NCBI RefSeq assembly: GCF_900659615.1 | Contig: NZ_CAACUY010000011.1 | Coordinates: 1-64,000 of the forward strand | Reading direction: 5' to 3' | Length of the DNA: 64,000 nt | Source: Actinomadura fibrosa | Lineage (GTDB): Bacteria; Actinomycetota; Actinomycetes; Streptosporangiales; Streptosporangiaceae | In this document: piece by piece, positions 1 through 64,000 of the stretch | Layout of the letters: each line of letters begins with the position of its first letter | Position numbering within the stretch: position 1 is the first letter of the stretch | Translations under genes and position numbers: made by a program | The notes under the pieces: model-generated | What the model saw: the letters and a program-made list of their open reading frames with translations, nothing else | The model's database searches: none | What the model was told of the DNA's origin: nothing

Positions 1-2
1 CC

Positions 3-299
3 GGCGGCGCCGCCGCGGGCATCGCCGGAGGCATGGCCGTCGGCGCGATGGGCGACGCGGCCGTCGGCGCGGCGGGCTTCGCGCAGAACGTCGCCGGATA
101 CGCCGCGGGCGTCCCCGTGGACGCGTTCGGCAACGCCGTCGCCGGCTACGCCGGGCAGGTCGCGGGCAACGTGGCGGGCAACGTCGTCGCGGACGCGGCC
201 GGCGGCGTGCTCGGGGACGTGGCGGGCGACGTGGCCGGGGAGATCGCGGGCGGCGCCGCGGAGATCCTCGGCGGCCTCCTCGGCGGGCTGTTCGGCTGA
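3..299 (+). CDS. Gly/Ala-rich protein, C-terminal part only
   Basis: The frame is open from the left edge of the window to the TGA at 297-299, so the true start lies outside. The visible ~98 residues are almost entirely Gly, Ala, Val and Asp with a degenerate repeat of the type VAGD/VAGN, and they end in GGLLGGLFG. Gly every third or fourth residue between small hydrophobics resembles a glycine-zipper or membrane-interacting low-complexity tail. I do not recognise a family and no catalytic motif is visible. The ATG at 33 is possible but has no clear ribosome binding site, and the composition is uniform on both sides of it, so I read this as the end of a longer protein. Confidence 0.55.
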   Translation, partial: GGAAAGIAGGMAVGAMGDAAVGAAGFAQNVAGYAAGVPVDAFGNAVAGYAGQVAGNVAGNVVADAAGGVLGDVAGDVAGEIAGGAAEILGGLLGGLFG

Positions 300-423
300 C
301 CGGTCCGCCGCACCGGAACGGCAGGAAAATGCCGGGCCATTCGGACGTTATCCGCCGCCCTCTCGGCCAATCCGGCCCGGCATGGTTAAGGTCGGAAGCG
401 CAGACCGCCTCCCGAGGAGCCAC

Positions 424-1329
424 ATGACCACCGTCATCCTGGTCCTGCTGTGCCTTGCGATCGCCGGCCGCGAGCTGTACCTGGCGTCCGACAAACGGCT
501 CCCCCAAGCCCAGGCGGAACTGCGGCAGCTGCGCAGCCAGGTCGCCGAGCTGTCCAAGCGGCACGAGGCGCTCAGGGCCGAGGTCGCCGCCGCCGCGAGC
601 GAGCCGTCCGGCATCCCCATCCCGCAGCCGCAGCCGCCCGCGCAGCCGGACGGCGTGCCCGTCCAGGCCCTCGACCGGCTGGAGGCCGTCGGCGGCAAGG
701 TGGAGCGGCTGGAGAAGGAGATCGGCGAGATGACCGCCGAGCTGGCCGGGCTCGACCTCGAACGGAACGCCCAGCGCGCCCTCGCCCGCTCGCTCGACGC
801 CGTCGAGCAGGACGTCACCGAGCTGCACCGCGAGATGCTCGACCGCCTCGACCGCGAGGAGGGCGTCGTCACCGGCGTCCTGCTGAGCGAGGAGGGCGAG
901 GCCGAGGCGCTGCTCGCGGAGGCCTACGAGCGCTGCGCCGCCGAGTACGGGCTCCGCGTCCGCGTCCGCGACCAGCGCTCCGCCCGGACGGCGAACGGCT
1001 CCTACTGGGGCACGGTCTACTACCTGTCGGGACGGCGCCAGGAGGCCCTCGCGGAGGAGCTGTTCTCCTACGTCCGCGGCCTCTACGACCCGCAGGACCC
1101 GTCCGCCGTGAGCGCGCTGCTGACCGAGCTCGCGAACCTGCGCGGCGGCGGCGTCGCCCGGTTCGGGCCGTTCACCGCCGTCCGCACGTCCACCTCGCTG
1201 ATCTGCGGACTGCTCCCGGACGCCGACGAGCGGCTCGTGCCGTCCGAACCGTGGGAGCTCGCGGCCCATCTCCGCGAGCTCCCCGACGAGCACCAGTGCG
1301 ACCTGTCCTGGCTGCGCTCCGAGGACTGA
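424..1329 (+). CDS. Membrane-anchored coiled-coil protein of unknown function
   Basis: 301 residues from the ATG at 424, which has a GAGGAG ribosome binding site at 414-419; an upstream in-frame GTG/ATG at 382 lacks one. One N-terminal transmembrane segment (about residues 3-18) is followed by heptad-rich Leu/Glu/Arg helices (about 25-60 and 80-150) separated by a Pro-Gln linker. A globular domain of about 150 residues with Trp, Tyr and Cys follows. The layout suggests a cytoplasmic coiled-coil scaffold tethered to the membrane. I recognise no family. It stands alone and is convergent with the next gene, from which its stop is separated by about 20 bp. Confidence 0.75.
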   Translation: MTTVILVLLCLAIAGRELYLASDKRLPQAQAELRQLRSQVAELSKRHEALRAEVAAAASEPSGIPIPQPQPPAQPDGVPVQALDRLEAVGGKVERLEKEIGEMTAELAGLDLERNAQRALARSLDAVEQDVTELHREMLDRLDREEGVVTGVLLSEEGEAEALLAEAYERCAAEYGLRVRVRDQRSARTANGSYWGTVYYLSGRRQEALAEELFSYVRGLYDPQDPSAVSALLTELANLRGGGVARFGPFTAVRTSTSLICGLLPDADERLVPSEPWELAAHLRELPDEHQCDLSWLRSED

Positions 1330-1348
1330 CGAGCGCCTTAGGGCACGG

Positions 1349-3493
1349 TCAGGGGCGGACGAACCGCGGCGTGGCCGTGTCCGCCCGGTCCACGCCGAAC
1401 GCCAGCAGGCATCGCGGCGCGCGCTCCGCGTCGAGTTGCAGGCACAGGCCGAGGCCCAGCTCGGGGTCGACGAGCACGACCCGCCGCAGGGCCCGCAGCG
1501 CGCGCCGGGCGCGGGCGCGGGTCTCCGGGCGCGCCGGCTCGTGCAGCGTCGCCGTGACCACGCGCCCGGCGTAGCGCCACAGCGCCGCCGAGTCGAGCAC
1601 GCGCACGCCCGCCGACGCCAGCGTCGCGACGATCACGACGCCGCTGTCGCCGTCCTCGCCCACCCCGGCCTGCGGAATCGGCAGGGCGCCCTCCCCCGGC
1701 AGGTCGCGCGGCGCGAGCGGCCCGCCCACGGCCCGGTGGTAGCGCAGCGGATCGAGCGTGTCGATCACGAACGCCCCCGCGTACGGCCTGGACGCGCGCG
1801 GCGGCACCGAACGCGCCCGCAGCGGACGCGACACGCTCCGCGCGTCCAGGTGCGCGCTGAGATCGAAGACCATCCCGGCGTCGTCCAGCCACGCGGGCAG
1901 GCCGAGCCTTGCGGCGGCCTTCCGGTCCAGCGGGTCCATGGTGCGCCAGAGCTCGTCCGTCCGCCGCGCGAGCGTCGAGGCCATCCCCAGGCCGGGGAAC
2001 GCCCCCTCCAGGACGGCCAGCGTCGCACGCCAGGTGGAGCTGCCCACGAACTCGGCGACGAACGCGTCCGCCATGGCCTTGCGGCGCTCGGGGTCCGCCA
2101 TGGGCCCGGGCCTGGGCGGCGGCGGTTCCGCCGAAAGCCCGTTCCCCGGAGGGTGCGGACTCCACGGCTCCTGCCGTTCGTACCGGTCCTGGCTGTCCTG
2201 CTGGTCTCGTTGCTCCGGCCGGTCCTGCCGCCCGCCCGGGGGTTCGGCGGCCAGTGCCTTGCGCGGCACGAACGGCTCGTCCACCGGAACCGCACTCGCG
2301 GGATCAGGCGTGGTGACCCCCGGGTCCGGGACGGTGTCCGCCGGATCGAACGCCGCGCCGCCCGGCTCGGCTCCCCCGGTCGGCGGAACCGGGTCGCTGG
2401 GCGTCGGCTCCGGCTCGGCGGCCATGCCGAGCGGATCGTCGGCCCGCTGGTGCCGTCCGGGCGAGGACGGACGCGACGGCAGCCAGGCAGGCCGCCGCAC
2501 CCCCTCCTCCGGCGGCTCCCCGAACGACCGCGGCTCCGGGGCCGGCCCCGGCGGGTCCGACAGCGGATCGACGGCCTGTTCCTTCGGCGGCTCCTCACGC
2601 GGAGGCGGCGTCCCGTAGGACGACGTCCCATAGGCGGACGACGACCCATACGACGACGCCCCGGAGCCGAAGGACTCGGACGGACGCTCCGGCGACGGCG
2701 CCGAGTCGCCCGCAGGAGGCGGCTCGTACGACTGCGGCTCGTACGACTGCTCCGACCGCGACGGCTGCCCCGTAGCGAACCCGCCGTACGAACCGAACCC
2801 CTCAGGCGGCTGCGCAGGCGGCGACGACTCCCCGAACGACGACCCCCCGTACGGCTCACCCGACGGGGAGGTCCCATAAGGCTCACCAGACGGCGACGTC
2901 CCGTACGAGCCACCAGACGGAGCCGCTCCATACGGCTCACCGGACGGCGAGGTCCCATACGGTTCGCCGGACGGAGGCGCCCCGGACGACTCGCCAGGCG
3001 GCGTTGTCCCGTAGGGGGTGCCGGGCGGGGGCGTTTCATAGGACGTGCCCGAGGCGGGTGGCTCGTACGCCTGATCCTGAGGCTGCCACTGCGGTGTTTT
3101 GGGGGGTTGCGCGGCCTCGGAGTAGGGCGTCCAGGCGGCGGACGGCGAGGGGGGCTCTGAGCCGCTCTCCGGGGCGGGACGCGGGTCGGGGCGCTGGGTC
3201 GCCTGGACGTGCACCCAGTCGGACGCGGCCGGTGCCGCGTCGTTCTCGGGCGGCTGGGGTTCGGGCGGTTCGGTGGGGGGTGGTTCGGCGGGGGGCGGTC
3301 CGGCGGCGGTGGCGGCCCCGGAGGCTCCGGCGACGTGGACGTCGCCGGGGTAGGGGCCTGGACGCGGCCGGGTGGGTGCGTCCTTCGGGGCCGGAGGTCC
3401 GGGCTCCGGGGAGCCGGAATCCTCGGGTTCAGGGCTGGAGCGGTCGCGCGGGCCGAATCTCACGTTCCCGATCCTGCGTCCAAACAAGATCAT
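1349..3493 (-). CDS. Long disordered Pro/Ser/Tyr-rich protein with conserved C-terminal domain, function unknown
   Basis: About 714 residues. Residues ~15-460 are low complexity (Pro, Ser, Gly, Glu, Tyr) and include a run of eight-residue repeats of the type PSGEPYGT. The last ~250 residues look globular, with a helical start (DPERRKAMADAFVAEF) and a mixed alpha/beta end, and are the likely functional part. The start is uncertain: ATG at 3493 (MILFGRRIGNVRFG) or the in-frame TTG at 3499. Neither has a strong ribosome binding site, but the gene begins only 18 bp after the stop of the upstream co-directional gene, so coupling is likely. The composition is typical of actinobacterial hypotheticals; no function can be assigned. 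Confidence 0.7.
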   Translation of the reverse strand: MILFGRRIGNVRFGPRDRSSPEPEDSGSPEPGPPAPKDAPTRPRPGPYPGDVHVAGASGAATAAGPPPAEPPPTEPPEPQPPENDAAPAASDWVHVQATQRPDPRPAPESGSEPPSPSAAWTPYSEAAQPPKTPQWQPQDQAYEPPASGTSYETPPPGTPYGTTPPGESSGAPPSGEPYGTSPSGEPYGAAPSGGSYGTSPSGEPYGTSPSGEPYGGSSFGESSPPAQPPEGFGSYGGFATGQPSRSEQSYEPQSYEPPPAGDSAPSPERPSESFGSGASSYGSSSAYGTSSYGTPPPREEPPKEQAVDPLSDPPGPAPEPRSFGEPPEEGVRRPAWLPSRPSSPGRHQRADDPLGMAAEPEPTPSDPVPPTGGAEPGGAAFDPADTVPDPGVTTPDPASAVPVDEPFVPRKALAAEPPGGRQDRPEQRDQQDSQDRYERQEPWSPHPPGNGLSAEPPPPRPGPMADPERRKAMADAFVAEFVGSSTWRATLAVLEGAFPGLGMASTLARRTDELWRTMDPLDRKAAARLGLPAWLDDAGMVFDLSAHLDARSVSRPLRARSVPPRASRPYAGAFVIDTLDPLRYHRAVGGPLAPRDLPGEGALPIPQAGVGEDGDSGVVIVATLASAGVRVLDSAALWRYAGRVVTATLHEPARPETRARARRALRALRRVVLVDPELGLGLCLQLDAERAPRCLLAFGVDRADTATPRFVRP
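2838..3030 (-). repeat. Tandem eight-residue repeat (PSGEPYGT type) inside the disordered protein
   Basis: At least six imperfect 24-bp units encode variants of Pro-Ser-Gly-Glu-Pro-Tyr-Gly-Thr/Ala/Gly. Units differ at several third positions, so this is an old repeat and not a recent slippage product. The regularly spaced tyrosines and prolines suggest an extended flexible spacer. Confidence 0.75.
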
Positions 3494-3511
3494 CGGCAAG
3501 GCGAACGGCGA

Positions 3512-4396
3512 TCATCGTCCGTGGCTGGGGGTGCCGAAGAGGGCGGCGCAGAGCGCCTCGAAGCCGCCGGGGCCGTCGGCGGCGGCGCGGACGGTGAGGA
3601 CGGGCTCGCCGGACGCGTCGAGGCGCAGCCGCACCGGGACCTCGCGGCGCATCGGGTCCTCGGCGCCCTGAGCGGCGGCGATGTCGTGCAGGCCGACGGA
3701 GACCGTCTCCGGGAGGTCCACGGCGACGGGGAGGCCGCCGGTGCGGAGCGCCTCCAGCCACAGGTCGAGGAGGCGGCGGGCGAGGCCGTTGAGGAGGCGG
3801 CCCCACGGTTCCACGAGGGCGGGCGGGACGTTCTCCGTCTGGAGTTCGGGCAGGCCGAACCGGGCCAGGCCCTTCGTGGTGAACCAGAAGCCGTTCGGGC
3901 GGGAGGTGTGCGGGAGCAGCATCCAGTCGGTGAGCCGGATGGTGTTGTCGGGGCCGGGGAGGGAGCGGCGGAGCCTGGCCTGGTCGAGGACCTGCGGGGT
4001 GAACACGTCGATGACGGGCGCGGACAGCGCGGCGCCGACGGCCCCGGCGATCGCGCGGGCCGCCCACTCGTGCGCGGGCGGCCAGCCGGGCCGGTAGGTG
4101 GCGCGCACCGCCAGCAGGTGCGACGCCGCGGAGATCGACGCGAGGTCGCCGGACGGCGCGCCGTAGGCGGCGAGGAGCCCGGCGGGCAGCGGCGGGAACC
4201 CGGACGCCGGACGCTGGTCGAGGGTGACCATCGGGCTGTCGAGCATGCCGAGCACGAGGCCGCGCAGCGGCGGTTCGACCCGCCGGGTGACCTCCTCGCG
4301 GGCCAGCTCGCCCGGGTCCGCGATCGGGGCGGCGCAGGCGACCGCGTAGGTGCCGTACAGCGTCTCCGGGACCGGCAGCGTCAGATCCTCACCCAA
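3512..4396 (-). CDS. Conserved actinobacterial protein, possibly DUF4261-like
   Basis: About 294 residues, no signal peptide or membrane segment. The central part has a SHLLAV segment and a motif FTTKGLARFGLPELQ, which recalls the 'TkGl..fGrPEl' signature of DUF4261-type proteins; this family link is from memory and weak. The C-terminal ~70 residues form an amphipathic beta-rich tail. The start is poorly defined: a TTG at 4396 gives MGEDLTLPVPETLYG, which reads as a natural N-terminus, but no good ribosome binding site precedes it. It probably forms a two-gene operon with the downstream disordered protein (18-bp gap). Confidence 0.65.
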   Translation of the reverse strand: MGEDLTLPVPETLYGTYAVACAAPIADPGELAREEVTRRVEPPLRGLVLGMLDSPMVTLDQRPASGFPPLPAGLLAAYGAPSGDLASISAASHLLAVRATYRPGWPPAHEWAARAIAGAVGAALSAPVIDVFTPQVLDQARLRRSLPGPDNTIRLTDWMLLPHTSRPNGFWFTTKGLARFGLPELQTENVPPALVEPWGRLLNGLARRLLDLWLEALRTGGLPVAVDLPETVSVGLHDIAAAQGAEDPMRREVPVRLRLDASGEPVLTVRAAADGPGGFEALCAALFGTPSHGR

Positions 4397-4537
4397 CTCG
4401 TCCCCCGGGGCTCGATACGTGTCGACACCCTCGATCTGAACGGAGGAGGCGTTGGAAAGAATCTGTCGCAGGGGGGACAGTTACCTCCCACGTCCGCGAG
4501 CAAGGCTTGCGACCACCGGATCAGCGGTGCCCGGGCC

Positions 4538-7462
4538 TCACCGCGCGGACGCGCGGGGCAGCGTGTGCTCGAACCAGACCACCTTCCCGTGCTCGGTGCG
4601 GTGGGTGCCCCAGCGCTCGGCGAGGTGGCTGACGAGCTGGAGGCCGCGTCCCGATTCGTCGGTGGCCTCCGCGTGGCGGAGGTGCGGCAGTTCCTGGCCG
4701 TCGTCGTAGACCTCGCCGAGCAGGGTGTCGCCCCTGATCAGCCGGAGGCCGATGAGGCCGGCGCCGTGCACGAGGGCGTTGGTGACGAGCTCGCTGACGA
4801 GCAGCTCGACGGTGTCGGTGACGCCGTCGAGGCCCCAGTCGGCGAGCCTGGCGGCGACCTCCGCGCGCGCCTCCGGGACCATGCTCGGCTCGGGGTCGAG
4901 CTCCCAGGAGGCGACGTCGCCGGCGGGGATGCCGTCGAGGCCGACGACCACGATCGCGACGTCGTCGGCGGGCGGGCTGCTTCCGAGCCCGTCGAGGAGG
5001 GCGTCGCAGGTGCCGTCGAGGGGACGCGAGACGCCGGCGAGCCGGACGCGCATCTCCTCCAGGCCCTGGTCGATGTCGCGGTCGCGGCGTTCGAGCAGGC
5101 CGTCGGTGCACAGGACGAGCTGCGCCCCGTCCTCGACGGCCAGCTCCGTCGTCTCGAACGGCTCGCCGCCGACGCCGATCGGGACGCCCGCCGGGACGGT
5201 CAGCACGCGGGAGTCGCCGTCCGGCGCGATCAGCACCGGCGGGACGTGCCCGGCGTTCGCGAAGTGGCAGGTGCGGGCGATCGGGTCGTACACCGCGTAC
5301 AGGCAGGTGGCGAGGTAGCCCTCGCCGAGCCGGCGGGCGAGGCCGTCGAGCTGGCGGAGCAGCCGGTCGGGCCGCATGTCCTCGGCGGCGAGGGTGCGGA
5401 CCGCGGTGCGCAGCTGGCCCATGATCGCGGCGGACGTCAGGCCGTGGCCCATGACGTCGCCGACCACGATGCCGAGCCGGCAGCCGGGCAGCGGGATGGC
5501 GTCGAACCAGTCGCCGCCGACCTGGGCGGCCTGCCCGGCGGGGCGGTAGCGGTAGCGGACGCGGGCGCCCGCGACCTCCGGCGGGTCGTCGGGGAGCATG
5601 CTGCGCTGGAGCTCCTGGGCGACCTGGACCTCCCGCCGGTAGAGCCGCCCGTTGTCGATGCACAGCGCCGCGCGGCGCCCCAGCTCGTCGATCATCGCGA
5701 GGTCGAGCCCGTCGAAGCCGGGCCGGTCGGGCTTGCGCAGCAGCTTGAACGTGCCGAGCACCCGGCCCCGCGCGATGAGCGGGACGACCAGCAGCGCCCG
5801 GCCGGCGAACAGGGCGCGGAGGTCCCGTCCGCAGGAGGCCGAGAGCTGCTCGGCGCGCTCGGCGGTGACCCGCGGGATGTGGACGGTGCGGCCCGTCCTC
5901 ATCGCCTGGACGAACGGGGTGCGCTCGGAGAGCGACAGCTTCTCGTCCTCGGGGACGACGTCCTCCCACGACCCGGGCTCGTCGTTGTGGACGACGGCGA
6001 CGCGGCGCATGAGCGTGGTCGCGTCGACGACGGCGGCGGGCGGCGCGGAGTCGGCGACGACGCCTTCGAGCAGCTCGACGGCGGCGAGGTCGGCCAGCCG
6101 CGGCACGAGCACCTCGGCGAGCGTCCGGGCGGCCTGAAGGTGGTCGAGCGAACTCCCGATCTGCTGTCCGGCTTCGCCGAGGAAGGACAGGGGCTCCCTC
6201 ACGGCCATCGTCTCCAATACCTGCTCAGGGCGCGGATCGGACCCGCCGGGCGGGCGCCCGGAGGTATCGGCGGACGCGTTCCCGGCGAACGCGCCGCCGG
6301 GGAAGGCGACGTCGGAGAAGACGGCGTCAGGGAACACGGCCCCACCGCCCGCGCCGCCGGGAAGCGCGGAAACGGTGAACGCGACGTCACCCCCGACCGC
6401 CGCGACATCGTCAAGGGCCACGAACTCGCCCGCAGCCGCGGAGCCTCCGGCCAGCACGACATCACGGCAGGGCACGGCACCACCGGCAGTCGCGAGACCG
6501 CCGACGATCGCGGAGCCGCCGGCCGGCGCGGTGTTGCCCGCCAGGACGGCATCGCCAGTGCGCGCGGCGGCGCCTGCCACGAGGGCGTCGGTGGTGAGCG
6601 CGGTGCGGCCTGCGGGTACGAGATCGTCGCGGTGCGGGACGACGGGTAGGCGGATGCGCAGGCTCAGCGCGATGGCGGGGCAGCCGAGGTCGAGGACTCG
6701 CGCGGTGATCGGACCGGTCGACGCCAGCTCGGGGGGCAGCAGGTCGGTGAGGAGCCGGGCCAGTGCCCGGGGCGCCGGGGCCGGATCGCCCGGGACGCCG
6801 AAACCGTCGGGGTCGTCGGGGTCGTCGATGGCGCATGGCGGCGCGAGGGCGGGTTCGACTCGCAGGAGCCGTACCCCGGCGCCGCGGCGTGCCTCGCCGT
6901 CCGGGCGGGCGACGAGCGCGTCGCCCAGCATGAGGCCCGGGCCGTCCTCGCGGAGGGCGCGCATGTCGGCGGCGAGCGCGAGGACCCGGACGCCGCCGTC
7001 CCCGGCGAGGTCCTCGGGGCCGCCGAGACGGCCGATGGGGTAGACCCACCAGCCGATCTCGGCGAGTTCGCCGGTGTCGGCGCGGGGGACGCGGCAGACG
7101 TCGCACCAGACGTGCCCGAACGCCTCGGGCTCGAAGGAGCCGCGGTACTCCTGGGGGAGCCGCAGGACGCAGGCGACGGGGCGGCCGATGGCCTGGGACG
7201 GGGCGATGCCGAACAGGTCGGCCGCGGCGTCGTTCCAGTGGCCGACGCGTCCCTGGCCGTTCAGGGTGACGGCCGCCAGCCGCGCCACGCCGAGGAGGTG
7301 CTGCCCCAGGAAGAGCGGGGTGTGCGTGTCGGCACCGGACGCGCCGGGCGCGGCTCCGGCCGCGGCGCCGGGCGCGGCATCGGCCGCGACACCAAGGGAT
7401 GGTGCGCCCGATGGCGGCGCGCCCTCCGCGACCGGTGGCGGTTCGTCTCTGGCAGTGCTCAC
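4538..7462 (-). CDS. PAS-GAF-SpoIIE phosphatase with C-terminal anti-sigma-type ATPase domain
   Basis: 974 residues from a GTG at 7462 with an excellent ribosome binding site (GGGGAGGGG, 5-nt spacing); the in-frame TTG at 7507 has none. Domain order: a PAS-like sensor (about 50-170, GHWNDAAADLFGI); a second region that becomes an odd Ala/Gly/Val low-complexity stretch (about 275-405); a GAF domain (about 430-600); a PP2C-type SpoIIE phosphatase (about 620-830) with the metal-binding motifs GGDWFD and GDVMGHG; and a HATPase_c domain of the RsbW/SpoIIAB kind (about 850-970, N-box ELVTNALVHG). Carrying both phosphatase and kinase-like modules suggests it controls an anti-anti-sigma factor in a partner-switching cascade. 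No such antagonist gene lies next to it, so its targets are probably encoded elsewhere. Confidence 0.9.
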   Translation of the reverse strand: MSTARDEPPPVAEGAPPSGAPSLGVAADAAPGAAAGAAPGASGADTHTPLFLGQHLLGVARLAAVTLNGQGRVGHWNDAAADLFGIAPSQAIGRPVACVLRLPQEYRGSFEPEAFGHVWCDVCRVPRADTGELAEIGWWVYPIGRLGGPEDLAGDGGVRVLALAADMRALREDGPGLMLGDALVARPDGEARRGAGVRLLRVEPALAPPCAIDDPDDPDGFGVPGDPAPAPRALARLLTDLLPPELASTGPITARVLDLGCPAIALSLRIRLPVVPHRDDLVPAGRTALTTDALVAGAAARTGDAVLAGNTAPAGGSAIVGGLATAGGAVPCRDVVLAGGSAAAGEFVALDDVAAVGGDVAFTVSALPGGAGGGAVFPDAVFSDVAFPGGAFAGNASADTSGRPPGGSDPRPEQVLETMAVREPLSFLGEAGQQIGSSLDHLQAARTLAEVLVPRLADLAAVELLEGVVADSAPPAAVVDATTLMRRVAVVHNDEPGSWEDVVPEDEKLSLSERTPFVQAMRTGRTVHIPRVTAERAEQLSASCGRDLRALFAGRALLVVPLIARGRVLGTFKLLRKPDRPGFDGLDLAMIDELGRRAALCIDNGRLYRREVQVAQELQRSMLPDDPPEVAGARVRYRYRPAGQAAQVGGDWFDAIPLPGCRLGIVVGDVMGHGLTSAAIMGQLRTAVRTLAAEDMRPDRLLRQLDGLARRLGEGYLATCLYAVYDPIARTCHFANAGHVPPVLIAPDGDSRVLTVPAGVPIGVGGEPFETTELAVEDGAQLVLCTDGLLERRDRDIDQGLEEMRVRLAGVSRPLDGTCDALLDGLGSSPPADDVAIVVVGLDGIPAGDVASWELDPEPSMVPEARAEVAARLADWGLDGVTDTVELLVSELVTNALVHGAGLIGLRLIRGDTLLGEVYDDGQELPHLRHAEATDESGRGLQLVSHLAERWGTHRTEHGKVVWFEHTLPRASAR

Positions 7463-7645
7463 GCGGACCCCTCCCCCGAGGCGATGTCGCTCGGACCGAT
7501 CCGACAACCCGCGGTGAAGGGGACGTTACCTCGCGTGATGATCGCACGCTGGGGATCTGCCGGAAATCCTCTGGGAGCGCTCACGCGCGGGCCGGACGGG
7601 CGGCGGAAACAGGCACATCGGCCACCCCGGCGCCAACCCCTTTGG

Positions 7646-7670
7646 ACGGTCCAGGAGTGGCCAGGACCGT
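7646..7670. repeat. Inverted repeat in divergent intergenic region
   Basis: ACGGTCC at 7646-7652 is mirrored by GGACCGT at 7664-7670 with an 11-nt spacer. It lies between two divergently transcribed genes, where an operator is more likely than a terminator. No regulator can be named. Confidence 0.45.
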
Positions 7671-7699
7671 GACGAGCCCGCGTGGCCCCCCACTCGCGA

Positions 7700-7727
7700 A
7701 CCCGCCGTGCCGCCCGCCACGGCGGGT
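7700..7727. repeat. Perfect 10-bp hairpin in divergent intergenic region
   Basis: ACCCGCCGTG at 7700-7709 pairs perfectly with CACGGCGGGT at 7718-7727 across an 8-nt loop. No gene ends nearby, so it is not an obvious terminator. It could be an operator or a structured 5' leader of the carboxypeptidase transcript if transcription starts upstream. Apart from this hairpin, the neighbouring inverted repeat at 7646-7670 and the promoter at 7823-7851, I see nothing in the 427-bp gap 7463-7889. Confidence 0.45.
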
Positions 7728-7822
7728 GCACTCAGCCTCGACGCGGCCGCCCGCGCCGATCGGACACCGGCGGCACGGTCACCACGAACTGGCCGAATCC
7801 GGCAAATGACGCTGATGCCACA

Positions 7823-7851
7823 TTGACACCCCTCGTCCCTCGGCAGACGAT
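7823..7851 (+). promoter_or_regulatory. Candidate sigma-70 (HrdB-type) promoter for the carboxypeptidase gene
   Basis: A perfect -35 hexamer TTGACA (7823-7828) is followed after 17 nt by GACGAT (7846-7851), a near match to the -10 TANNNT. Transcription would start near 7858, giving a ~30-nt leader with the GGAGG site at 7880-7884. Confidence 0.45.
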
Positions 7852-7889
7852 CACGCAACCCCCGTTGTGATCCAGGCCAGGGAGGCGCG

Positions 7890-10800
7890 ATGAGGCGCAC
7901 GCCGTTCGGGCGCGGCAGAGGCCGTCGCAGGAGACTCGCACACCGACTCACCCCCGTCGTGGCCGCCGCGGCGCTCCTGATCGGAACGGTCGCGGCCGCG
8001 CCGGCGGGCGCGACCCCGAAGGCGCCCGCGCCGGGCGGCGCCGTCGACGTCTACAGCGGCGAGCTGACCACCGACCAGGTGACGCTGCTGAACCGGTCCG
8101 GCGTGGACCGAGAGGACGTCGCCTTCGGCAAGGGCAAGGGCGACCTCGTGCACGTCGAGGCGGTCCTGAACACCAGCGAGGTCGCCGCCCTCACCAAGCA
8201 GGGCCTGCGGCTGACCCTGAAGAAGACCGGCGGCAAGGACCTCAAGGCGCGCACCGCGGCGGCGCCCACGGTGTTCCGCCCGTACAGCGGCGCCGGGAAC
8301 ATCCACGAGGAGCTCCTGCGGGTCGCCGCCGACCATCCGTCCATCGCCAAGGCCGTCGACATCGGCACGAGCATCCAGGGCAAGCCGATCACCGCGGTGC
8401 GGGTCAGCAAGGGCGTGGCGACGCTCCGGGACCGCACCCGGCCCGTCGTGATCTACCAGGCGACGCAGCACGCGCGCGAGTGGATCACTCCGGAGATGGT
8501 GCGGCGGCTGCTGCACCACTACGTCGAGGGCTACGGCACCGACCCCGAGCTCACCAGGATCGTCGACACGACGGACCTGTGGTTCATCCCCGTCGTGAAC
8601 GTGGACGGCTACGACCTCACGTTCCAGGACGGGTTCCGGCTCTGGCGCAAGAACGCGCACGACAACAACGGCGACGGCCGGATCACCGCGGGCGACGGCG
8701 TGGACCTCAACCGCAACTTCACCTACAAGTGGGGCTACGACAACGAGGGCTCGTCGCCGAACCCGGCGGGCGAGACCTACCGCGGCACCGCGGCGGCGTC
8801 CGAACCGGAGACGAAGGCGCAGATCGCGCTCTACCGGCGGCTCCGCCCCACCTACCTGATCAACTACCACTCGGCGGCCGAGCTGCTGCTGCACGGCGTC
8901 GGGTGGCAGGCGCTCACCCGCAGCCCCGACGACGTGATCCACGACGCGCTGCTCGGCGACATCGACCACTCCGCGGTGCCCGGGTACACGCCCGAGCTGG
9001 GCGCCCAGCTCTACACGACCAACGGCGACACCGACGGCGAGGCCGACAACAAGCACGGCGCCCTGTCGATCACGCCGGAGATGGCGACCTGCGTGACCGC
9101 GGCGAACACGTTCCCGGACGACGCGTGGGAGCCCGGCGACTGCGGCAGCATCTTCGAGTTCCCGGACGACGAGCGGCTGATCGCCAACGAGTTCCGCAAG
9201 AACCTGCCGTTCGCGCTGTCGGTCGGCAAGTCCGCGCACACCCCCGACAACCCCGTCTCGGCCGTCGGGCGCACCGCCGCCGACTTCGAGCCGGACGCGT
9301 TCGCCACGTCCTACGGGTCCACGCAGGAGGCGGCCTCCTACATCCGCCGTTCGCTGCGCGGCAAGGAGCTCAACTACCGGATCAACGGCGGGCGGGTCCG
9401 CCACGCGGACGTCCGCGAATGGCGCGGCGGCGAGCGGTACGGCGACGAGAACCACCTCTACTACGGCGAGTACCGCGGCAAGGTCAGGGGGCAGCGGCCC
9501 GGTGACAGGGTCGAGGTCTGGTTCACCGGGTCCAAGGGGCGGACGCGGGTCGAGAGCAGGCACTTCACCTACACCGTCCGCGACCAGGGCAGGGCGGACG
9601 TCCTGGTGGTCGCCGACGAGGACTACAAGGGCGTCAACCCGACCTACCCGGCCGGGACGAACGCGCCCAGGTACGGGCAGCAGTACGCCGACCTCGTCAA
9701 GGCGGCCGGGCACCGGGCCCTCGTCTGGGACATCGACAAGGACGGCGTCCCGCACGACCTCGGCGTGCTGAAGCACTTCAAGGCCGTCGTCTGGTACCTG
9801 GGCGACAACCGCCTCACCCAGGACGCGGCGGACGACCCCGTCCGGACCTACCTCGGCAACGCCCCGGACTCGCAGGTGGCCGACCGGGCGAAGGACCTGG
9901 TGCTGTCCGTCCGCTCGTACCTCAACGAGGGCGGGAAGCTGCTCCACACCGGTGAGACGACCGGCTACAACGGTCCGCTGTCCCGGCTGAACGGCGGCGG
10001 GATCTACTTCGGGCTGAAGGGCCATCCGGAGCGCCCGTGCGTGGTCAGCGGCAACTTCCGCGACGACTGCGAGCTGCTGTCGGACGACTTCTTCCAGTAC
10101 TACCTGGGCGCCTACGACCGGCAGCGGGTGGGCGCGCCGACCCGGTTCACCGGGGCGGGCAGGCCGTTCGACGGCGTCAACGCGTCCCTGAGCGGCACCG
10201 CCTCCAACCCGCTGAACGAGGCGGGCGGGTTCCAGGTGACCTCCACGGTCCTGCCGAAGGCGACGTTCCCGCAGTTCGACAGCTGGAAGGCCGGCGACTA
10301 CCAGGGCGCCGCGGCGCCCACCGAGCCGATCGAGGGCCAGTGGTACGTGGCGGGCCCGCACCAGGACGCCCTGTACCGGCGGCTGACCCGGACCGTCGAC
10401 CTGTCCTCGGTCACGGCCGCGCAGGCCCCGGCCCTCCAGGCGCAGCTGTCCTACAGCACCGAGACGGGCTTCGACAACGTGATCCTCGAAGCGCACACCG
10501 TCGGAGCCGACGACTGGACGACCCTGCCCGACAAGGGCGGGCGGACCACCACCGCCGTACCGACCGAGTGCGAGCAGGGTTACCTCCTCGCCATGCACCC
10601 CTTCCTGACGCACTACCTCACGGGCGGGAACCCCTGCCGGAACACCGGGTCGTCCGGCCAGTGGAACGCCCTGACGGGCAACTCCAACGGCTGGGTGCCC
10701 GTGAGCTACGACCTGTCGGCCTACGCGGGCAAGCGGGTCGAGGTGTCGATCAGCTACGTGAGCGACCCCGGCACCGGCGGGACCGGGCTGTTCATCGACG

Positions 10801-11060
10801 ACACCAAGGTCACCACGACCGGCGGGCAGATCGACGCGGAGGGCTTCGAGACCGGGCTCGGCCCCTGGGCCGTCCAGGGCGCCCCGGCCGGGAGCCCCGG
10901 CAACGCCTCGGAGTACGTCCGATCCCAGGCGCTGATCGACTCCGTCTCGTCGGTCGCCACCCGGGACACCGTCCTGCTCGGCTTCGGCGTCGAGCAGGCG
11001 GCGACGCCGGCCGAGCAGCGGACCCTGGTCGCCAGGGCCCTGAAGCACCTGCTCGGCTGA
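7890..11060 (+). CDS. Secreted M14-family zinc carboxypeptidase with large C-terminal extension
   Basis: 1056 residues; GGAGG at 7880-7884 fixes the ATG. An Arg-rich N-terminus leads into a hydrophobic segment ending PAGA, a Sec or Tat export signal, so the enzyme is extracellular. After a propeptide-like region comes the M14 domain: zinc ligands H194 and E197 in THAREW and H327 in NYHSAAE, the substrate-binding DLNRNF motif, and the likely catalytic Glu E397 in ITPEMA. The domain removes C-terminal amino acids from peptides. The remaining ~600 residues hold a GATase-like alpha/beta segment (RADVLVVADEDYKG onward) and a beta-rich module with GLFIDDTKV near its end, like the C-terminal domain of immune-inhibitor-A-type secreted proteases. 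It is monocistronic, followed by a strong hairpin. Confidence 0.93.
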   Translation: MRRTPFGRGRGRRRRLAHRLTPVVAAAALLIGTVAAAPAGATPKAPAPGGAVDVYSGELTTDQVTLLNRSGVDREDVAFGKGKGDLVHVEAVLNTSEVAALTKQGLRLTLKKTGGKDLKARTAAAPTVFRPYSGAGNIHEELLRVAADHPSIAKAVDIGTSIQGKPITAVRVSKGVATLRDRTRPVVIYQATQHAREWITPEMVRRLLHHYVEGYGTDPELTRIVDTTDLWFIPVVNVDGYDLTFQDGFRLWRKNAHDNNGDGRITAGDGVDLNRNFTYKWGYDNEGSSPNPAGETYRGTAAASEPETKAQIALYRRLRPTYLINYHSAAELLLHGVGWQALTRSPDDVIHDALLGDIDHSAVPGYTPELGAQLYTTNGDTDGEADNKHGALSITPEMATCVTAANTFPDDAWEPGDCGSIFEFPDDERLIANEFRKNLPFALSVGKSAHTPDNPVSAVGRTAADFEPDAFATSYGSTQEAASYIRRSLRGKELNYRINGGRVRHADVREWRGGERYGDENHLYYGEYRGKVRGQRPGDRVEVWFTGSKGRTRVESRHFTYTVRDQGRADVLVVADEDYKGVNPTYPAGTNAPRYGQQYADLVKAAGHRALVWDIDKDGVPHDLGVLKHFKAVVWYLGDNRLTQDAADDPVRTYLGNAPDSQVADRAKDLVLSVRSYLNEGGKLLHTGETTGYNGPLSRLNGGGIYFGLKGHPERPCVVSGNFRDDCELLSDDFFQYYLGAYDRQRVGAPTRFTGAGRPFDGVNASLSGTASNPLNEAGGFQVTSTVLPKATFPQFDSWKAGDYQGAAAPTEPIEGQWYVAGPHQDALYRRLTRTVDLSSVTAAQAPALQAQLSYSTETGFDNVILEAHTVGADDWTTLPDKGGRTTTAVPTECEQGYLLAMHPFLTHYLTGGNPCRNTGSSGQWNALTGNSNGWVPVSYDLSAYAGKRVEVSISYVSDPGTGGTGLFIDDTKVTTTGGQIDAEGFETGLGPWAVQGAPAGSPGNASEYVRSQALIDSVSSVATRDTVLLGFGVEQAATPAEQRTLVARALKHLLG

Positions 11061-11091
11061 CCTGAAGGGAGCGGAAAGCTCCCGCAAGCGG

Positions 11092-11124
11092 AAGGCCCCG
11101 GCTGCCTCCACCGGCCGGGGCCTT
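11092..11124 (+). terminator. Hairpin terminator after the carboxypeptidase gene
   Basis: Perfect 11-bp stem AAGGCCCCGGC (11092-11102) with GCCGGGGCCTT (11114-11124) and an 11-nt loop, 32 bp past the stop. There is no T-tract, as is usual in actinobacteria. Confidence 0.8.
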
Positions 11125-11609
11125 CATCATGCGTCCGCCGGCCCGGGTGCCCGTGCCTCGAACCCGGCACCGGTCCGGCACGTGTACGTGTCACCAGGGG
11201 GCCACGACTTGGGGATCTGTTGGTGATGTGATTGACGCCACGCAACCTTTAGACCGTTCCCATACGTCTTACTTGACGGGAACACCACTGACGAGTGGCA
11301 GCGCCTGATCGGGGAGGCCCGCGACGTCCCGGGCCGCCGGGGTGCGCTCCGGCGCCGCCGACCCGCGCGATCCTCTCGGCCCCACGTATCGCGAGGCCGA
11401 GTCCCTCATGATGCCGGCGCTCCTCCGGGAGCGGCGCGATGCCGCGGAACGCCTTCCGCCCCACCGCACCCCGAAGGCCGGCTCCGAACCCGTCGGGAAC
11501 GGTGGCACGTACCACTGGCACGGGGGGCGGTTCGTCCGCCCGGTCCGCGCGCGCCCCCGAACGCGCGCCAGAAGACAGGCCCGTCACGGGTCCTGACATA
11601 CGGGGAGCG
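11125..11609. other. Intergenic leader region upstream of the SigR-like gene
   Basis: About 485 bp with no supported separate gene. The frame of the downstream sigma factor stays open back to an ATG at 11439, so part of this stretch may be translated as an N-terminal extension. I looked for the SigR autoregulatory promoter (GGAAT, 18-19 nt, GTT) and found GGAAC half-sites but no correctly spaced GTT. The part around 11205-11290 is less GC-rich and is the likeliest place for a promoter. Confidence 0.4.
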
Positions 11610-12254
11610 ATGATGACCGCCGCAACGAGGCCCGTCGGCCGGAACGCCGGCGACACGAGAAGCACCGGCACGGCGAAGGTCGGCGCCGGGAGCGCCCGCC
11701 GGGCGGGGAGCGCCGAGCGCTACGAGCGCGACGTGCTCCCGCTCGCCGACCCGCTGTACGCCAGCGCCGTGCGGATGACCCGCAACCCCGCCGACGCCGA
11801 GGACCTGGTGCAGGAGACGCTGGCCAAGGCCTACGTCAACTTCCACCAGTTCCAGGAGGGCACGAACCTCAAGGCGTGGCTGCACCGGATCCTCACCAAC
11901 AACTTCATCAACACCTACCGCAAGAAGCAGCGGGAGCCCCAGCGCGCCGGCTCCGAGGAGCTGGAGGAGTGGCAGATCGCCCAGGCCGAGTCCAGCTCGG
12001 AGGGGTTCAGGTCCGCCGAGGCCGAGGCCCTGGACCGCATCCCCGACTCCGGCGTCGTGGACGCGCTGCGGGCCCTGCCGAAGGAGTTCCGGGACGCGGT
12101 GTACCTCGCCGACGTCGAGGGCTACGCCTACAAGGAGATCGCCGAGATGATGGGTACCCCCATCGGCACGGTGATGTCCCGGCTGCACCGGGGCCGCAAG
12201 CAGCTCCGCGAGGCGCTCGCCGACCACCGCCGGTCCCACGTCCTGGCCGCCTGA
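11610..12254 (+). CDS. SigR/RpoE-like ECF sigma factor (ECF12 type)
   Basis: 214 residues from the ATG at 11610 (a second ATG at 11613 fits the GGGGAG site slightly better). Region 2 ([51 protein letters not shown]) and region 4 ([45 protein letters not shown]) match Streptomyces SigR closely as I remember it. SigR directs the thiol-oxidative stress response. In SigR loci the zinc anti-sigma RsrA is normally the next gene. Here a terminator and a protease-inhibitor gene follow, and no HxxxCxxC protein is encoded nearby. The frame is open upstream to 11439, which would allow a longer isoform of about 57 extra residues. A SigH/SigE paralogue is the alternative identity. Confidence 0.9.
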
Positions 12255-12276
12255 GCCGGCGTCCCGGTCCTGAAGC

Positions 12277-12309
12277 CGATCCCGCGGTTACCCCGTGACC
12301 GCGGGATCG
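12277..12309 (+). terminator. Hairpin terminator after the sigma factor gene
   Basis: Perfect 12-bp stem CGATCCCGCGGT (12277-12288) with ACCGCGGGATCG (12298-12309), loop of 9 nt, 22 bp after the sigma stop. It separates the sigma factor from the inhibitor gene, so no anti-sigma factor is co-transcribed. Confidence 0.8.
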
Positions 12310-12423
12310 CTGTTCTCTCCCCGGCCACCCGCGCGCCGAGGATCGCGGCTCCCTTTCCCAGCACTTGACGTGGCGGCTCGGCTACCCTGAGCGACCGTTC
12401 GTTCCGATCGCCGGGAGTGTTCC

Positions 12424-12849
12424 ATGCCGCACCTCGCCGCCAGAGCCCTCGCGGGCACCGCGCTCGCCGCCGGGGCCTTCACGGGCGCCGCCCTGCCGGG
12501 CACCGCGTCCGCCGAGCCCGCGGCCGCGTCCGCCCAACCGGCGCCCGGGACGTCGCTGCGCCTCACCCTCACCTATCCGGGACGTAACACTTCCGGGACG
12601 CGGAGTGTGACTCTTCAGTGCGCGCCGACCGGCGGGAGCCATCCGAGCGCCGCGCGCGCCTGCGCCGAGCTCGCCGCCTCGCACGGCGCGATCGACCGCT
12701 CGCCCGACGGCCGGATCTGCCTCGCCGTCTACGCGCCGGTGGTCGCCCGGGCCGAGGGAAGGCTGCGCGGTGCGCCCGTCTCGTTCCGCACCCGGTACGG
12801 GAACGACTGCGTGATGCGATCGCGCACCGGATCGGTCTTCGACTTCTGA
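12424..12849 (+). CDS. SSI-family (I16) secreted subtilisin inhibitor
   Basis: 141 residues with a GGGAG ribosome binding site and a clear Sec signal peptide cleaved near ASA-EP (residue 30). The mature part has the SSI pattern: four cysteines at 66, 80, 99 and 129 (two disulfides in the family), the LQCAPTGGSHPSAARAC core, CLAVYAP around the reactive loop, the GNDC motif and the terminal SVFDF. By alignment with SSI (reactive bond Met73-Val74 in CPMVYDP), the P1 residue is Ala101, which would favour subtilisin- or elastase-like targets over trypsin. The usual YDP is YAP. Inhibitors of this kind act outside the cell against serine proteases. Confidence 0.92.
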   Translation: MPHLAARALAGTALAAGAFTGAALPGTASAEPAAASAQPAPGTSLRLTLTYPGRNTSGTRSVTLQCAPTGGSHPSAARACAELAASHGAIDRSPDGRICLAVYAPVVARAEGRLRGAPVSFRTRYGNDCVMRSRTGSVFDF

Positions 12850-12994
12850 CCTGCGGCGGCTCGTCCCGGTGGACCAATCCGATCATCCCGGTCCGCGCGA
12901 ACCCGCGTTCCCGCCCGCATAGACGCCCATGTCGTGGGTAAGGCGCGCTCACGGGCCGCGCGGGCCGCCGGCGAATCGGGAGGATGAGCACGCG

Positions 12995-13417
12995 ATGCCA
13001 CGACGGGTGAGCGACGTCATGACCTCGGCCCCACAGACCCTTCCGCTGGACGCGACGCTGTACGAGGCGGCGCGGATCATGCGCGACGAGGGCATCGGGA
13101 ACGTCCTGGTCACCTACGCGGGACGGCTGTGCGGGGTGGTCACCGATCGCGACATCGTCGTCCGCGCGGTCGCCGAGAGCCGGGACACGACGCTCACCCC
13201 GCTCGGCGACGTGTGCACGGCCGAGCTGACCACGGTGCGTCCCGAGGACGACACCGCGACCGCGGCGCGGCTGATGAGCGAGCAGGCCGTCCGGCGGCTG
13301 CCGGTGGTCGACGCCATGCACCGCCCGGTCGGCATCGTGAGCCTCGGGGACCTGGCGGTGTCGGGCGGCGGCGGCGGGCCGCTGCCCGCGATCAGCAAGG
13401 CCCCGCCGAACAACTGA
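12995..13417 (+). CDS. Tandem CBS-domain protein
   Basis: 140 residues. The ATG at 12995 follows a GGGAGGA site (12978-12984) and gives MPRRVSDVMTSAPQTL, the typical opening of a CBS pair; the in-frame 12929 start adds an unlikely Arg/Pro leader. Two CBS motifs fill the protein (about 8-62 and 70-125), each with the Thr/Asp pattern that binds adenosyl nucleotides (GVVTDRDIVVRA, GIVSLGDLA). No enzyme domain is attached, so it probably senses ATP/AMP or a similar ligand. It sits between the SSI gene and a GAF-ANTAR gene in the same direction. Confidence 0.88.
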   Translation: MPRRVSDVMTSAPQTLPLDATLYEAARIMRDEGIGNVLVTYAGRLCGVVTDRDIVVRAVAESRDTTLTPLGDVCTAELTTVRPEDDTATAARLMSEQAVRRLPVVDAMHRPVGIVSLGDLAVSGGGGGPLPAISKAPPNN

Positions 13418-13451
13418 GGCGGGACGAGCGGCGACGGGTCTGGGGCGGTCG

Positions 13452-14378
13452 GTGAGCAGGATGGACGGGCAGCACGGCGGCAGGAAGGCGGGCGCGGCGT
13501 CGCTCCGCGCGTACCGGCAGGTCGTCGCGCAGGATAACGTCGGAAGCGTGACGCCGACCGAAACGGTCCTGACCGACCAGCTCGCGCTGGAGATCGCCCG
13601 GCTGGGCGTGGTCGGGGAGTCCTCCGACGTGGGCACCCTGCACCGGATCACCGAGCTCGCCTCCCGCGCGGTGCCGGGCTGCGCGGGCGCGGCGAGCGTC
13701 CGCTGGGCGCTGCCGAAGACGCCCGGGGTCGATCCGGGAACGGTCCCGGGCCTGCCGCCGGACTCCGCCCGGGACTCCCTGCCCGCGGCGATGGAGGCGG
13801 ACATGATCGCCGACATCGACGCGGACGCGGAGCGGCCCGAGCCGCTGGCGGCCGCGGCCAGCCATCCCGACCTCGCCGAGGTGACCGACCGGCAGCTGTC
13901 CCGCGGCAGCGGCCCGATCTTCGACGTGGTGCTCGACCGCAGGCCGCTGGGCTCGGAGGACATCCTCGCCGAGACGCGCTGGCCCGACGCGATGGCCGAC
14001 ATGCTGCGCCGGGGCGTCCGGTGCTTCACGACGACCCCGCACCTGAACCCGCCCGTCCTCGTGACGCTGACGCTGTACGGGGTGACGCCGAAGGCGCTCG
14101 GGCCCGGCCAGCACGGGCTCGCGTCGCTGCTGCTGGCGCAGGGCAGTGCGGCGGTGTCGAACTCGCAGCAGTACGATGATGTGCATCGGACCGCGGTACA
14201 GCTCCAGGAGGCGGTCGAGGCCCGCGCCATCGTCGACCAGGCCAAGGGCATCCTGATGCACGCGCTCGGCTGCGACGCCGACGAGGCCTTCGCCGAGATG
14301 CGTCGCATCTCACAGACGCGGCATGTCAAGCTGACCGCGCTGGCCCAGCGCATCGTCGGTGACCAGGGACTCTCTTAG
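13452..14378 (+). CDS. GAF-ANTAR RNA-binding antitermination regulator
   Basis: 308 residues from the GTG at 13452; a later GTG at 13548 (VTPTETVLTDQLA) would give a 276-residue protein that starts right at the conserved part and is a serious alternative. Residues ~45-230 resemble a GAF sensor. Residues ~240-300 are an ANTAR domain, with the characteristic ARAIVDQAKGILM and the AFAEMRRISQ helix. ANTAR proteins bind paired hexaloop hairpins in mRNA and prevent termination. The gene lies 34 bp after the CBS protein and may share its transcript. Confidence 0.88.
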   Translation: MSRMDGQHGGRKAGAASLRAYRQVVAQDNVGSVTPTETVLTDQLALEIARLGVVGESSDVGTLHRITELASRAVPGCAGAASVRWALPKTPGVDPGTVPGLPPDSARDSLPAAMEADMIADIDADAERPEPLAAAASHPDLAEVTDRQLSRGSGPIFDVVLDRRPLGSEDILAETRWPDAMADMLRRGVRCFTTTPHLNPPVLVTLTLYGVTPKALGPGQHGLASLLLAQGSAAVSNSQQYDDVHRTAVQLQEAVEARAIVDQAKGILMHALGCDADEAFAEMRRISQTRHVKLTALAQRIVGDQGLS

Positions 14379-14511
14379 GTCACGAACGGGGACGCGCGCG
14401 CGGAACCGGAATAGGCTGCGCACAGCGGCCCCACAAGATCGCGGGTATGTCCGGCCGGGGGGCATGGGCCGTTCCGGACCGACCGCACTTCGCGGACACT
14501 TTGAGGGAGAC

Positions 14512-16497
14512 ATGCACGATCAGCCCGACCAGCTCGAACCGGAGACCCTGCTCAGGGAGATCTCCGACCTCGAGGGGCGCATCGGCGAGCTGCGCCAGGC
14601 CGCCGGCATGCCCGCGCCCGACCTGCGGGCCACCCTGGACGCCGCGCTGGTCGAGCTCGAATTCGCGCTGACGGCGCTGCGGACGATGGGCGCCGAGCAG
14701 AGCATCGAGCCGGGCGCGTCGAACGCGGCGGAGAACGAGCGGCGCGTCCTGCGCACCGTGTTCCAGGACGCGCCCGTCCCGCTGTTCCTGCTGGACCGCA
14801 ACACCAGCGTCCGCCGGGTCAACCGGCAGGCCGCCGCGCTGCTCGCCACGTCCTCCGGGTACGTGTCGGGCAAGCAGTTCACGGCGTTCTGCGACCTGGC
14901 GACGCGGGCGGCGGTGCGCTCGCAGCTCGCGGCGGTCGTCCGGACGGGGCGGCGGCGCCGCGTCCAGGTCCGCTTCCTCGGCCGGGACCATCCGATCGAC
15001 GCGGTGGTGACGCTCGCCCGGGTCTGGATCCGCGGCGAGCCCGACCCGATGGTCGTGGTGGCCGCCGGCCCCACGAACACCCCGGTCGAGGACGCCGCGG
15101 CGGCCGGCCGGAAGGGATCGGCGAAGCCGGCCCGCGCGCCCCAGGCCGCGCCGGCGGGGTCGGGCGACAACGAGACCGTCGCGACGATCGTCCACCGGAT
15201 GGACGTCCTCGCCACGGCGAGCGAGCTGCTGCTGGACGAGCCCGTCTTCAACGAGACCGTCGCCGTCCGGCGGTGCGCCCGGCTGCTGGCCGCGGAGCTG
15301 GCCGACTGGGCGTTCATCGACCTCACCGGGCCGAACGACGGCGCGAAGCCGGGCGGTCCGGGCGGCCCGCACGGGCCGGGCGCGGCGCCGGCGCTGCGCC
15401 GCCAGGTCGTCATGGGCCCCGAGGACGAGCACTCCGTCGAGGCCATGGGCATGCTGGAGCGGGTCGAGCCGGCGCCGGGGACGCTGTCGCACACCGTGTT
15501 CGTCACCCGGCAGAGCGCGCTGCGCCCGCACATCGAGAACCTCGACGTGCTCGGGATCTGCCCGGACGGCCAGCCGGTCTGCGGCAAGATCGGCGCGACG
15601 TCGGTGCTGTGCGTGCCGGTGGAGGACGGCGACCGCTGCATCGGCACGATCACGCTCGCGGCCAGCGGCGAGTACGGCCCGTTCGACCTGATGGACCTCG
15701 GCGTCGTGCAGCGGCTCGGCCGCTACCTGGCGCTGGTGATCCGCGCGGCCCGGCTGTACCGGCGCCGCGCCGAGGTGGCCGAGACGCTCCAGGCGGGGCT
15801 GCTGCCGAAGGCGCTGCCGTCGATCCCCGGCGTGAGCGTCGCGGCGCGGTACATGACGGCGACGCGGGGCGCGGAGGTCGGCGGCGACTTCTACGACGTG
15901 TTCCGCATCCAGAACGAGGGCTGGGGCCTCGTGCTCGGCGACGTGTGCGGCAAGGGCGAGGACGCCGCGGCCGTCACCGCGGCCGCCCGGCACTGCGTCC
16001 GGCTGGCGTCGCGGTGGAAGTCCCGTCCCGCGGAGATCCTCGCGATGGTCAACGAGGCGCTGCTCGACGAGGACCGGTTCGTCACCGCGGTCATGGCCGG
16101 CCTGGAGCTGGAGACCGAGCGGGTCACGGTCTCGCTCAGCACCGCCGGGCATCCGCCCGCCCTCGTGATCCGCGCCGACGGCGTGATCAGGTCGGCGTCG
16201 CGGGGCGGCGTGCCGCTCGGCCTGTTCGAGGACTTCGAGGCCGGGCTCGACACCATCGACCTCGGCGTCGGCGACACCCTCGTCCTGCACTCGGACGGGG
16301 TGCTGGAGGCCTGCGACCTCCAGCGCCAGGAGTTCGGGCAGGAGCGGCTGCTGGAGACGCTCGCCGCCCACGCGTCCGAACCGCTGGAGACCATGCTCGG
16401 CGCCGTGGAGCAGACGCTGCTGAGCTTCTGCGACGGCGACCTCCGCGACGACGTCTCGATCCTCGCGCTGCGCGTGGACGAGGCGACCCTCGACTGA
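14512..16497 (+). CDS. PAS-GAF-SpoIIE (PP2C) phosphatase
   Basis: 661 residues from the ATG at 14512, preceded by GAGGGA at 14503-14508; the upstream GTG at 14359 overlaps the ANTAR gene and has no site. It starts with a coiled-coil segment (LLREISDLEGRIGELRQ), then a PAS domain (about 75-190), a GAF domain (about 220-410) and a SpoIIE-type phosphatase (about 425-650) with GGDFYDV, GDVCGKGEDAA and the terminal DDVSILALRV. The phosphatase would dephosphorylate a STAS antagonist to release a sigma factor. Unlike the protein at 4538-7462 it has no HATPase domain. It follows the ANTAR gene by 133 bp. Confidence 0.92.
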   Translation: MHDQPDQLEPETLLREISDLEGRIGELRQAAGMPAPDLRATLDAALVELEFALTALRTMGAEQSIEPGASNAAENERRVLRTVFQDAPVPLFLLDRNTSVRRVNRQAAALLATSSGYVSGKQFTAFCDLATRAAVRSQLAAVVRTGRRRRVQVRFLGRDHPIDAVVTLARVWIRGEPDPMVVVAAGPTNTPVEDAAAAGRKGSAKPARAPQAAPAGSGDNETVATIVHRMDVLATASELLLDEPVFNETVAVRRCARLLAAELADWAFIDLTGPNDGAKPGGPGGPHGPGAAPALRRQVVMGPEDEHSVEAMGMLERVEPAPGTLSHTVFVTRQSALRPHIENLDVLGICPDGQPVCGKIGATSVLCVPVEDGDRCIGTITLAASGEYGPFDLMDLGVVQRLGRYLALVIRAARLYRRRAEVAETLQAGLLPKALPSIPGVSVAARYMTATRGAEVGGDFYDVFRIQNEGWGLVLGDVCGKGEDAAAVTAAARHCVRLASRWKSRPAEILAMVNEALLDEDRFVTAVMAGLELETERVTVSLSTAGHPPALVIRADGVIRSASRGGVPLGLFEDFEAGLDTIDLGVGDTLVLHSDGVLEACDLQRQEFGQERLLETLAAHASEPLETMLGAVEQTLLSFCDGDLRDDVSILALRVDEATLD

Positions 16498-16548
16498 AGC
16501 GTCCGGGAACGCCCGGTTCGCCGGATATTCGCAGGGTAAAAGCGGATC

Positions 16549-17055
16549 ATGAGCGTTGATCCCGCCGCGAAGCCCCGGAACGAGACCGAGCACGAGCGCC
16601 TCGATCGGCAGCTGATGGAGCTGCTCCAGGGGTTCCGGGTGGCGGTCACCGGCGTGCAGGTGCTGTTCGCGTTCCTGCTCACCGTCCCCTACGCCGCCGG
16701 GTTCAAGGACGTCGACGACTCCGGCAGGGCCCTGTTCTACGTCGCCCTGTTCGGGGCCGCGCTCGCCTCGATCTGCTTCATCGCGCCGGTGTTCCAGCAC
16801 CGGATCCTCTTCCAGCAGGGGCAGAAGAAGCTGCTCATCCGGCGCGCCAACCGGTTCGGCATCACCGCGGCGTTCGCGCTGGCGATCTCGATCACTGCGG
16901 CCACCACCCTGATCATCGAGACGATGGCCACCGAGACGGCCGCCGTCATCGTCGCGGTGGTCGTGGCGCTGCTGTGCTCCTGGGCGTGGTTCGTCCAGCC
17001 CTACCTGTCCCGGATCAAGGCGAACGGCCGCGCGAAGGACGGGGAGATCCTCTGA
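16549..17055 (+). CDS. DUF6328-family four-helix membrane protein
   Basis: 168 residues. An N-terminal amphipathic part (ERLDRQLMELLQGFRVAVTGVQVLFAFLL) leads into four predicted transmembrane helices (about 30-50, 62-82, 105-125, 132-152) and a short basic tail. The pattern LLQGFRVAVTGVQVLFAFLL is what I associate with DUF6328, a family of unknown function. The ribosome binding site is weak. It is convergent with the first prolyl-tRNA synthetase gene. Confidence 0.8.
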   Translation: MSVDPAAKPRNETEHERLDRQLMELLQGFRVAVTGVQVLFAFLLTVPYAAGFKDVDDSGRALFYVALFGAALASICFIAPVFQHRILFQQGQKKLLIRRANRFGITAAFALAISITAATTLIIETMATETAAVIVAVVVALLCSWAWFVQPYLSRIKANGRAKDGEIL

Positions 17056-17095
17056 CCCGTCCGACCGCGCGGCCGCCGATGCGAACCGTTCCGGC

Positions 17096-22137
<5,042 letters not shown>

Positions 22138-22247
22138 GGTTTTCCTCGTTCAGCTTCGTGTCATCGTCCGGCCGGGACCGCTTACCATGATCGACTTCCG
22201 GCGGGCCTACGGTCCTCCGGGAGTCGGGCAGGGGAGATGAGCGAGCT

Positions 22248-25200
22248 ATGCGGAGAACCGCGCTGGCGGCGGCCGTCCTGGTCGGCGGCCTCGGATTCCA
22301 GGCGCCACCGGCGTGGGCGGACCCGGCGCACCCGGCGGGCGCCGGTCCGCGGTTCGCCGTCCCGGGATACCAGACCGCCGTCCCCGGCGAGTCGGTCGAG
22401 GCCGGGCGCGTCGACCGGGTCGTCGCCCCCGGCATCGTCCGGACGACGTTCGACACCTTCGGCCGCTCCGGCTGGACGCGCGCGCACGTCCTCAACGCAG
22501 CCCTTGGCGGGAAGGTCCGCGCCGGGCTCCTCGGCGGCAAGGTCACCGAGACGCGGAAGCTGTCCGAGGCGGCGGACCGCGAGGGCGCCGTCGCCGGCAT
22601 CAACGGCGACTTCTACGACATCAACGAGACCAACGCCGCCATCGGCCCCGAGATCAAGGACGGCGTCCCGCGCAAGGGCACCGACCAGCGGTCCACCGTC
22701 GCCACGATCGGCGAGGACGGCGCCGCGCGGCTGGCGGACGTCCTGCTGGAGGGCAAGGTCACGCTCGCCGGCGCCGTCCACAAGATCAACGCGCTCAACG
22801 CCGCGACCGCCGCCGCGGACGGCATCACCGTCTACACCGACCAGTGGGGACCCGGCCTCCGCACGCTCGGCGCGGCCACCGGCCCCTACACCGAGCTCGT
22901 CGTGTCCGGCAGCAAGGTCACGGCGGTCCATGGCGAACTGACCACCACGCCCGTCCCCGACGGCGGACTCGTGATCGTCGGACGCGGCACGGCCGCGGCC
23001 ACGCTCGCCGCAGCCGCCAAGCCGGGCGACGCCGCCTCCCTCGACTTCGGCCTCCGCACTGAAGTCACTTCTCGGGCGAAAGCCCCGGGGGTCCGGGGGT
23101 CCGCCCCCGGGAGAGACACTGACTCCCCCGTCAAGCCGCGGACGGCGCTCGGCAGCAACGCGGTCCTCGTCCGCGACGGCAAGGCCATCGACCTGCCGCC
23201 GTCCACCGGCAACGACGCGCTCAAGCCCCGCACCGCGATCGGCTGGGCGGAGGGCGGCAAGCGGCTCCTCCTCGTCACCGTCGACGGCTCCGCCAACTTC
23301 TCCGCCGGGGTCACCTACGACGACATGGCCCTGCTCATGGCGCGGCTCGGCGCCCACGAGGCGTTCATGCTGGACGGCGGCGGCTCGTCCGACCTCGTCG
23401 CCCGCACCCCCGGCGACCGCGGCGTCAGCGTCGTCAACACCCCGTCCGACGGGTCCGAGCGCCCCATCCCGAACGGCGTCGGCCTGTTCACCGCCAAGGG
23501 CTCCGGCACCCTCCAGGGCCTCGACGTCCGGCTCGGCGCCGCCCGCGCGTTCCCCGGCCTCACCGTGGACGCCACCGCCGCCGGACACGACGAGACCTAC
23601 GCCGCCGTCGACGTGCCCGCCCGCGCGGTCACCTGGAACGCCGGGCGCGTCGGCACCGTCCGCGACGGCGTCCTCCGCGCCACCCGGCCCGGCACGGCGG
23701 ACGTCACCGCCCGCGTCCGGTCCGTCTCCGCCCGCTCCGCCTCCGGTCGCTCCGCCTCCGGTCGCGCCTCGCTGCGCGTCCTCGGCCCGCTGCGCTCGAT
23801 GGCGTTCGGCACCCCCACCCTGACCCTGGACGCCGGAGGCTCGTCCACCGTCCGTGTCACCGGCCGCGACGCCGAAGGCTTCACCGCCCCCATCGCGCCG
23901 CGCGACCTGTCCCTGTCCTACGACTCGTCCGTGCTGGACGTCGCCCCGCAACCCGACGGCACCCTCAAGGTGACCGGGAAGGCCGGCGCCGACGGCACCG
24001 CCACCGACCTCACCGCCACCGTCCAGGGACACACCGCCAAACTGCCGGTCTCGGTCGGCCTCCAGCGCAAGCCCCTCGCCGAGTTCGGCTCCGGCGAGAC
24101 CTGGGTGGCGTCCGCCGCTCGCGGCACCGCCTCCGTCGCCACCGTCGACGGCTCCGGACGGCCCGGCGCCCCCGACGGCAACCAGGCGCTCAAGCTGAGC
24201 TACGACTTCACCGGGACGTCCGGCACGTCCGCCGGATACGCCACCATCAAGCCCGACCCCATCACCCTGCCCGCCGGGACCAGGCGCATCGGCCTCTGGG
24301 TCAACGGCGACGGCAAGAGGCACTGGCTCCGCGCGACGCTCCGCTCCCAGGGCACCACCAACGTCCCGTTCACCTTCGCGCAGACCGTCGACTGGACCGG
24401 CTGGCGCTGGGTCGAAGGCACCCTCCCCGACGGCTTCTCCGACCCCGTCACCCTGCTCAACATCTACATCGTCGAGACGTCCAACGCCGCCAAGGACTCC
24501 GGCGAACTCGGCTTCGACGCGCTCACCGCCCTCGTCGGCCGGGACACCTCCGACACGTCCGCTCCCGAAGCCGACCCCTTCGTGCTCCAGCAGGAGACCA
24601 TCGGGCGAGGCCGCTCCCGCTTCGCCGTCCTTTCCGACCTGCACGTCAGCGCGTCCGGCGGCGCCTCCTCCTTCGCCGCCAAGCAGGCGAAACAGGCGCT
24701 CTCCGAGGCCGTCGCCGCCAAACCGGACTTCATCGTCATCAACGGCGACTTCGTCGACACCAACACCCCGGCCGACTTCACCTTCGCCGAATCCCTGCTG
24801 AAGGAGACCGTTCCCGCGTCCATTCCCGTCCACTGGGTGCCCGGCAACCACGAGTCCGGCGCCACCGCCACAGGGACGCTCACCAACTTCACCCAGGTCA
24901 CCGGGCGCCCCACCCACGAGACCTTCGACCACGACGGAACCCGCTACATCACCCTCAACACCACCCTCGGCGGGCTGCGCACCTCGGACTGGTCCCAGGT
25001 ACCCGCCTTCAAGGACGCCCTGGACAAGGCGTCCCGCGACCGATCCGTCCGATCCGTGGTCGTCTTCCTCCACCATCCCCTGCGCGACCCGTCCGGCGCC
25101 GGAGCCTCCCAGTTCTCCGACCAGCTCGAAGCCGGACTCGTCGAACGCTGGCTCACCGGCTTCCGCGAAACCTCCGGCAAGCCCATCGCCCTCTTCACCG

Positions 25201-25727
25201 GCCACGCCCACACCGCCTACGCCGGACGCGCCGACGGCGTCCTCGAAGTCAACACCCCCGCCGTCGGCAAGACCCCCTACAGCTCACCCGAGAAGGGCGG
25301 CTTCTTCGGCTGGATGCTCGTCGGAGCCTCTCCCCGGCCGGGTCTCGTGCTGCCGGGCCGTCCCAACCCCCGGACGCTCGACTGGCTCGTCGCCCGCTCC
25401 AACCCGGTGATCGACCGCATCACCCCGTCCGTCCCCGCCACTCTGGCCGTCGGCGCCTCGGCCTCGGTGAGCGCCACCGGCACCAGCAGCGGCTTCGGCC
25501 TCACTTTCCCGCTCCGCTACCCCGCCAGCGTCACCTGGACCGGCGGCCGCGGACTCGCCATCGCCACATCCGCCGCCCAGGCCCGGAAGCTCGCCTTGGT
25601 TCCTGGAGTGATCGCCGTCCTGGACGTCTCGACCGGACATCTCACCGCCGTCCGACCCGGCTCCACGTCCTTGACCGTCACTTCTGGCTCCCAGTCCGCC
25701 AGCGTGCCCTTGACAGTCACGCGATAA
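22248..25727 (+). CDS. Secreted phosphodiester glycosidase (NAGPA-type) fused to a metallophosphoesterase
   Basis: 1159 residues with a Sec signal peptide (cleavage near AWA-DP, residue 24). Residues ~60-410 are a NAGPA-type phosphodiester glycosidase domain (INGDFYDINETNAA, MLDGGGSSDLVA, IPNGVGLF), which cleaves sugar-1-phosphodiester bonds. A beta-rich spacer with Ig-like character follows (about 420-640), then a carbohydrate-binding-like segment (about 610-760). A calcineurin-type metallophosphoesterase comes next (about 785-1030) with LSDLHVS, NGDFVD, GNHES, LHHPL and TGHAHTA, and then another Ig-like tail. The pairing suggests sequential cleavage of a phosphoglycan or teichoic-type polymer at the cell surface. 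A 60-bp repeat has entered the glycosidase domain in frame (entry at 23057). Confidence 0.9.
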   Translation: MRRTALAAAVLVGGLGFQAPPAWADPAHPAGAGPRFAVPGYQTAVPGESVEAGRVDRVVAPGIVRTTFDTFGRSGWTRAHVLNAALGGKVRAGLLGGKVTETRKLSEAADREGAVAGINGDFYDINETNAAIGPEIKDGVPRKGTDQRSTVATIGEDGAARLADVLLEGKVTLAGAVHKINALNAATAAADGITVYTDQWGPGLRTLGAATGPYTELVVSGSKVTAVHGELTTTPVPDGGLVIVGRGTAAATLAAAAKPGDAASLDFGLRTEVTSRAKAPGVRGSAPGRDTDSPVKPRTALGSNAVLVRDGKAIDLPPSTGNDALKPRTAIGWAEGGKRLLLVTVDGSANFSAGVTYDDMALLMARLGAHEAFMLDGGGSSDLVARTPGDRGVSVVNTPSDGSERPIPNGVGLFTAKGSGTLQGLDVRLGAARAFPGLTVDATAAGHDETYAAVDVPARAVTWNAGRVGTVRDGVLRATRPGTADVTARVRSVSARSASGRSASGRASLRVLGPLRSMAFGTPTLTLDAGGSSTVRVTGRDAEGFTAPIAPRDLSLSYDSSVLDVAPQPDGTLKVTGKAGADGTATDLTATVQGHTAKLPVSVGLQRKPLAEFGSGETWVASAARGTASVATVDGSGRPGAPDGNQALKLSYDFTGTSGTSAGYATIKPDPITLPAGTRRIGLWVNGDGKRHWLRATLRSQGTTNVPFTFAQTVDWTGWRWVEGTLPDGFSDPVTLLNIYIVETSNAAKDSGELGFDALTALVGRDTSDTSAPEADPFVLQQETIGRGRSRFAVLSDLHVSASGGASSFAAKQAKQALSEAVAAKPDFIVINGDFVDTNTPADFTFAESLLKETVPASIPVHWVPGNHESGATATGTLTNFTQVTGRPTHETFDHDGTRYITLNTTLGGLRTSDWSQVPAFKDALDKASRDRSVRSVVVFLHHPLRDPSGAGASQFSDQLEAGLVERWLTGFRETSGKPIALFTGHAHTAYAGRADGVLEVNTPAVGKTPYSSPEKGGFFGWMLVGASPRPGLVLPGRPNPRTLDWLVARSNPVIDRITPSVPATLAVGASASVSATGTSSGFGLTFPLRYPASVTWTGGRGLAIATSAAQARKLALVPGVIAVLDVSTGHLTAVRPGSTSLTVTSGSQSASVPLTVTR
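23057..23122 (+). repeat. REP/MITE-like palindromic insertion flanked by a 6-bp direct repeat
   Basis: CACTGA occurs at 23057-23062 and again at 23117-23122. Between them is a GC-rich palindromic core: CCGGGGG (23093-23099), loop TCCG, CCCCCGG (23104-23110), next to a direct copy of the same arm. The unit length from repeat to repeat is 60 bp, so the host frame is kept. The inserted residues (TEVTSRAKAPGVRGSAPGRD) look unlike the family, and removing them joins GLRT to DSPVKPRTALG smoothly. Confidence 0.65.
23733..23762 (+). repeat. Two perfect tandem copies of a 15-bp unit
   Basis: CGCTCCGCCTCCGGT occurs twice head to tail and encodes RSASG RSASG in the spacer after the glycosidase domain. 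The copies are identical, so the duplication is recent or prone to slippage. Confidence 0.8.
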
Positions 25728-26226
25728 CCGCTCGTTTCCCGTCCCTGCTGGCTTGGCCTTTGTTCTCCGCTCCTTCTGCCTGGCCTCTTCCTTGCTGCTT
25801 TCTTGCTGGCTGATCTCCTGTTTTTCTCGTTTTTGTGTGATTGCTGCCAGTGGACAGTTGCGCCGACCCCTTTCCGCCGTGCGCGAATCGCCCAGTCCCT
25901 GTGATCATTGCTGTCACGTTGCTTGCTGTAGCCGGTTTTGGATGGGTGTCTCGCTGACGGTCTGTGCACCCCGCGGCATCCGCCCGTCACCCGATCACCT
26001 CCCTCCATCTACCAGCGCAACCAACGTGACCTTCGCTGGCAGCGTGCGGCGGGGCCGCGCCGACCCGCAGGGGCCACCGCAACCACCCACCTACATCAGC
26101 CACGCTTTATCGAGAGAAGATCACCCCAGCCCGAGCAGTGCAAAAAAGGCGCACCAACCTTGAGAAAAGACCGGCGAACGATCACACTCCGCGATATTAT
26201 GAGAACATACCGAGAAGGGAGGGGAG
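25728..26226. other. 500-bp lower-GC, pyrimidine-skewed non-coding stretch
   Basis: No convincing gene. The + strand is strongly C/T-rich from about 25730 to 25860 (runs such as CTGTTTTTCTCGTTTTTGTG), and overall GC is clearly below both flanks. Short open frames exist on both strands but show neither actinobacterial third-position bias nor ribosome binding sites. A TATTAT box at 26195-26200 lies 26 nt before the ATG of the DUF222-HNH gene and is a likely -10 element; no good -35 is seen. The stretch looks foreign or decayed. Confidence 0.5.
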
Positions 26227-27606
26227 ATGAACGCCGAGCTCGCGGAAGTCACGGCCGCAATGCGTGGTCGGGGAGAATGGGAGCATCGGCGCTTCTTTCC
26301 TCCCGGTCCTAAGCTGGCCCTTTGTCTGTCCGGTGGAGACGGCACCCTTGCTGGTCTGTCCGAGACCGAACTGGTTGAGGTCGCGGCGGCGGCGCGGCGG
26401 CAGACTGCTTGGGCGCAGGCCCGTGAGTTGGCCGCGATCGCCGAGCTGGCCCGTCGCCGCGCCCGTGACGAGCAGGACGACCACCCCGATTATCGGATTC
26501 TGTCGGCCCATGAGTCGGTCGTCGAAGAGGTTGCCGCCGCCCTGTCGCTCACTAGCGAGTCCGCCGCCACTCAGGTCCATCTGGCCGAGCGCTTACACAC
26601 CGATCTTCCCGAGACGCGGTGCGCCCTGGAAGCCGGTCAGATCGACTTGCCGAAGGTTCGTGCGATCAGTGACCTCACCGATCGTCTTCCCGCCGAGGTC
26701 ACGGCCTCGGTCGAAGGCGCGGTCATCGGGGATGCCCCGCATCAGACCACGGGCCAACTGCGTCGCCGTATTCGGCGCATCGTTCAGCGGCTGGCGCCCG
26801 AGCAGCTTGAGCGGCGCAAGCGTGAGGCGATCGCCGGGCGTCGGCTGGAGGTCTGGGAGACCCCGGACGGTACCGCTGACCTGTCTCTGCGTGATTTGGC
26901 CGCCGCTGACGCGCATGCCATCCACAACAAGATCACCGCGATGGCGCACACCCTGCGGCAGGACGGCGACGTCCGGTCTCTGGATCAGCTTCGCGCCGAC
27001 CTGGCCCAGCGACTTCTACGCGGTACTTCTCTTCCCGAGGTTGTCCGGGCCGTCCAGGTTGAGCACACCGAGCCATCCGCCACGGCTCCTGAGTCCGCCA
27101 CGACGGTGTCCGGGCCGGAGGAGCGCGACACGGCCTCGGTGCTCGCGGACGTCGTCGACGCGCGCCTGACGCAGGTCGCCGAGCGCGCCAGGATGCAGGG
27201 GCGGCTCAACGGGCTCGGCGCCCGCCTCCAGCTCGCCGTCCGCGAGATCGAGGGCCAGGTCGCCGCTGTCCGCGATGCGCTCTGTGCAGCCGCCGACCAC
27301 GGACACTCCGGTTACCGGCCGCCGGTCGCGATGCGCCAAGCGGTCGAGGCCCGGCACCCGGTCTGCGTGTTTCCGAGCTGCAACCGCCGGTCCGGCCGCT
27401 GCGACCTCGACCACACGATCCCCTGGCACCCACGGGGTGGGCCAGGTCGCACGTGTCCGTGCAACCTGGCCCCGCTGTGCCGCCGACATCACCGGACGAA
27501 ACAGACGCCAGGATGGGCGCTGCACCAGCCATGGCCCGGCCTGCTGGTCTGGATCACGCCTGCCGGGACGTGGCGCATCGTCCGTCCCGAGCGGCTCCGG
27601 GAGTGA
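26227..27606 (+). CDS. DUF222 / HNH endonuclease protein (13E12-repeat family)
   Basis: 459 residues; a strong GGGAGGGG site directly precedes the ATG. The N-terminal ~330 residues are the helical DUF222 region. The C-terminus is an HNH nuclease motif: CVFPSCNRRSGRCDLDHTIPWH, then CNLAPLCRRHHRTKQT, with paired cysteines for zinc and the catalytic DH. Members are multicopy in many actinobacteria and behave like mobile or selfish genes; their biological role is not settled. The first ~850 bp use many T- and A-ending codons (for example GATTATCGGATTCTG), whereas the part after about 27120 has the high-GC usage of the host, so the gene looks mosaic. It sits next to a lower-GC spacer, which supports acquisition by transfer. 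Confidence 0.9.
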   Translation: MNAELAEVTAAMRGRGEWEHRRFFPPGPKLALCLSGGDGTLAGLSETELVEVAAAARRQTAWAQARELAAIAELARRRARDEQDDHPDYRILSAHESVVEEVAAALSLTSESAATQVHLAERLHTDLPETRCALEAGQIDLPKVRAISDLTDRLPAEVTASVEGAVIGDAPHQTTGQLRRRIRRIVQRLAPEQLERRKREAIAGRRLEVWETPDGTADLSLRDLAAADAHAIHNKITAMAHTLRQDGDVRSLDQLRADLAQRLLRGTSLPEVVRAVQVEHTEPSATAPESATTVSGPEERDTASVLADVVDARLTQVAERARMQGRLNGLGARLQLAVREIEGQVAAVRDALCAAADHGHSGYRPPVAMRQAVEARHPVCVFPSCNRRSGRCDLDHTIPWHPRGGPGRTCPCNLAPLCRRHHRTKQTPGWALHQPWPGLLVWITPAGTWRIVRPERLRE

Positions 27607-27643
27607 GTCGGCGGACGAGCGTCCGTCGAGCCTCCCTGCTTGG

Positions 27644-28630
27644 TCAGCGTTGGCCCGGGCGGTCGACGATGGCGGACGCCAGGCGCACCGAGCTGCTCTC
27701 CACGGCGCCCTTCTTGAAGGTGCCGCCCTCCTCGAACGTGTGGTCCCTGACGACGACGTCGCGGTGGCCGCGGTAGGTGTAGGTGGACGGGTCGATGAGG
27801 ATCTCCTCACGGACCCAGCCCTCGACGACCATGGAGACCGCGAACGCGCGCCGCCCCTGGTCGTCACTGGCCGTCCTGTCGAGCCGGACGCCGGGGATGG
27901 CCGCGAGGGCGCGGTAGGCGGCGGCGGTCTGCGCGGGCGGCATCGCGGCGTTGTTCAGCAGCAGGGACGACAGGTTCTGGAACGCGGACGCGTCGCGGCC
28001 GCCGGCGACCGGTGAGCGGTTCGCGCGAGCCCAGGCCAGCATGCCGGACGGGTCGCGGGGCAGCTTGGAGACCGAGGCGTAGTCGACGGGCGGGAATCCC
28101 CCACCGGTCGCGGACGTCTCCAGCTTGCCCTTGTTCAGGGTGGCGAGCTTCGTTCCGTCGGCGCGGATCCACTGCCGGTCGATGACGGTCTTCAGCGGTG
28201 AGCCGGGTGCCACGACCTGGCCGCGGGCGGGAACGCCGCTGCGGCGGTAGCGGGTCTCAGTGAAGACCCACTGGGTCGGTGCGGGGGCCTTGAAGGGGCG
28301 GGTCTGGGCGGTGTCCGCCGCCTTGTAGAGGACCTCCTGCGCGTTGGCGACGGAGCCGCCCGGCAGCCGCGGCCTGCCCTGCCCGTCGACGCCGCCGCTC
28401 TGCGCGACGGTGATCCCGGCGGCGGTCGCGACCGCGAGGCCGCCGACCGCGGCGAGCCGCAGGGCCGTGCGGCGGGACGGGGTGCGTCGGGGGGTGGTCG
28501 CGGGGGCGGCGGCGGTGATGCGGGCGTAGGCGGCGCGGCCGGTCTCGTCGTGGGCGGCGCCGGTGCGGTGGCCGGGCGGGCACGGGTTGGCCGGGGCGAG
28601 CAGCCGGCGGGTCTCCTGGACGTCGTTCAT
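27644..28630 (-). CDS. CU044_5270-family membrane-anchored protein, partner of the ECF sigma factor
   Basis: 328 residues from the ATG at 28630, with AGAGGAG upstream; the longer open frame into the sigma gene is spurious. Residues 1-65 are cytoplasmic and basic, one transmembrane helix follows (about 68-88, LRLAAVGGLAVATAAGITVA), and the rest is extracytoplasmic with the family features (QEVLYKAADTA, ANRSPVAGGRD, DPSTYTYRGHRDVV). Proteins of this type are usually encoded right after an ECF sigma factor and are thought to act as its sensor or anti-sigma partner. Here the start codon is 2 bp after the sigma stop, so the two are translationally coupled. There is no ZAS zinc motif. Confidence 0.85.
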   Translation of the reverse strand: MNDVQETRRLLAPANPCPPGHRTGAAHDETGRAAYARITAAAPATTPRRTPSRRTALRLAAVGGLAVATAAGITVAQSGGVDGQGRPRLPGGSVANAQEVLYKAADTAQTRPFKAPAPTQWVFTETRYRRSGVPARGQVVAPGSPLKTVIDRQWIRADGTKLATLNKGKLETSATGGGFPPVDYASVSKLPRDPSGMLAWARANRSPVAGGRDASAFQNLSSLLLNNAAMPPAQTAAAYRALAAIPGVRLDRTASDDQGRRAFAVSMVVEGWVREEILIDPSTYTYRGHRDVVVRDHTFEEGGTFKKGAVESSSVRLASAIVDRPGQR

Positions 28631-28632
28631 GG

Positions 28633-29175
28633 TCAGACGCTCCTCTGCAGTGACGGGACGGGCGCCGGGCGGTCCTCGGCGTCCAGTTCGGCGAGCACGG
28701 CCGCGAGGCGTTTGCGGGCCCGGTGCAGGCGCACCGAGAACGCCTTGGCCGAGCAGCCCGCGACGATCGCCGCGTCCCGGGGGTCGAGCTCCTCCCAGCC
28801 GATGAGCTGGAGGACCTCGCGGTCGCGCGGGGAGAGGCGGCGGAGGGCGGTGATGATGCGGCCGCCCTCGGTGAGGCCCGTGGCGATGTCCGCGACGGGT
28901 TCGGCGGTGGCGCGGTCGCCGCGCAGCCGTCCCCGCAGCCGGCCGCGGCGCCGGTCGCCGCGGGCCTCGTTCGCGAGCACGTTGCGGGCCACGTGCAGCA
29001 GCCACGGGAACGGGCGGTCGGCGGGGACGTCGTCGCGGCGCCGCCAGGCGATCAGGAAGGTCTCCGCCGCCACGTCGCGGGCCGTCTCGTGGTCGGTGCG
29101 GCGGAGCGCGTAGCCGAGCACGTCGTCGTAGTGCGCGTCCCAGAGGCGGGCGAAGCCTTCGTCGGGGTCCGGCAC
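28633..29175 (-). CDS. ECF-family RNA polymerase sigma factor
   Basis: 180 residues from a GTG at 29175 with GAAGGGA six nt upstream. Region 2 is FARLWDAHYDDVLGYALRRT...ETFLIAWRRRDDVP and region 4 is LSPRDREVLQLIGWEELDPRDAAIVAGCSAKAFSVRLHRARKRL. There is no extra C-terminal sensor domain. It is the first gene of a two-gene operon with its membrane partner. Its 135-bp upstream gap is shared with the divergent sugar operon and contains a DosR-like palindrome, so both could respond to one signal. Confidence 0.92.
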   Translation of the reverse strand: MPDPDEGFARLWDAHYDDVLGYALRRTDHETARDVAAETFLIAWRRRDDVPADRPFPWLLHVARNVLANEARGDRRRGRLRGRLRGDRATAEPVADIATGLTEGGRIITALRRLSPRDREVLQLIGWEELDPRDAAIVAGCSAKAFSVRLHRARKRLAAVLAELDAEDRPAPVPSLQRSV

Positions 29176-29258
29176 GCGGGCTCCCTTCGGTCGGTGGTGT
29201 GTCGTCCCGAGATGTCCGTCGGCGCGCCCATGTCTACAGCCCGATGTGTCCCGGCTGG

Positions 29259-29278
29259 TCAGGGACTTTTGGCCCTGT
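29259..29278. promoter_or_regulatory. DosR/DevR-like binding box
   Basis: The sequence contains AGGGACTTTTGGCCCT (29261-29276), an imperfect palindrome that matches the GGGAC-TTTT-GGCCC pattern of DosR/DevR boxes known from mycobacteria and Streptomyces. Its centre is about 42 nt upstream of the predicted transcript start at 29311, the position of an activator that overlaps the -35. It is not confirmed experimentally, and no devRS genes are in the window. Confidence 0.6.
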
Positions 29279-29298
29279 CCAATGTCGGGGCCGGTGGG

Positions 29299-29304
29299 TA
29301 GGGT
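29299..29304 (+). promoter_or_regulatory. -10 box TAGGGT of a leaderless promoter for the glycosyltransferase operon
   Basis: TAGGGT ends 6 nt before the GTG at 29311. The expected -35 position has no consensus (TGTCCA) and is next to the DosR-like box, which fits an activator-dependent promoter. Confidence 0.5.
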
Positions 29305-29310
29305 GCCCGG

Positions 29311-30279
29311 GTGCGGGTGGTTGTGACGGGGGCGGCGGGGTTCATCGGGAGCCATATGGTCGATGCGCTCGGTGCGGCGGGGCACGAGGTGCTCGCCGTG
29401 GACGCGCCTGCGCGTTCGCTGGCGCCGGACGTGGCGTGGCGGAACTGGGGCGGGGTGCGGACGGCGCCCGGGGTGACGGCCGTGGAGGCCGACCTGGCGG
29501 TGGACGATCTGGAGCCCCTCGCCGCGGCGGACGTCGTCGTCCATCTCGCGGGGCGGCCGAGCGTGCGGACGTCGTGGGGGGCGGGGCGCGCGGTGGCGGA
29601 GCGGGACAACGTGCGGGCGACGGGGCGGCTGCTCGCGGCGTGTGCGCGGCGGCCCGCGGGGCGGCGGCCGAAAGTGGTCATCGCGTCGAGTTCGTCGGTG
29701 TACGGGTCGGCGGGGAACAGGCCTAACCGTGAGGACGATCCCCTGCATCCGGCGAGCCCGTACGCGGCGAGCAAGGTGGAGGTCGAACGGCTGGCCGTGT
29801 TGGCCGCGGACGATGGGGTGCGCACGGTGCTGCTGCGGTACTTCTCGGTGTACGGGCCTCGGCAGCGGCCGGACATGGCGTTCCACCGGTTCGTCGAGGC
29901 GGCCTTGGACGGCAGGCCGCTGCCGGTGTTCGGGGACGGGCGGCGGTCGCGGTCGTTCACGCACGTCCGGGACGTGGTCGGGGCGACGCTCGCGGCGGCC
30001 GGGGCGGACCTGCCGTCCGGGATCGCGATCAACGTCGGCCATCACGAGCCGGTGGCGGTGCGGGCGGCGATCGGGATGCTGACGGACGTGCTGGGGGTGC
30101 GGCCGGAGATCAGGCGGGAGGAGCCCGTGGCGGGCGACGCGCGGCGGACGTGGGCGGACACCGGGCGGGCGGCGCGGCTGCTCGGCTGGACGGCGGGGGT
30201 CGGTCCGGCGGAGGGGCTCGCCGACCAGATCGCCTGGCACCGGTCGCTGCGGGTGCGGGAGGGGGTGCGCGTCGGGTGA
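29311..30279 (+). CDS. NAD-dependent nucleotide-sugar epimerase/dehydratase (SDR)
   Basis: 322 residues. The N-terminal Rossmann motif TGAAGFIGSH binds NAD(P). The active-site Ser lies in ASSSSVYG and the YxxxK pair in SPYAASKVEVE. LRYFSVYGPRQRPD is typical of UDP-sugar 4-epimerases and dTDP-glucose dehydratases; the exact sugar cannot be read from the sequence. The start is a GTG without ribosome binding site, consistent with a leaderless transcript. It is the first of six genes that overlap or nearly touch, and it probably supplies the activated sugar for the transferases that follow. The next gene starts inside its stop codon (GTGA). Confidence 0.92.
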   Translation: MRVVVTGAAGFIGSHMVDALGAAGHEVLAVDAPARSLAPDVAWRNWGGVRTAPGVTAVEADLAVDDLEPLAAADVVVHLAGRPSVRTSWGAGRAVAERDNVRATGRLLAACARRPAGRRPKVVIASSSSVYGSAGNRPNREDDPLHPASPYAASKVEVERLAVLAADDGVRTVLLRYFSVYGPRQRPDMAFHRFVEAALDGRPLPVFGDGRRSRSFTHVRDVVGATLAAAGADLPSGIAINVGHHEPVAVRAAIGMLTDVLGVRPEIRREEPVAGDARRTWADTGRAARLLGWTAGVGPAEGLADQIAWHRSLRVREGVRVG

Positions 30280-31445
30280 GGCATCGGGCGGCGTATCTGG
30301 CGTTCGACCGGTTCCCTTCCAGCAAGGGGTCGGCGGTCCATATCGCGCAGATGGCGGACGAGCTGTTCGGGTTCTTCGGCGGCGGCCTGCTGGGCGTGCT
30401 CGGCGGCGGGGACCTGCCGCGGTACCAGCGGGAGGGCGATCGGGAGGTGGCCCGGTTCGACGCGCGGATCCCGAACCTGCTGGACCGGGCGGAGGCGTTC
30501 TCGGGGTGGGCGGCCGATCATCTGGATCCGCATCTCGGGACGCTGGAGGTCGTGCACGTCCGGGATCCGTGGAGCGCGCTGCCCGCGGTGACCGCTCCGG
30601 GGCGGCGGCACCGGGTGGTGTACGAGGTCAACGGGCTGCCGTCGATCGAGATGGGCCATACGTGGCCGTGGGCGTCGCCGGCGACGCTCGGCAAGGTCCG
30701 TGAGCTGGAGCGCTTCTGCCTGGAGCGCAGCGACGCGGTGGTGGTGCCGTCCCGGGTGATCGGCGGCGCGGTCCGCGGGCTCGGGGTGCCGGAGGGCAAG
30801 ATCCATCTGGTGCCGAACGGCGCTGACGTACCGGACCGGCCCGCACGGCCGGAAGGCGCCCCTGAGCGCTACCTCATCTACGTGGGCGCGTTCCAGCCGT
30901 GGCAGGGGCTGGACGTGCTGATGCGGGCGTTCGCGCGGCTCGCCGATCTCGACGGGCTGCGGCTGGTGGTCTGCGGGTCCGTTCCGGAGCGGCGCGCGAA
31001 GCCGGTGCGGCGGCTGGCGGAGCGGCTCGGCGTCGCGGAGCGGGTCGACTGGCGGTTCACGCTGCCGCACGCGGAGGTCGCGGCGTGGCTCGCGCACGCC
31101 GAGGTGTCGGTGGCGCCGCTGACGGGGTGCGCCCGCAACCTCGACCAGGGCTGCGCGCCGCTGAAGGTGATCGAGTCGATGGCGGCGGGCGTGCCGGTGG
31201 TCGCCTCGGACCTTCCGGCGGTGCGGGAGCTGATGGCGGACGGGGAGCACGGGCGGCTCGTCCCGGCGGACCGTCCCGCCGAGCTGGCCCGCGCCGTGCG
31301 GATCCTGCTGGAGTACCCGGACGAGGCCGCCGCGATGGGCGGCCGGGCGCGGCGCCGGATCGAGGACGGGCTGACCTGGGCGCGGTCCCGGGCGGGGCTG
31401 TCCGCCGTCTACCGTGCCCTCTACCCTGCCAGCGCAGCCCGATAG
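30276..31445 (+). CDS. GT4-family glycosyltransferase
   Basis: 389 residues starting with GTG in a 4-bp overlap with the epimerase stop. It has the GT-B fold: an N-terminal acceptor domain (AYLAFDRFPSSKGSAVHIAQMADEL) and a C-terminal donor domain with YVGAFQPWQGLDVLMRAF, HLVPNGADVP and the EX7E-like stretch CAPLKVIESMAAGVPVVASDLPAV. These are signatures of GT4 retaining transferases that use nucleotide sugars. No membrane helix is present, so it acts on the cytoplasmic face. The product is presumably a step of the same glycan as its neighbours. Confidence 0.92.
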   Translation: MRHRAAYLAFDRFPSSKGSAVHIAQMADELFGFFGGGLLGVLGGGDLPRYQREGDREVARFDARIPNLLDRAEAFSGWAADHLDPHLGTLEVVHVRDPWSALPAVTAPGRRHRVVYEVNGLPSIEMGHTWPWASPATLGKVRELERFCLERSDAVVVPSRVIGGAVRGLGVPEGKIHLVPNGADVPDRPARPEGAPERYLIYVGAFQPWQGLDVLMRAFARLADLDGLRLVVCGSVPERRAKPVRRLAERLGVAERVDWRFTLPHAEVAAWLAHAEVSVAPLTGCARNLDQGCAPLKVIESMAAGVPVVASDLPAVRELMADGEHGRLVPADRPAELARAVRILLEYPDEAAAMGGRARRRIEDGLTWARSRAGLSAVYRALYPASAAR

Positions 31446-31459
31446 GTGGTGGTGTCGTC

Positions 31460-32188
31460 ATGTTCTGGCGCAAGCAGCGCGCGGCGATCGAGAGGTTCCA
31501 TCCGCTGCACCGGGCGCTCGTCCTGGAGGGCGGGTTCTCGGTGTCGCTGCGGCGGGACGACTGGGAGCCGGTGATCCAGAGCCTCGCCGGGCACGCGCAG
31601 CACGTGCGGCGGCGCAAGTGGGCACTGCCGGTCCGGGCGCAGCGGGTGATGGTGCCGCTGCTGCGGGTCCTCGCGGCGGACATGCGGCGGGACGGCGTGC
31701 TGTCGGTCGCGGCGGACATGCGCGGGCCGGACGCCCCCGGCAAGGCGGGGCCGCAGCACGACCTGCCCGCCCGGCGCCCGGTCCTGTCGGTGAAGCAGTG
31801 GTACACGGTCGACCCGTGGCTGCGGATGCGGGCGGAGCTGCGCGACGGCAGCGTGCTGGAGCTGTCGGTCACCGAGCGGCGGCGGAACCGGCGGATCCGC
31901 AAGAGGAACCCGCGCGGCAAGATCAAGATCAAGCAGAAGTCGAAGTCGGTGCAGGTCGTGCAGGTGGTGCGGCGGCTGCCGAAGGACGCGGCCGTCCGCC
32001 GGCCGGGCTCGCCGCCGCCGCCGTGGGTGCGGGTGCGGGTGAAGCAGGGGTCGCGGCTGGTGATCCGCGCGACCGCGAAGGTGGCCGGGGAGCAGGCCGA
32101 GGAGCAGCTCACCGAGGGCATCCTGCACGTGACGACCGAGCCGTTCCGGTGGACGCCGCCGGGCGCGGCCGTGAGGGGGGCCCAGTGA
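31460..32188 (+). CDS. Basic protein of unknown function embedded in the glycosyltransferase operon
   Basis: 242 residues from the ATG at 31460. No signal peptide or membrane helix. It opens with MFWRKQRAAIERFHPLHRALVLEGGFSV, has a central segment HDLPARRPVLSVKQWYTVDPWLRMRAELRDGSVLELSVTE and a very basic stretch (RRRNRRIRKRNPRGKIKIKQKSKS). It ends in alternating beta-like segments (WVRVRVKQGSRLVIRATAKV). I do not recognise a family. The alternating strands plus basic patch suggest binding to an anionic partner such as a lipid-linked phosphosugar or nucleic acid. It starts 14 bp after the GT4 gene and overlaps the next gene by 4 bp, so it belongs to the operon. Confidence 0.75.
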   Translation: MFWRKQRAAIERFHPLHRALVLEGGFSVSLRRDDWEPVIQSLAGHAQHVRRRKWALPVRAQRVMVPLLRVLAADMRRDGVLSVAADMRGPDAPGKAGPQHDLPARRPVLSVKQWYTVDPWLRMRAELRDGSVLELSVTERRRNRRIRKRNPRGKIKIKQKSKSVQVVQVVRRLPKDAAVRRPGSPPPPWVRVRVKQGSRLVIRATAKVAGEQAEEQLTEGILHVTTEPFRWTPPGAAVRGAQ

Positions 32189-32547
32189 CGAGCCAGGTGA
32201 ACCGCTGCACCGTGACCACCGGGTTCTTCGTGCTCGGGCGCTGCGGGCGGGCGGCGGTGGCCGCCTGCGGGCAGTGCGGGCGGCCCGTCTGCGCCGAGCA
32301 CGCCACCGGGGCGCTCTGCCCGGAGTGCGCGCTCGCGCAGGGGTACGCGCCGCAGGACCCGCACGACCCGGCGTGGGTCCGCGGGTACCGGCGGCGGCAC
32401 TACGAGCGCAGCTCGCAGACCTACAACGACGCCTACTGGTACTCGTCGTTCGACGAGTACGACCGCGGCGCGTTCAACCCCGGCGACGAGTACTCCTACG
32501 GCGGCGGCGACTTCGACGACGACGGCATGGACTTCGTGGACAGCTGA
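32185..32547 (+). CDS. Small B-box-like zinc-binding protein with acidic tyrosine-rich tail
   Basis: 120 residues. GTG start in the GTGA overlap with the preceding stop. Cysteines at 8, 20, 28, 31, 36, 45 and 48 and His 39 form a CxxC...CxxH...CxxC arrangement (CGQCGRPVCAEHATGALCPEC) resembling a B-box or cross-brace zinc domain. The second half is Asp/Tyr/Gly-rich and ends in DFDDDGMDFVDS, so it carries strong negative charge. The acidic tail could pair with the very basic protein encoded just before it. No family is recognised beyond the zinc fold. The following ATG overlaps its stop by one base. Confidence 0.75.
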   Translation: MTSQVNRCTVTTGFFVLGRCGRAAVAACGQCGRPVCAEHATGALCPECALAQGYAPQDPHDPAWVRGYRRRHYERSSQTYNDAYWYSSFDEYDRGAFNPGDEYSYGGGDFDDDGMDFVDS

Positions 32548-33662
32548 TGGCGCGCGTCCTGTGGATCACCGAGCACTATCCGCCGAGCCAGGGCGGGATG
32601 GCGCAGTCGTGCGACCGGATCGTCCGGGGGCTGCGCGGCGCCGGGGCGGAGGTGGACGTCGCGCACCTGACCCGGCGGGCCCGGCCGTGGGGCGTGGCGC
32701 GCGAGCACGGCGGGCGGCTGGTCACCGCGCCGCTCGGCGACGACTCGGAGCACGCGCTGCGCCGGCTCTGGACGGCGCTCACCGCGGAGGGCCTCACCGC
32801 GGGGACCTACAGCCATGTGGTCGCGTTCGGCGGCACGTACGCGATGCTCGCGGCGCCCGTCCTCGCGCGGCTGCTGCGGGCGCCGCTGGTCACGCTGCTG
32901 CGCGGCAACGACATCGACGTCGGCGCGTTCTCGCTGCGGCGGCGCGGCGTGCTGGTGGACGCCCTGCGCGCGTCCGCCCGCGTGTGCGTCGTCGCCCGGT
33001 CGCACGCGCCGCTGGTGACCGCGCTGGTCCCGGAGGCGGAGACCGTGTTCGTGGCGAACGGCATCGACACGTCGCGGTGGCGGGTGCTGCCGTCCGAGCG
33101 GGAGCGGGCCCGCGCGTGGCGGGCCGCGAACGTCGCGCCGGGACGCCGGACGATCGGGCTGATCGGCCAGCTCAAGACGAAGAAGGGCGTGGGGTTCCTC
33201 CTGGACGCGCTCGCGGCGTCCGGGCACGCCGAGGCGTTCCACCTGCTGCTCGTCGGGGAGGTCGAGGAGGCCGTCACGGCCCGGCTGCCCGCCGTGGCGC
33301 ACTCGCTCGTCCCGTTCCTTGAGCGGTACGACCTGCCCGCGGTGTACGCGTCCTGCGATCTGGTGGCGCTGCCGTCGTTCTACGACGGGATGCCGAACGT
33401 GGCGCTGGAGGCGGCGGCGCTCGGCGTGCCGCTGCTCGCGTCGGACGCGGGCGGGCTCGCCGACCTCGCGGACGACGAGATCGGCTTCACCTTCCCCGCG
33501 GGGGACGCGCACGCGTGCCGGGCCGCGATCGACCGGGCCGCGCGGGCGGGCGAGGAGGAGCTCGCGAAGCTGGGCGCGGCGGGCGCCGAGCGGATCGCCC
33601 GCGACTTCACCCCGGACGCGGAGACGGCCGGGTACCTCGCCGTCCTCGACGCCGTCACGTGA
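32547..33662 (+). CDS. GT4-family glycosyltransferase
   Basis: 371 residues; TGATG overlap with the preceding gene. N-terminal RVLWITEHYPPSQGGMAQSCDRIVRGLR is the classic GT4 opening. The donor domain has ANGIDTSRWR, IGLIGQLKTKKGVGFLLDAL and the motif SFYDGMPNVALEAAALGVPLLASDAGG (EX7E with both Glu positions in the stretch). Cytoplasmic. It is distinct in sequence from the GT4 at 30276-31445, so two different linkages are likely made. The next start (GTG) lies inside its stop codon region. Confidence 0.92.
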   Translation: MARVLWITEHYPPSQGGMAQSCDRIVRGLRGAGAEVDVAHLTRRARPWGVAREHGGRLVTAPLGDDSEHALRRLWTALTAEGLTAGTYSHVVAFGGTYAMLAAPVLARLLRAPLVTLLRGNDIDVGAFSLRRRGVLVDALRASARVCVVARSHAPLVTALVPEAETVFVANGIDTSRWRVLPSERERARAWRAANVAPGRRTIGLIGQLKTKKGVGFLLDALAASGHAEAFHLLLVGEVEEAVTARLPAVAHSLVPFLERYDLPAVYASCDLVALPSFYDGMPNVALEAAALGVPLLASDAGGLADLADDEIGFTFPAGDAHACRAAIDRAARAGEEELAKLGAAGAERIARDFTPDAETAGYLAVLDAVT

Positions 33663-34465
33663 TCCTCTGCTACGCGCGGGGTGACGGGCTCGGGCACCTC
33701 ACCCGGCTCCGGGCGGTCCTCCACACGCTGGGGCGGGACGGTGAGGTCGCCGTCGTCACGGGTTCGCCGTTCGCCGCCGATCCCCGGGTCGCGGACGGCT
33801 GGCTCGTCCGAGACGACCTTTCCCGGGCGCTCGCGGAGCTGGAGCCCGACGAGCTGATCGTGGACGCGTTCCCCGCCGGTCTCAAGGGCGAGCTGGGGGC
33901 GCTGCCCGCCGTGCCGTCCGGGACCCGCGTCACGCACCTGGCGCGGCTGCTCCGCTGGGACGCCTACCGCCCGCTGCTGTCCGCCGTCCGGCCGCGCTTC
34001 GACCGGACGTTCGTCCTCGAACCCCTCGATCCGGCGCACGAGGCGTACCTGCGCGCCGTCTCGGACGAGGTCGCGCCGCTCGCGCTCACCGACCCGCCGT
34101 CCGAGCCGCTCGACGCCGAGGGCTGGATCATCGTGCACGGCGGACCGGACGCCGAGATCCGCGAGCTGGTCGCCTACGCCGCGGACATGGCCGCCGCGGA
34201 GCGCGCCCGCCCGCCGATGACACTGGTCGCGCCGCGCCGCCCGGACGGCCTGCCCGCCGGGATCGCGCACCTCGACGCCTACCCGGCCTGCCCGCCCGGC
34301 TCGCGCGTCGAGCGGATCGTCACGGCGGCCGGGTTCAACTCCGTCCGGCAGTACGGGCCGTGGCGCGACCTCCACCGGATGCTGCCGTTCCCCCGCAGCC
34401 TCGACGACCAGTTCGCACGCGCTCGCCGGGCTCGGTCCGCCGCTGCTAGAAGTACGTCGAGGTGA
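33659..34465 (+). CDS. MurG-like (GT28-type) glycosyltransferase, compact
   Basis: 268 residues, GTG in a 4-bp overlap. The N-terminus ILCYARGDGLGHLTRLRAVLHTLG is the glycine-rich loop of GT28/MurG-like enzymes. The C-terminal part keeps IVTAAGFNSVRQYGPW and RMLPFPRSLDDQFARARR, equivalent to the donor-binding 'aGynt..E......p.p...DqqF.rA' region. It is shorter than MurG (about 360), and the middle part is reduced. It is the last gene of the operon, and its end overlaps the convergent serine hydrolase gene by 20 bp. Confidence 0.8.
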   Translation: MILCYARGDGLGHLTRLRAVLHTLGRDGEVAVVTGSPFAADPRVADGWLVRDDLSRALAELEPDELIVDAFPAGLKGELGALPAVPSGTRVTHLARLLRWDAYRPLLSAVRPRFDRTFVLEPLDPAHEAYLRAVSDEVAPLALTDPPSEPLDAEGWIIVHGGPDAEIRELVAYAADMAAAERARPPMTLVAPRRPDGLPAGIAHLDAYPACPPGSRVERIVTAAGFNSVRQYGPWRDLHRMLPFPRSLDDQFARARRARSAAARSTSR

Positions 34466-35729
34466 GGTCGCCGGTCGGCCAGGTCCGCACCGCGTTGGCC
34501 GCCTTGTGGAGGGCGGCGTCGATGTCGCTGTAGCTCGGCGCGCTGCCCTCCTGCCGCTGGTCGAACAGGGCGGCCCAGGTCAGGCCGTCATACCGGCGGA
34601 CGAGCAGGGTGCTGGTCCCGGCGAGGCTCCCGTCGTGCCAGGTGTTCCTGCCGCCCGTCACCGGGCGGACCAGCCAGCCGCAGCCGTAGTAGTAGCCGTC
34701 GGCGTTGATCCCCGTCGCGGGCTTGGCGAACGCCCGGCTGATCGACGCCGCGTTCAGGACGCTCGTCCCGCCGTCGTAGATCCCGGCGAAGCGGGTCAGG
34801 TCCATCGCCGTGCCGAGCCAGCCGCCGTGGGCGTCCATGTTCTCCAGGTTGAACGCCCCGTACGGGAAGGGGACCTTCTTGCCGGAGTTGTCGAACACGG
34901 TCGTGCCCGTGGCGGTCGAGTAGTACGGGACCTCGCCGGTCGCCTTCGTCAGCGTGCGGCCGAGCTTCATCCGCTTCACACCGCGCGGCCCCAGGACCTT
35001 CTGCTGGACGTAGGCGGCGTAGCTCAGGCCGCTGGCCTTCTCGATGATCCGGCCGAGCAGCATGTACCCGTAGTTGGAGTAGGCGTACGCCGTCCCGGGG
35101 GCGTGGTCGAGCTTCCGCCCCGACGCGTACTTCATGATGTTCGCCTGCTTGATCGGCAGCGGGACGCCGAGCGCCTTCGCGATCACGGCGTCCTGGAACA
35201 TGAGGTCGGGCGACAGGTCCCGGTCCCAGCCGCCGAGGTGCTGGAGCAGCCGCAGGACGGTGACGTCCTTCAGCCGCGGGTCGGCGGTGGTCGACAGCCC
35301 GAGCAGCGTCGCGGCCCGGTCGGTGAGCTTCAGCTTCCCGTCCTGGACGAGCCGCAGCACGGCCGTCGCGGTGATCGGCTTCGACAGGCTCGCGATCCGG
35401 AACAGCGAGGTCGGCTGCGCGGTCAGCGTCGCCTGGTCGCTCCAGGTATAGCCGCGCGACAGCAGCAGCTTGCCCTTGCGGACGACCGCGAGCTGCCCGC
35501 AGGGCACGTTGCGCGCCTGCATGAAGCTCTTCATCGTCGCGTCGAAGCCGGACAGGCCCGCGAGCGCCTTGCCGGTCACCTTCCAGGTGCGCGCCGCCGC
35601 GGCCGCGCCGGCCGCCTGGACCCGCTCCGGCGAACCGGACGAGCAGCCCGCCAGCAGCGCGGGCGCCGCCGCGCCGGCCCCGGCCAGCCCGGCCGCCCTG
35701 CCGAAGTCCCTCCTGCTCAATGGCCGCAC
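34446..35729 (-). CDS. Tat-exported lipoprotein serine hydrolase (beta-lactamase / DD-peptidase S12 family)
   Basis: 427 residues from a GTG at 35729 with GGGGGGAC upstream. The N-terminus has a twin-arginine motif SRRDFGRAAG and a lipobox LLAGC, so it is anchored on the outside of the membrane. Catalytic motifs of class C beta-lactamase folds are present: S114-x-x-K117 (SLSK), Y217-S-N219 and a late HDGS. These enzymes act on beta-lactams, D-amino-acid peptides or esters; the substrate cannot be told. An upstream in-frame ATG (35867) would bury the signal and is rejected. It is convergent with the glycan operon. Confidence 0.9.
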   Translation of the reverse strand: MRPLSRRDFGRAAGLAGAGAAAPALLAGCSSGSPERVQAAGAAAAARTWKVTGKALAGLSGFDATMKSFMQARNVPCGQLAVVRKGKLLLSRGYTWSDQATLTAQPTSLFRIASLSKPITATAVLRLVQDGKLKLTDRAATLLGLSTTADPRLKDVTVLRLLQHLGGWDRDLSPDLMFQDAVIAKALGVPLPIKQANIMKYASGRKLDHAPGTAYAYSNYGYMLLGRIIEKASGLSYAAYVQQKVLGPRGVKRMKLGRTLTKATGEVPYYSTATGTTVFDNSGKKVPFPYGAFNLENMDAHGGWLGTAMDLTRFAGIYDGGTSVLNAASISRAFAKPATGINADGYYYGCGWLVRPVTGGRNTWHDGSLAGTSTLLVRRYDGLTWAALFDQRQEGSAPSYSDIDAALHKAANAVRTWPTGDLTSTYF

Positions 35730-35805
35730 GAAGTCCCCCCACGGATCGGATGGCCGGAGCGCGATCGTGCGCCCCGGTCCCGGAATTCTAGGGGCGAAAT
35801 GATCA

Positions 35806-36372
35806 TCAACGGGACGGAAGGCGGAGATCGAAGGCCACCTCGACGTCGTCGGCGAGCCGCAGCGCACCGAAGAACGCCGAGTACGGCTTGATGCCCCAGC
35901 GGCTCTGCCGGAGCACCACCTCGCCGCGCAGCCGGACGTCCCCGCCCTCCGCGCCCGCCAGGATGGCGTCGATGCGCACCGGCTTCGTCCGCCCCATGAT
36001 CGTCAGGTCTCCCTCGACGGCGCCCCGGCCCTCCCCGCCCGTCTCCTCGATTCGGTCGGAGCGGAAGGTGATCACCGGGTACCGGCGCGCGTCCAGGACC
36101 GTCCGGAGGTTCTTCCCGATCTCGGCGCGGTCCTGGTCGGTCAGCGGCTTCACACCGCCGGTGCCCTCGCGGACCTCCAGCCCCTCCACCTCGACCGTCA
36201 CCTCGACGGACGACTCCGCCGGAGTCGCCCCCGCCGTGACCGCCGCCGTCCAGCGCGCCGCCTCGATCGTCAGGTCGTGGCCCGCCCGGCGGCCGAGCCC
36301 GCTGCGGCCCGTCCTGACCAGCAGCCGCCCGTCGTCCGGCCCGAGCTCATGGGTTCCCTCGCGTACCGCCAT
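35806..36372 (-). CDS. YceI-family lipid-binding-like protein
   Basis: 188 residues. The family features are RAGHDLTIEAARWTA near the N-terminus, LRTVLDARRYPVITFRSDRI in the middle and LRGEVVLRQSRWGIKPYSAFFGALRLADDVEVAFDL at the end, which build the lipocalin-like barrel that binds polyisoprenoids or similar amphiphiles. There is no signal peptide, so this copy is cytoplasmic, as in many actinobacteria. It lies 21 bp after the VanW-like gene in the same direction and could share its transcript. Confidence 0.9.
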   Translation of the reverse strand: MAVREGTHELGPDDGRLLVRTGRSGLGRRAGHDLTIEAARWTAAVTAGATPAESSVEVTVEVEGLEVREGTGGVKPLTDQDRAEIGKNLRTVLDARRYPVITFRSDRIEETGGEGRGAVEGDLTIMGRTKPVRIDAILAGAEGGDVRLRGEVVLRQSRWGIKPYSAFFGALRLADDVEVAFDLRLPSR

Positions 36373-36393
36373 GCCCCCACCCTGCCACCGGGG

Positions 36394-37266
36394 TCACGCG
36401 CACTCCACCCTGGGCTGCGGCTGGTACCGGGTGTGGAAGCGCTCGCGGCGGACGGGACGGCCGTCCTCCAGCAGCGTCCGCCACACGTCGATCGCGAACC
36501 CCCTGCGCCCGGCCATGGGCACGCAGCGGTGCCCGCGTCCCGTGCCGGCGCCGTGCGGGGCGAAGGCGTAGCGGCCCGACGACCGCGACCGCACGTCGAA
36601 CCGGCGCCGCCCCCACAGGCTGACCGTCAGCGTCGAGCGCGTGTACGAGGTCCGGATCACGACCGGGTGCCCGGAGTCGTTCCGCCACGTGAAGTCCAGG
36701 CCCGGGTAGGCGACGGCCGCCTCCCGGCCCTGCGGGTACTCGGGCATGTAGAGGCTGTGCGCCCGCACCCGGCGGATGTCGAGCCCCGCCTGGAACACCG
36801 CGTTGAACAGCGTCGTCGACACCTGGCAGATCCCGCCGCCCACGTCCTTGCGCAGCCGCGTGCCGACGATCGCGGGCGCGGGCACGTACCCGCGGCTCCT
36901 CGTCCGCGGCCCGACGGCCCTGTTGAACGAGAACGTCGCGCCGGGCCGCACGGTCCGGCCGTCCAGGATTCGCGCGGCGATCTCGATGTTGCGGACGCGC
37001 GGCTCGCCCGGCTTGAAGCGGGTCGTGTAGCGGCTGATCCGCCGCTCCCCCGCACCCGGACGCGCCGAGGGCGCCGAGGGCGCCGGGCTCGCGGCCGGAC
37101 GGGACGCGGACCCCGCCCTCGCCGCCGCCTGCGCGCCCGGGTCCCGGGCGACGCCGAGATACTCGCCCAGCAGAAAGCCCGTCACCACCAGCGTTCCCGC
37201 CGCCACCGGCCACAGGAGCAGAGCCCCGCACCGCCGCACTCCGCCGTCCCACCGCGTCCATCGCAC
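36394..37266 (-). CDS. VanW-family exported protein
   Basis: 290 residues with one N-terminal membrane anchor (about 13-35) and an Ala/Pro linker. The VanW domain follows (about 80-225): RFKPGEPRVRNIEIAARILDG, PGATFSFNRAVGPRTRSRGY and the hallmark GGGICQVSTTLFNAVFQAGL. VanW proteins occur in vancomycin-resistance and cell-wall loci; their biochemical role is not established. The tail is short (about 60 residues), with no LysM or G5 domain. The nearby exported serine hydrolase fits a cell-wall context. Confidence 0.9.
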   Translation of the reverse strand: MRWTRWDGGVRRCGALLLWPVAAGTLVVTGFLLGEYLGVARDPGAQAAARAGSASRPAASPAPSAPSARPGAGERRISRYTTRFKPGEPRVRNIEIAARILDGRTVRPGATFSFNRAVGPRTRSRGYVPAPAIVGTRLRKDVGGGICQVSTTLFNAVFQAGLDIRRVRAHSLYMPEYPQGREAAVAYPGLDFTWRNDSGHPVVIRTSYTRSTLTVSLWGRRRFDVRSRSSGRYAFAPHGAGTGRGHRCVPMAGRRGFAIDVWRTLLEDGRPVRRERFHTRYQPQPRVECA

Positions 37267-37412
37267 CGCCGAACCATGCCAGCGGCCCGGGGCCGTCGCG
37301 CGCCGCTTTGCCCGACCGTCCCGCTTCGTTTGCCCGCCGAGGCCGTACCTTGACCGGGACCGTGCACGACGAGGCCGCGCCCGCCATCGGACGCGGCCTT
37401 CGGGGGGTGCGG

Positions 37413-37634
37413 TCAGCGGGCGCGGGCGCCCTCCCGCAGCCGGTTCGGGTCGATCTCCCGGCCCGGGCGTCTGCGCAGGTACTCGGCCTCCAGTTCGTTC
37501 ATGCGGCGGGTGTGCTCGCCGTACGCCTGGTCGGCGGCGTGGCGCAGCGCTTCCAGCCGCGTCTCGTACAGGTGGCCCAGCTCGCGGAACAGATCGTCGT
37601 CGCTCAGCTCACCAGGGTCGATTCCCGTGGTCAT
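37413..37634 (-). CDS. DUF6158-family small protein
   Basis: 73 residues from the ATG at 37634, which follows GGAGGGA; the longer frame adds an unlikely leader. It is highly charged and helical (ELSDDDLFRELGHLYETRLEALRHAADQAYGEHTRRMNELEAEYLRR), matching the DUF6158 pattern. Function unknown. Divergent from the cupin gene. Confidence 0.85.
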   Translation of the reverse strand: MTTGIDPGELSDDDLFRELGHLYETRLEALRHAADQAYGEHTRRMNELEAEYLRRRPGREIDPNRLREGARAR

Positions 37635-37740
37635 GTGCGCATCCCTCCAAGCGGCGTCACGGCCGGCTCTCTCTCCTGGGTCCATGCCGCCCCTCCCCTA
37701 CCCGGTCGGCGCCCCCCGAACCGCGCGGCGGGCGGAGGGC

Positions 37741-37769
37741 TTGCGCACCCGCCGCAACCTACCTAGCGT
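37741..37769 (+). promoter_or_regulatory. Leaderless promoter for the cupin-P450 operon
   Basis: -35 TTGCGC (37741-37746), 17-nt spacer, -10 TAGCGT (37764-37769), then 6 nt to the ATG at 37776. This is one of the clearest sigma-70-type promoters in the window and implies translation without a Shine-Dalgarno sequence. Confidence 0.6.
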
Positions 37770-37775
37770 TTGCTC

Positions 37776-38219
37776 ATGAGCGAAGCGAGCGGCCCGCCGG
37801 TCGGCCACGTCCACTCGGACGATCTCCCCTGGGTCAACGCCGGACCCGTGGGCCTCCAGGTACTCCGAGTCTCCCCCGACACCTGGGTCGTCCGGAACCG
37901 TTTCCAGGCGGGATTCCAGCTGCCCACGCACAAGCACACCGGCGGCGTCCACGCCTACACGTTCTCCGGACGCTGGCGCTACAAGGAGTACGGGGTCGAC
38001 TACGTCGCCGGGACGTTCATCCACGAGCCGCCGGGATCGATCCACACGCTCACCATCGAGGAGGACAGCGACATCCTCTTCGTCATCGAGGGCGCGTTCA
38101 TCGAATACGACGCCAACGGGAACATCAGCGGCATCGTGGACGGCGAGTCCACGCTCAACGCCTACTACGCGCTGTGCGACGCGGCGGGCGTCCCGCGGCC
38201 CACGGGCATCCTGACGTGA
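37776..38219 (+). CDS. Cupin, 2,4'-dihydroxyacetophenone dioxygenase-like
   Basis: 147 residues. A single cupin barrel with metal-ligand His residues in LPTHKHTGGVHAYTFSGRWRY and a second motif around EPPGSIHTLTIEEDSD. The sequence resembles ChrR/DAD-type cupins that cleave C-C bonds of aromatic ketones; substrate specificity is inferred only. The gene is co-transcribed with a cytochrome P450 whose GTG start overlaps its stop by 4 bp, so the two probably act on one small molecule. Confidence 0.85.
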   Translation: MSEASGPPVGHVHSDDLPWVNAGPVGLQVLRVSPDTWVVRNRFQAGFQLPTHKHTGGVHAYTFSGRWRYKEYGVDYVAGTFIHEPPGSIHTLTIEEDSDILFVIEGAFIEYDANGNISGIVDGESTLNAYYALCDAAGVPRPTGILT

Positions 38220-39424
38220 TCCCGGCCGACTTCCCGGACGGCTCCTTCGCCCACGGCCATCCGCACGCCCTCTACGAGCGGATCCGCGCGGCGGGCGGGG
38301 TCGTCCGGCACCCGTCGCTGCCGCTGTGGGTGACGGGGACGCACGCCGAGGTGCGCGCCGTGGCGGGCGACCCGGCCGCCTACCGGTCCGGCGACGGCAT
38401 CCTGATCCCCGAGATCGGGCACCCGTACGACGCGCCGCCGACGATCATGCACACGGATCCGCCGGAGCACGCCCGCTACCGCGGCTACATCGCCCCGGCG
38501 TTCCGCCCGTCGGTGATGCGGCGGCTGGAAGGCGCGATCCGGGACCGGATCCGCGCGCTGCTCGCCCCCGCGGAACCGGGGCGCCCGTTCGACGTGGTCG
38601 GAGGGCTGGCCGTCCCGCTGCCCCTCCAGGTGATCGGGCTGCTGCTCGGCATCCCCGAGGACGACTGGCCGCGCTTCTTCCGCTGGTCGGAGGCGTTCGT
38701 CCCGGGCGCCGCGGACCTGCCCGCGGCCGAGCGGGACGCGCTGCGGCTGGAGTGCGGCGCCTACCTGGTCGGGATCGCGCACGAGCGGCGCGCGGACCCC
38801 CGCGACGACGTGATCACCCTGCTCGCCCTGGCCAGGCCCGGCGGGCAGCCGCTCACGGACCTCGAACTGGTGATGTACCTCGTCCAGCTCCTCGTCGCGG
38901 GCAACGAGACGACCCGGCACGCGATCTCCGGCGGCCTGCTGGCGCTCGCCGAGCACCCCGCCCAGTGGGCCGCGCTGCGCGAACGCCCCGACGGGCTGCC
39001 CGCGGCGGTCGAGGAGATCCTGCGCTGGACGTCTCCGGTCGTGTACTTCCTGCGCACCGCCACGCGCCCGATGGAGCTCGGCGGACGGAAGATCGCGGCG
39101 GGCGAGCACGTCATGCTGCTCTACGGCGCCGCCAACCGCGACCCGGACGCGTTCGGCCCGGACGCCGACCGCTTCGACACCACCCGCTTCGACACGGCCC
39201 GCTCCGGCGCCGCCCGGGACGCGGCCGGCCTGGCCTTCGGGTACGGGCCGCACTTCTGCCTCGGCGCGGCGCTGGCACGGCTGGAGATCCGGCTGCTGCT
39301 GGAGGAGCTCATGTCCCGCCACGAGCACGTGACCGTCGCGGGAACGCCCGCCTACAACGGCTCCCCGGTCGTCATCGGGCTCCGCCACTGCGAGCTCGCG
39401 TTCGCCGGAGTGACGCGCGACTGA
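38216..39424 (+). CDS. Cytochrome P450
   Basis: 402 residues, typical for a soluble bacterial P450. The I-helix motif AGNETTRH (acid-alcohol pair E231-T232), the K-helix ExxR in VEEILRW and the heme loop FGYGPHFCLGAALARLE with the axial thiolate at Cys348 are all present. It needs an external ferredoxin and reductase; neither is encoded nearby. GTG start in the GTGA overlap with the cupin gene. It is convergent with the PAP2-kinase gene, 21 bp apart. Confidence 0.95.
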   Translation: MIPADFPDGSFAHGHPHALYERIRAAGGVVRHPSLPLWVTGTHAEVRAVAGDPAAYRSGDGILIPEIGHPYDAPPTIMHTDPPEHARYRGYIAPAFRPSVMRRLEGAIRDRIRALLAPAEPGRPFDVVGGLAVPLPLQVIGLLLGIPEDDWPRFFRWSEAFVPGAADLPAAERDALRLECGAYLVGIAHERRADPRDDVITLLALARPGGQPLTDLELVMYLVQLLVAGNETTRHAISGGLLALAEHPAQWAALRERPDGLPAAVEEILRWTSPVVYFLRTATRPMELGGRKIAAGEHVMLLYGAANRDPDAFGPDADRFDTTRFDTARSGAARDAAGLAFGYGPHFCLGAALARLEIRLLLEELMSRHEHVTVAGTPAYNGSPVVIGLRHCELAFAGVTRD

Positions 39425-39445
39425 AGATCGAGTGAACGCTTCCCC

Positions 39446-41089
39446 TCACTTCCCCGGCGGGCAGAACACCGCCAGCCCGCCCGCCTCCTTGCCGAAGCGG
39501 ACACCGGCCGGCAGGGACGACACCTCTCCGTCACGGGCGAGGCGGATGCTCCCTTCCGGCGACACGAGCTCCAGGCCGCCCGGCCGCCACGCACGGTAAC
39601 CGGGCGTGATGTGCAGGTGCCCCGCCAGGATCGCGGCGACGGCGCGGACGCGCGGGACGCGGCTCCCCGTCGTGATCATGCGGATGTCGAGCCGGCCGTC
39701 GTCCAGGTGCTCCCGCCAGGTGGGCGCGGGGCCGCGCGACCCGTAGACGCAGTTGCCGATGAACGCCATCCACACCCGCCGGCGGCGCCCGTCCACGTAC
39801 AGGTCGACCGGCTCGGAGCGCCGCAGCGTCCGGACCGCGGCGACCGCCAGCGCGGGCCACTTCCCGAGCCGCTTCTCCAGCCGCTCCCGCTCGTCGACCA
39901 GCTCGGTGTAGGCGCCGAAACTGGCCGTGTTCAGGAAGTACAGCCGCTCGTCCTCGCCCGCCCCGGCGGTCGTCGGCGCCACGTAGGCGACGTCCACGCG
40001 GCCGAGGCACCCCCTGCGGTAGGACGCGATCGCCTCGGCGGCCGTCTCGACGCCCAGGGCGCGGGCGAAGTGGTCGAACGTCCCGCCGGGGATCACCAGC
40101 AGCGGCAGGTCGTGCTCCAGCGCGGCCCGCGCGCCCGCGTTCACGGTGCCGTCACCGCCGATCACGGCCAGCACGTCGGCGCGCCCGGCCGCCTCGTTGA
40201 GCACCTTCTCCACGTCCTGGTCGGGCTCGATCTGGACGACCTCCGCGGCGGGCAGCTCCTTGCGCAGCAGCCCGACCGCCATGTCGGTGCCGCCCGGCAG
40301 GATCCCCCGGGTGACGTCGCCGGACCCCGAACCCGGGTTCACGACCGCGACCACCCCGCGCCCGTCATCGGTGACCTGGACGTTCTCGCCCTTGGCCCGG
40401 ATCACGCGGGCGACCGGAGGGCGCGCGGGCCACACCAGCCGCGTCCCGAGGCCCGCCGCGGCGCCGATCCCCAGCCCGGCCAGCACGTCCCCCGGATAGT
40501 GGGCGCCGGTGTAGACGCGGGAGAACGCGACCGCGGCCGCCGTCGCCGCCACCGGGGCCGCGACGGCGGCGGGCGCCTCCAGGGCCACCCCGGCGGCGAA
40601 CGCGGCGGCCGACGCCGAATGGCCGGACGGGAAGGCGTGCGAGGTCGGCAGCTTCCAGCGGATCCGCCGCGGCGGCACCAGGTCCACGATCGGGCGCTTG
40701 CGGCGGAACGCGTGCTTGCCGAGGATGTTGACCGCGGGGCTCGCCACCGCGATCCCGATGGCCCCGCGGAGCGCGGCGCGCCGCAGCCGGGCCCGGCGGC
40801 TCAGCGCCAGCGCGCCCGCCGTGGTGAACCACAGCACCCCGTGGTCGGCGAAGCGCGACAGCCGCGGCAGCACGTACTCAAGGCCCGGCAGCCGGGCCGC
40901 CGCGACCCGGTCGAACGCCCAGCGGTCGGCCCGCCCGAGCCTGCGGAGCAGGACCGGACGGCTCCTCGACCTGGACTCGGAGGCCGGACGGCGCCTCCGC
41001 CGCGGCGCGGGACGGCTCCGCGCGTGCGGTGCGGGACGGGTCAGCACGGACAGTGACCGGAAACCCGGCTCTCGATGATTGGCGCGCAT
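39446..41089 (-). CDS. PAP2 phosphatase fused to a diacylglycerol/lipid kinase domain
   Basis: 547 residues from the ATG at 41089. The N-terminal half is a membrane PAP2 domain with all three phosphatase motifs: KHAFRRKRP (KX6RP), PSGHS, and SRVYTGAHYPGD (SRX5HX3D). The C-terminal half (about 240-545) is a DAGK/LCB5 catalytic domain with NPGSGSG, GGDGTVN and IPGGTFDHFARALG. One protein can thus phosphorylate and dephosphorylate lipids, pointing to undecaprenyl- or diacylglycerol-phosphate recycling. The fusion is known in actinobacteria. It is divergent from the polysaccharide exporter genes, which use lipid-linked substrates. Confidence 0.92.
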   Translation of the reverse strand: MRANHREPGFRSLSVLTRPAPHARSRPAPRRRRRPASESRSRSRPVLLRRLGRADRWAFDRVAAARLPGLEYVLPRLSRFADHGVLWFTTAGALALSRRARLRRAALRGAIGIAVASPAVNILGKHAFRRKRPIVDLVPPRRIRWKLPTSHAFPSGHSASAAAFAAGVALEAPAAVAAPVAATAAAVAFSRVYTGAHYPGDVLAGLGIGAAAGLGTRLVWPARPPVARVIRAKGENVQVTDDGRGVVAVVNPGSGSGDVTRGILPGGTDMAVGLLRKELPAAEVVQIEPDQDVEKVLNEAAGRADVLAVIGGDGTVNAGARAALEHDLPLLVIPGGTFDHFARALGVETAAEAIASYRRGCLGRVDVAYVAPTTAGAGEDERLYFLNTASFGAYTELVDERERLEKRLGKWPALAVAAVRTLRRSEPVDLYVDGRRRRVWMAFIGNCVYGSRGPAPTWREHLDDGRLDIRMITTGSRVPRVRAVAAILAGHLHITPGYRAWRPGGLELVSPEGSIRLARDGEVSSLPAGVRFGKEAGGLAVFCPPGK

Positions 41090-41186
41090 GTCCCGGGTAT
41101 CCCCTGGAGCGACGACATGATTCCGTAAAGATCTCAAATCGGGGGTCACATGCGGGCGAACGTCACTCACACATCGCCGACTGCAA

Positions 41187-41192
41187 TAGGCT
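41187..41192 (+). promoter_or_regulatory. -10 box TAGGCT of a leaderless promoter for the ABC exporter operon
   Basis: TAGGCT ends 7 nt before the ATG at 41200. No ribosome binding site precedes that ATG, and I see no clear -35. The same hexamer occurs before the second proS gene. Confidence 0.5.
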
Positions 41193-41199
41193 TCGCCGC

Positions 41200-42174
41200 A
41201 TGAGTCACCCGGAACGGCTCGGTTCTCCGGGTGGCGAGTCGGTCGGCACGATCGCGGAGCCTCCTCACGTGAACGAGAAGCTGTCCGACTACGCCGCTCG
41301 GTATGGGCTGAAGCAGAGCGCGGCGCGCCCCCCGCTGCGCAAGTACATCCAGGATGTGTGGGCTCGGCGCAACTTCATCTGGGCGTTCGCGTCGGCCAAG
41401 AACATCTCGATGTACACCGAATCGCGGCTGGGCCAGCTCTGGCAGCTGCTGACCCCGCTGCTCAACGTCGCGGTCTACTTCCTGATCTTCGGTGTGCTGC
41501 TGAACACCAAGCGCGGTGTCCCGGACTTCATCCCGTTCCTGGTCACCGGCGTCTTCATGTTCGGCTTCACGCAGCGGTCGATCACCTCGGGCTCCAAGTC
41601 CGTCGGCGACAACCTCTCGCTGATCCGGGCGCTGCACTTCCCGCGGGCCACGCTCCCGCTGGCGATCGCGGTCGTGGAGCTCCAGCAGCTGCTGCTCTCG
41701 CTGGTCGTGCTGCTCGCCATCGTGCTCGCCTGGGGCGAGCCGATCACCCCCCACATGCTGCTGTTCGTCCCGGTCGTCGTGCTCCAGCTGATGTTCAACG
41801 TCGGCGCGAGCCTGATCGTGGCGCGGCTCGGCGCGTTCAACCGCGACATCACCCAGCTGCTGCCCTTCGTCATGCGGACCTGGCTGTACCTCTCCGGTGT
41901 GATCTTCAGCCTGCCGTCGCTGATGAAGGCGGGCTCCAAGCTCGACCAGCACCCCTGGGCCGCCGAGCTGCTGAAGGCCAACCCCGGCTACGTGTACGTC
42001 GAGCTGAGCCGGCACGTCATGCTCGGCAAGTACCGCGACTACGTGCACAGCGAGCCGGGCGTCCCGCACTCGACGACCCAGCTCTGGCTCTACGCGTTCG
42101 CCTGGGCCGGGGTCGCGCTGGTCGCCGGATTCATGTTCTTCTACCGTGCCGAGGAGCGTTACGGCCGTGGCTGA
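41200..42174 (+). CDS. ABC-2 polysaccharide/teichoic acid exporter permease (Wzm/TagG-like)
   Basis: 324 residues. A cytoplasmic N-terminal helix region (KYIQDVWARRNFIWAFASAKNI) is followed by six transmembrane segments with the family patterns LGQLWQLLTPLLNVAVYFLIFGVLL, RNFI and LFNRDITQLLPFV-like loop (AFNRDITQLLPFVMRTWLYLSGVIF). The family exports lipid-linked O-antigen or teichoic acid across the cytoplasmic membrane. Its partner ATPase overlaps the 3' end by 8 bp. The closeness of a lipid-phosphate phosphatase/kinase (divergent) and of a glycosyltransferase operon 7 kb away makes a glycopolymer substrate likely. Confidence 0.92.
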   Translation: MSHPERLGSPGGESVGTIAEPPHVNEKLSDYAARYGLKQSAARPPLRKYIQDVWARRNFIWAFASAKNISMYTESRLGQLWQLLTPLLNVAVYFLIFGVLLNTKRGVPDFIPFLVTGVFMFGFTQRSITSGSKSVGDNLSLIRALHFPRATLPLAIAVVELQQLLLSLVVLLAIVLAWGEPITPHMLLFVPVVVLQLMFNVGASLIVARLGAFNRDITQLLPFVMRTWLYLSGVIFSLPSLMKAGSKLDQHPWAAELLKANPGYVYVELSRHVMLGKYRDYVHSEPGVPHSTTQLWLYAFAWAGVALVAGFMFFYRAEERYGRG

Positions 42175-42958
42175 CACCAAGGTCCGCGGGGCCGTGGAGA
42201 TCGACCCCACCCGGGAGCCGATCGTCGTCGTCGACGACCTGCACATCATCTACCGGGTGTTCGGGGCCGGCGGGAAGGGCAACGCCGCCAGCGCCTTCTC
42301 CCGCGTCCTCCGCCGCCAGAACCGCCCGTCGATGACCGAGGTCCACGCGATCAAGGGCCTGTCCTTCGTCGCCTACCGCGGCGAGGCCGTCGGGATCATC
42401 GGCACCAACGGCTCCGGCAAGTCGACGCTGCTGAAGGCGATCGCCGGGCTGCTGCCCCCGCACAGCGGCGGCGTCTACACCGACGGCCAGCCGTCGCTGC
42501 TCGGCGTCAACGCGGCCCTGATGAAGGACCTCACCGGCGAGCGCAACATCGTCCTCGGCTGCCTCGCGATGGGCATGTCCCCGCAGGAGACCAAGGCGAA
42601 GTACAAGGAGATCGTCGACTTCGCCGGGCTCAAGGAGGGGTTCATCCAGTACCCCATGCGGACCTACTCGTCCGGCATGGGCGCCCGGCTCCGGTTCGCG
42701 ATCGCCGCGGCGAAGACCCACGACGTGCTGCTGATCGACGAGGCCCTCGCCACCGGCGACGCCAAGTTCAAGGTCAAGAGCAAGCGCCGGATCGAGGAGC
42801 TGCGCCGCGAGGCGGGCGCCGTGTTCCTCGTCGCCCACCAGCTCGACGTGGTCAAGGAGACCTGCGACCGCGTCATCTGGATCGACGAGGGCCGCATGCA
42901 CATGGACGGCGACCCCGACGAGGTCATCGCCGCCTACATCGAGGCCACCGGCAAGTAG
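42167..42958 (+). CDS. ABC polysaccharide exporter ATPase (Wzt/TagH-like)
   Basis: 263 residues from a GTG at 42167 with GAGGAGCG upstream, overlapping the permease gene by 8 bp. Walker A is GTNGSGKST, the signature is the Wzt/TagH-type YSSGMGARLRFAIA, and Walker B is VLLIDEALATGD, with VFLVAHQ as switch. The signature beginning YSSGM instead of LSGGQ is diagnostic for polysaccharide exporters. There is no C-terminal sugar-binding domain. A small hairpin follows (CCCGG-AGAA-CCGGG, about 42969-42982). Confidence 0.93.
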   Translation: MADTKVRGAVEIDPTREPIVVVDDLHIIYRVFGAGGKGNAASAFSRVLRRQNRPSMTEVHAIKGLSFVAYRGEAVGIIGTNGSGKSTLLKAIAGLLPPHSGGVYTDGQPSLLGVNAALMKDLTGERNIVLGCLAMGMSPQETKAKYKEIVDFAGLKEGFIQYPMRTYSSGMGARLRFAIAAAKTHDVLLIDEALATGDAKFKVKSKRRIEELRREAGAVFLVAHQLDVVKETCDRVIWIDEGRMHMDGDPDEVIAAYIEATGK

Positions 42959-43103
42959 CCCGCCGCGCCCGGAGAACCGGGACGCGTGTGGCCGTGGAGA
43001 CACACGTTACTGCGGTTACCCAGAGTGACTCGATCGGCTCTGGATGTCACGCTCGCTCCGATCTACCTTGAGGGAGACCCTTAGCGGCGAGGGAGAGCTC
43101 CCC

Positions 43104-44504
43104 ATGGCCGAGCGGCTGACCAGACGCGGCTTCCTGTCCTCCACGGCGCTCGCGGCGGGCGCCACCGGCCTGCTGGCCGGATGCGCCAGCGAGAGCAGCG
43201 GCCCGCAGGCGAAGACCTCCGGGAACGCGCCGAAGGAGGTGTTCACCTCCCCCACGAGGAAGCTCGGCGGCTCGCTGAGCATCCTCATGTGGAGCCATTT
43301 CGTCCCGCGCCACGACAAGTGGTTCGATAAATTCGTATCAGAATGGGGCAAAAAGGTCGGCGTCGAGGTGCGGGTCGACCACATCAACACCGTGGACGTG
43401 CCCCGCCGCGCCGCTTCGGAGATCCAGGCGGGACGCGGCCACGACGTCATCCAGCACATCGCGCCGTTCTCGCAGTACGAACCGTCCGTGCTGGACATGT
43501 CCGACCTCGTCCAGGAGGCGACGCGGCGCTGGGGGCGGCAGCTCGAACTGTGCCGCAAGTCCAGCTACAACCCGAACACCAAGCGGTTCTACGCCTACTG
43601 CCCCGGCTGGTCGCCCGACCCCGGCGACTACCGCAAGAGCATGTGGCAGAAGGTCGGCCTCCCCAACGGCCCCGCGAGCTGGGACGACCTGCTCCGCGGC
43701 GCGTCCGAGATCAAGCGGTCCACCGGCGTGCCCTGCGGCATCGGCCTATCGCCGGAGACCGACTCCAACATGGCGGCCCGCGCGCTGCTGTGGTCGTTCG
43801 GCGGGTCCGAGCAGGACGCGAACGAGCGGGTCGTGATCGACTCCGACGCCACCGTCGCGGCCGTGGACTTCATGACCCGGCTGTGGAAGGGCGCGGAGAC
43901 CAGCGAGGTCTTCTCCTGGGTGCCCGCGTCCAACAACCAGGCGCTCATCGCCGGCAGGTCGTCCTACATCCTCAACTCGATCTCGGCGTGGCGCACCGCG
44001 ATGGGCACCAACCGCACGATCGGCGACGACATCTTCTTCACCCCCGCGCTGCGCGGCCCGAAGGCCGCGCTGGCGGCGCAGCACGTCATCCAGCAGTGGA
44101 TCATCCCGAAGCACGCGGCGAACGCCGACGCCGCCAAGGAGTTCCTGCTGCACTACACGGCGAACTTCCCCGCCGTCACCTACAACTCCGAGCTGTACGA
44201 CCTGCCCGGCTGGCCGTCGCTCGTCCCGCAGCTCAACGGCTGGCTGGACGCCGACCCGTTCGGCGCGCGGCCCGCGAACAAGCTGGCCCTGCTGAAGACG
44301 GCCACCTCCTGGAGCACCAACATCGGCTACCCGGGCCCGTCCAACCCGGCCATCGGCGAGATCTTCAGCACCAACGTCCTGCCGACCATGTTCGGCCGCG
44401 CCGCCCGCGGCCAGGTCTCGGCGAAGCAGGCCGTCGCGGACGCCGCGAAGCAGATCGACTCGATCTTCAAGAACTGGCGCTCCCGCGGCCTCGTCGGCGG
44501 CTGA
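43104..44504 (+). CDS. Sugar ABC importer substrate-binding lipoprotein (Tat type)
   Basis: 466 residues from the ATG at 43104, with GAGGGAGAG upstream; the in-frame ATG at 43044 is earlier but lacks a site. The N-terminus has a twin-arginine motif (TRRGFLSS) and a lipobox (LLAGC). The body is a class I/MalE-type extracellular binding protein (LSILMWSHFVPRHDKWFDKF, ASEIQAGRGHDVI, KEFLLHY). It delivers a sugar or glycoside to the permeases encoded downstream. TACCTT at 43064-43069 may be the -10 of the operon promoter. All four importer genes follow in one direction. Confidence 0.92.
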   Translation: MAERLTRRGFLSSTALAAGATGLLAGCASESSGPQAKTSGNAPKEVFTSPTRKLGGSLSILMWSHFVPRHDKWFDKFVSEWGKKVGVEVRVDHINTVDVPRRAASEIQAGRGHDVIQHIAPFSQYEPSVLDMSDLVQEATRRWGRQLELCRKSSYNPNTKRFYAYCPGWSPDPGDYRKSMWQKVGLPNGPASWDDLLRGASEIKRSTGVPCGIGLSPETDSNMAARALLWSFGGSEQDANERVVIDSDATVAAVDFMTRLWKGAETSEVFSWVPASNNQALIAGRSSYILNSISAWRTAMGTNRTIGDDIFFTPALRGPKAALAAQHVIQQWIIPKHAANADAAKEFLLHYTANFPAVTYNSELYDLPGWPSLVPQLNGWLDADPFGARPANKLALLKTATSWSTNIGYPGPSNPAIGEIFSTNVLPTMFGRAARGQVSAKQAVADAAKQIDSIFKNWRSRGLVGG

Positions 44505-44532
44505 GCCGAACCCGCCGAGCGGAGGCGAGGCA

Positions 44533-45624
44533 ATGCATACAGTTCAGGTTCAGGGGTTGGTCAAGACGTTTGACGGGCACGTGCGGGCGCGGCGGCGGGG
44601 GCGGGGGGACCGCGTGCGGGCGCTGGACGGGGTCGACCTCGCCGCCGAGCCCGGCGAGTACCTGGTGCTGCTCGGGCCGTCCGGGTGCGGCAAGACGACG
44701 CTGCTGCGGACGATCGCGGGGCTGGAGCAGCCCACGGAGGGCGAGGTGCTGATCGGCGGGCACGTCGTGAACGGGCTGCCGCCGCGGGTCCGGCAGGTCG
44801 CGATGGTGTTCCAGTCGTACGCCCTCTACCCGCACAAGACGGTCAGGGACAACATCGTCTTCCCGCTGCGCGCCGAGCGGATGGCGCGGGACGAGCGGGA
44901 GCGCAAGGCGGCCTGGGCCGCGGACCTGCTGGACATCGGGCCGCTCATGGGGCGCAAGCCGCGCCAGCTCTCGGGCGGCGAGCGGCAGCGGGTCGCGCTG
45001 GCGCGGGCGCTGGTCCGCGAGCCGGCGGTGTTCCTGCTGGACGAGCCGCTGTCCAACCTCGACGCGAAGATGCGCGCGACCGCCCGGGACGAGCTGAAGC
45101 GGTTCCAGGAGCGCGTCGGCACCACGACGATCTACGTGACGCATGACCAGGCCGAGGCGATGGGGCTCGGCGACCGGATCGCGGTGCTGGAGCGCGGCCG
45201 GGTCCGGCAGGTCGGGACGCCGCAGGAGGTCTACGACGACCCGGCGGACACGTTCGTCGCCACGTTCATCGGGTCGCCGCCGATGAACCTCGTCCGCCGG
45301 GACGATCTGCTCGTGGGGTTCCGCCCGGAGCACCTGCTGCCGGAGGAGGTCGTCCCGTCCGGCGAGCGGGTGGCGATGCCGCTGCGGGTCGAGCGGATGG
45401 AGTACCTGTCCGGCGACCGGCACGTGTACGGGACGGTGTCGGGGATCGGCGAGGAGACCCGCGTGATCGCGCGGCTGCCCGCCACGGTGACGACGCCCCT
45501 GGTGGCCGGGGAGGAGCACCGGTTCGCCGTGGAGCCGCACCGGCTCCGGTTCTTCGACGCCGAGGAGGGGACGCGGGCGCCGGCGGTGCCGGTGGACGGC
45601 GGCCCGATCGGCGGTGCGCGGTGA
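44533..45624 (+). CDS. Sugar ABC importer ATPase (MalK/UgpC-like)
   Basis: 363 residues. Walker A GPSGCGKTT, Q-loop VFQSYALYPHKTV, signature LSGGERQRVALARAL, Walker B VFLLDEPLSNLD and switch THDQAEAMGLGDR. A C-terminal TOBE-type regulatory part follows (about 255-350, VGFRPEHL). MalK-like ATPases often serve several importers; this one is encoded with its own permeases, so it is probably dedicated. A short Arg-rich insertion (HVRARRRGRGDRVRA) sits in the first strand region. The stop overlaps the next start. Confidence 0.93.
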   Translation: MHTVQVQGLVKTFDGHVRARRRGRGDRVRALDGVDLAAEPGEYLVLLGPSGCGKTTLLRTIAGLEQPTEGEVLIGGHVVNGLPPRVRQVAMVFQSYALYPHKTVRDNIVFPLRAERMARDERERKAAWAADLLDIGPLMGRKPRQLSGGERQRVALARALVREPAVFLLDEPLSNLDAKMRATARDELKRFQERVGTTTIYVTHDQAEAMGLGDRIAVLERGRVRQVGTPQEVYDDPADTFVATFIGSPPMNLVRRDDLLVGFRPEHLLPEEVVPSGERVAMPLRVERMEYLSGDRHVYGTVSGIGEETRVIARLPATVTTPLVAGEEHRFAVEPHRLRFFDAEEGTRAPAVPVDGGPIGGAR

Positions 45625-46556
45625 CGAGCACGCGGACCGAGGCCGCGACGGCCGCTCCGGACGTCCGGGGGAAGGCGCGGCTCGCCGACCGCGAGGGCTT
45701 CCTGGCCTGGGCGATGCTGCTGCCGTCGGTGGTCTACATCGTCGCGCTGGTGGGCGTGCCGTTCCTGCTGGCGATCGCGTTCGCGTTCTCGGACGTGACG
45801 ACCGGCGACCCGTCCTTCGACTTCGTCGGGTTCGACAACTTCAGGGCCGTGTTCGACGACGGCGTGTTCTGGCGGGCGCTCCGCAACACGCTCGTGTTCA
45901 CGCTGGCGAGCATGGTGCTGATCGTCGTGTTCGGGAAGATCCTCGCCAACATCCTGGTCGCCGACTTCCACGGCAAGTGGTTCGTCCGGTTCCTGGTGCT
46001 GCTGCCGTGGACGACGCCGGTGGCGCTGTCCACGATCTCGTGGCTGTGGTTCCTCGACTCGATCTACTCGCCGGTCGACTGGGTGCTCCGCCACCTCGGC
46101 CTCATCGACGGGAACGTGGTGTGGCTGGGCCGCCCGGGCACGGCGATGGCGTCGGTGGTCGCCGTGCAGGCGTGGCGGCTCACCCCGCTCGCCGCGGTGA
46201 TCGTGATGGCCGGGCTGGTGGCGATCCCCCGCGACATCGACGAGGCGGCCCGCATCGACGGCGCCGGGTTCTGGCGCCGCATGGTCGAGGTGACGATCCC
46301 GCTGACCCTGCCGGTGATCGCGGTCGCCGCCCTGTTCGGCGCGATCATGACGTTCACCGACATGACGGTGTCCTACGTCCTCACCCGCGGCGGCCCGACG
46401 CACGCCACGGACGTCCTCGCCTCGTGGGCCTACTTCCGCGGCATCGAGGGCGGCGACGTCGGGCAGGGCGCCGCGATCGCGCTGTTCCTGTTCCCCCTGC
46501 TGCTCGCCGGCGCGATCGCGATCCTGCGGGCCGTCCGCCGCCTGGAGGCCGGATGA
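45621..46556 (+). CDS. Sugar ABC importer permease (MalF-like)
   Basis: 311 residues, GTG start in a 4-bp overlap with the ATPase gene. Six transmembrane helices and the EAA loop IDEAARIDGAGFWRRMVEVTIPLTLP, which contacts the ATPase. The large periplasmic loop of enteric MalF is absent, as usual in Gram-positives. The stop overlaps the ATG of the second permease (ATGA). Confidence 0.93.
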   Translation: MTSTRTEAATAAPDVRGKARLADREGFLAWAMLLPSVVYIVALVGVPFLLAIAFAFSDVTTGDPSFDFVGFDNFRAVFDDGVFWRALRNTLVFTLASMVLIVVFGKILANILVADFHGKWFVRFLVLLPWTTPVALSTISWLWFLDSIYSPVDWVLRHLGLIDGNVVWLGRPGTAMASVVAVQAWRLTPLAAVIVMAGLVAIPRDIDEAARIDGAGFWRRMVEVTIPLTLPVIAVAALFGAIMTFTDMTVSYVLTRGGPTHATDVLASWAYFRGIEGGDVGQGAAIALFLFPLLLAGAIAILRAVRRLEAG

Positions 46557-47446
46557 CCACTCCGGTGCGGACGGGCGGCGACATGGACGCCCTGCGCCGC
46601 CGCTACGCGCTGCGGCACCTGGCGGCCCGCTGCGGCGTGTACGGCGCGGCCGTCCTGGCGGCGCTGGTGTGCGCGCTCCCGTTCCTGTGGAGCCTCGTCA
46701 GCGCGTTCAAGCAGAACCGCGACCTCTACAACCCGCAGAGCAACCCGTTCGCGTTCAACGAGCCCGCGACCCCGGACCATGTGACGTTCCTGTTCACCGA
46801 CACGCCGTTCCTGACGTTCGTGGGCAACACGCTGCTCGTCGGCGCGCTGGTCGTGGCGGTCACGCTGCTGCTCGCGCTGCCCGCCGCCTACTCGCTCGCG
46901 CGGCTCGACCGCCCGTGGGGCACCCCGATGGGCATCGCGATTTTCATGGTGTACCTGGTGCCGCCGTCGCTGCTGTTCCTGTCGCTGACCCGCGTCGTCG
47001 TCACCCTCGGCCTGGAGGACTCCCTCTGGTCCATGGTCGTCGTCTACCCGACGATCACCGTCCCGGTGTCGGTCTGGCTGCTCATCGGCTTCCTCAAGGC
47101 CGTCCCGAAGGACGTGGAGGAGCAGGCCATGGTGGACGGCTACAGCCGGATCGGCGCGTTCCTGCGGGCCGTCCTGCCGCTCCTGTTCCCCGGCGTCGTC
47201 GCCGTCGTCGTGTTCAGCTTCACGCTCACGGCCAGCGAGTTCGTGTACGCGCTGGCGTTCGTGTCGGCGAGCCCCGAGATGGTCGTCAGCACCGGCGTGC
47301 CGACCCAGCTCGTCCGCGGCGACGTGTTCTTCTGGCAGTCGCTCCAGGCCGCCACCGTGCTCACCGCGGTGCCGATCGCGTTCGTGTTCAACCTGTTCCT
47401 CGACCGGTTCGTCACCGGCTTCACGATGGGGGCCGTCAAGACCTGA
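46553..47446 (+). CDS. Sugar ABC importer permease (MalG-like)
   Basis: 297 residues; ATG in the ATGA overlap. Six transmembrane helices with the EAA loop [27 protein letters not shown] and the C-terminal [12 protein letters not shown] typical of MalG. Together with the three genes before it this makes a complete CUT1-type importer. No glycosidase or LacI regulator is adjacent, so the transported sugar stays unknown. Confidence 0.93.
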
Positions 47447-47519
47447 CCCCCGCTCCCGGGAGCCGGAGGGCCTGATAGAGATGGGGGCGACAGCTGATCC
47501 CCGAGACGAGGAGGTCGCC

Positions 47520-48041
47520 ATGGCCGGCAAGCCGCCGCTCCCGCACGAGCACCTGCCGCAGGTCCCGTCGTTCACCGTCACCAGCGACGACATCGCCGAA
47601 GGCGAGCGCCTGGCCGACAGGCACGTGTTCGACGACTGGGGCTTCAGCGGCGGGAACGAGTCCCCGCACCTGCGCTGGTCCGGGTTCCCCGCCGAGACCA
47701 AGAGCTTCGCGGTGACCTGCTACGACCCCGACGCGCCCACCGGCAGCGGGTTCTGGCACTGGAGCCTGTTCGACATCCCCGCCGAGGTGACCGAGCTGCC
47801 CCGCGGCGCGGGCGGCCCCGACTCGAAGCTCGGCATCCACGCCCGCAACGACTACGGGACGAAGGCGTTCGGCGGCGCGGCCCCGCCCCCCGGCGACCCG
47901 CACCGCTACGTGTTCACCGTCCACGCGCTGGACGTCGAGACGCTCGGCGTCGACTCCGACGCGTCCCCCGCCGTCGTGGGCTTCAACATCACCGCCCACA
48001 CCCTGGCCCGCGCGACGATCGTCCCCGAGTACGGCACCTGA
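47520..48041 (+). CDS. YbhB/YbcL-type phosphatidylethanolamine-binding (PEBP) protein
   Basis: 173 residues from the ATG at 47520 with a GAGGAGG site five nt upstream; an in-frame ATG at 47481 lacks one. The PEBP ligand pocket motifs are [36 protein letters not shown] and [16 protein letters not shown]. Bacterial members are cytoplasmic, bind small anionic groups, and have no firmly known role. A bidirectional hairpin follows. Confidence 0.92.
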
Positions 48042-48052
48042 GACGCCGCCTC

Positions 48053-48086
48053 CGAGGCCGCTCCGCACCGCGCTGGAGCGGCCTCG
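48053..48086. terminator. Bidirectional hairpin terminator between convergent genes
   Basis: Perfect 12-bp stem CGAGGCCGCTCC (48053-48064) with GGAGCGGCCTCG (48075-48086), loop of 10 nt, 12 bp after the PEBP stop and 6 bp from the end of the facing regulator gene. Confidence 0.85.
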
Positions 48087-48091
48087 GCGCG

Positions 48092-48769
48092 TCAGCTCGC
48101 GCCGACGAGCACGTCCCCGGCCGCCGTGCGGCGATAGAGGACCGACCGTCCGCTGCGCTCGCGCGTGACGAGCCCGGCCGCCCGCAGCACCGCGAGGTGG
48201 TCGCCGACCCCGCCGAGGCTGAGCCGCAGCCGCGCGCACAGCCAGGACGTGGTGGCGGGCTCGGCGAGCGTCCTGAGCAGGTCCGCTCTGGTGCGGCCGA
48301 GCAGCCGCGCGAGAGCGTCCCCGTCCGGCTTCAGCAGCGCCCGCCACGCGGTCTCCAGCCCATCGGCGAGGCGGCCGGCGACGTCCGGGGCGCCGAGCAC
48401 CTCCCGGACCGCCGGGGCGGGCTCGGGAAGCCCCTCCAGGTTCCGGGCGATCTCCTCGCGCGCCTGGGCGAGCGGCGTGGCCCGCACCGTCTCCAGTTGC
48501 TCGGCGACCGTCAGGTTCGGGCGGGCGGGCGGCGGCTGGATGAAGTCGGCCATGTACGCGTGGCGCCGCCGCAGGAAGGCCAGCGCCCGGACGGCCGGGT
48601 CGTCCGCGATGTCCCGGTACGCGGGACGGGCCCGCTCCACCCACGGCCGCAGCGGCCCGGCGGGCGCGCGGCCCGCCACCAGTCCCAGCGCGGTGAGCGT
48701 CTCCAGCAGCGGCGCCACCCCGAAGCGACTGGCCGCCAGATCCCGCGGCCCGGTCTCGATCCGGTACAT
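48092..48769 (-). CDS. ArsR-like winged-helix transcriptional regulator (DUF5937 type)
   Basis: 225 residues from the ATG at 48769, which has GGGGAGGC upstream; the GTG-initiated frame at 48781 adds four residues. A long N-terminal effector region (DLAASRFGVAPLLETLTAL) is followed by a C-terminal winged helix (about 155-222: LGRTRADLLRTLAEPATTSWLCARLRLSLGGVGDHLAVLRAAGLVTRERSGRSVLY). This layout is common for regulators divergent to MFS exporters. The divergent gene here is such an exporter but is broken. A strong palindrome in the gap is the likely operator. Confidence 0.88.
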   Translation of the reverse strand: MYRIETGPRDLAASRFGVAPLLETLTALGLVAGRAPAGPLRPWVERARPAYRDIADDPAVRALAFLRRRHAYMADFIQPPPARPNLTVAEQLETVRATPLAQAREEIARNLEGLPEPAPAVREVLGAPDVAGRLADGLETAWRALLKPDGDALARLLGRTRADLLRTLAEPATTSWLCARLRLSLGGVGDHLAVLRAAGLVTRERSGRSVLYRRTAAGDVLVGAS

Positions 48770-48810
48770 CCGCCTCCCCACCCCGGGACCCGCGGCTGCA
48801 CGCTCCCCGC

Positions 48811-48837
48811 ACGAACGGTTTCGTTCCTGGACGAAAC
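48811..48837. promoter_or_regulatory. Operator candidate for the ArsR-like regulator
   Basis: GTTTCGT (48818-48824) and ACGAAAC (48831-48837) form a perfect inverted repeat with a 6-nt spacer. A third half-site ACGAA (48811-48815) pairs with the inner TTCGT. The array lies in the 107-bp gap between the divergent regulator and transporter, which is where such repressors bind. Confidence 0.65.
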
Positions 48838-48876
48838 ATTAGTCGCGGATGCGCGGCGCGCTGGAGGGTCGCCGCC

Positions 48877-49753
48877 ATGACCGCCGCCTCCTCCTCACGG
48901 CCCGGCCCGCGTCCGCGGGTTCGCTACCGCGACGCCTTCGCCCTGCCCGAGTTCCGGGTCCTGTTCGCTCTCCAGGCGCTCCAGGTCGGGGGCGACGCGG
49001 TCCGCATGCTCGCCCTGTCGGTCCAGGTCTTCGAGCGGACGGGCTCCGCGCTCGCGTCGGCACTGGCGTTCGGCGCGGGCTTGCTCCCGTACGTGCTGGG
49101 CGGCGCGCTGCTGCTGGCGCTCGCGGACCGCGTCCCGGCGCGGCGGCTCTTGGCCGGGACGCACCTGCTGCGCCTCGTGGTCACGGCCGTGCTGGCGCTG
49201 GACGGGACGCCCGTCCCGGCGGCGATCGCGCTGGTCGCCGCGCTGGGCCTGGCCGCGCCGGTGGGGGCGGCGGCCGTGCAGGCGCGGCTCGCGGCGCTGC
49301 TGCCCGGGGACGGGCTCGTGCTCGGCCGCTCGCTGTTCCTCATGACCGCCGCGGGCGCGCAGATCGCGGGCCAGGCGGCGGGCGGCCTGCTGCTGGCGGC
49401 CGTCGCCCCGTCCGGTGCCCTCTGGCTGGCCGCGGCGGGTGGCTCGGGAGTCCTGGCGGGTCAACCGGATGCTTCTCGGTGACCGCCGTGTCCGCGGGCT
49501 GCTGCTGGCCGGGTGGTTGCCGATCTCCCTGTCGGTGGGGGCCGAGGGCGCGCTCGTGCCGTACGCGGCGGGGCTCGGGCGGCCCGGGACGGCGGGGTTG
49601 ATGCTCGGGGCCGGGGTCATGACGGGCCAGGCGGCCGGCATCGCGGCGGGCGGTGCTCTCGCCGGGTTCGCGGGGGCCGGGCCTGCCGTCGCGCTCTGCG
49701 GCGGGGCGGCCGTGGCATCCTGCCTGGCTCTGGGCCGCCACCTCAGGACTTGA
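48877..49753 (+). pseudogene. MFS exporter, frameshifted and internally deleted
   Basis: The first part (48877-49482) encodes the N-terminal half of an MFS transporter: RYRDAFALPEFRVLFALQALQVGGDAVRMLALSVQVFERTG, then five to six transmembrane helices. It then runs out of frame at about 49430-49445. The next frame picks up the second half (SWRVNRMLLGDRRVRGLLLAGWLPISLSVGAEGALVPYAAGLG) and ends at 49753. Together they make only ~295 residues where about 400 are expected, so in addition to the frameshift roughly 100 residues are missing from the inter-domain linker and the C-terminal half. The last bases overlap the convergent ATPase gene by 11 bp. A functional transporter is very unlikely. Confidence 0.8.
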
Positions 49754-50192
49754 CGCGGGCCCAGACCCACTTGCCGTGCGGTTCGGTCGGGTGCACGCCG
49801 CACTCGGACGAGAGGGCCTGGACGATCGGCAGGCCCCAGCCGCCCGTCCCGTCGTCGTGCCCGGGATCGAGGGCGTGCGGGTCCGGGACGATGTCGTCCA
49901 GGGTGAGCTCGGCGACGGGACGGGCGACGGGCATCTCGTCGGAGCCGTCCCAGACCCACAGCAGGATCGAATCGGGCTCGCGGACGACCCGGATCCGGAT
50001 CTCGCCGTCGGGCGTGCTCCGCACCGCGTTCGCGATCAGCTCGCCGACGATCAGGTGGACGTCGTGGGCGACATGGAGCATCCGCCAGTGCCTGAGCCGA
50101 AAGTCGATCATCATGCGCGCCTGGCCCGACGCCGAGCGCGCGGCGAGACATGAGATCTCCAGATCATCCGGGTTCGTCACGTCGGTGCCCAC
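49743..50192 (-). CDS. RsbW/anti-sigma-type HATPase_c protein
   Basis: 149 residues. A single GHKL ATPase domain: N-box VHLIVGELIANAVRST, the second ATP motif VWDGSDEMPVARPV and the G-box GTGGWGLPIVQALSSECGV, with a C-terminal KWVWARVKS strand. Stand-alone proteins of this type are very numerous in actinomycetes and act as serine kinases on STAS antagonists or as small ATP-binding regulators. The start is GTG at 50192; a second GTG at 50180 is possible. It is divergent from an XRE regulator, a frequent pairing. Confidence 0.88.
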   Translation of the reverse strand: MGTDVTNPDDLEISCLAARSASGQARMMIDFRLRHWRMLHVAHDVHLIVGELIANAVRSTPDGEIRIRVVREPDSILLWVWDGSDEMPVARPVAELTLDDIVPDPHALDPGHDDGTGGWGLPIVQALSSECGVHPTEPHGKWVWARVKS

Positions 50193-50248
50193 TCCGTTCG
50201 CATTGGTCCCGCGCTCACCGCCGTCCAGCCGACCGCACCCCTAAGGAT

Positions 50249-50265
50249 GCGTGACCCTGCGTGAC
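50249..50265. repeat. Direct repeat GCGTGAC with 10-bp period
   Basis: GCGTGAC occurs at 50249-50255 and 50259-50265, one helical turn apart, in the 159-bp gap between the divergent ATPase and XRE genes. It may be a binding site for a regulator that contacts one face of the DNA. Confidence 0.4.
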
Positions 50266-50351
50266 GTCTTCACCGGTTTTCAAGGACGTCTGGGACGTTC
50301 ATTGGCTACGTTGAGTAAACACTTCATCTGTCCGGGACCCGAGGGGGCACA

Positions 50352-51122
50352 GTGGCCAATGACGCGCTTCGGCAGGCCATGACCGGTGCGAGACTGACAG
50401 AGCAGGAACTCGCAAAAGCGTGTCAAGTGGACGTGAAGACCGTCGTCCGGTGGGTGAGCGACGAGGGCCGTATGCCCCATCCCCGACATCGGTGGGCCGC
50501 GTCCGAGGTCCTGGGGGTTGATGAGACCGTGCTGTGGCCAGACTCCATCCGCAAGAACGTGAAGACGGGGGTCGACCGCGAGGTCGTCGCGGTGTACCCG
50601 TACCGGTCCGCCTGCCCGAAGTCGGTGTGGCGCCGCCTCATCGCGGACGCCGAGAAGGATCTGACGTTCGCCGGCTATACCAACTACTTCCTGTGGCTGG
50701 AGATCCCCAACCTGCGGGGCGCGCTGCGGCGCAAGGCCGAGGCGGGCTGCCGGGTGCGGTTCCTCGTCGGCGACCCGACCAGCGAGGTCACGCGGCGCCG
50801 CGAGGAGCTGGAGGACGTGCCGCTCACCGTCGGCACCCGCATCAAGATCACGCTGGACGAGCTGGCGAAGCTGGCGGACGTCCCCGCCGTCGAGGCGCGG
50901 TACGGGGACGACCACATCGCCATGAGCGTGTTCGTGTTCGACGACGAGATGCTGGTCACGCCGCATCTCGCGCACCTGGTCGGGCACGACTCGCCGATGT
51001 TCCACGTCCGGCGCTGCCAGCCGGACGGGCTGTTCGACCGCTTCGAGTACCACGTGACCCGGCTGTGGGAGACGGGCCGGCCGATCCCGGCGCTGCACGC
51101 CACCGGACGGCCGGCGGACTGA
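50352..51122 (+). CDS. XRE-type helix-turn-helix regulator with PLD-like C-terminal domain (DUF5919-like)
   Basis: 256 residues from a GTG at 50352 with GAGGGGG upstream. The helix-turn-helix is at about 14-38 (LTEQELAKACQVDVKTVVRWVS). After an Arg/Pro hinge, residues ~80-250 form a conserved domain (FAGYTNYFLWLEIPNLRGALRRKAEAGCRVRFLVGDP) with the fold pattern of phospholipase-D-like proteins but without HKD motifs. I associate it with DUF5919. It could sense a ligand through this domain. A strong bidirectional hairpin follows. Confidence 0.85.
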   Translation: MANDALRQAMTGARLTEQELAKACQVDVKTVVRWVSDEGRMPHPRHRWAASEVLGVDETVLWPDSIRKNVKTGVDREVVAVYPYRSACPKSVWRRLIADAEKDLTFAGYTNYFLWLEIPNLRGALRRKAEAGCRVRFLVGDPTSEVTRRREELEDVPLTVGTRIKITLDELAKLADVPAVEARYGDDHIAMSVFVFDDEMLVTPHLAHLVGHDSPMFHVRRCQPDGLFDRFEYHVTRLWETGRPIPALHATGRPAD

Positions 51123-51129
51123 TCCCAGC

Positions 51130-51168
51130 GGGTTGCGGCATCACCGTGGCGCCACGATGCCGCAACCC
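51130..51168. terminator. Strong bidirectional hairpin terminator
   Basis: Perfect 13-bp stem GGGTTGCGGCATC (51130-51142) with GATGCCGCAACCC (51156-51168). The loop contains a further small palindrome (GTGGCGCCAC). It lies between the convergent XRE and radical SAM genes. Confidence 0.85.
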
Positions 51169-51184
51169 GGCCCAGGGCGCGCGG

Positions 51185-52501
51185 CTACTTCTCGAAGGGG
51201 AAGCGGTCCGCGAAGGCGGGCTTCAGATCGTCCAGCCAGACCGCGTCCGGGTCGTACTTGGCGAAGAACGGCCTGCCCACGAGCTCGGCGTCCCGGCACT
51301 GGATGAAGTGCAGGGCGAACACCTTCTCGCCGAGGAGGTCGACGACGCCGTCCACGCAGACCTTGCCGGGCGTGGCGGACATGGACGGGCCCCGGACGGT
51401 GCGGGAGAGGCCGGAGACGTTCTTGTAGGCGTCCCGGAAGATCTCGTACGCGCGGCCGAGGGGCACGGCGAAGTAGTCCTGCGGTCCCGTGTCGCGCTCG
51501 ACGAACATGTAGTAGGGGACGAGGCCCATGCGGGTCTGCGTCCGCCACATGCTCTCCCAGGCGGCGGGGTCGTCGTTGATCGTCCGGATCAGCGGGGCCT
51601 GGGTCCGGATGACGGCCCCGGTGTCGCGGATGCGCCGGCAGGCCTCGGTGACCATGAGCGGTTCGAGCTCGCGCGGATGGCTGAAGTGGGCCATGAAGGC
51701 GAGGTTCTTGCCGGACTCGACGACCTGCTCGAAGAGCCGGAGCATGGCGTCGGCGTCGGGGTCGGTGACGAACTTCTGCGGCCAGTACGCGAGCGACTTC
51801 GTCCCGATGCGGATGGACTCCAGCTGCTCCAGGTCCAGCAGCGGCTCGATGTAGCGGCGCAGCACCGGCTCACCCATGATCATCGCGTCGCCGCCGGTGA
51901 ACAGGACGCTGGTCACCTCGGGGTGGGAGACCAGGTAGTCGCGCAGCGCGGTGACGTCGTCGCCCGCCATCTTGAGGTCGGCCTCGCCGACGAACTGGGC
52001 CCAGCGGAAGCAGTACGTGCAGTAGGCGTGGCATGTCTGCCCCTGTTTGGGGAAGTACAGCACGGTCTCGTCGTACTTGTGCTGCATACCAGGGATCTTG
52101 CCATCGCCGAAGCTCGGAACGTTCAGCTCCAGCTGCCCGGCGGGGTGCGGGTTCAGCCTCATCCGCACCGCGTGCGCGGCGGCCTCGACCTCCGCCTTGG
52201 GGGCCTCGCGCCGCAGGAGGTCGGACAGGTGCGCGACGTCCCGCGCGGGGAGCATGTCCGGCTGCGGGAAGACGAGGCGGTAGATCGGGTCGTCGGGGGC
52301 CGCCGACCAGTCGATGAGCTCGTCGACCACGTACGCGTTGGTCCGGAACGGCAGGACCGTGGCCACCGCGCGGGTGGCGAGCTGCTGTTCGGGCGACAGT
52401 CCGGCGCGAGCGGTGAGCTCGTCGAGGTGCTTCGCCGTGAAGGCGCGGAACTTGCGACCAGTGGATCGCACTGCGGGCGCCGCGTCGTTCACCAGTGTCA
52501 C
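51185..52501 (-). CDS. KamA-family radical SAM protein (lysine 2,3-aminomutase-like)
   Basis: 438 residues from the GTG at 52501, which has AAGGAG nine nt upstream; the longer frame to 52684 has a non-conserved leader. The [4Fe-4S] cluster motif is C157-HAY-C161-TY-C164, and TGGDAMIMG is the SAM-binding segment. The family normally has PLP bound by a Lys near the C-terminus. I could not place that lysine with confidence, so aminomutase activity is not assured. The N-terminal ~110 residues (FRAFTAKHLDELTARAGL) are specific to the actinobacterial subgroup. It is monocistronic and ends at the shared terminator. Confidence 0.88.
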   Translation of the reverse strand: MTLVNDAAPAVRSTGRKFRAFTAKHLDELTARAGLSPEQQLATRAVATVLPFRTNAYVVDELIDWSAAPDDPIYRLVFPQPDMLPARDVAHLSDLLRREAPKAEVEAAAHAVRMRLNPHPAGQLELNVPSFGDGKIPGMQHKYDETVLYFPKQGQTCHAYCTYCFRWAQFVGEADLKMAGDDVTALRDYLVSHPEVTSVLFTGGDAMIMGEPVLRRYIEPLLDLEQLESIRIGTKSLAYWPQKFVTDPDADAMLRLFEQVVESGKNLAFMAHFSHPRELEPLMVTEACRRIRDTGAVIRTQAPLIRTINDDPAAWESMWRTQTRMGLVPYYMFVERDTGPQDYFAVPLGRAYEIFRDAYKNVSGLSRTVRGPSMSATPGKVCVDGVVDLLGEKVFALHFIQCRDAELVGRPFFAKYDPDAVWLDDLKPAFADRFPFEK

Positions 52502-52884
52502 GTGTTGGTACTCCTTGGAGTCAGCGGGGAAGACGCACCCCGGCACTTCGTCACGGACCGTGATCAGAAAGCCGCAGGCCACCCCCATTGAACAGTTTCG
52601 GATGGGTCCATGCCGAATTGATACCCCTTCCCTTCGGCGAAGAAGCTGGTCAAGCCCGATCCAGGCGAATCGCCCCGACATCATCGTGGACGGTCCGGCG
52701 CTTGTACAACGACTACGTCACGTCAACTTCTCCGTCGGGACGGGTCGGGTTTCCGGTCGGGACGCGCCCGGCGCCTCCCGTCCCGCGGATCTCCCGGAAA
52801 ACGCGCCCCGCGTCATCGACTGACACGATGTTCGTCGATACTTGCTGGGGGGCGGGCAGGGCCAGGCGTGGTGAGGGGGCCTGA

Positions 52885-53613
52885 GTGGACCTTGACAGGG
52901 TGGACGCCGGACCGGGCGTCGTACCGGCATGGGTGGTCGTCCTGGCCGCCGTCGCGGCGGTCTCCTACGCGACGTTCTTCCTGGAGCACCTGCTCAGCCC
53001 CGACCTCGACGTCGTCAACGGGTACGTGAGCGAGCTGTCGGCGGTCGACCAGCCGTTCCACAACGTCTACAGCGGCGGCGACCTGATCACCGGAGTCCTG
53101 TCGATCATCGTCGCGGCCGGGACGCTGCGCAGGTTGCGGCGCCGCCCTCTCGCGACCGCCGGGTGGACGTTCCTCGGCCTGTTCGGGGTGTGCGCGATCG
53201 GCGACGCCACGTTCCCGCTGGACTGCGCGCCCAGCCTGGAGACGTGGTGCGCGCTCCGGGAGCGGTCGGAGCAGGTGTCGTTCTCCCACGAGTTCCACTC
53301 GGTGACCAGCAGCGCCGTGATCGTCTGCGGTGTGGTGGCGCTGTTCACGCTGTCGATGGCGGCCCGCCGCTACGGGTGGTGGCCCGCGCTCGCCCGCTGG
53401 GGCTGGCCGCTCGCCCTCGCCGAGTCGGTGTTCGCGCTCGGCACGCTGCTGGCGATGTACCTCGGCCGCTGGCTCGGCATCATCCAGCGGATCCAGATCG
53501 GCATCCTCTGCCTCGGCCTGCTCACCATCGCCTGGGCGCTGTACGCCGACCGGAGAAACGCGGGGCGCACCGGCCCCGGCCTCCCGCCCGTACGAGAGAA
53601 GACCCCCCTATGA
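52885..53613 (+). CDS. DUF998-family membrane protein
   Basis: 242 residues, GTG start with GAGGGGG upstream. Six predicted transmembrane helices. The DUF998 pattern is visible in VNGYVSELSAVDQPFHNVY, GDATFPLDCAP and SFSHEFHSVTSSAV. Function unknown. Its stop overlaps the ATG of the alpha/beta hydrolase gene (ATGA), so both proteins are probably made together. Confidence 0.88.
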   Translation: MDLDRVDAGPGVVPAWVVVLAAVAAVSYATFFLEHLLSPDLDVVNGYVSELSAVDQPFHNVYSGGDLITGVLSIIVAAGTLRRLRRRPLATAGWTFLGLFGVCAIGDATFPLDCAPSLETWCALRERSEQVSFSHEFHSVTSSAVIVCGVVALFTLSMAARRYGWWPALARWGWPLALAESVFALGTLLAMYLGRWLGIIQRIQIGILCLGLLTIAWALYADRRNAGRTGPGLPPVREKTPL

Positions 53614-54554
53614 CCGAACCCGAGACCGGCGGGCCCGAGCACGCCGCCCCCGCCGGCACCGCCCCCGCCGGTGAGATCGTCAACGTCGGACGCGAGCAGG
53701 TGCACGTCGTCGAAGAAGGGCCCGCCGACGGATCCCCGGTGCTGCTGAGCTCCGGGCTCGGCGGGGCCTGGTTCGACTGGCGGCCCGTCGCGGACCTGCT
53801 GCGCGACCGCGCCCGGGTGATCGCCTTCGACCGTCCCGGCCTCGGGCTGAGCCCGGCCGCGCACGCCGCGCCGACGCTGCGCCGCGACGCGGACGTGCTC
53901 GCCGGACTCGCCGAGCGGGCCGGGCGGCCGGTGACCGTCGTCGCGCACTCGATGGCCGCGTTCCACGCCGAGGCCCTCGCGCGGCTGCGCCCCGAACTCG
54001 TCCACGGCCTGGTCCTCGTGGATCCGAGCTACGAGCGCGACCCGCACGCGCGCGTCCGGTACGCGGCGGCGGTGACGCCCGCCGCGACGGCCCTGGGAGC
54101 GCTCCTCGGCGCGACCCGGCTGGCGCGGTGCGTCGGCCCCGCCGGCCGGAGGATCGTCCTCAAGCGGACGAGCAGGCGGGAGGAGCCGGTGCCGCCCGCC
54201 GTCGTCCGGTCGGTCTACGGGCGCGGGACCGTCCTCGGCACCGTCCTCGCCGAGGACCTCGCCTACCGGGAGATGGCCGTCGACCTCGCGCGGCTCCGCG
54301 AGCGGCGCCCGTTCCCGCCCGTCCCGCTCGTGGTGATCACCGCGCTCGGCGACGTCGAGGACCCCGGCAAGGCCCGGGAATGGGCGGCGGACCACGCGCG
54401 GCTCGCCGCGATCAGCCCGCACGGCTCCCAGGTCGAGCTGCCCGACTCCCTGCACATGGTGCAGCTCGACCGCCCCGACGCCGTCGCGGACGCGGTCGCG
54501 ACCGTCCTCGGCCACCCCGCCGGGCGGAACGGCGTCCGCGAGGGAACGGCGTGA
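53610..54554 (+). CDS. Alpha/beta hydrolase
   Basis: 314 residues. Canonical fold: LLSSGLGGAWFDWRPV (oxyanion region), nucleophile Ser114 in VVAHSMAAF (the first Gly of GxSxG is Ala), and His282 in DSLHMVQLDRP. There is a 20-residue Pro/Ala-rich N-terminus and no signal peptide. It could be an esterase or a lipase acting near the membrane. The neighbouring DUF998 protein and the lipoprotein gene (4-bp overlaps on both sides) suggest one membrane-linked process. Confidence 0.92.
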   Translation: MTEPETGGPEHAAPAGTAPAGEIVNVGREQVHVVEEGPADGSPVLLSSGLGGAWFDWRPVADLLRDRARVIAFDRPGLGLSPAAHAAPTLRRDADVLAGLAERAGRPVTVVAHSMAAFHAEALARLRPELVHGLVLVDPSYERDPHARVRYAAAVTPAATALGALLGATRLARCVGPAGRRIVLKRTSRREEPVPPAVVRSVYGRGTVLGTVLAEDLAYREMAVDLARLRERRPFPPVPLVVITALGDVEDPGKAREWAADHARLAAISPHGSQVELPDSLHMVQLDRPDAVADAVATVLGHPAGRNGVREGTA

Positions 54555-54907
54555 GGCGGCTGCCCGCCGTCCTGCTGGCCGGGCTCCTCGTCCTGTCCGT
54601 CTCCGGCTGCAAGGTCATGCAGAGGATCTCGGACGGGTCGTACAACAACGCCGTGACGGACGGCGTCGTCAAGGAGCTGGACGAGCGGAACATCCGGCTG
54701 GAGAAGCGACCCTCCTGCAAGACCCGCGACTCCGGCTCCGCGTCCGTCCATGTGGAGTGCACGGCCACCACGCGCGAAGGCCAGCCGGTCGTCGTGACGG
54801 GCGTCGCGGAGGAGGCCGACACCGACCATCCCCGGGAGCTGTACGAGGTGACCGTCGGCGGGCAGGAGGTGCTCCGCCAGAACTGCCTCGGCCTGGGCTG
54901 CCACTGA
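54551..54907 (+). CDS. Small Cys-containing lipoprotein (DUF4333-like)
   Basis: 118 residues, GTG in a 4-bp overlap with the hydrolase gene. Signal peptide with lipobox LSVSGC (Cys20). The mature part has four further cysteines (RPSCKT, VECTATT, QNCLGLGC), probably two disulfides. The small alpha/beta domain recalls DUF4333. It resembles the protein encoded next in layout, see the findings. Confidence 0.8.
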   Translation: MRRLPAVLLAGLLVLSVSGCKVMQRISDGSYNNAVTDGVVKELDERNIRLEKRPSCKTRDSGSASVHVECTATTREGQPVVVTGVAEEADTDHPRELYEVTVGGQEVLRQNCLGLGCH

Positions 54908-54954
54908 CGCGTCACGAGTCCGCATGAATCGGGAAAGGCCTCGCCGCGTCCCGC

Positions 54955-55398
54955 ATGCGAGCCGACACGCCCGGTGACGTACCCGGTGTGGAGATCAATC
55001 GCAGGAGAGCACTGACCATCGGTTCCGCCGCGTTCCTCGTCCTCGCCCTGGCGGCCGGCGGCGCCATCGCCTACCTGGTCCTGTCGGGCGACGACGGCCT
55101 GCGGTACCGGAGCCAGGCGGCGCTGCGGGCGGCGCTGCCGGTGCGCGCCGCGGCGGAGCTGAGCTCCCGCGGGCTGACCCTCCAGTCCCCGCTGGACTGC
55201 GAGGACCTGCCCGGCTGGACGAAGCTGAAGATGCGCGCGTCCTGCACCGGCATGACCACCGACAAGCGGGACGTCCAGGTGATCGGCACCGCCGAGCTGG
55301 AGACGGACCGGAGCTTCTACACGATCCTCGTCGGCGGCCATCCGATCGTGGAGAACGCGCCGTGCCTGGGCGGCGACTGCCGGAAGGGCGACGGATAG
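54955..55398 (+). CDS. Membrane-anchored paralogue of the preceding lipoprotein (DUF4333-like)
   Basis: 147 residues from the ATG at 54955 (a GTG at 54988 is possible). One transmembrane helix (about 20-43) and an exported domain with the same spacing of features as the lipoprotein before it: a first Cys (PLDCEDLPG), RASCTGMTT, a central beta hairpin, and a terminal APCLGGDC. The two genes are separated by 47 bp and are probably an old tandem duplication in which one copy keeps a lipid anchor and the other a helix anchor. Confidence 0.75.
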   Translation: MRADTPGDVPGVEINRRRALTIGSAAFLVLALAAGGAIAYLVLSGDDGLRYRSQAALRAALPVRAAAELSSRGLTLQSPLDCEDLPGWTKLKMRASCTGMTTDKRDVQVIGTAELETDRSFYTILVGGHPIVENAPCLGGDCRKGDG

Positions 55399-55423
55399 CC
55401 GTGGCGGCCGTTCGGGGGGCGCC

Positions 55424-55458
55424 GCCCGGAGGGTGACGAGCGCCACCCTCCTCCGGGC
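55424..55458 (+). terminator. Hairpin terminator with 3-nt bulge
   Basis: GCCCGGAGGGTG (55424-55435) pairs with CACCCTC-CTC-CGGGC (55444-55458), where CTC is a bulge. It is 26 bp after the stop at 55398. Confidence 0.6.
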
Positions 55459-55548
55459 GCAGTCAAGGCAGGTGAAGGAACGTCCTACGATGCGATGAGC
55501 TGCGTTTCCTGCGGCGCGAGCATCCTTCCCACCCTCCTTGGAGCCCCC

Positions 55549-56838
55549 ATGACCGGCAAAGGCGAGCCGTCGCGCCCGGCGACGGCCCGCCCGGCGACGG
55601 CCCGCCCGGTGACCCTCCGTCCGCCGGTGGTCCGGCCCGGGACGGCCCGCCCGGCGGTGATCCGGCCGCTGCCCATCGCCGTCGACACGATGGGCGGCGA
55701 CCACGCCCCCGCCGAGATCATCGAGGGGGCGGTGGAGGCGGTCCGCCGGCACGGCGTCCGGCTCGTCCTCGTGGGGCAGGCGCCGCGGATCCGCCGCGAG
55801 CTGGAGCGGCACGGCGTCATGGGGCAGATCCCGATCGTGCACGCCGAGGAGGCGCTCGACATGGGCGAGGGCGCGCTCGCGAGCTGGCGCAAGCCCCGCT
55901 CGTCCATCGCGATCGCCTGCCACCTGATCAAGCAGGGGCGGGCTTCCGCGCTCGTGTCGGCGGGCAGCACGGCCGGGGTCGTGGCCACGTCCCGGCTGCG
56001 GCTGAAGGGCCAGCAGGGCGTGATGCGGCCCGCGATCGCCGTGACGCTGCCGACCCGTCCGCGCCCGACGGTCCTGCTGGACGCGGGCGCCACCGCCGAC
56101 ATCAAGCCCGAGGGGCTCGTGCAGTTCGCCGCGCTCGGCACCGCGTACGCGCAGATCCTGCTGGAGGTGGAGCGCCCCCGGGTCGGGCTGCTCACCATCG
56201 GCGCCGAGCCGGGCAAGGGCAACAAGCTGACCAAGCGCGCCCACGAGCTGCTCGCGGGCGGCACCCACGGCATCGAGTTCGCGGGGAACGTGGAGGGGCA
56301 CGACCTCCTGCGCGGCGACGTCGAGGTCATCGTGACCGACGGGTTCACCGGCAACGTCGCGCTCAAGACGATGGAGGGCACGATCCGGACGGCGTTCTCC
56401 GAGATCCGGACCGCGATGACGTCCAGCCCGCCCGCCCGGATGGGCGCGCTGCTGCAACGCCGCCGCCTCCAGGAGCTCCGCGCCCGCCTCGACCCCGACA
56501 CCTACGGCGGCGGCGTCCTGCTCGGCCTGAACGGGACGGTCGTGATCGCGCACGGCGCCGCCCGGGCCCGCGCGATCACCGCGGCCTGCGACCTCGCGCA
56601 CCGGCTCGCCGCGGGCCGCATCGTCGAGCGGATCCGCGACCAGGTCGCCGCGACCCGCACGTCCCGGTTCGGCCGCTGGACGCACGGCGAGCGCGACGGC
56701 GGCGACCGGCAGGAGGGCGACCAGCCCGCAGCGGCCACGGTCCCGGCCCCCGCCCCGGCCGCGCGGGAGGGCGCCGGAACGGAGCGGACCGAGCCCCGGC
56801 CCCAGGTCAAGGGCGCCGAACCGCCCGCGTCCGGCTGA
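55549..56838 (+). CDS. plsX: Phosphate acyltransferase PlsX with disordered extensions
   Basis: 429 residues from the ATG at 55549 with TTGGAG upstream; an earlier in-frame ATG (55495) adds an unlikely Cys-rich leader. The PlsX core (about 44-370) starts PIAVDTMGGDHAPAEIIEGAVEA and contains ALVSAGSTAGV, PRVGLLTIGAEPGKGN, EFAGNVEGHDLLRGDVEVIVTDGFTGNVALKT and a C-terminal GGGVLLGLNGTVVIAHG. It makes acyl-phosphate from acyl-ACP for phospholipid synthesis at the membrane. The first ~43 residues are a RPATARPATARP-type repeat and the last ~60 are Pro/Glu-rich; neither belongs to the enzyme. It stands alone and not in the common rpmF-plsX-acpP-rnc cluster. Confidence 0.93.
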   Translation: MTGKGEPSRPATARPATARPVTLRPPVVRPGTARPAVIRPLPIAVDTMGGDHAPAEIIEGAVEAVRRHGVRLVLVGQAPRIRRELERHGVMGQIPIVHAEEALDMGEGALASWRKPRSSIAIACHLIKQGRASALVSAGSTAGVVATSRLRLKGQQGVMRPAIAVTLPTRPRPTVLLDAGATADIKPEGLVQFAALGTAYAQILLEVERPRVGLLTIGAEPGKGNKLTKRAHELLAGGTHGIEFAGNVEGHDLLRGDVEVIVTDGFTGNVALKTMEGTIRTAFSEIRTAMTSSPPARMGALLQRRRLQELRARLDPDTYGGGVLLGLNGTVVIAHGAARARAITAACDLAHRLAAGRIVERIRDQVAATRTSRFGRWTHGERDGGDRQEGDQPAAATVPAPAPAAREGAGTERTEPRPQVKGAEPPASG

Positions 56839-56889
56839 ACGCTCCACGCCACCGGCGGTACCGCTCGCCGCTCCGATGGGGAAAACGGG

Positions 56890-56921
56890 TTGCGAGGAGA
56901 CCGCCCCGGCGCCGATAACCT
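56890..56921 (+). promoter_or_regulatory. Leaderless promoter for argS
   Basis: TAACCT (56916-56921) ends 6 nt before the ATG at 56928. A TTGCGA at 56890-56895 could be the -35, but the spacer of 20 nt is long. Confidence 0.45.
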
Positions 56922-56927
56922 TGAGGC

Positions 56928-58673
56928 ATGCCCGATCCGCAACACGTACTCGCCGCCCGGGTCCAGGCCGCGCTCGCCGCCGCCTTCGGACCGTCGTACG
57001 CGGACGCCGACCCGGTCATCCGGCCGTCGCAGTTCGCCGACCTTCAGGCCAACGTGGCACTGCCGCTGGCCAAGAAGCTGGGCCGCAAGCCGCGAGACGT
57101 GGCGGACGAGATCGTCGCGCACCTCGACGTCGCGAACCTGGTGTCGGACGTCCAGGTCAGCGGGCCCGGCTTCATCAACCTGACGCTGAGCGACGCGTGG
57201 ATCGCCGCCGAGGCGCAGCGGACGCTGGAGGACGAGCGGCTCGCCGTCCCCGCCGTCGAGAAGCCGCAGAAGATCGTCGTCGAGTACTCCTCGCCCAACG
57301 TGGCCAAGGAGATGCACGTCGGGCACCTGCGGACCACGATCGTCGGCGACGCCATCGCCCGGATCCTCGCGTTCCTCGGCCACGAGGTGGTCCGCGACAA
57401 CCACGTCGGGGACTGGGGCACCCCCTTCGGCATGCTGATCGAGCACCTGCTCGACATCGGCGAGGACGCCGCCGCCCGCGGCGACTCCTCGGTCAGTGAC
57501 CTGACCGCCTTCTACCGGGCCGCGCGGAGCAAGTTCGACGGCGACCCGGAGTTCGCCGACCGGGCGCGGCGGCGGGTCGTCGCGCTCCAGGCGGGCGACC
57601 CCGAGACGCTGCGGCTCTGGCAGGTCCTCGTGGACGTGTCCAAGCGGTACTTCAACTCGGTGTACGAGCGGCTCGGCGTCACGCTCACCGACGACGACAT
57701 CAAGGGCGAGAGCTTCTACAACGACCTGCTGGCCCCGACCGTCCAGGAGCTGGTGGACAAGGGCATCGCGGTCGTCAGCGACGGCGCGCTGTGCGCGTTC
57801 CCGCCCGGGTTCACCGGCCGGGAGGGCGACCCCCTCCCGGTGATCATCCGGAAGAGCGACGGCGGCTACAACTACTCGACGACCGACCTCGCGACCATCC
57901 GGTACCGGGTCGACACCGAGCACGTCGACCGGATGGTCTACGTGGTCGGCGCGCCGCAGTCCCTGCACTTCGAGATGGTGTTCGCCGTCGCCCGGATGGC
58001 GGGCTGGCTCGGCGACGGCGTCCGGGCCGAGCACGCCAAGATCGGCAACGTGCTGGGCACCGACGGCAAGATCCTCAAGACCCGGGCCGGCGACACGCCG
58101 CGGCTCGCCGGGCTCGTGGACGACGCCGTCGAGCGGGCCGGCGCCGCGTTCGACGAGATGCAGCACGACGAGGAGTTCGACAAGGCGACCCGCGCCGCGA
58201 TCGTCGAGGCCGTCGGCGTCGGGGCGATCAAGTACGCCGACCTGTCGGTCGCGCTCGACAGCGAGTACGTCTTCGACCTCGACCGGATGACCTCGTTCCA
58301 CGGCAAGACCGGCCCGTACCTCCAGTACGCCACCGTCCGGATCCGGTCGATCTTCCGCAGGGGCGGGATCGACCCCGGCACGGCGACCGGCCCGATCGCC
58401 ATCGGCCACGAGGCGGAGCGGGCGCTCGCGCTGAAGCTGCTCGACTTCGGCGCCGTCGTCGCGCAGGCGGGCGAGACGTGCGAGCCGCACCGGCTCGCCG
58501 GCTACCTGTTCGAGCTGGCCCAGGCGTTCACGGCGTTCTTCGAGAACTGCCCCGTCCTGAAGGCCCCGGACGAGGAGACGAGGGCGTCCCGGCTGGCGCT
58601 GTCGGCGGCGACGCTCCGCACGCTCGTCACCGGCCTCGACCTGCTCGGAGTGCCCATCCCCGAGCGCATGTAG
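56928..58673 (+). CDS. argS: Arginyl-tRNA synthetase
   Basis: 581 residues, normal length. N-terminal ADD1 domain (VQAALAAAFGPSYADADPVI), the catalytic HxGH motif H130-V-G-H133 in SSPNVAKEMHVGHLRTTIVGD, the Arg-binding NHVGDWGTPFG segment, and the C-terminal DALR anticodon domain (FAQAFTAFFENCPVLKAPD). The KMSKS equivalent is GTDGKILKTRAGD. Class I synthetase that needs tRNA for Arg activation. No second argS in the window. No lysA/hom operon follows, although argS is often placed before these genes in actinobacteria. Confidence 0.96.
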   Translation: MPDPQHVLAARVQAALAAAFGPSYADADPVIRPSQFADLQANVALPLAKKLGRKPRDVADEIVAHLDVANLVSDVQVSGPGFINLTLSDAWIAAEAQRTLEDERLAVPAVEKPQKIVVEYSSPNVAKEMHVGHLRTTIVGDAIARILAFLGHEVVRDNHVGDWGTPFGMLIEHLLDIGEDAAARGDSSVSDLTAFYRAARSKFDGDPEFADRARRRVVALQAGDPETLRLWQVLVDVSKRYFNSVYERLGVTLTDDDIKGESFYNDLLAPTVQELVDKGIAVVSDGALCAFPPGFTGREGDPLPVIIRKSDGGYNYSTTDLATIRYRVDTEHVDRMVYVVGAPQSLHFEMVFAVARMAGWLGDGVRAEHAKIGNVLGTDGKILKTRAGDTPRLAGLVDDAVERAGAAFDEMQHDEEFDKATRAAIVEAVGVGAIKYADLSVALDSEYVFDLDRMTSFHGKTGPYLQYATVRIRSIFRRGGIDPGTATGPIAIGHEAERALALKLLDFGAVVAQAGETCEPHRLAGYLFELAQAFTAFFENCPVLKAPDEETRASRLALSAATLRTLVTGLDLLGVPIPERM

Positions 58674-58684
58674 CACCCGGGGGG

Positions 58685-59539
58685 TCAGGGGGCGCCGCGC
58701 AGGTCCCGTGCTCTCGCCAGGCGGTACTCGTTCATCTCCGCGATCTTGGTCAGGTCGCGGAGATGAGCGCGGATCAGCTCCCGCTGGCGGGCCGCCTCCA
58801 CCGCGGACCAGACGCCGACCAGCCGGGTGGCGGCCTTGCACCGGACGTCGGCGACCGCCACGGCCCGCTCCGCGCCGGACGGAGCGCCCCGGAAGCGGGG
58901 GTCGTCCGGCGGATCGAGCGGGCCCGCGTACCTGAAGCCTTCGCGGCGCATGCACCGCGACCACCGGGCGAAGGCGGTGCGCACCCGGGCGTCCTTCCGG
59001 GACTCCTCGAAGCTCTCCCGCGACAGCGACTGGGCCAGGCTCTGGTCCGCGCGCACCGGGCCGTCGCCGTTCAGCGTCCTGTCCGCCTGTCCCGCGCAAC
59101 CACCTGTCGGAATTCGCCGCCCATCGGACGCGGTTTCCCGGCTTCCTGTCAGGACGACCTGCTGTTCCGGCGTGGGAACGGCCTGCGGGGCGCCTTTCCC
59201 GAAAGAGGGCACGCGATATCCGCTGCTCCTCGCCTGATCCAGGTCGGTGATGCCGTAACGGCGCTCGTTCCAGCTTCTCAATGGCGTTTCGGTCGGCTTG
59301 CTCGGCGGCGGGAAAACGAATCCGAATCCGCGCATGCATTGCCGCAGCGCCTGCCGGTAAGCCTCGGTGACGAGACTCGTCTCAGGGGGCGAGAGGAGGT
59401 AGTCGTCCAGCGGAAGCCTCGGCGCCGCGGCTGCGGCGTCCGGCCGGTTCGGCTGGGATGGCGCGCTCGCACGGGGGCCCGGCCGGGCGGACTGGCCGGA
59501 ACACCCCGCGGCGGAGGTCCCGAGCAGCGCGAGCACCAC
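58685..59539 (-). CDS. Secreted lipoprotein of unknown function
   Basis: 284 residues from a GTG at 59539 (MVLALLGTSAAGC). The lipobox Cys is at residue 13, which makes the signal unusually short. In-frame codons upstream would extend it (GRLAVVLALL), but no ATG, GTG or TTG is available, so either a CTG start is used or the frame is imperfect there. The mature part has scattered Cys-Met/Cys-Arg pairs (ALRQCMRGFGFVFPPPS, RWSRCMRREGFRYAGP) typical of a large actinomycete family of surface lipoproteins related to peptide-sensing loci; the role is unknown. It follows a co-directional small secreted protein gene by about 30 bp. Confidence 0.75.
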   Translation of the reverse strand: MVLALLGTSAAGCSGQSARPGPRASAPSQPNRPDAAAAAPRLPLDDYLLSPPETSLVTEAYRQALRQCMRGFGFVFPPPSKPTETPLRSWNERRYGITDLDQARSSGYRVPSFGKGAPQAVPTPEQQVVLTGSRETASDGRRIPTGGCAGQADRTLNGDGPVRADQSLAQSLSRESFEESRKDARVRTAFARWSRCMRREGFRYAGPLDPPDDPRFRGAPSGAERAVAVADVRCKAATRLVGVWSAVEAARQRELIRAHLRDLTKIAEMNEYRLARARDLRGAP

Positions 59540-59568
59540 GGCCAGGCGCCCGACCGTCCCGTTGATGA

Positions 59569-60024
59569 TCAGCTCCAGTAGAGCGACTCGACGTTGCCGC
59601 GGTAGGTGACGCTGTAGGCGCCGCCGCTGTTGGGGAAGGTGCCGGCGCAGCTGCCGGTGTAGTTGGGGCTCGTGCAGATGACGACGGTGCGGGCCGCGTC
59701 GTGGTTCCAGCCGAACTTGGCGGTGTTCGCGACCACCGTGCCCTGCCCGATCCCCGGCGAGGTGTAGACGTTGTTGGCCAGGTTGGGGTCGTCCACGGAG
59801 AAGTCGGAGAAGCTCTGCGTGCCGGCGATGTTCTGGTACATGCAGTACTCACCGCCGGTACAGACGCCGTCCTGGTTGGCGTAGACGGCCGGGAGCGCGG
59901 CCGTCGCGGAGCCTCCGGCGGCCTCCGCCGAGACCGGCACGGCGAGCGCCATGGCGGCCCCCGCGCCGAACACCATGGCGACCGACCTGCGCGCCCATCG
60001 GCCGTTCCTGGAATGACTGGACAT
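59569..60024 (-). CDS. Small secreted peptidase-inhibitor-I36-like protein
   Basis: 151 residues from the ATG at 60024; the longer frame through 60894 is spurious. Sec signal peptide (about 1-36, VPVSAEA). The mature domain has GVCTGGEYCMYQNIAGTQSFSDFSVDDPNLANNVY and VVICTSPNYTGSCAGTFPNSGG, a small beta-gamma-crystallin-like fold with two Cys pairs that in Streptomyces secreted proteins is annotated as peptidase inhibitor I36. Inhibition itself is not shown by the sequence. The 182-bp gap upstream (60025-60206) holds no other gene. Confidence 0.85.
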   Translation of the reverse strand: MSSHSRNGRWARRSVAMVFGAGAAMALAVPVSAEAAGGSATAALPAVYANQDGVCTGGEYCMYQNIAGTQSFSDFSVDDPNLANNVYTSPGIGQGTVVANTAKFGWNHDAARTVVICTSPNYTGSCAGTFPNSGGAYSVTYRGNVESLYWS

Positions 60025-60206
60025 GGCTACCGGCCCTTTCTGGTGACAGTGGAAGGGAACTGGCACGCAGAACAATGGCATGCGCCATGGCCGGGAATCT
60101 TCGTGAGAAATGATCGAACGCCGCGCCCGGGCGGGGCCGGAACTGCGAAAGTCCGCAAACAGTTGATGATCACTGAAAGGCGGCCGCGGGGCGGTCGGCC
60201 GCCGGG

Positions 60207-61115
60207 TCAGGAACGGTGCTTGACGGCGGTCACGGCGCGCTCGCGGGCGACCTGCTCGCGGACCGCCGGGACGACCTCCAGCGCGAACGCGGGGAGCTGG
60301 TCGGGGTGCCCGCCGAACAGAAACGCGTCGACGCCGTGGCCGACCGCGAGCTCGGTCAGCTCGTAGATCCACTGGCGCGGCGGGCCGTGCAGGAAGCCCC
60401 GCGACCCGCGGCCGTCGATCGAGCCCTCCAGGACGTACACCCGCCGGATGTCGAACGGGTTCCGGCCCGCCGACGCCGCCGCCTCGTCGATCCGCCGCTG
60501 CCCCTCCGCCAGCCGCTTCGGCGGGACGCGCGACGACGGCGCGATCCACCCGTCCGCGACGCGGGCGGCGACGCGCAGGCTCTCCGGCCCCGTGACGCCC
60601 AGCCAGATCGGGATCTGGCCCGCGGGCGCCGGGCCGGCCTGCGACGCGGCCGTCCGGTAGTGCTCGCCCTGGAACCGCAGCCCGTGCTGGTCGCTCCAGT
60701 GCAGCCGGATGACCTGCACCGCCTCCTCCAGGGCCCGCCGGGCGCCGCCGGGCGCGAGCCGCACCCCGCCGTAGGTCTCGATGCCGTCCCAGGACGTGCC
60801 CGCGCCGAGCCCGAGCGCGACGCGGCCGCCGCTGGAGCGGTCCATCGTCGCGATCGCCTTCGCGAGGACCGCGGGCGGCCGCAGCGGCAGGCACGCCACC
60901 GCGGGCAGCACCCGGATCCGCGTGGTGGCGGCCAGCACGGTCGCCATCAGCGTCGGCGTGTCCGCGGTGCCCCGCTGGTACGGGTGGTCGCGGATGCCGA
61001 GGTAGTCGAGCCCGTACCGGTCCGCGTCCTGCGCGATCCTGACCAGCGGCGCGGCCGCGTCCGGGGCGAGGGACAGGCCGAAGCGCAGCTGCCGCCGGTA
61101 CCGGATCGCGGTCAC
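60207..61115 (-). CDS. F420-dependent luciferase-like (LLM) oxidoreductase
   Basis: 302 residues from the GTG at 61115, in a GTGA overlap with the DUF2630 gene. TIM-barrel LLM signatures: LRFGLSLAPDA, YGLDYLGIRDHPYQRGT, RVALGLGAGTSWDGIETYG, FQGEHYRTAAS and PIWLGVTGPESLRVAARVADGW. The family uses F420 or FMN; actinobacterial members of this kind usually use F420. The substrate is unknown. Adjacent DUF2630 is a frequent neighbour. Confidence 0.92.
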   Translation of the reverse strand: MTAIRYRRQLRFGLSLAPDAAAPLVRIAQDADRYGLDYLGIRDHPYQRGTADTPTLMATVLAATTRIRVLPAVACLPLRPPAVLAKAIATMDRSSGGRVALGLGAGTSWDGIETYGGVRLAPGGARRALEEAVQVIRLHWSDQHGLRFQGEHYRTAASQAGPAPAGQIPIWLGVTGPESLRVAARVADGWIAPSSRVPPKRLAEGQRRIDEAAASAGRNPFDIRRVYVLEGSIDGRGSRGFLHGPPRQWIYELTELAVGHGVDAFLFGGHPDQLPAFALEVVPAVREQVARERAVTAVKHRS

Positions 61116-61357
61116 TGCAGGTAGCCTTCGACCTCGTCCGGCGGACGCGGCCGCGCGCCCTCCGGGTCGAGCCCCGCCTCCTGGCGGGCCCGGCGGCGGC
61201 GCAGCAGGTCCCAGCACTGGTCGAGTGCCACCTCCAGCCGCTCCAGCCGCCGGCGCTCCTCCTCCCGCCCGAGCTCGTCGCGCCGGTGGAGCTCCCGCAG
61301 CCGCTGCTCCTCGCCGACGTACTCGTCGATGCGCGCCAGGATCTCCTTCTCGTCCAT
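61112..61357 (-). CDS. DUF2630-family small protein
   Basis: 81 residues, helical and charged. The family pattern is clear: ILARIDEYVGEEQRLRELH, RLERLEVALDQCWDLLRRRRARQEAGLDPEGARPRP and VEGYLQ. Function unknown. The stop overlaps the start of the LLM oxidoreductase gene, so the two are translated together. It lies 43 bp after the Ser/Thr/Arg-rich protein gene. Confidence 0.92.
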   Translation of the reverse strand: MDEKEILARIDEYVGEEQRLRELHRRDELGREEERRRLERLEVALDQCWDLLRRRRARQEAGLDPEGARPRPPDEVEGYLQ

Positions 61358-61400
61358 GGTTCCCTCAGTCCGTGGGCTCTCGTGGGCCGGGCGCGGGCGG

Positions 61401-62615
61401 TCAGCGTCCCCGCTCGGCGGCGTTCGCCATGCCGGTCAGGAGCCCGTTCCCGGTGCCCGCCGACCGCTCCGGCGGGCCGCCGTTCGTCTTCGGTTCCACC
61501 ATCGGCCCCTCCGGCGGGCCCGCCGCGCCCATCGCGGCCGCCGCCGTGCCCTGCGGGCGCGCCGAGGACTCCCCGGGGCCCGCCCGGGACGGGCCGGAGT
61601 CCCCGGATCCGCCGGACGAGGAGCCGTTGCCGCCCGACCCGGACCGCGCGCTCGCGGTCGTCCGGGACGAGGACGCGCTCGACCGGCGGGCCGAGGACGC
61701 CCGCGGCTTGGCCGCCGTCGAGGACGTCCGGCGCGTCGTCGTGGACGGCTTCGCCCGCGAGGACGCCGACGTGGACCGGCTCGCGGGCCTGCTCGCCGCC
61801 GACCGGCTGGACGTCGAACGGCTCGACGTGGACCGGCTGGACGTGGAACGGCTCGCCGCGGGCTTGCGCGACGTCGACGACGAGCCGGTCGAGGCCGAGG
61901 TCGTCGACCTCGACCGGCTCGCGGCCGGCGTCGCCCTTCGGGTCGTCGTCCCCGAGCGGCTGCTCGTGCTCCGGCTCGACGACGTGCCGCCGCTCCGGCT
62001 GGACGACGTACCGGACCGCGAGGTGCTGCTCCGCGTTCCGGTACTCCGCGTGCCGGTGCTCCGTGAACTCGTACTGCGCGTGCCCGTGCTGCGCGTGCCC
62101 GTGCTGCGCGTGCCCGTGCCCGTGCTGCGCGACGACGTGCTGCGCGAGGACGTGCTCCGCGAGCCGGAGGACGTGCTCTTGGCCGTGGTCGTGATGACCT
62201 TCGCCGCCGCGTCCATCGCCTTGGCGGCGTCGGTCATCGCCTTGGTGGCGGTCGTCATCGCCTTCGTCATGGCCGTCATGGCCTTCGCCGACGTGGACGC
62301 CTTGGTCGCCACCGACTTCATCTGCGTCGCGGCGGCCTTGGCCTGCGTGGCGGCCTTGGTGACGCGCGTCGCCGCCGACGACGAGCGGCTGGACGCGGCG
62401 CTCGTGCGCGACGACGATCCGCTCGATGCCCTCCTCGTGGTGCTCCCGCCCGCCGACGACCGGCTCGACGACGTCTTGGACGCCGACGAGCGCGCCGCCG
62501 ACGTGCGGCTCGTGGCCGGCTTGCGCGCGGCCGTGGACGTGCTGCCTGCTGTGCTCCTCGCGCGACCGGCCGTCCCTCGGCCCGCCGTCGTTCGCGATGC
62601 GGTGTTGGTAGCCAC
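61401..62615 (-). CDS. Ser/Thr/Arg/Ala-rich low-complexity, histone-H1-like protein
   Basis: 404 residues from the GTG at 62615, with GGGGGGAT upstream. More than half of the residues are Ser, Thr, Arg or Ala. Regular repeats of RSTSS / RSTGT occupy about 150-290, and an amphipathic Ala/Lys/Met/Thr segment (TKAMTAMTKAMTTATKAMTDAAKAMDAAAKV) occupies about 80-145. The net charge is strongly positive except for a Gly/Pro/Glu-rich tail. The pattern fits a DNA-condensing or phospho-regulated basic protein; no family is recognised. Codon third positions are G/C-rich on this strand. The opposite strand is also open (468 codons), which is a side effect of the composition. Confidence 0.65.
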   Translation of the reverse strand: MATNTASRTTAGRGTAGRARSTAGSTSTAARKPATSRTSAARSSASKTSSSRSSAGGSTTRRASSGSSSRTSAASSRSSSAATRVTKAATQAKAAATQMKSVATKASTSAKAMTAMTKAMTTATKAMTDAAKAMDAAAKVITTTAKSTSSGSRSTSSRSTSSRSTGTGTRSTGTRSTGTRSTSSRSTGTRSTGTRSSTSRSGTSSSRSGGTSSSRSTSSRSGTTTRRATPAASRSRSTTSASTGSSSTSRKPAASRSTSSRSTSSRSTSSRSAASRPASRSTSASSRAKPSTTTRRTSSTAAKPRASSARRSSASSSRTTASARSGSGGNGSSSGGSGDSGPSRAGPGESSARPQGTAAAAMGAAGPPEGPMVEPKTNGGPPERSAGTGNGLLTGMANAAERGR

Positions 62616-62698
62616 TGATCCCCCCCAGTGATGATCAGTTACGGGGAGATCTATTCCACACTTAGTGACGCTCTACACACACTCCGCAATCGCAACGT

Positions 62699-63586
62699 TC
62701 AGACACCGACCGGATGCCACACCGTCTTGGTCTCCAGGAAGGCGGTCATGCGGGCCGTGCCGGGGTCGCCCGTCCAGTCGCCGTCGCCGGGCCGCAGGAC
62801 GCGCTTGAGGTTGCCGGCGGCGGCCTCTTCGAGCGCCGCGACGTCACCGCCACCGGCCCCGGCCAGGTCGATGGCGTTCACGTCCATGTGCGAGGCGAGC
62901 CAGGGCGCGAGCTCGGCGCGGTCGCCGGTGAGGATGTTGACGACGCCCGCGGGCAGGTCGCTCGTCGCGAGCACCTCGGCGAGCGTGACGGCGGGCAGCG
63001 GCGCGGACGGCGCCGCGACGACCACCGCGGTGTTGCCGGACACGATCACCGGCGCGACGACCGAGACGAGGCCGAGCAGCGGCGAGTCGGGCGCGATGAC
63101 GGCGACGACGCCGGTGGGCTCGGGGGTCGAGAAGTTGAAGAAGGGCCCCGCGACGGGGTTCGCCGACCCGAGGACCGCGGCGAGCTTGTCGGCCCAGCCC
63201 GCGTACCAGACCCACCGGTCGATCGCGGCGTCCACCTCGGCGGACGCGGCGGACTTCGGCAGCCCGGTCGCGCGCAGCTCCGCGGTGAACTGGGCGTGCC
63301 TGCCCTCCAGCATCTCAGCGATCCGGTAGAGGATCTGCCCGCGGTTGTAGGGGGTGCGCCCCGACCAGCCGCCGAACGCCTTGCGCGCGGCGGCCACGGC
63401 GTCGCGGGCGTCCTTGCGGGACGCCTTGGCGGCGTTGGCGAGGAAGGTGCCGTCGGCGTCGTTCACCTGGTACGTCCTGCCGGATTCCGAGCGCGGGAAC
63501 GCCCCGCCGATGAACAGCTTGTAGGTCTTGCGGACCGGCAGCCGCACCGGCTCCTTGGCGTGCGGCTTCGGCTGCTGCTTAGGCAT
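62699..63586 (-). CDS. Aldehyde dehydrogenase-like protein lacking the catalytic domain
   Basis: 295 residues. The N-terminal NAD-binding half of the ALDH fold is recognisable (KLFIGGAFPRSESGRTYQV, AARKAFGGWSGRTPYNRGQILYRIAEMLE, PTGVVAVIAPDSPLLGL, DLPAGVVNILTGD). The protein ends before the region with the conserved Glu (ELGGK) and the nucleophilic Cys. It is therefore probably not an active dehydrogenase alone. Its start overlaps the stop of an upstream ALDH gene by 8 bp, so a complex of both products is likely. Confidence 0.88.
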   Translation of the reverse strand: MPKQQPKPHAKEPVRLPVRKTYKLFIGGAFPRSESGRTYQVNDADGTFLANAAKASRKDARDAVAAARKAFGGWSGRTPYNRGQILYRIAEMLEGRHAQFTAELRATGLPKSAASAEVDAAIDRWVWYAGWADKLAAVLGSANPVAGPFFNFSTPEPTGVVAVIAPDSPLLGLVSVVAPVIVSGNTAVVVAAPSAPLPAVTLAEVLATSDLPAGVVNILTGDRAELAPWLASHMDVNAIDLAGAGGGDVAALEEAAAGNLKRVLRPGDGDWTGDPGTARMTAFLETKTVWHPVGV

Positions 63587-64000
63587 CGAGGTAGGCCTCC
63601 AGTCCGTGGCGTCCGCCCTCGCGGCCGAACCCCGATTCCTTGTAGCCGCCGAACGGGGAGGCGGGGTCGAACTTGTTGAAGGTGTTGGCCCACACGACGC
63701 CGGCGCGCAGCCGCTCCGCCGTCCAGAGGATCAGGGAGCCCTTCTCCGTCCAGATCCCGGCGGACAGCCCGTAGGGCGTGTTGTTGGCCTTGGTGACGGC
63801 CTCGTCGGGGGTGCGGAAGGTCAGCACCGACAGCACCGGCCCGAAGATCTCCTCGCGGGCGATGCGGTGCGACTGCGCGACGCCCGTGAACACCGTCGGC
63901 GCGAACCAGTAGCCCTCGCCCGGCAGCTCGCAGGCGGGCGACCAGCGCTCGGCGCCCTCGGCCTCGCCCGCGTCCGCCAGCTCCCGGATCCTCGCGAGCT
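63579..64000 (-). CDS. Aldehyde dehydrogenase, C-terminal part (runs off the right edge)
   Basis: Open from the right edge to the stop at 63579; about 140 C-terminal residues are visible. They contain the ALDH C-terminal features HRIAREEIFGPVLSVLTF, NNTPYGLSAGIWTE and VVWANTFNKFDPASPFGGYKESGFGREGG. The catalytic Cys lies outside the window. It is first in an operon with the shortened ALDH-like protein. Confidence 0.93.
   Translation of the reverse strand, partial: LARIRELADAGEAEGAERWSPACELPGEGYWFAPTVFTGVAQSHRIAREEIFGPVLSVLTFRTPDEAVTKANNTPYGLSAGIWTEKGSLILWTAERLRAGVVWANTFNKFDPASPFGGYKESGFGREGGRHGLEAYLDA

Follow-up and report, generated by a model that had tools for sequence, protein, structure and literature searches.

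The type of gene cluster to which the locus described here belongs is already known, and several described systems resemble parts of it. Glycan loci of the Wzx/Wzy- or ABC-dependent types are recognized by their polymerase, flippase or exporter genes. In the WbdA/WbdD O9a complex, a partner protein organizes a sugar polymerase at the membrane (PMC5082667). A second study ties prokaryotic B-boxes to membrane proteins, namely, to their folding, stability and proteolysis (PMC4506424), and a third connects the helix-grip protein AhfA/DUF2505 with envelope biogenesis (PMC9671496). We analyzed a stretch of 64,000 nucleotides (the window) that is part of contig 11 in the 10.9-Mb genome of Actinomadura fibrosa. 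It carries six adjacent genes on the + strand, here called p1 to p6, in which an epimerase and two GT4 glycosyltransferases are encoded together with three proteins for which no Pfam or NCBIfam match passed the threshold (p3, p4 and p6).

Layout of the six-gene block

The open reading frames confirmed the near-continuous overlaps that the earlier note had described. The junctions p1/p2, p3/p4 and p5/p6 overlap by 4 bp and p4/p5 by 1 bp; p2/p3 is the sole junction with a gap, of 14 bp. The 4-base overlap of p5 and p6 recurred in 52 of the 64 related loci measured, with start codons chosen by us. At the 3' end of the block, p6 and a convergent beta-lactamase-like gene share 20 bp (34446-34465).

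Pfam placed p1, p2 and p5 above cut-off, in line with the initial reading of an epimerase and two GT4 enzymes. The first gene, p1 (29311..30279), encodes a 322-aa extended SDR, an NAD-dependent sugar epimerase/dehydratase (Pfam Epimerase, 3.1e-48). Its motifs TGxxGxxG and S..YxxxK, which are typical of extended SDR proteins, were found in 57 and 58 of 59 sequences, respectively (window included). Both p2 (30276..31445; 389 aa; Glyco_trans_1_4, 1.5e-29) and p5 (32547..33662; 371 aa; Glyco_trans_1_4, 1.7e-23) have Pfam GT4 domains above the gathering score; no NCBIfam model reached its cut-off among the best 25 for each. The family's own motif was exact in 65 of 67 p2 and 53 of 67 p5 sequences, and the first Glu of the catalytic EX7E-type motif is Asp in p5. 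Mean column identity was 78% for p5 (16 rows) and, on larger sets than these 16 rows, 58% for p3, 53% for p4 and 60% for p6. Internal stops were present in two p1 sequences and one p6 sequence extracted from related loci. No clear membrane segment was seen in any of p1 to p6, the highest 19-residue hydropathy being 1.64 (p5), and the six proteins are therefore most likely cytosolic.

A -10 box, TAGGGT (29299..29304, + strand), lies 6 nt upstream of the GTG of p1 and probably marks a leaderless promoter. Of 86 upstream stretches, 63 had the pattern TA[AG][AG]GT 4 to 7 nt 5' of [GA]TG, against a mean of 0.8 and a maximum of 4 in shuffled sequences; at least one of the stretches (L038) begins at a contig edge. 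Its variants TAGGGT, TAAAGT and TAGAGT stand a few nucleotides 5' of the GTG of the first gene, and this wide occurrence suggests a leaderless transcript. In two loci (L041 and L042), we saw by eye that the promoter and apparent first codons of p1 were retained and ran into p2. Farther upstream of p1, at 29248-29266, is a dyad, GTCCC-N9-GGGAC, a possible operator. A relaxed form occurred in 17 of the 86 upstream stretches, exclusively in the home genus and in 16 cases at -63 or -64; with the dyad confined to these stretches, we rejected it as an operator bound by p3-p4.

Distribution, gene order and loss of the cassette

With tblastn, 67 of the 341 home-family genomes proved to carry p3. They belong to 5 of 68 genera, and the home genus accounts for 54 of them out of its 65 genomes (own genome counted). 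The p3 profile A1 had no match outside the family in samples of 200 genomes of the order and 296 of the class, and the p6 profile matched the own genome alone among 197 class genomes. A pattern-limited scan of named genomes yielded 54 loci in Actinomadura (the majority), Spirillospora, Actinoallomurus, Thermomonospora echinospora and three species of Actinoplanes, a genus of a different order from the home family. All six genes were present in 51 of them, p1 was missing in 2, and 1 lacked p1 and had p3-p4 doubled; these loci mostly coincide with the set of 85 described below. In the genus of one Actinoplanes-type carrier, p3 was found in 19 of 67 genomes. The cassette's carriers, spore-forming bacteria of the soil, number in the dozens and fall into two orders.

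Besides the window, we collected 85 distinct loci, 66 from the family and 19 of the Actinoplanes type (17 fetched and 2 from the named-genome scan). The genes p2-p3-p4-p5-p6 kept the same order and strand in all 85, with p1 in front in 77. Among the family loci, 58 of 66 had all six genes, 7 lacked p1, and 1 lacked p1 and had p3-p4 doubled. Since the order recurs in 66/66 family and 19/19 Actinoplanes-type loci, the operon is not a product of chance. We consider it nearly certain that p1 to p6 constitute a single system. A few matches came in two pieces, namely, p6 in L061 (where it is a single 334-aa ORF), p1 in L207 and p2 in L211, and in L088 and L090 a contig end cuts p6, with the remainder on another contig. 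Extra genes are interposed in some loci. In two Actinoallomurus loci, such a gene lies between p5 and p6 (L063:7496-8080 and L068:7493-8116) and perhaps encodes a lipoprotein, judging by its start. Beta-lactamase-like, YceI and VanW genes flank many loci of the home genus; in other lineages we detected none of them next to the cassette, save for a weak beta-lactamase match (27%) in L208. The six-gene block itself is hence the conserved unit.

Loss was also joint. Of the 341 family genomes, 69 have p6; they comprise every one of the 67 p3 carriers plus two more, G008 and G020. In G008, an in-frame fusion links the front of p2 with the back of p5 (L184:9173-10288), and p6 comes next; we found neither p1 nor p3 nor p4 alongside. 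This hybrid apparently arose by recombination between the GT4 genes that flank p3-p4. G020 holds merely a 3'-end scrap of p6 (23 to 35 residues) next to YceI/VanW, and G029 has an intact cassette plus a 3'-end scrap of p6 elsewhere, beside a beta-lactamase gene (L186:7562-7624). Of the 11 congeners without p3, ten had neither a close p5 nor an intact p6. Only G008 gave a close p5 match (54%), the matches in the other ten being at the level of generic GT4 proteins (best E, 4.5e-12).

Thermomonospora echinospora (L145) has a tandem p3-p4-p3'-p4', duplicated as a pair, and L061 shows the same arrangement (9690-11861), both members of its second pair being less similar to those of the window. This tandem duplication supports p3-p4 as a unit. 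The earlier note had suggested that the two unknown proteins may form a complex organizing or regulating the glycosyltransferases, and had named their occurrence mainly apart from the genes of these enzymes as the contrary outcome. This outcome did not occur: we found p3 and p4 beside glycosyltransferase genes in 85/85 loci, and these genes accompanied every p3 match inspected. Within the genomes searched, the p3-p4 pair was found nowhere outside the cassette. The viral contigs and plasmids searched contained no p3, and a mobile or phage origin was rejected. An anti-phage defense system was likewise discarded (PADLOC match for 0 of 6 proteins), and madurose biosynthesis was dropped, the cassette having no methyltransferase.

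Pfam revealed no polymerase or flippase among the six products, as had been noted from the sequence, and no exporter. An ABC2_membrane and ABC_tran pair does exist at 41200-42958, about 7 kb away, and had been pointed out as a nearby exporter. Near the family loci, both exporter genes were present in 34 of 66, neither in 28 and the permease alone in 4 (some loci being too short). Judging from ORFs, the exporter is kept in G020 and G008, both of which lack an intact cassette, and it was near 0 of 19 Actinoplanes-type loci. We therefore rejected the link between exporter and cassette.

The orphan proteins p3, p4 and p6

The 242-aa protein p3 (31460..32188; 85/85 loci) has no Pfam or NCBIfam match. 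With a net charge of +30 it stands at the 96.6th percentile of 759 ORFs (from 40 of 66 loci, operon genes included). Its AlphaFold2 model (pLDDT, 91.7; pTM, 0.86) predicts a stable alpha/beta domain with a long, strongly basic beta-hairpin (residues 132-172; 31853..31975), which has a net charge of +14 and alternating Lys/Arg. R142, R144, K156, K158, K162 and R171 are invariant in alignment A1 (33 rows). Over six locus pairs, dN/dS was 0.12 to 0.51 for p3 and 0 to 0.43 for p4. The p3 profile gave nothing at E 10 against PDB sequences, and the model gave nothing below E 0.027 in Foldseek and nothing below E 0.015 in a viral fold library. The best VIA-align match was actin capping protein (Z, 7.7; rmsd, 6.6), below the value of 8 near which, according to the tool's note, a match may be a mere common arrangement; we did not accept it as a homologue.

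Downstream, p4 (32185..32547; 120 aa; 85/85 loci) is an orphan protein predicted to bind zinc. Its zinc module (32206..32328) has eight Cys/His ligands (C8, C20, C28, C31, C36, H39, C45 and C48), which predict two zinc ions, as in a B-box or binuclear treble clef. This ligand pattern and a terminal Asp-Ser were present in all 87 copies examined (66 family copies, L070, 19 of the Actinoplanes type and the window). The acidic tail (32467..32544) ends in FVDS and has a pLDDT of <50; the p4 model is poor overall (pLDDT, 62), with 78 to 84 over residues 21-50. All zinc-finger matches in Pfam were subthreshold, the B-box PF00643 matching 1 of 32 members (E, 0.023). The proposed charge complementarity of p3 and p4 stood for p3, which is clearly basic. 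It did not stand in full for p4, whose acidity is moderate (net -7, which places it within the most acidic 7.5% of the 759 ORFs, operon genes included), with its charge in the last 35 residues (net -10). Searching 197 class genomes with the p4 profile, we found 13 other proteins (E, 2.2e-4 to 0.0089), which align at positions 8-63 among the matches listed. In 5 of the 7 loci read, the finger was N-terminal to a protein that, by eye, resembles a rhomboid protease. Relatives of p4, all of them weak, were seen among B-box-like zinc fingers alone. Against PDB sequences, the p4 and p6 profiles gave short weak rows that we took for chance.

The last protein, p6 (33659..34465; 268 aa), had been called MurG-like. 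Its motifs GxGxGHLTR, GxNxVRQ and DDQ, present in 65/65 sequences, recall GT-B enzymes and make it a putative GT-B-like transferase. Every profile test was negative or subthreshold. The best profile matches had E values of 0.13 (Pfam Glyco_trans_1_3) and 0.32 (NCBIfam), the subthreshold matches being to Glyco_trans_1_3/MJ1255, and a profile search of p6 members gave E 0.08 in 1 of 25. Comparison with 29 MurG proteins by hhalign gave a probability of 0.1%, the search with alignment A3 was also empty, and PF13528 had no match in the own genome or in three Actinoplanes genomes. We rejected a MurG/GT28 identity on these profile tests. The p6 profiles are shallow and of low power, and the negative results therefore weigh little either way. 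We regard p6, labeled by motif, as a third orphan alongside p3 and p4.

Functional readings and comparison with known systems

We consider it about an even bet (probability of roughly 0.5) that the locus is one cytoplasmic glycan-assembly cassette in which the p3-p4 pair serves the glycosyltransferases as a dedicated accessory unit. In the mechanism that we infer, from the enzymatic activities to the product, the cassette would build a short glycan in the cytoplasm. An epimerized NDP-sugar would be made or supplied by p1, and sugars would be added in succession by p2, p5 and probably p6. The basic hairpin of p3 would probably lie on the anionic inner face of the membrane or hold the acceptor, and p4 would be a two-zinc adaptor whose flexible acidic tail, with its invariant Asp-Ser, docks on p3 or on a glycosyltransferase. 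The strict gene order, kept across two orders, and the joint loss yield a clear prediction open to testing: p3-p4 should act together with the transferases. Speaking against this reading are the lack of p1 in 8 of 85 loci, the assignment of p6 as a transferase by motifs, the Asp at the first catalytic Glu position of p5, and a cassette without a gene for an acceptor, lipid carrier, polymerase or exporter. The mirror-tree partial correlation of p3-p4 was 0.31, fifth of ten pairs (p2-p5, 0.62; 84 rows, one of which, L070, has a misframed p4), and we discarded the idea of a special signal for this pair. The Actinoallomurus group was not one clade in the p3 tree and was one clade in the other four trees.

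The p3 model also bears on another reading, in which p3 is a START/SRPBCC-like helix-grip lipid binder offering a membrane lipid to the glycosyltransferases, p4 couples it to the enzymes and the product is a glycolipid. After two N-terminal helices, the order of elements is b-a-a-b-b-b-b-b-b-a (short elements omitted), which resembles that of the helix-grip fold. START/PRELI chains appear among the weak VIA-align rows (3qsz, Z 5.0; 5jql, 4.5; 2pso, 4.4), and one report finds that Corynebacterium glutamicum requires AhfA/DUF2505, an actinobacterial helix-grip protein, to synthesize mycolic acids (PMC9671496). However, these Z values are all below 8 and below that of actin capping protein, and PsbP-like and porin-like chains score about equally. 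Moreover, 2pso (E, 0.35) was the sole START row among the best 50 in Foldseek, and 0 of 33 members had an SRPBCC Pfam match at E 0.1. We take the resemblance in the model as a lead and not as membership, and the lipid-binding reading as possible but rather doubtful. It is unlikely that, in addition, the Asp-Ser tail of p4 hands an acceptor lipid held by a basic, helix-grip-like p3 to three cytosolic glycosyltransferases, with p3, p4 and p6 as new families.

The glycan could instead be attached to p4 (or p3) itself, in a self-contained protein glycosylation by analogy with glycogenin. Residues 73-97 of p4, which would be decorated, are Ser/Tyr-rich with Y80, D90, R94 and F97 invariant (32 rows), GT4 genes lie on both sides of p3-p4, and the cassette has no other acceptor. 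Conservation of aromatic residues and Asp is, however, equally compatible with a binding helix, and p3 would be left unexplained; we regard this reading as quite unlikely. A basic hairpin joined to a zinc finger might also suggest a nucleic-acid-binding regulator of the operon, for which the net charge of p3 (+19 to +37 in all 67 copies counted) and the dyad starting at 29248 upstream of p1 could speak. Yet the dyad is limited to the 17 home-genus stretches, and the p4 module resembles the B-box-like fingers of rhomboid-like proteins, which are not known to bind DNA. DNA-binding regulation is accordingly the less likely role, and we hold it to be improbable. Operons can include unrelated genes, and p3 and p4 might be passengers co-transcribed with glycan genes by happenstance; their presence in 85/85 loci over two orders and their joint loss make this extremely improbable.

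Should the accessory-unit reading be true, bacterial glycan assembly would gain an accessory principle, and the locus would point to an undescribed glycan of spore-forming actinomycetes. Within the searches made, the p3-p4 orphan pair, p6 as a further orphan and the cassette in its strict form appear to be new; titles and abstracts, largely from outside subscription journals, included none about the cassette. As for the enzymes, p2 and p5 are members of the GT4 glycosyltransferases (PF13692/PF00534) above cut-off, and no substrate is assigned by the best 25 NCBIfam models for each. The ABC pair in the window is what likens the locus to Wzm/Wzt ABC-dependent glycan loci, from which it differs in that exporter proximity is inconstant (34/66 and 0/19 loci). 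The core CxxC-GRxxC-xx[CH]...CPEC of the bacterial B-box-like treble clef at the N-terminus of rhomboid-like proteins is also found in p4, which shares it with proteins of other actinobacteria that by eye look rhomboid-like (five of the seven loci read). In contrast to the rhomboid-linked form, p4 has no membrane domain, differs in the first ligand pair, and carries both a conserved aromatic segment and an acidic tail with DS at its end. The element order of p3 is possibly shared by AhfA/DUF2505 (PMC9671496); p3 is set apart by its basic character, its pairing with p4 and its tie to a glycosyltransferase cassette. The role proposed for p3-p4 may be likened to that of the partner protein in the WbdA/WbdD complex, with the difference that WbdD is a kinase/methyltransferase with a coiled coil (PMC5082667).
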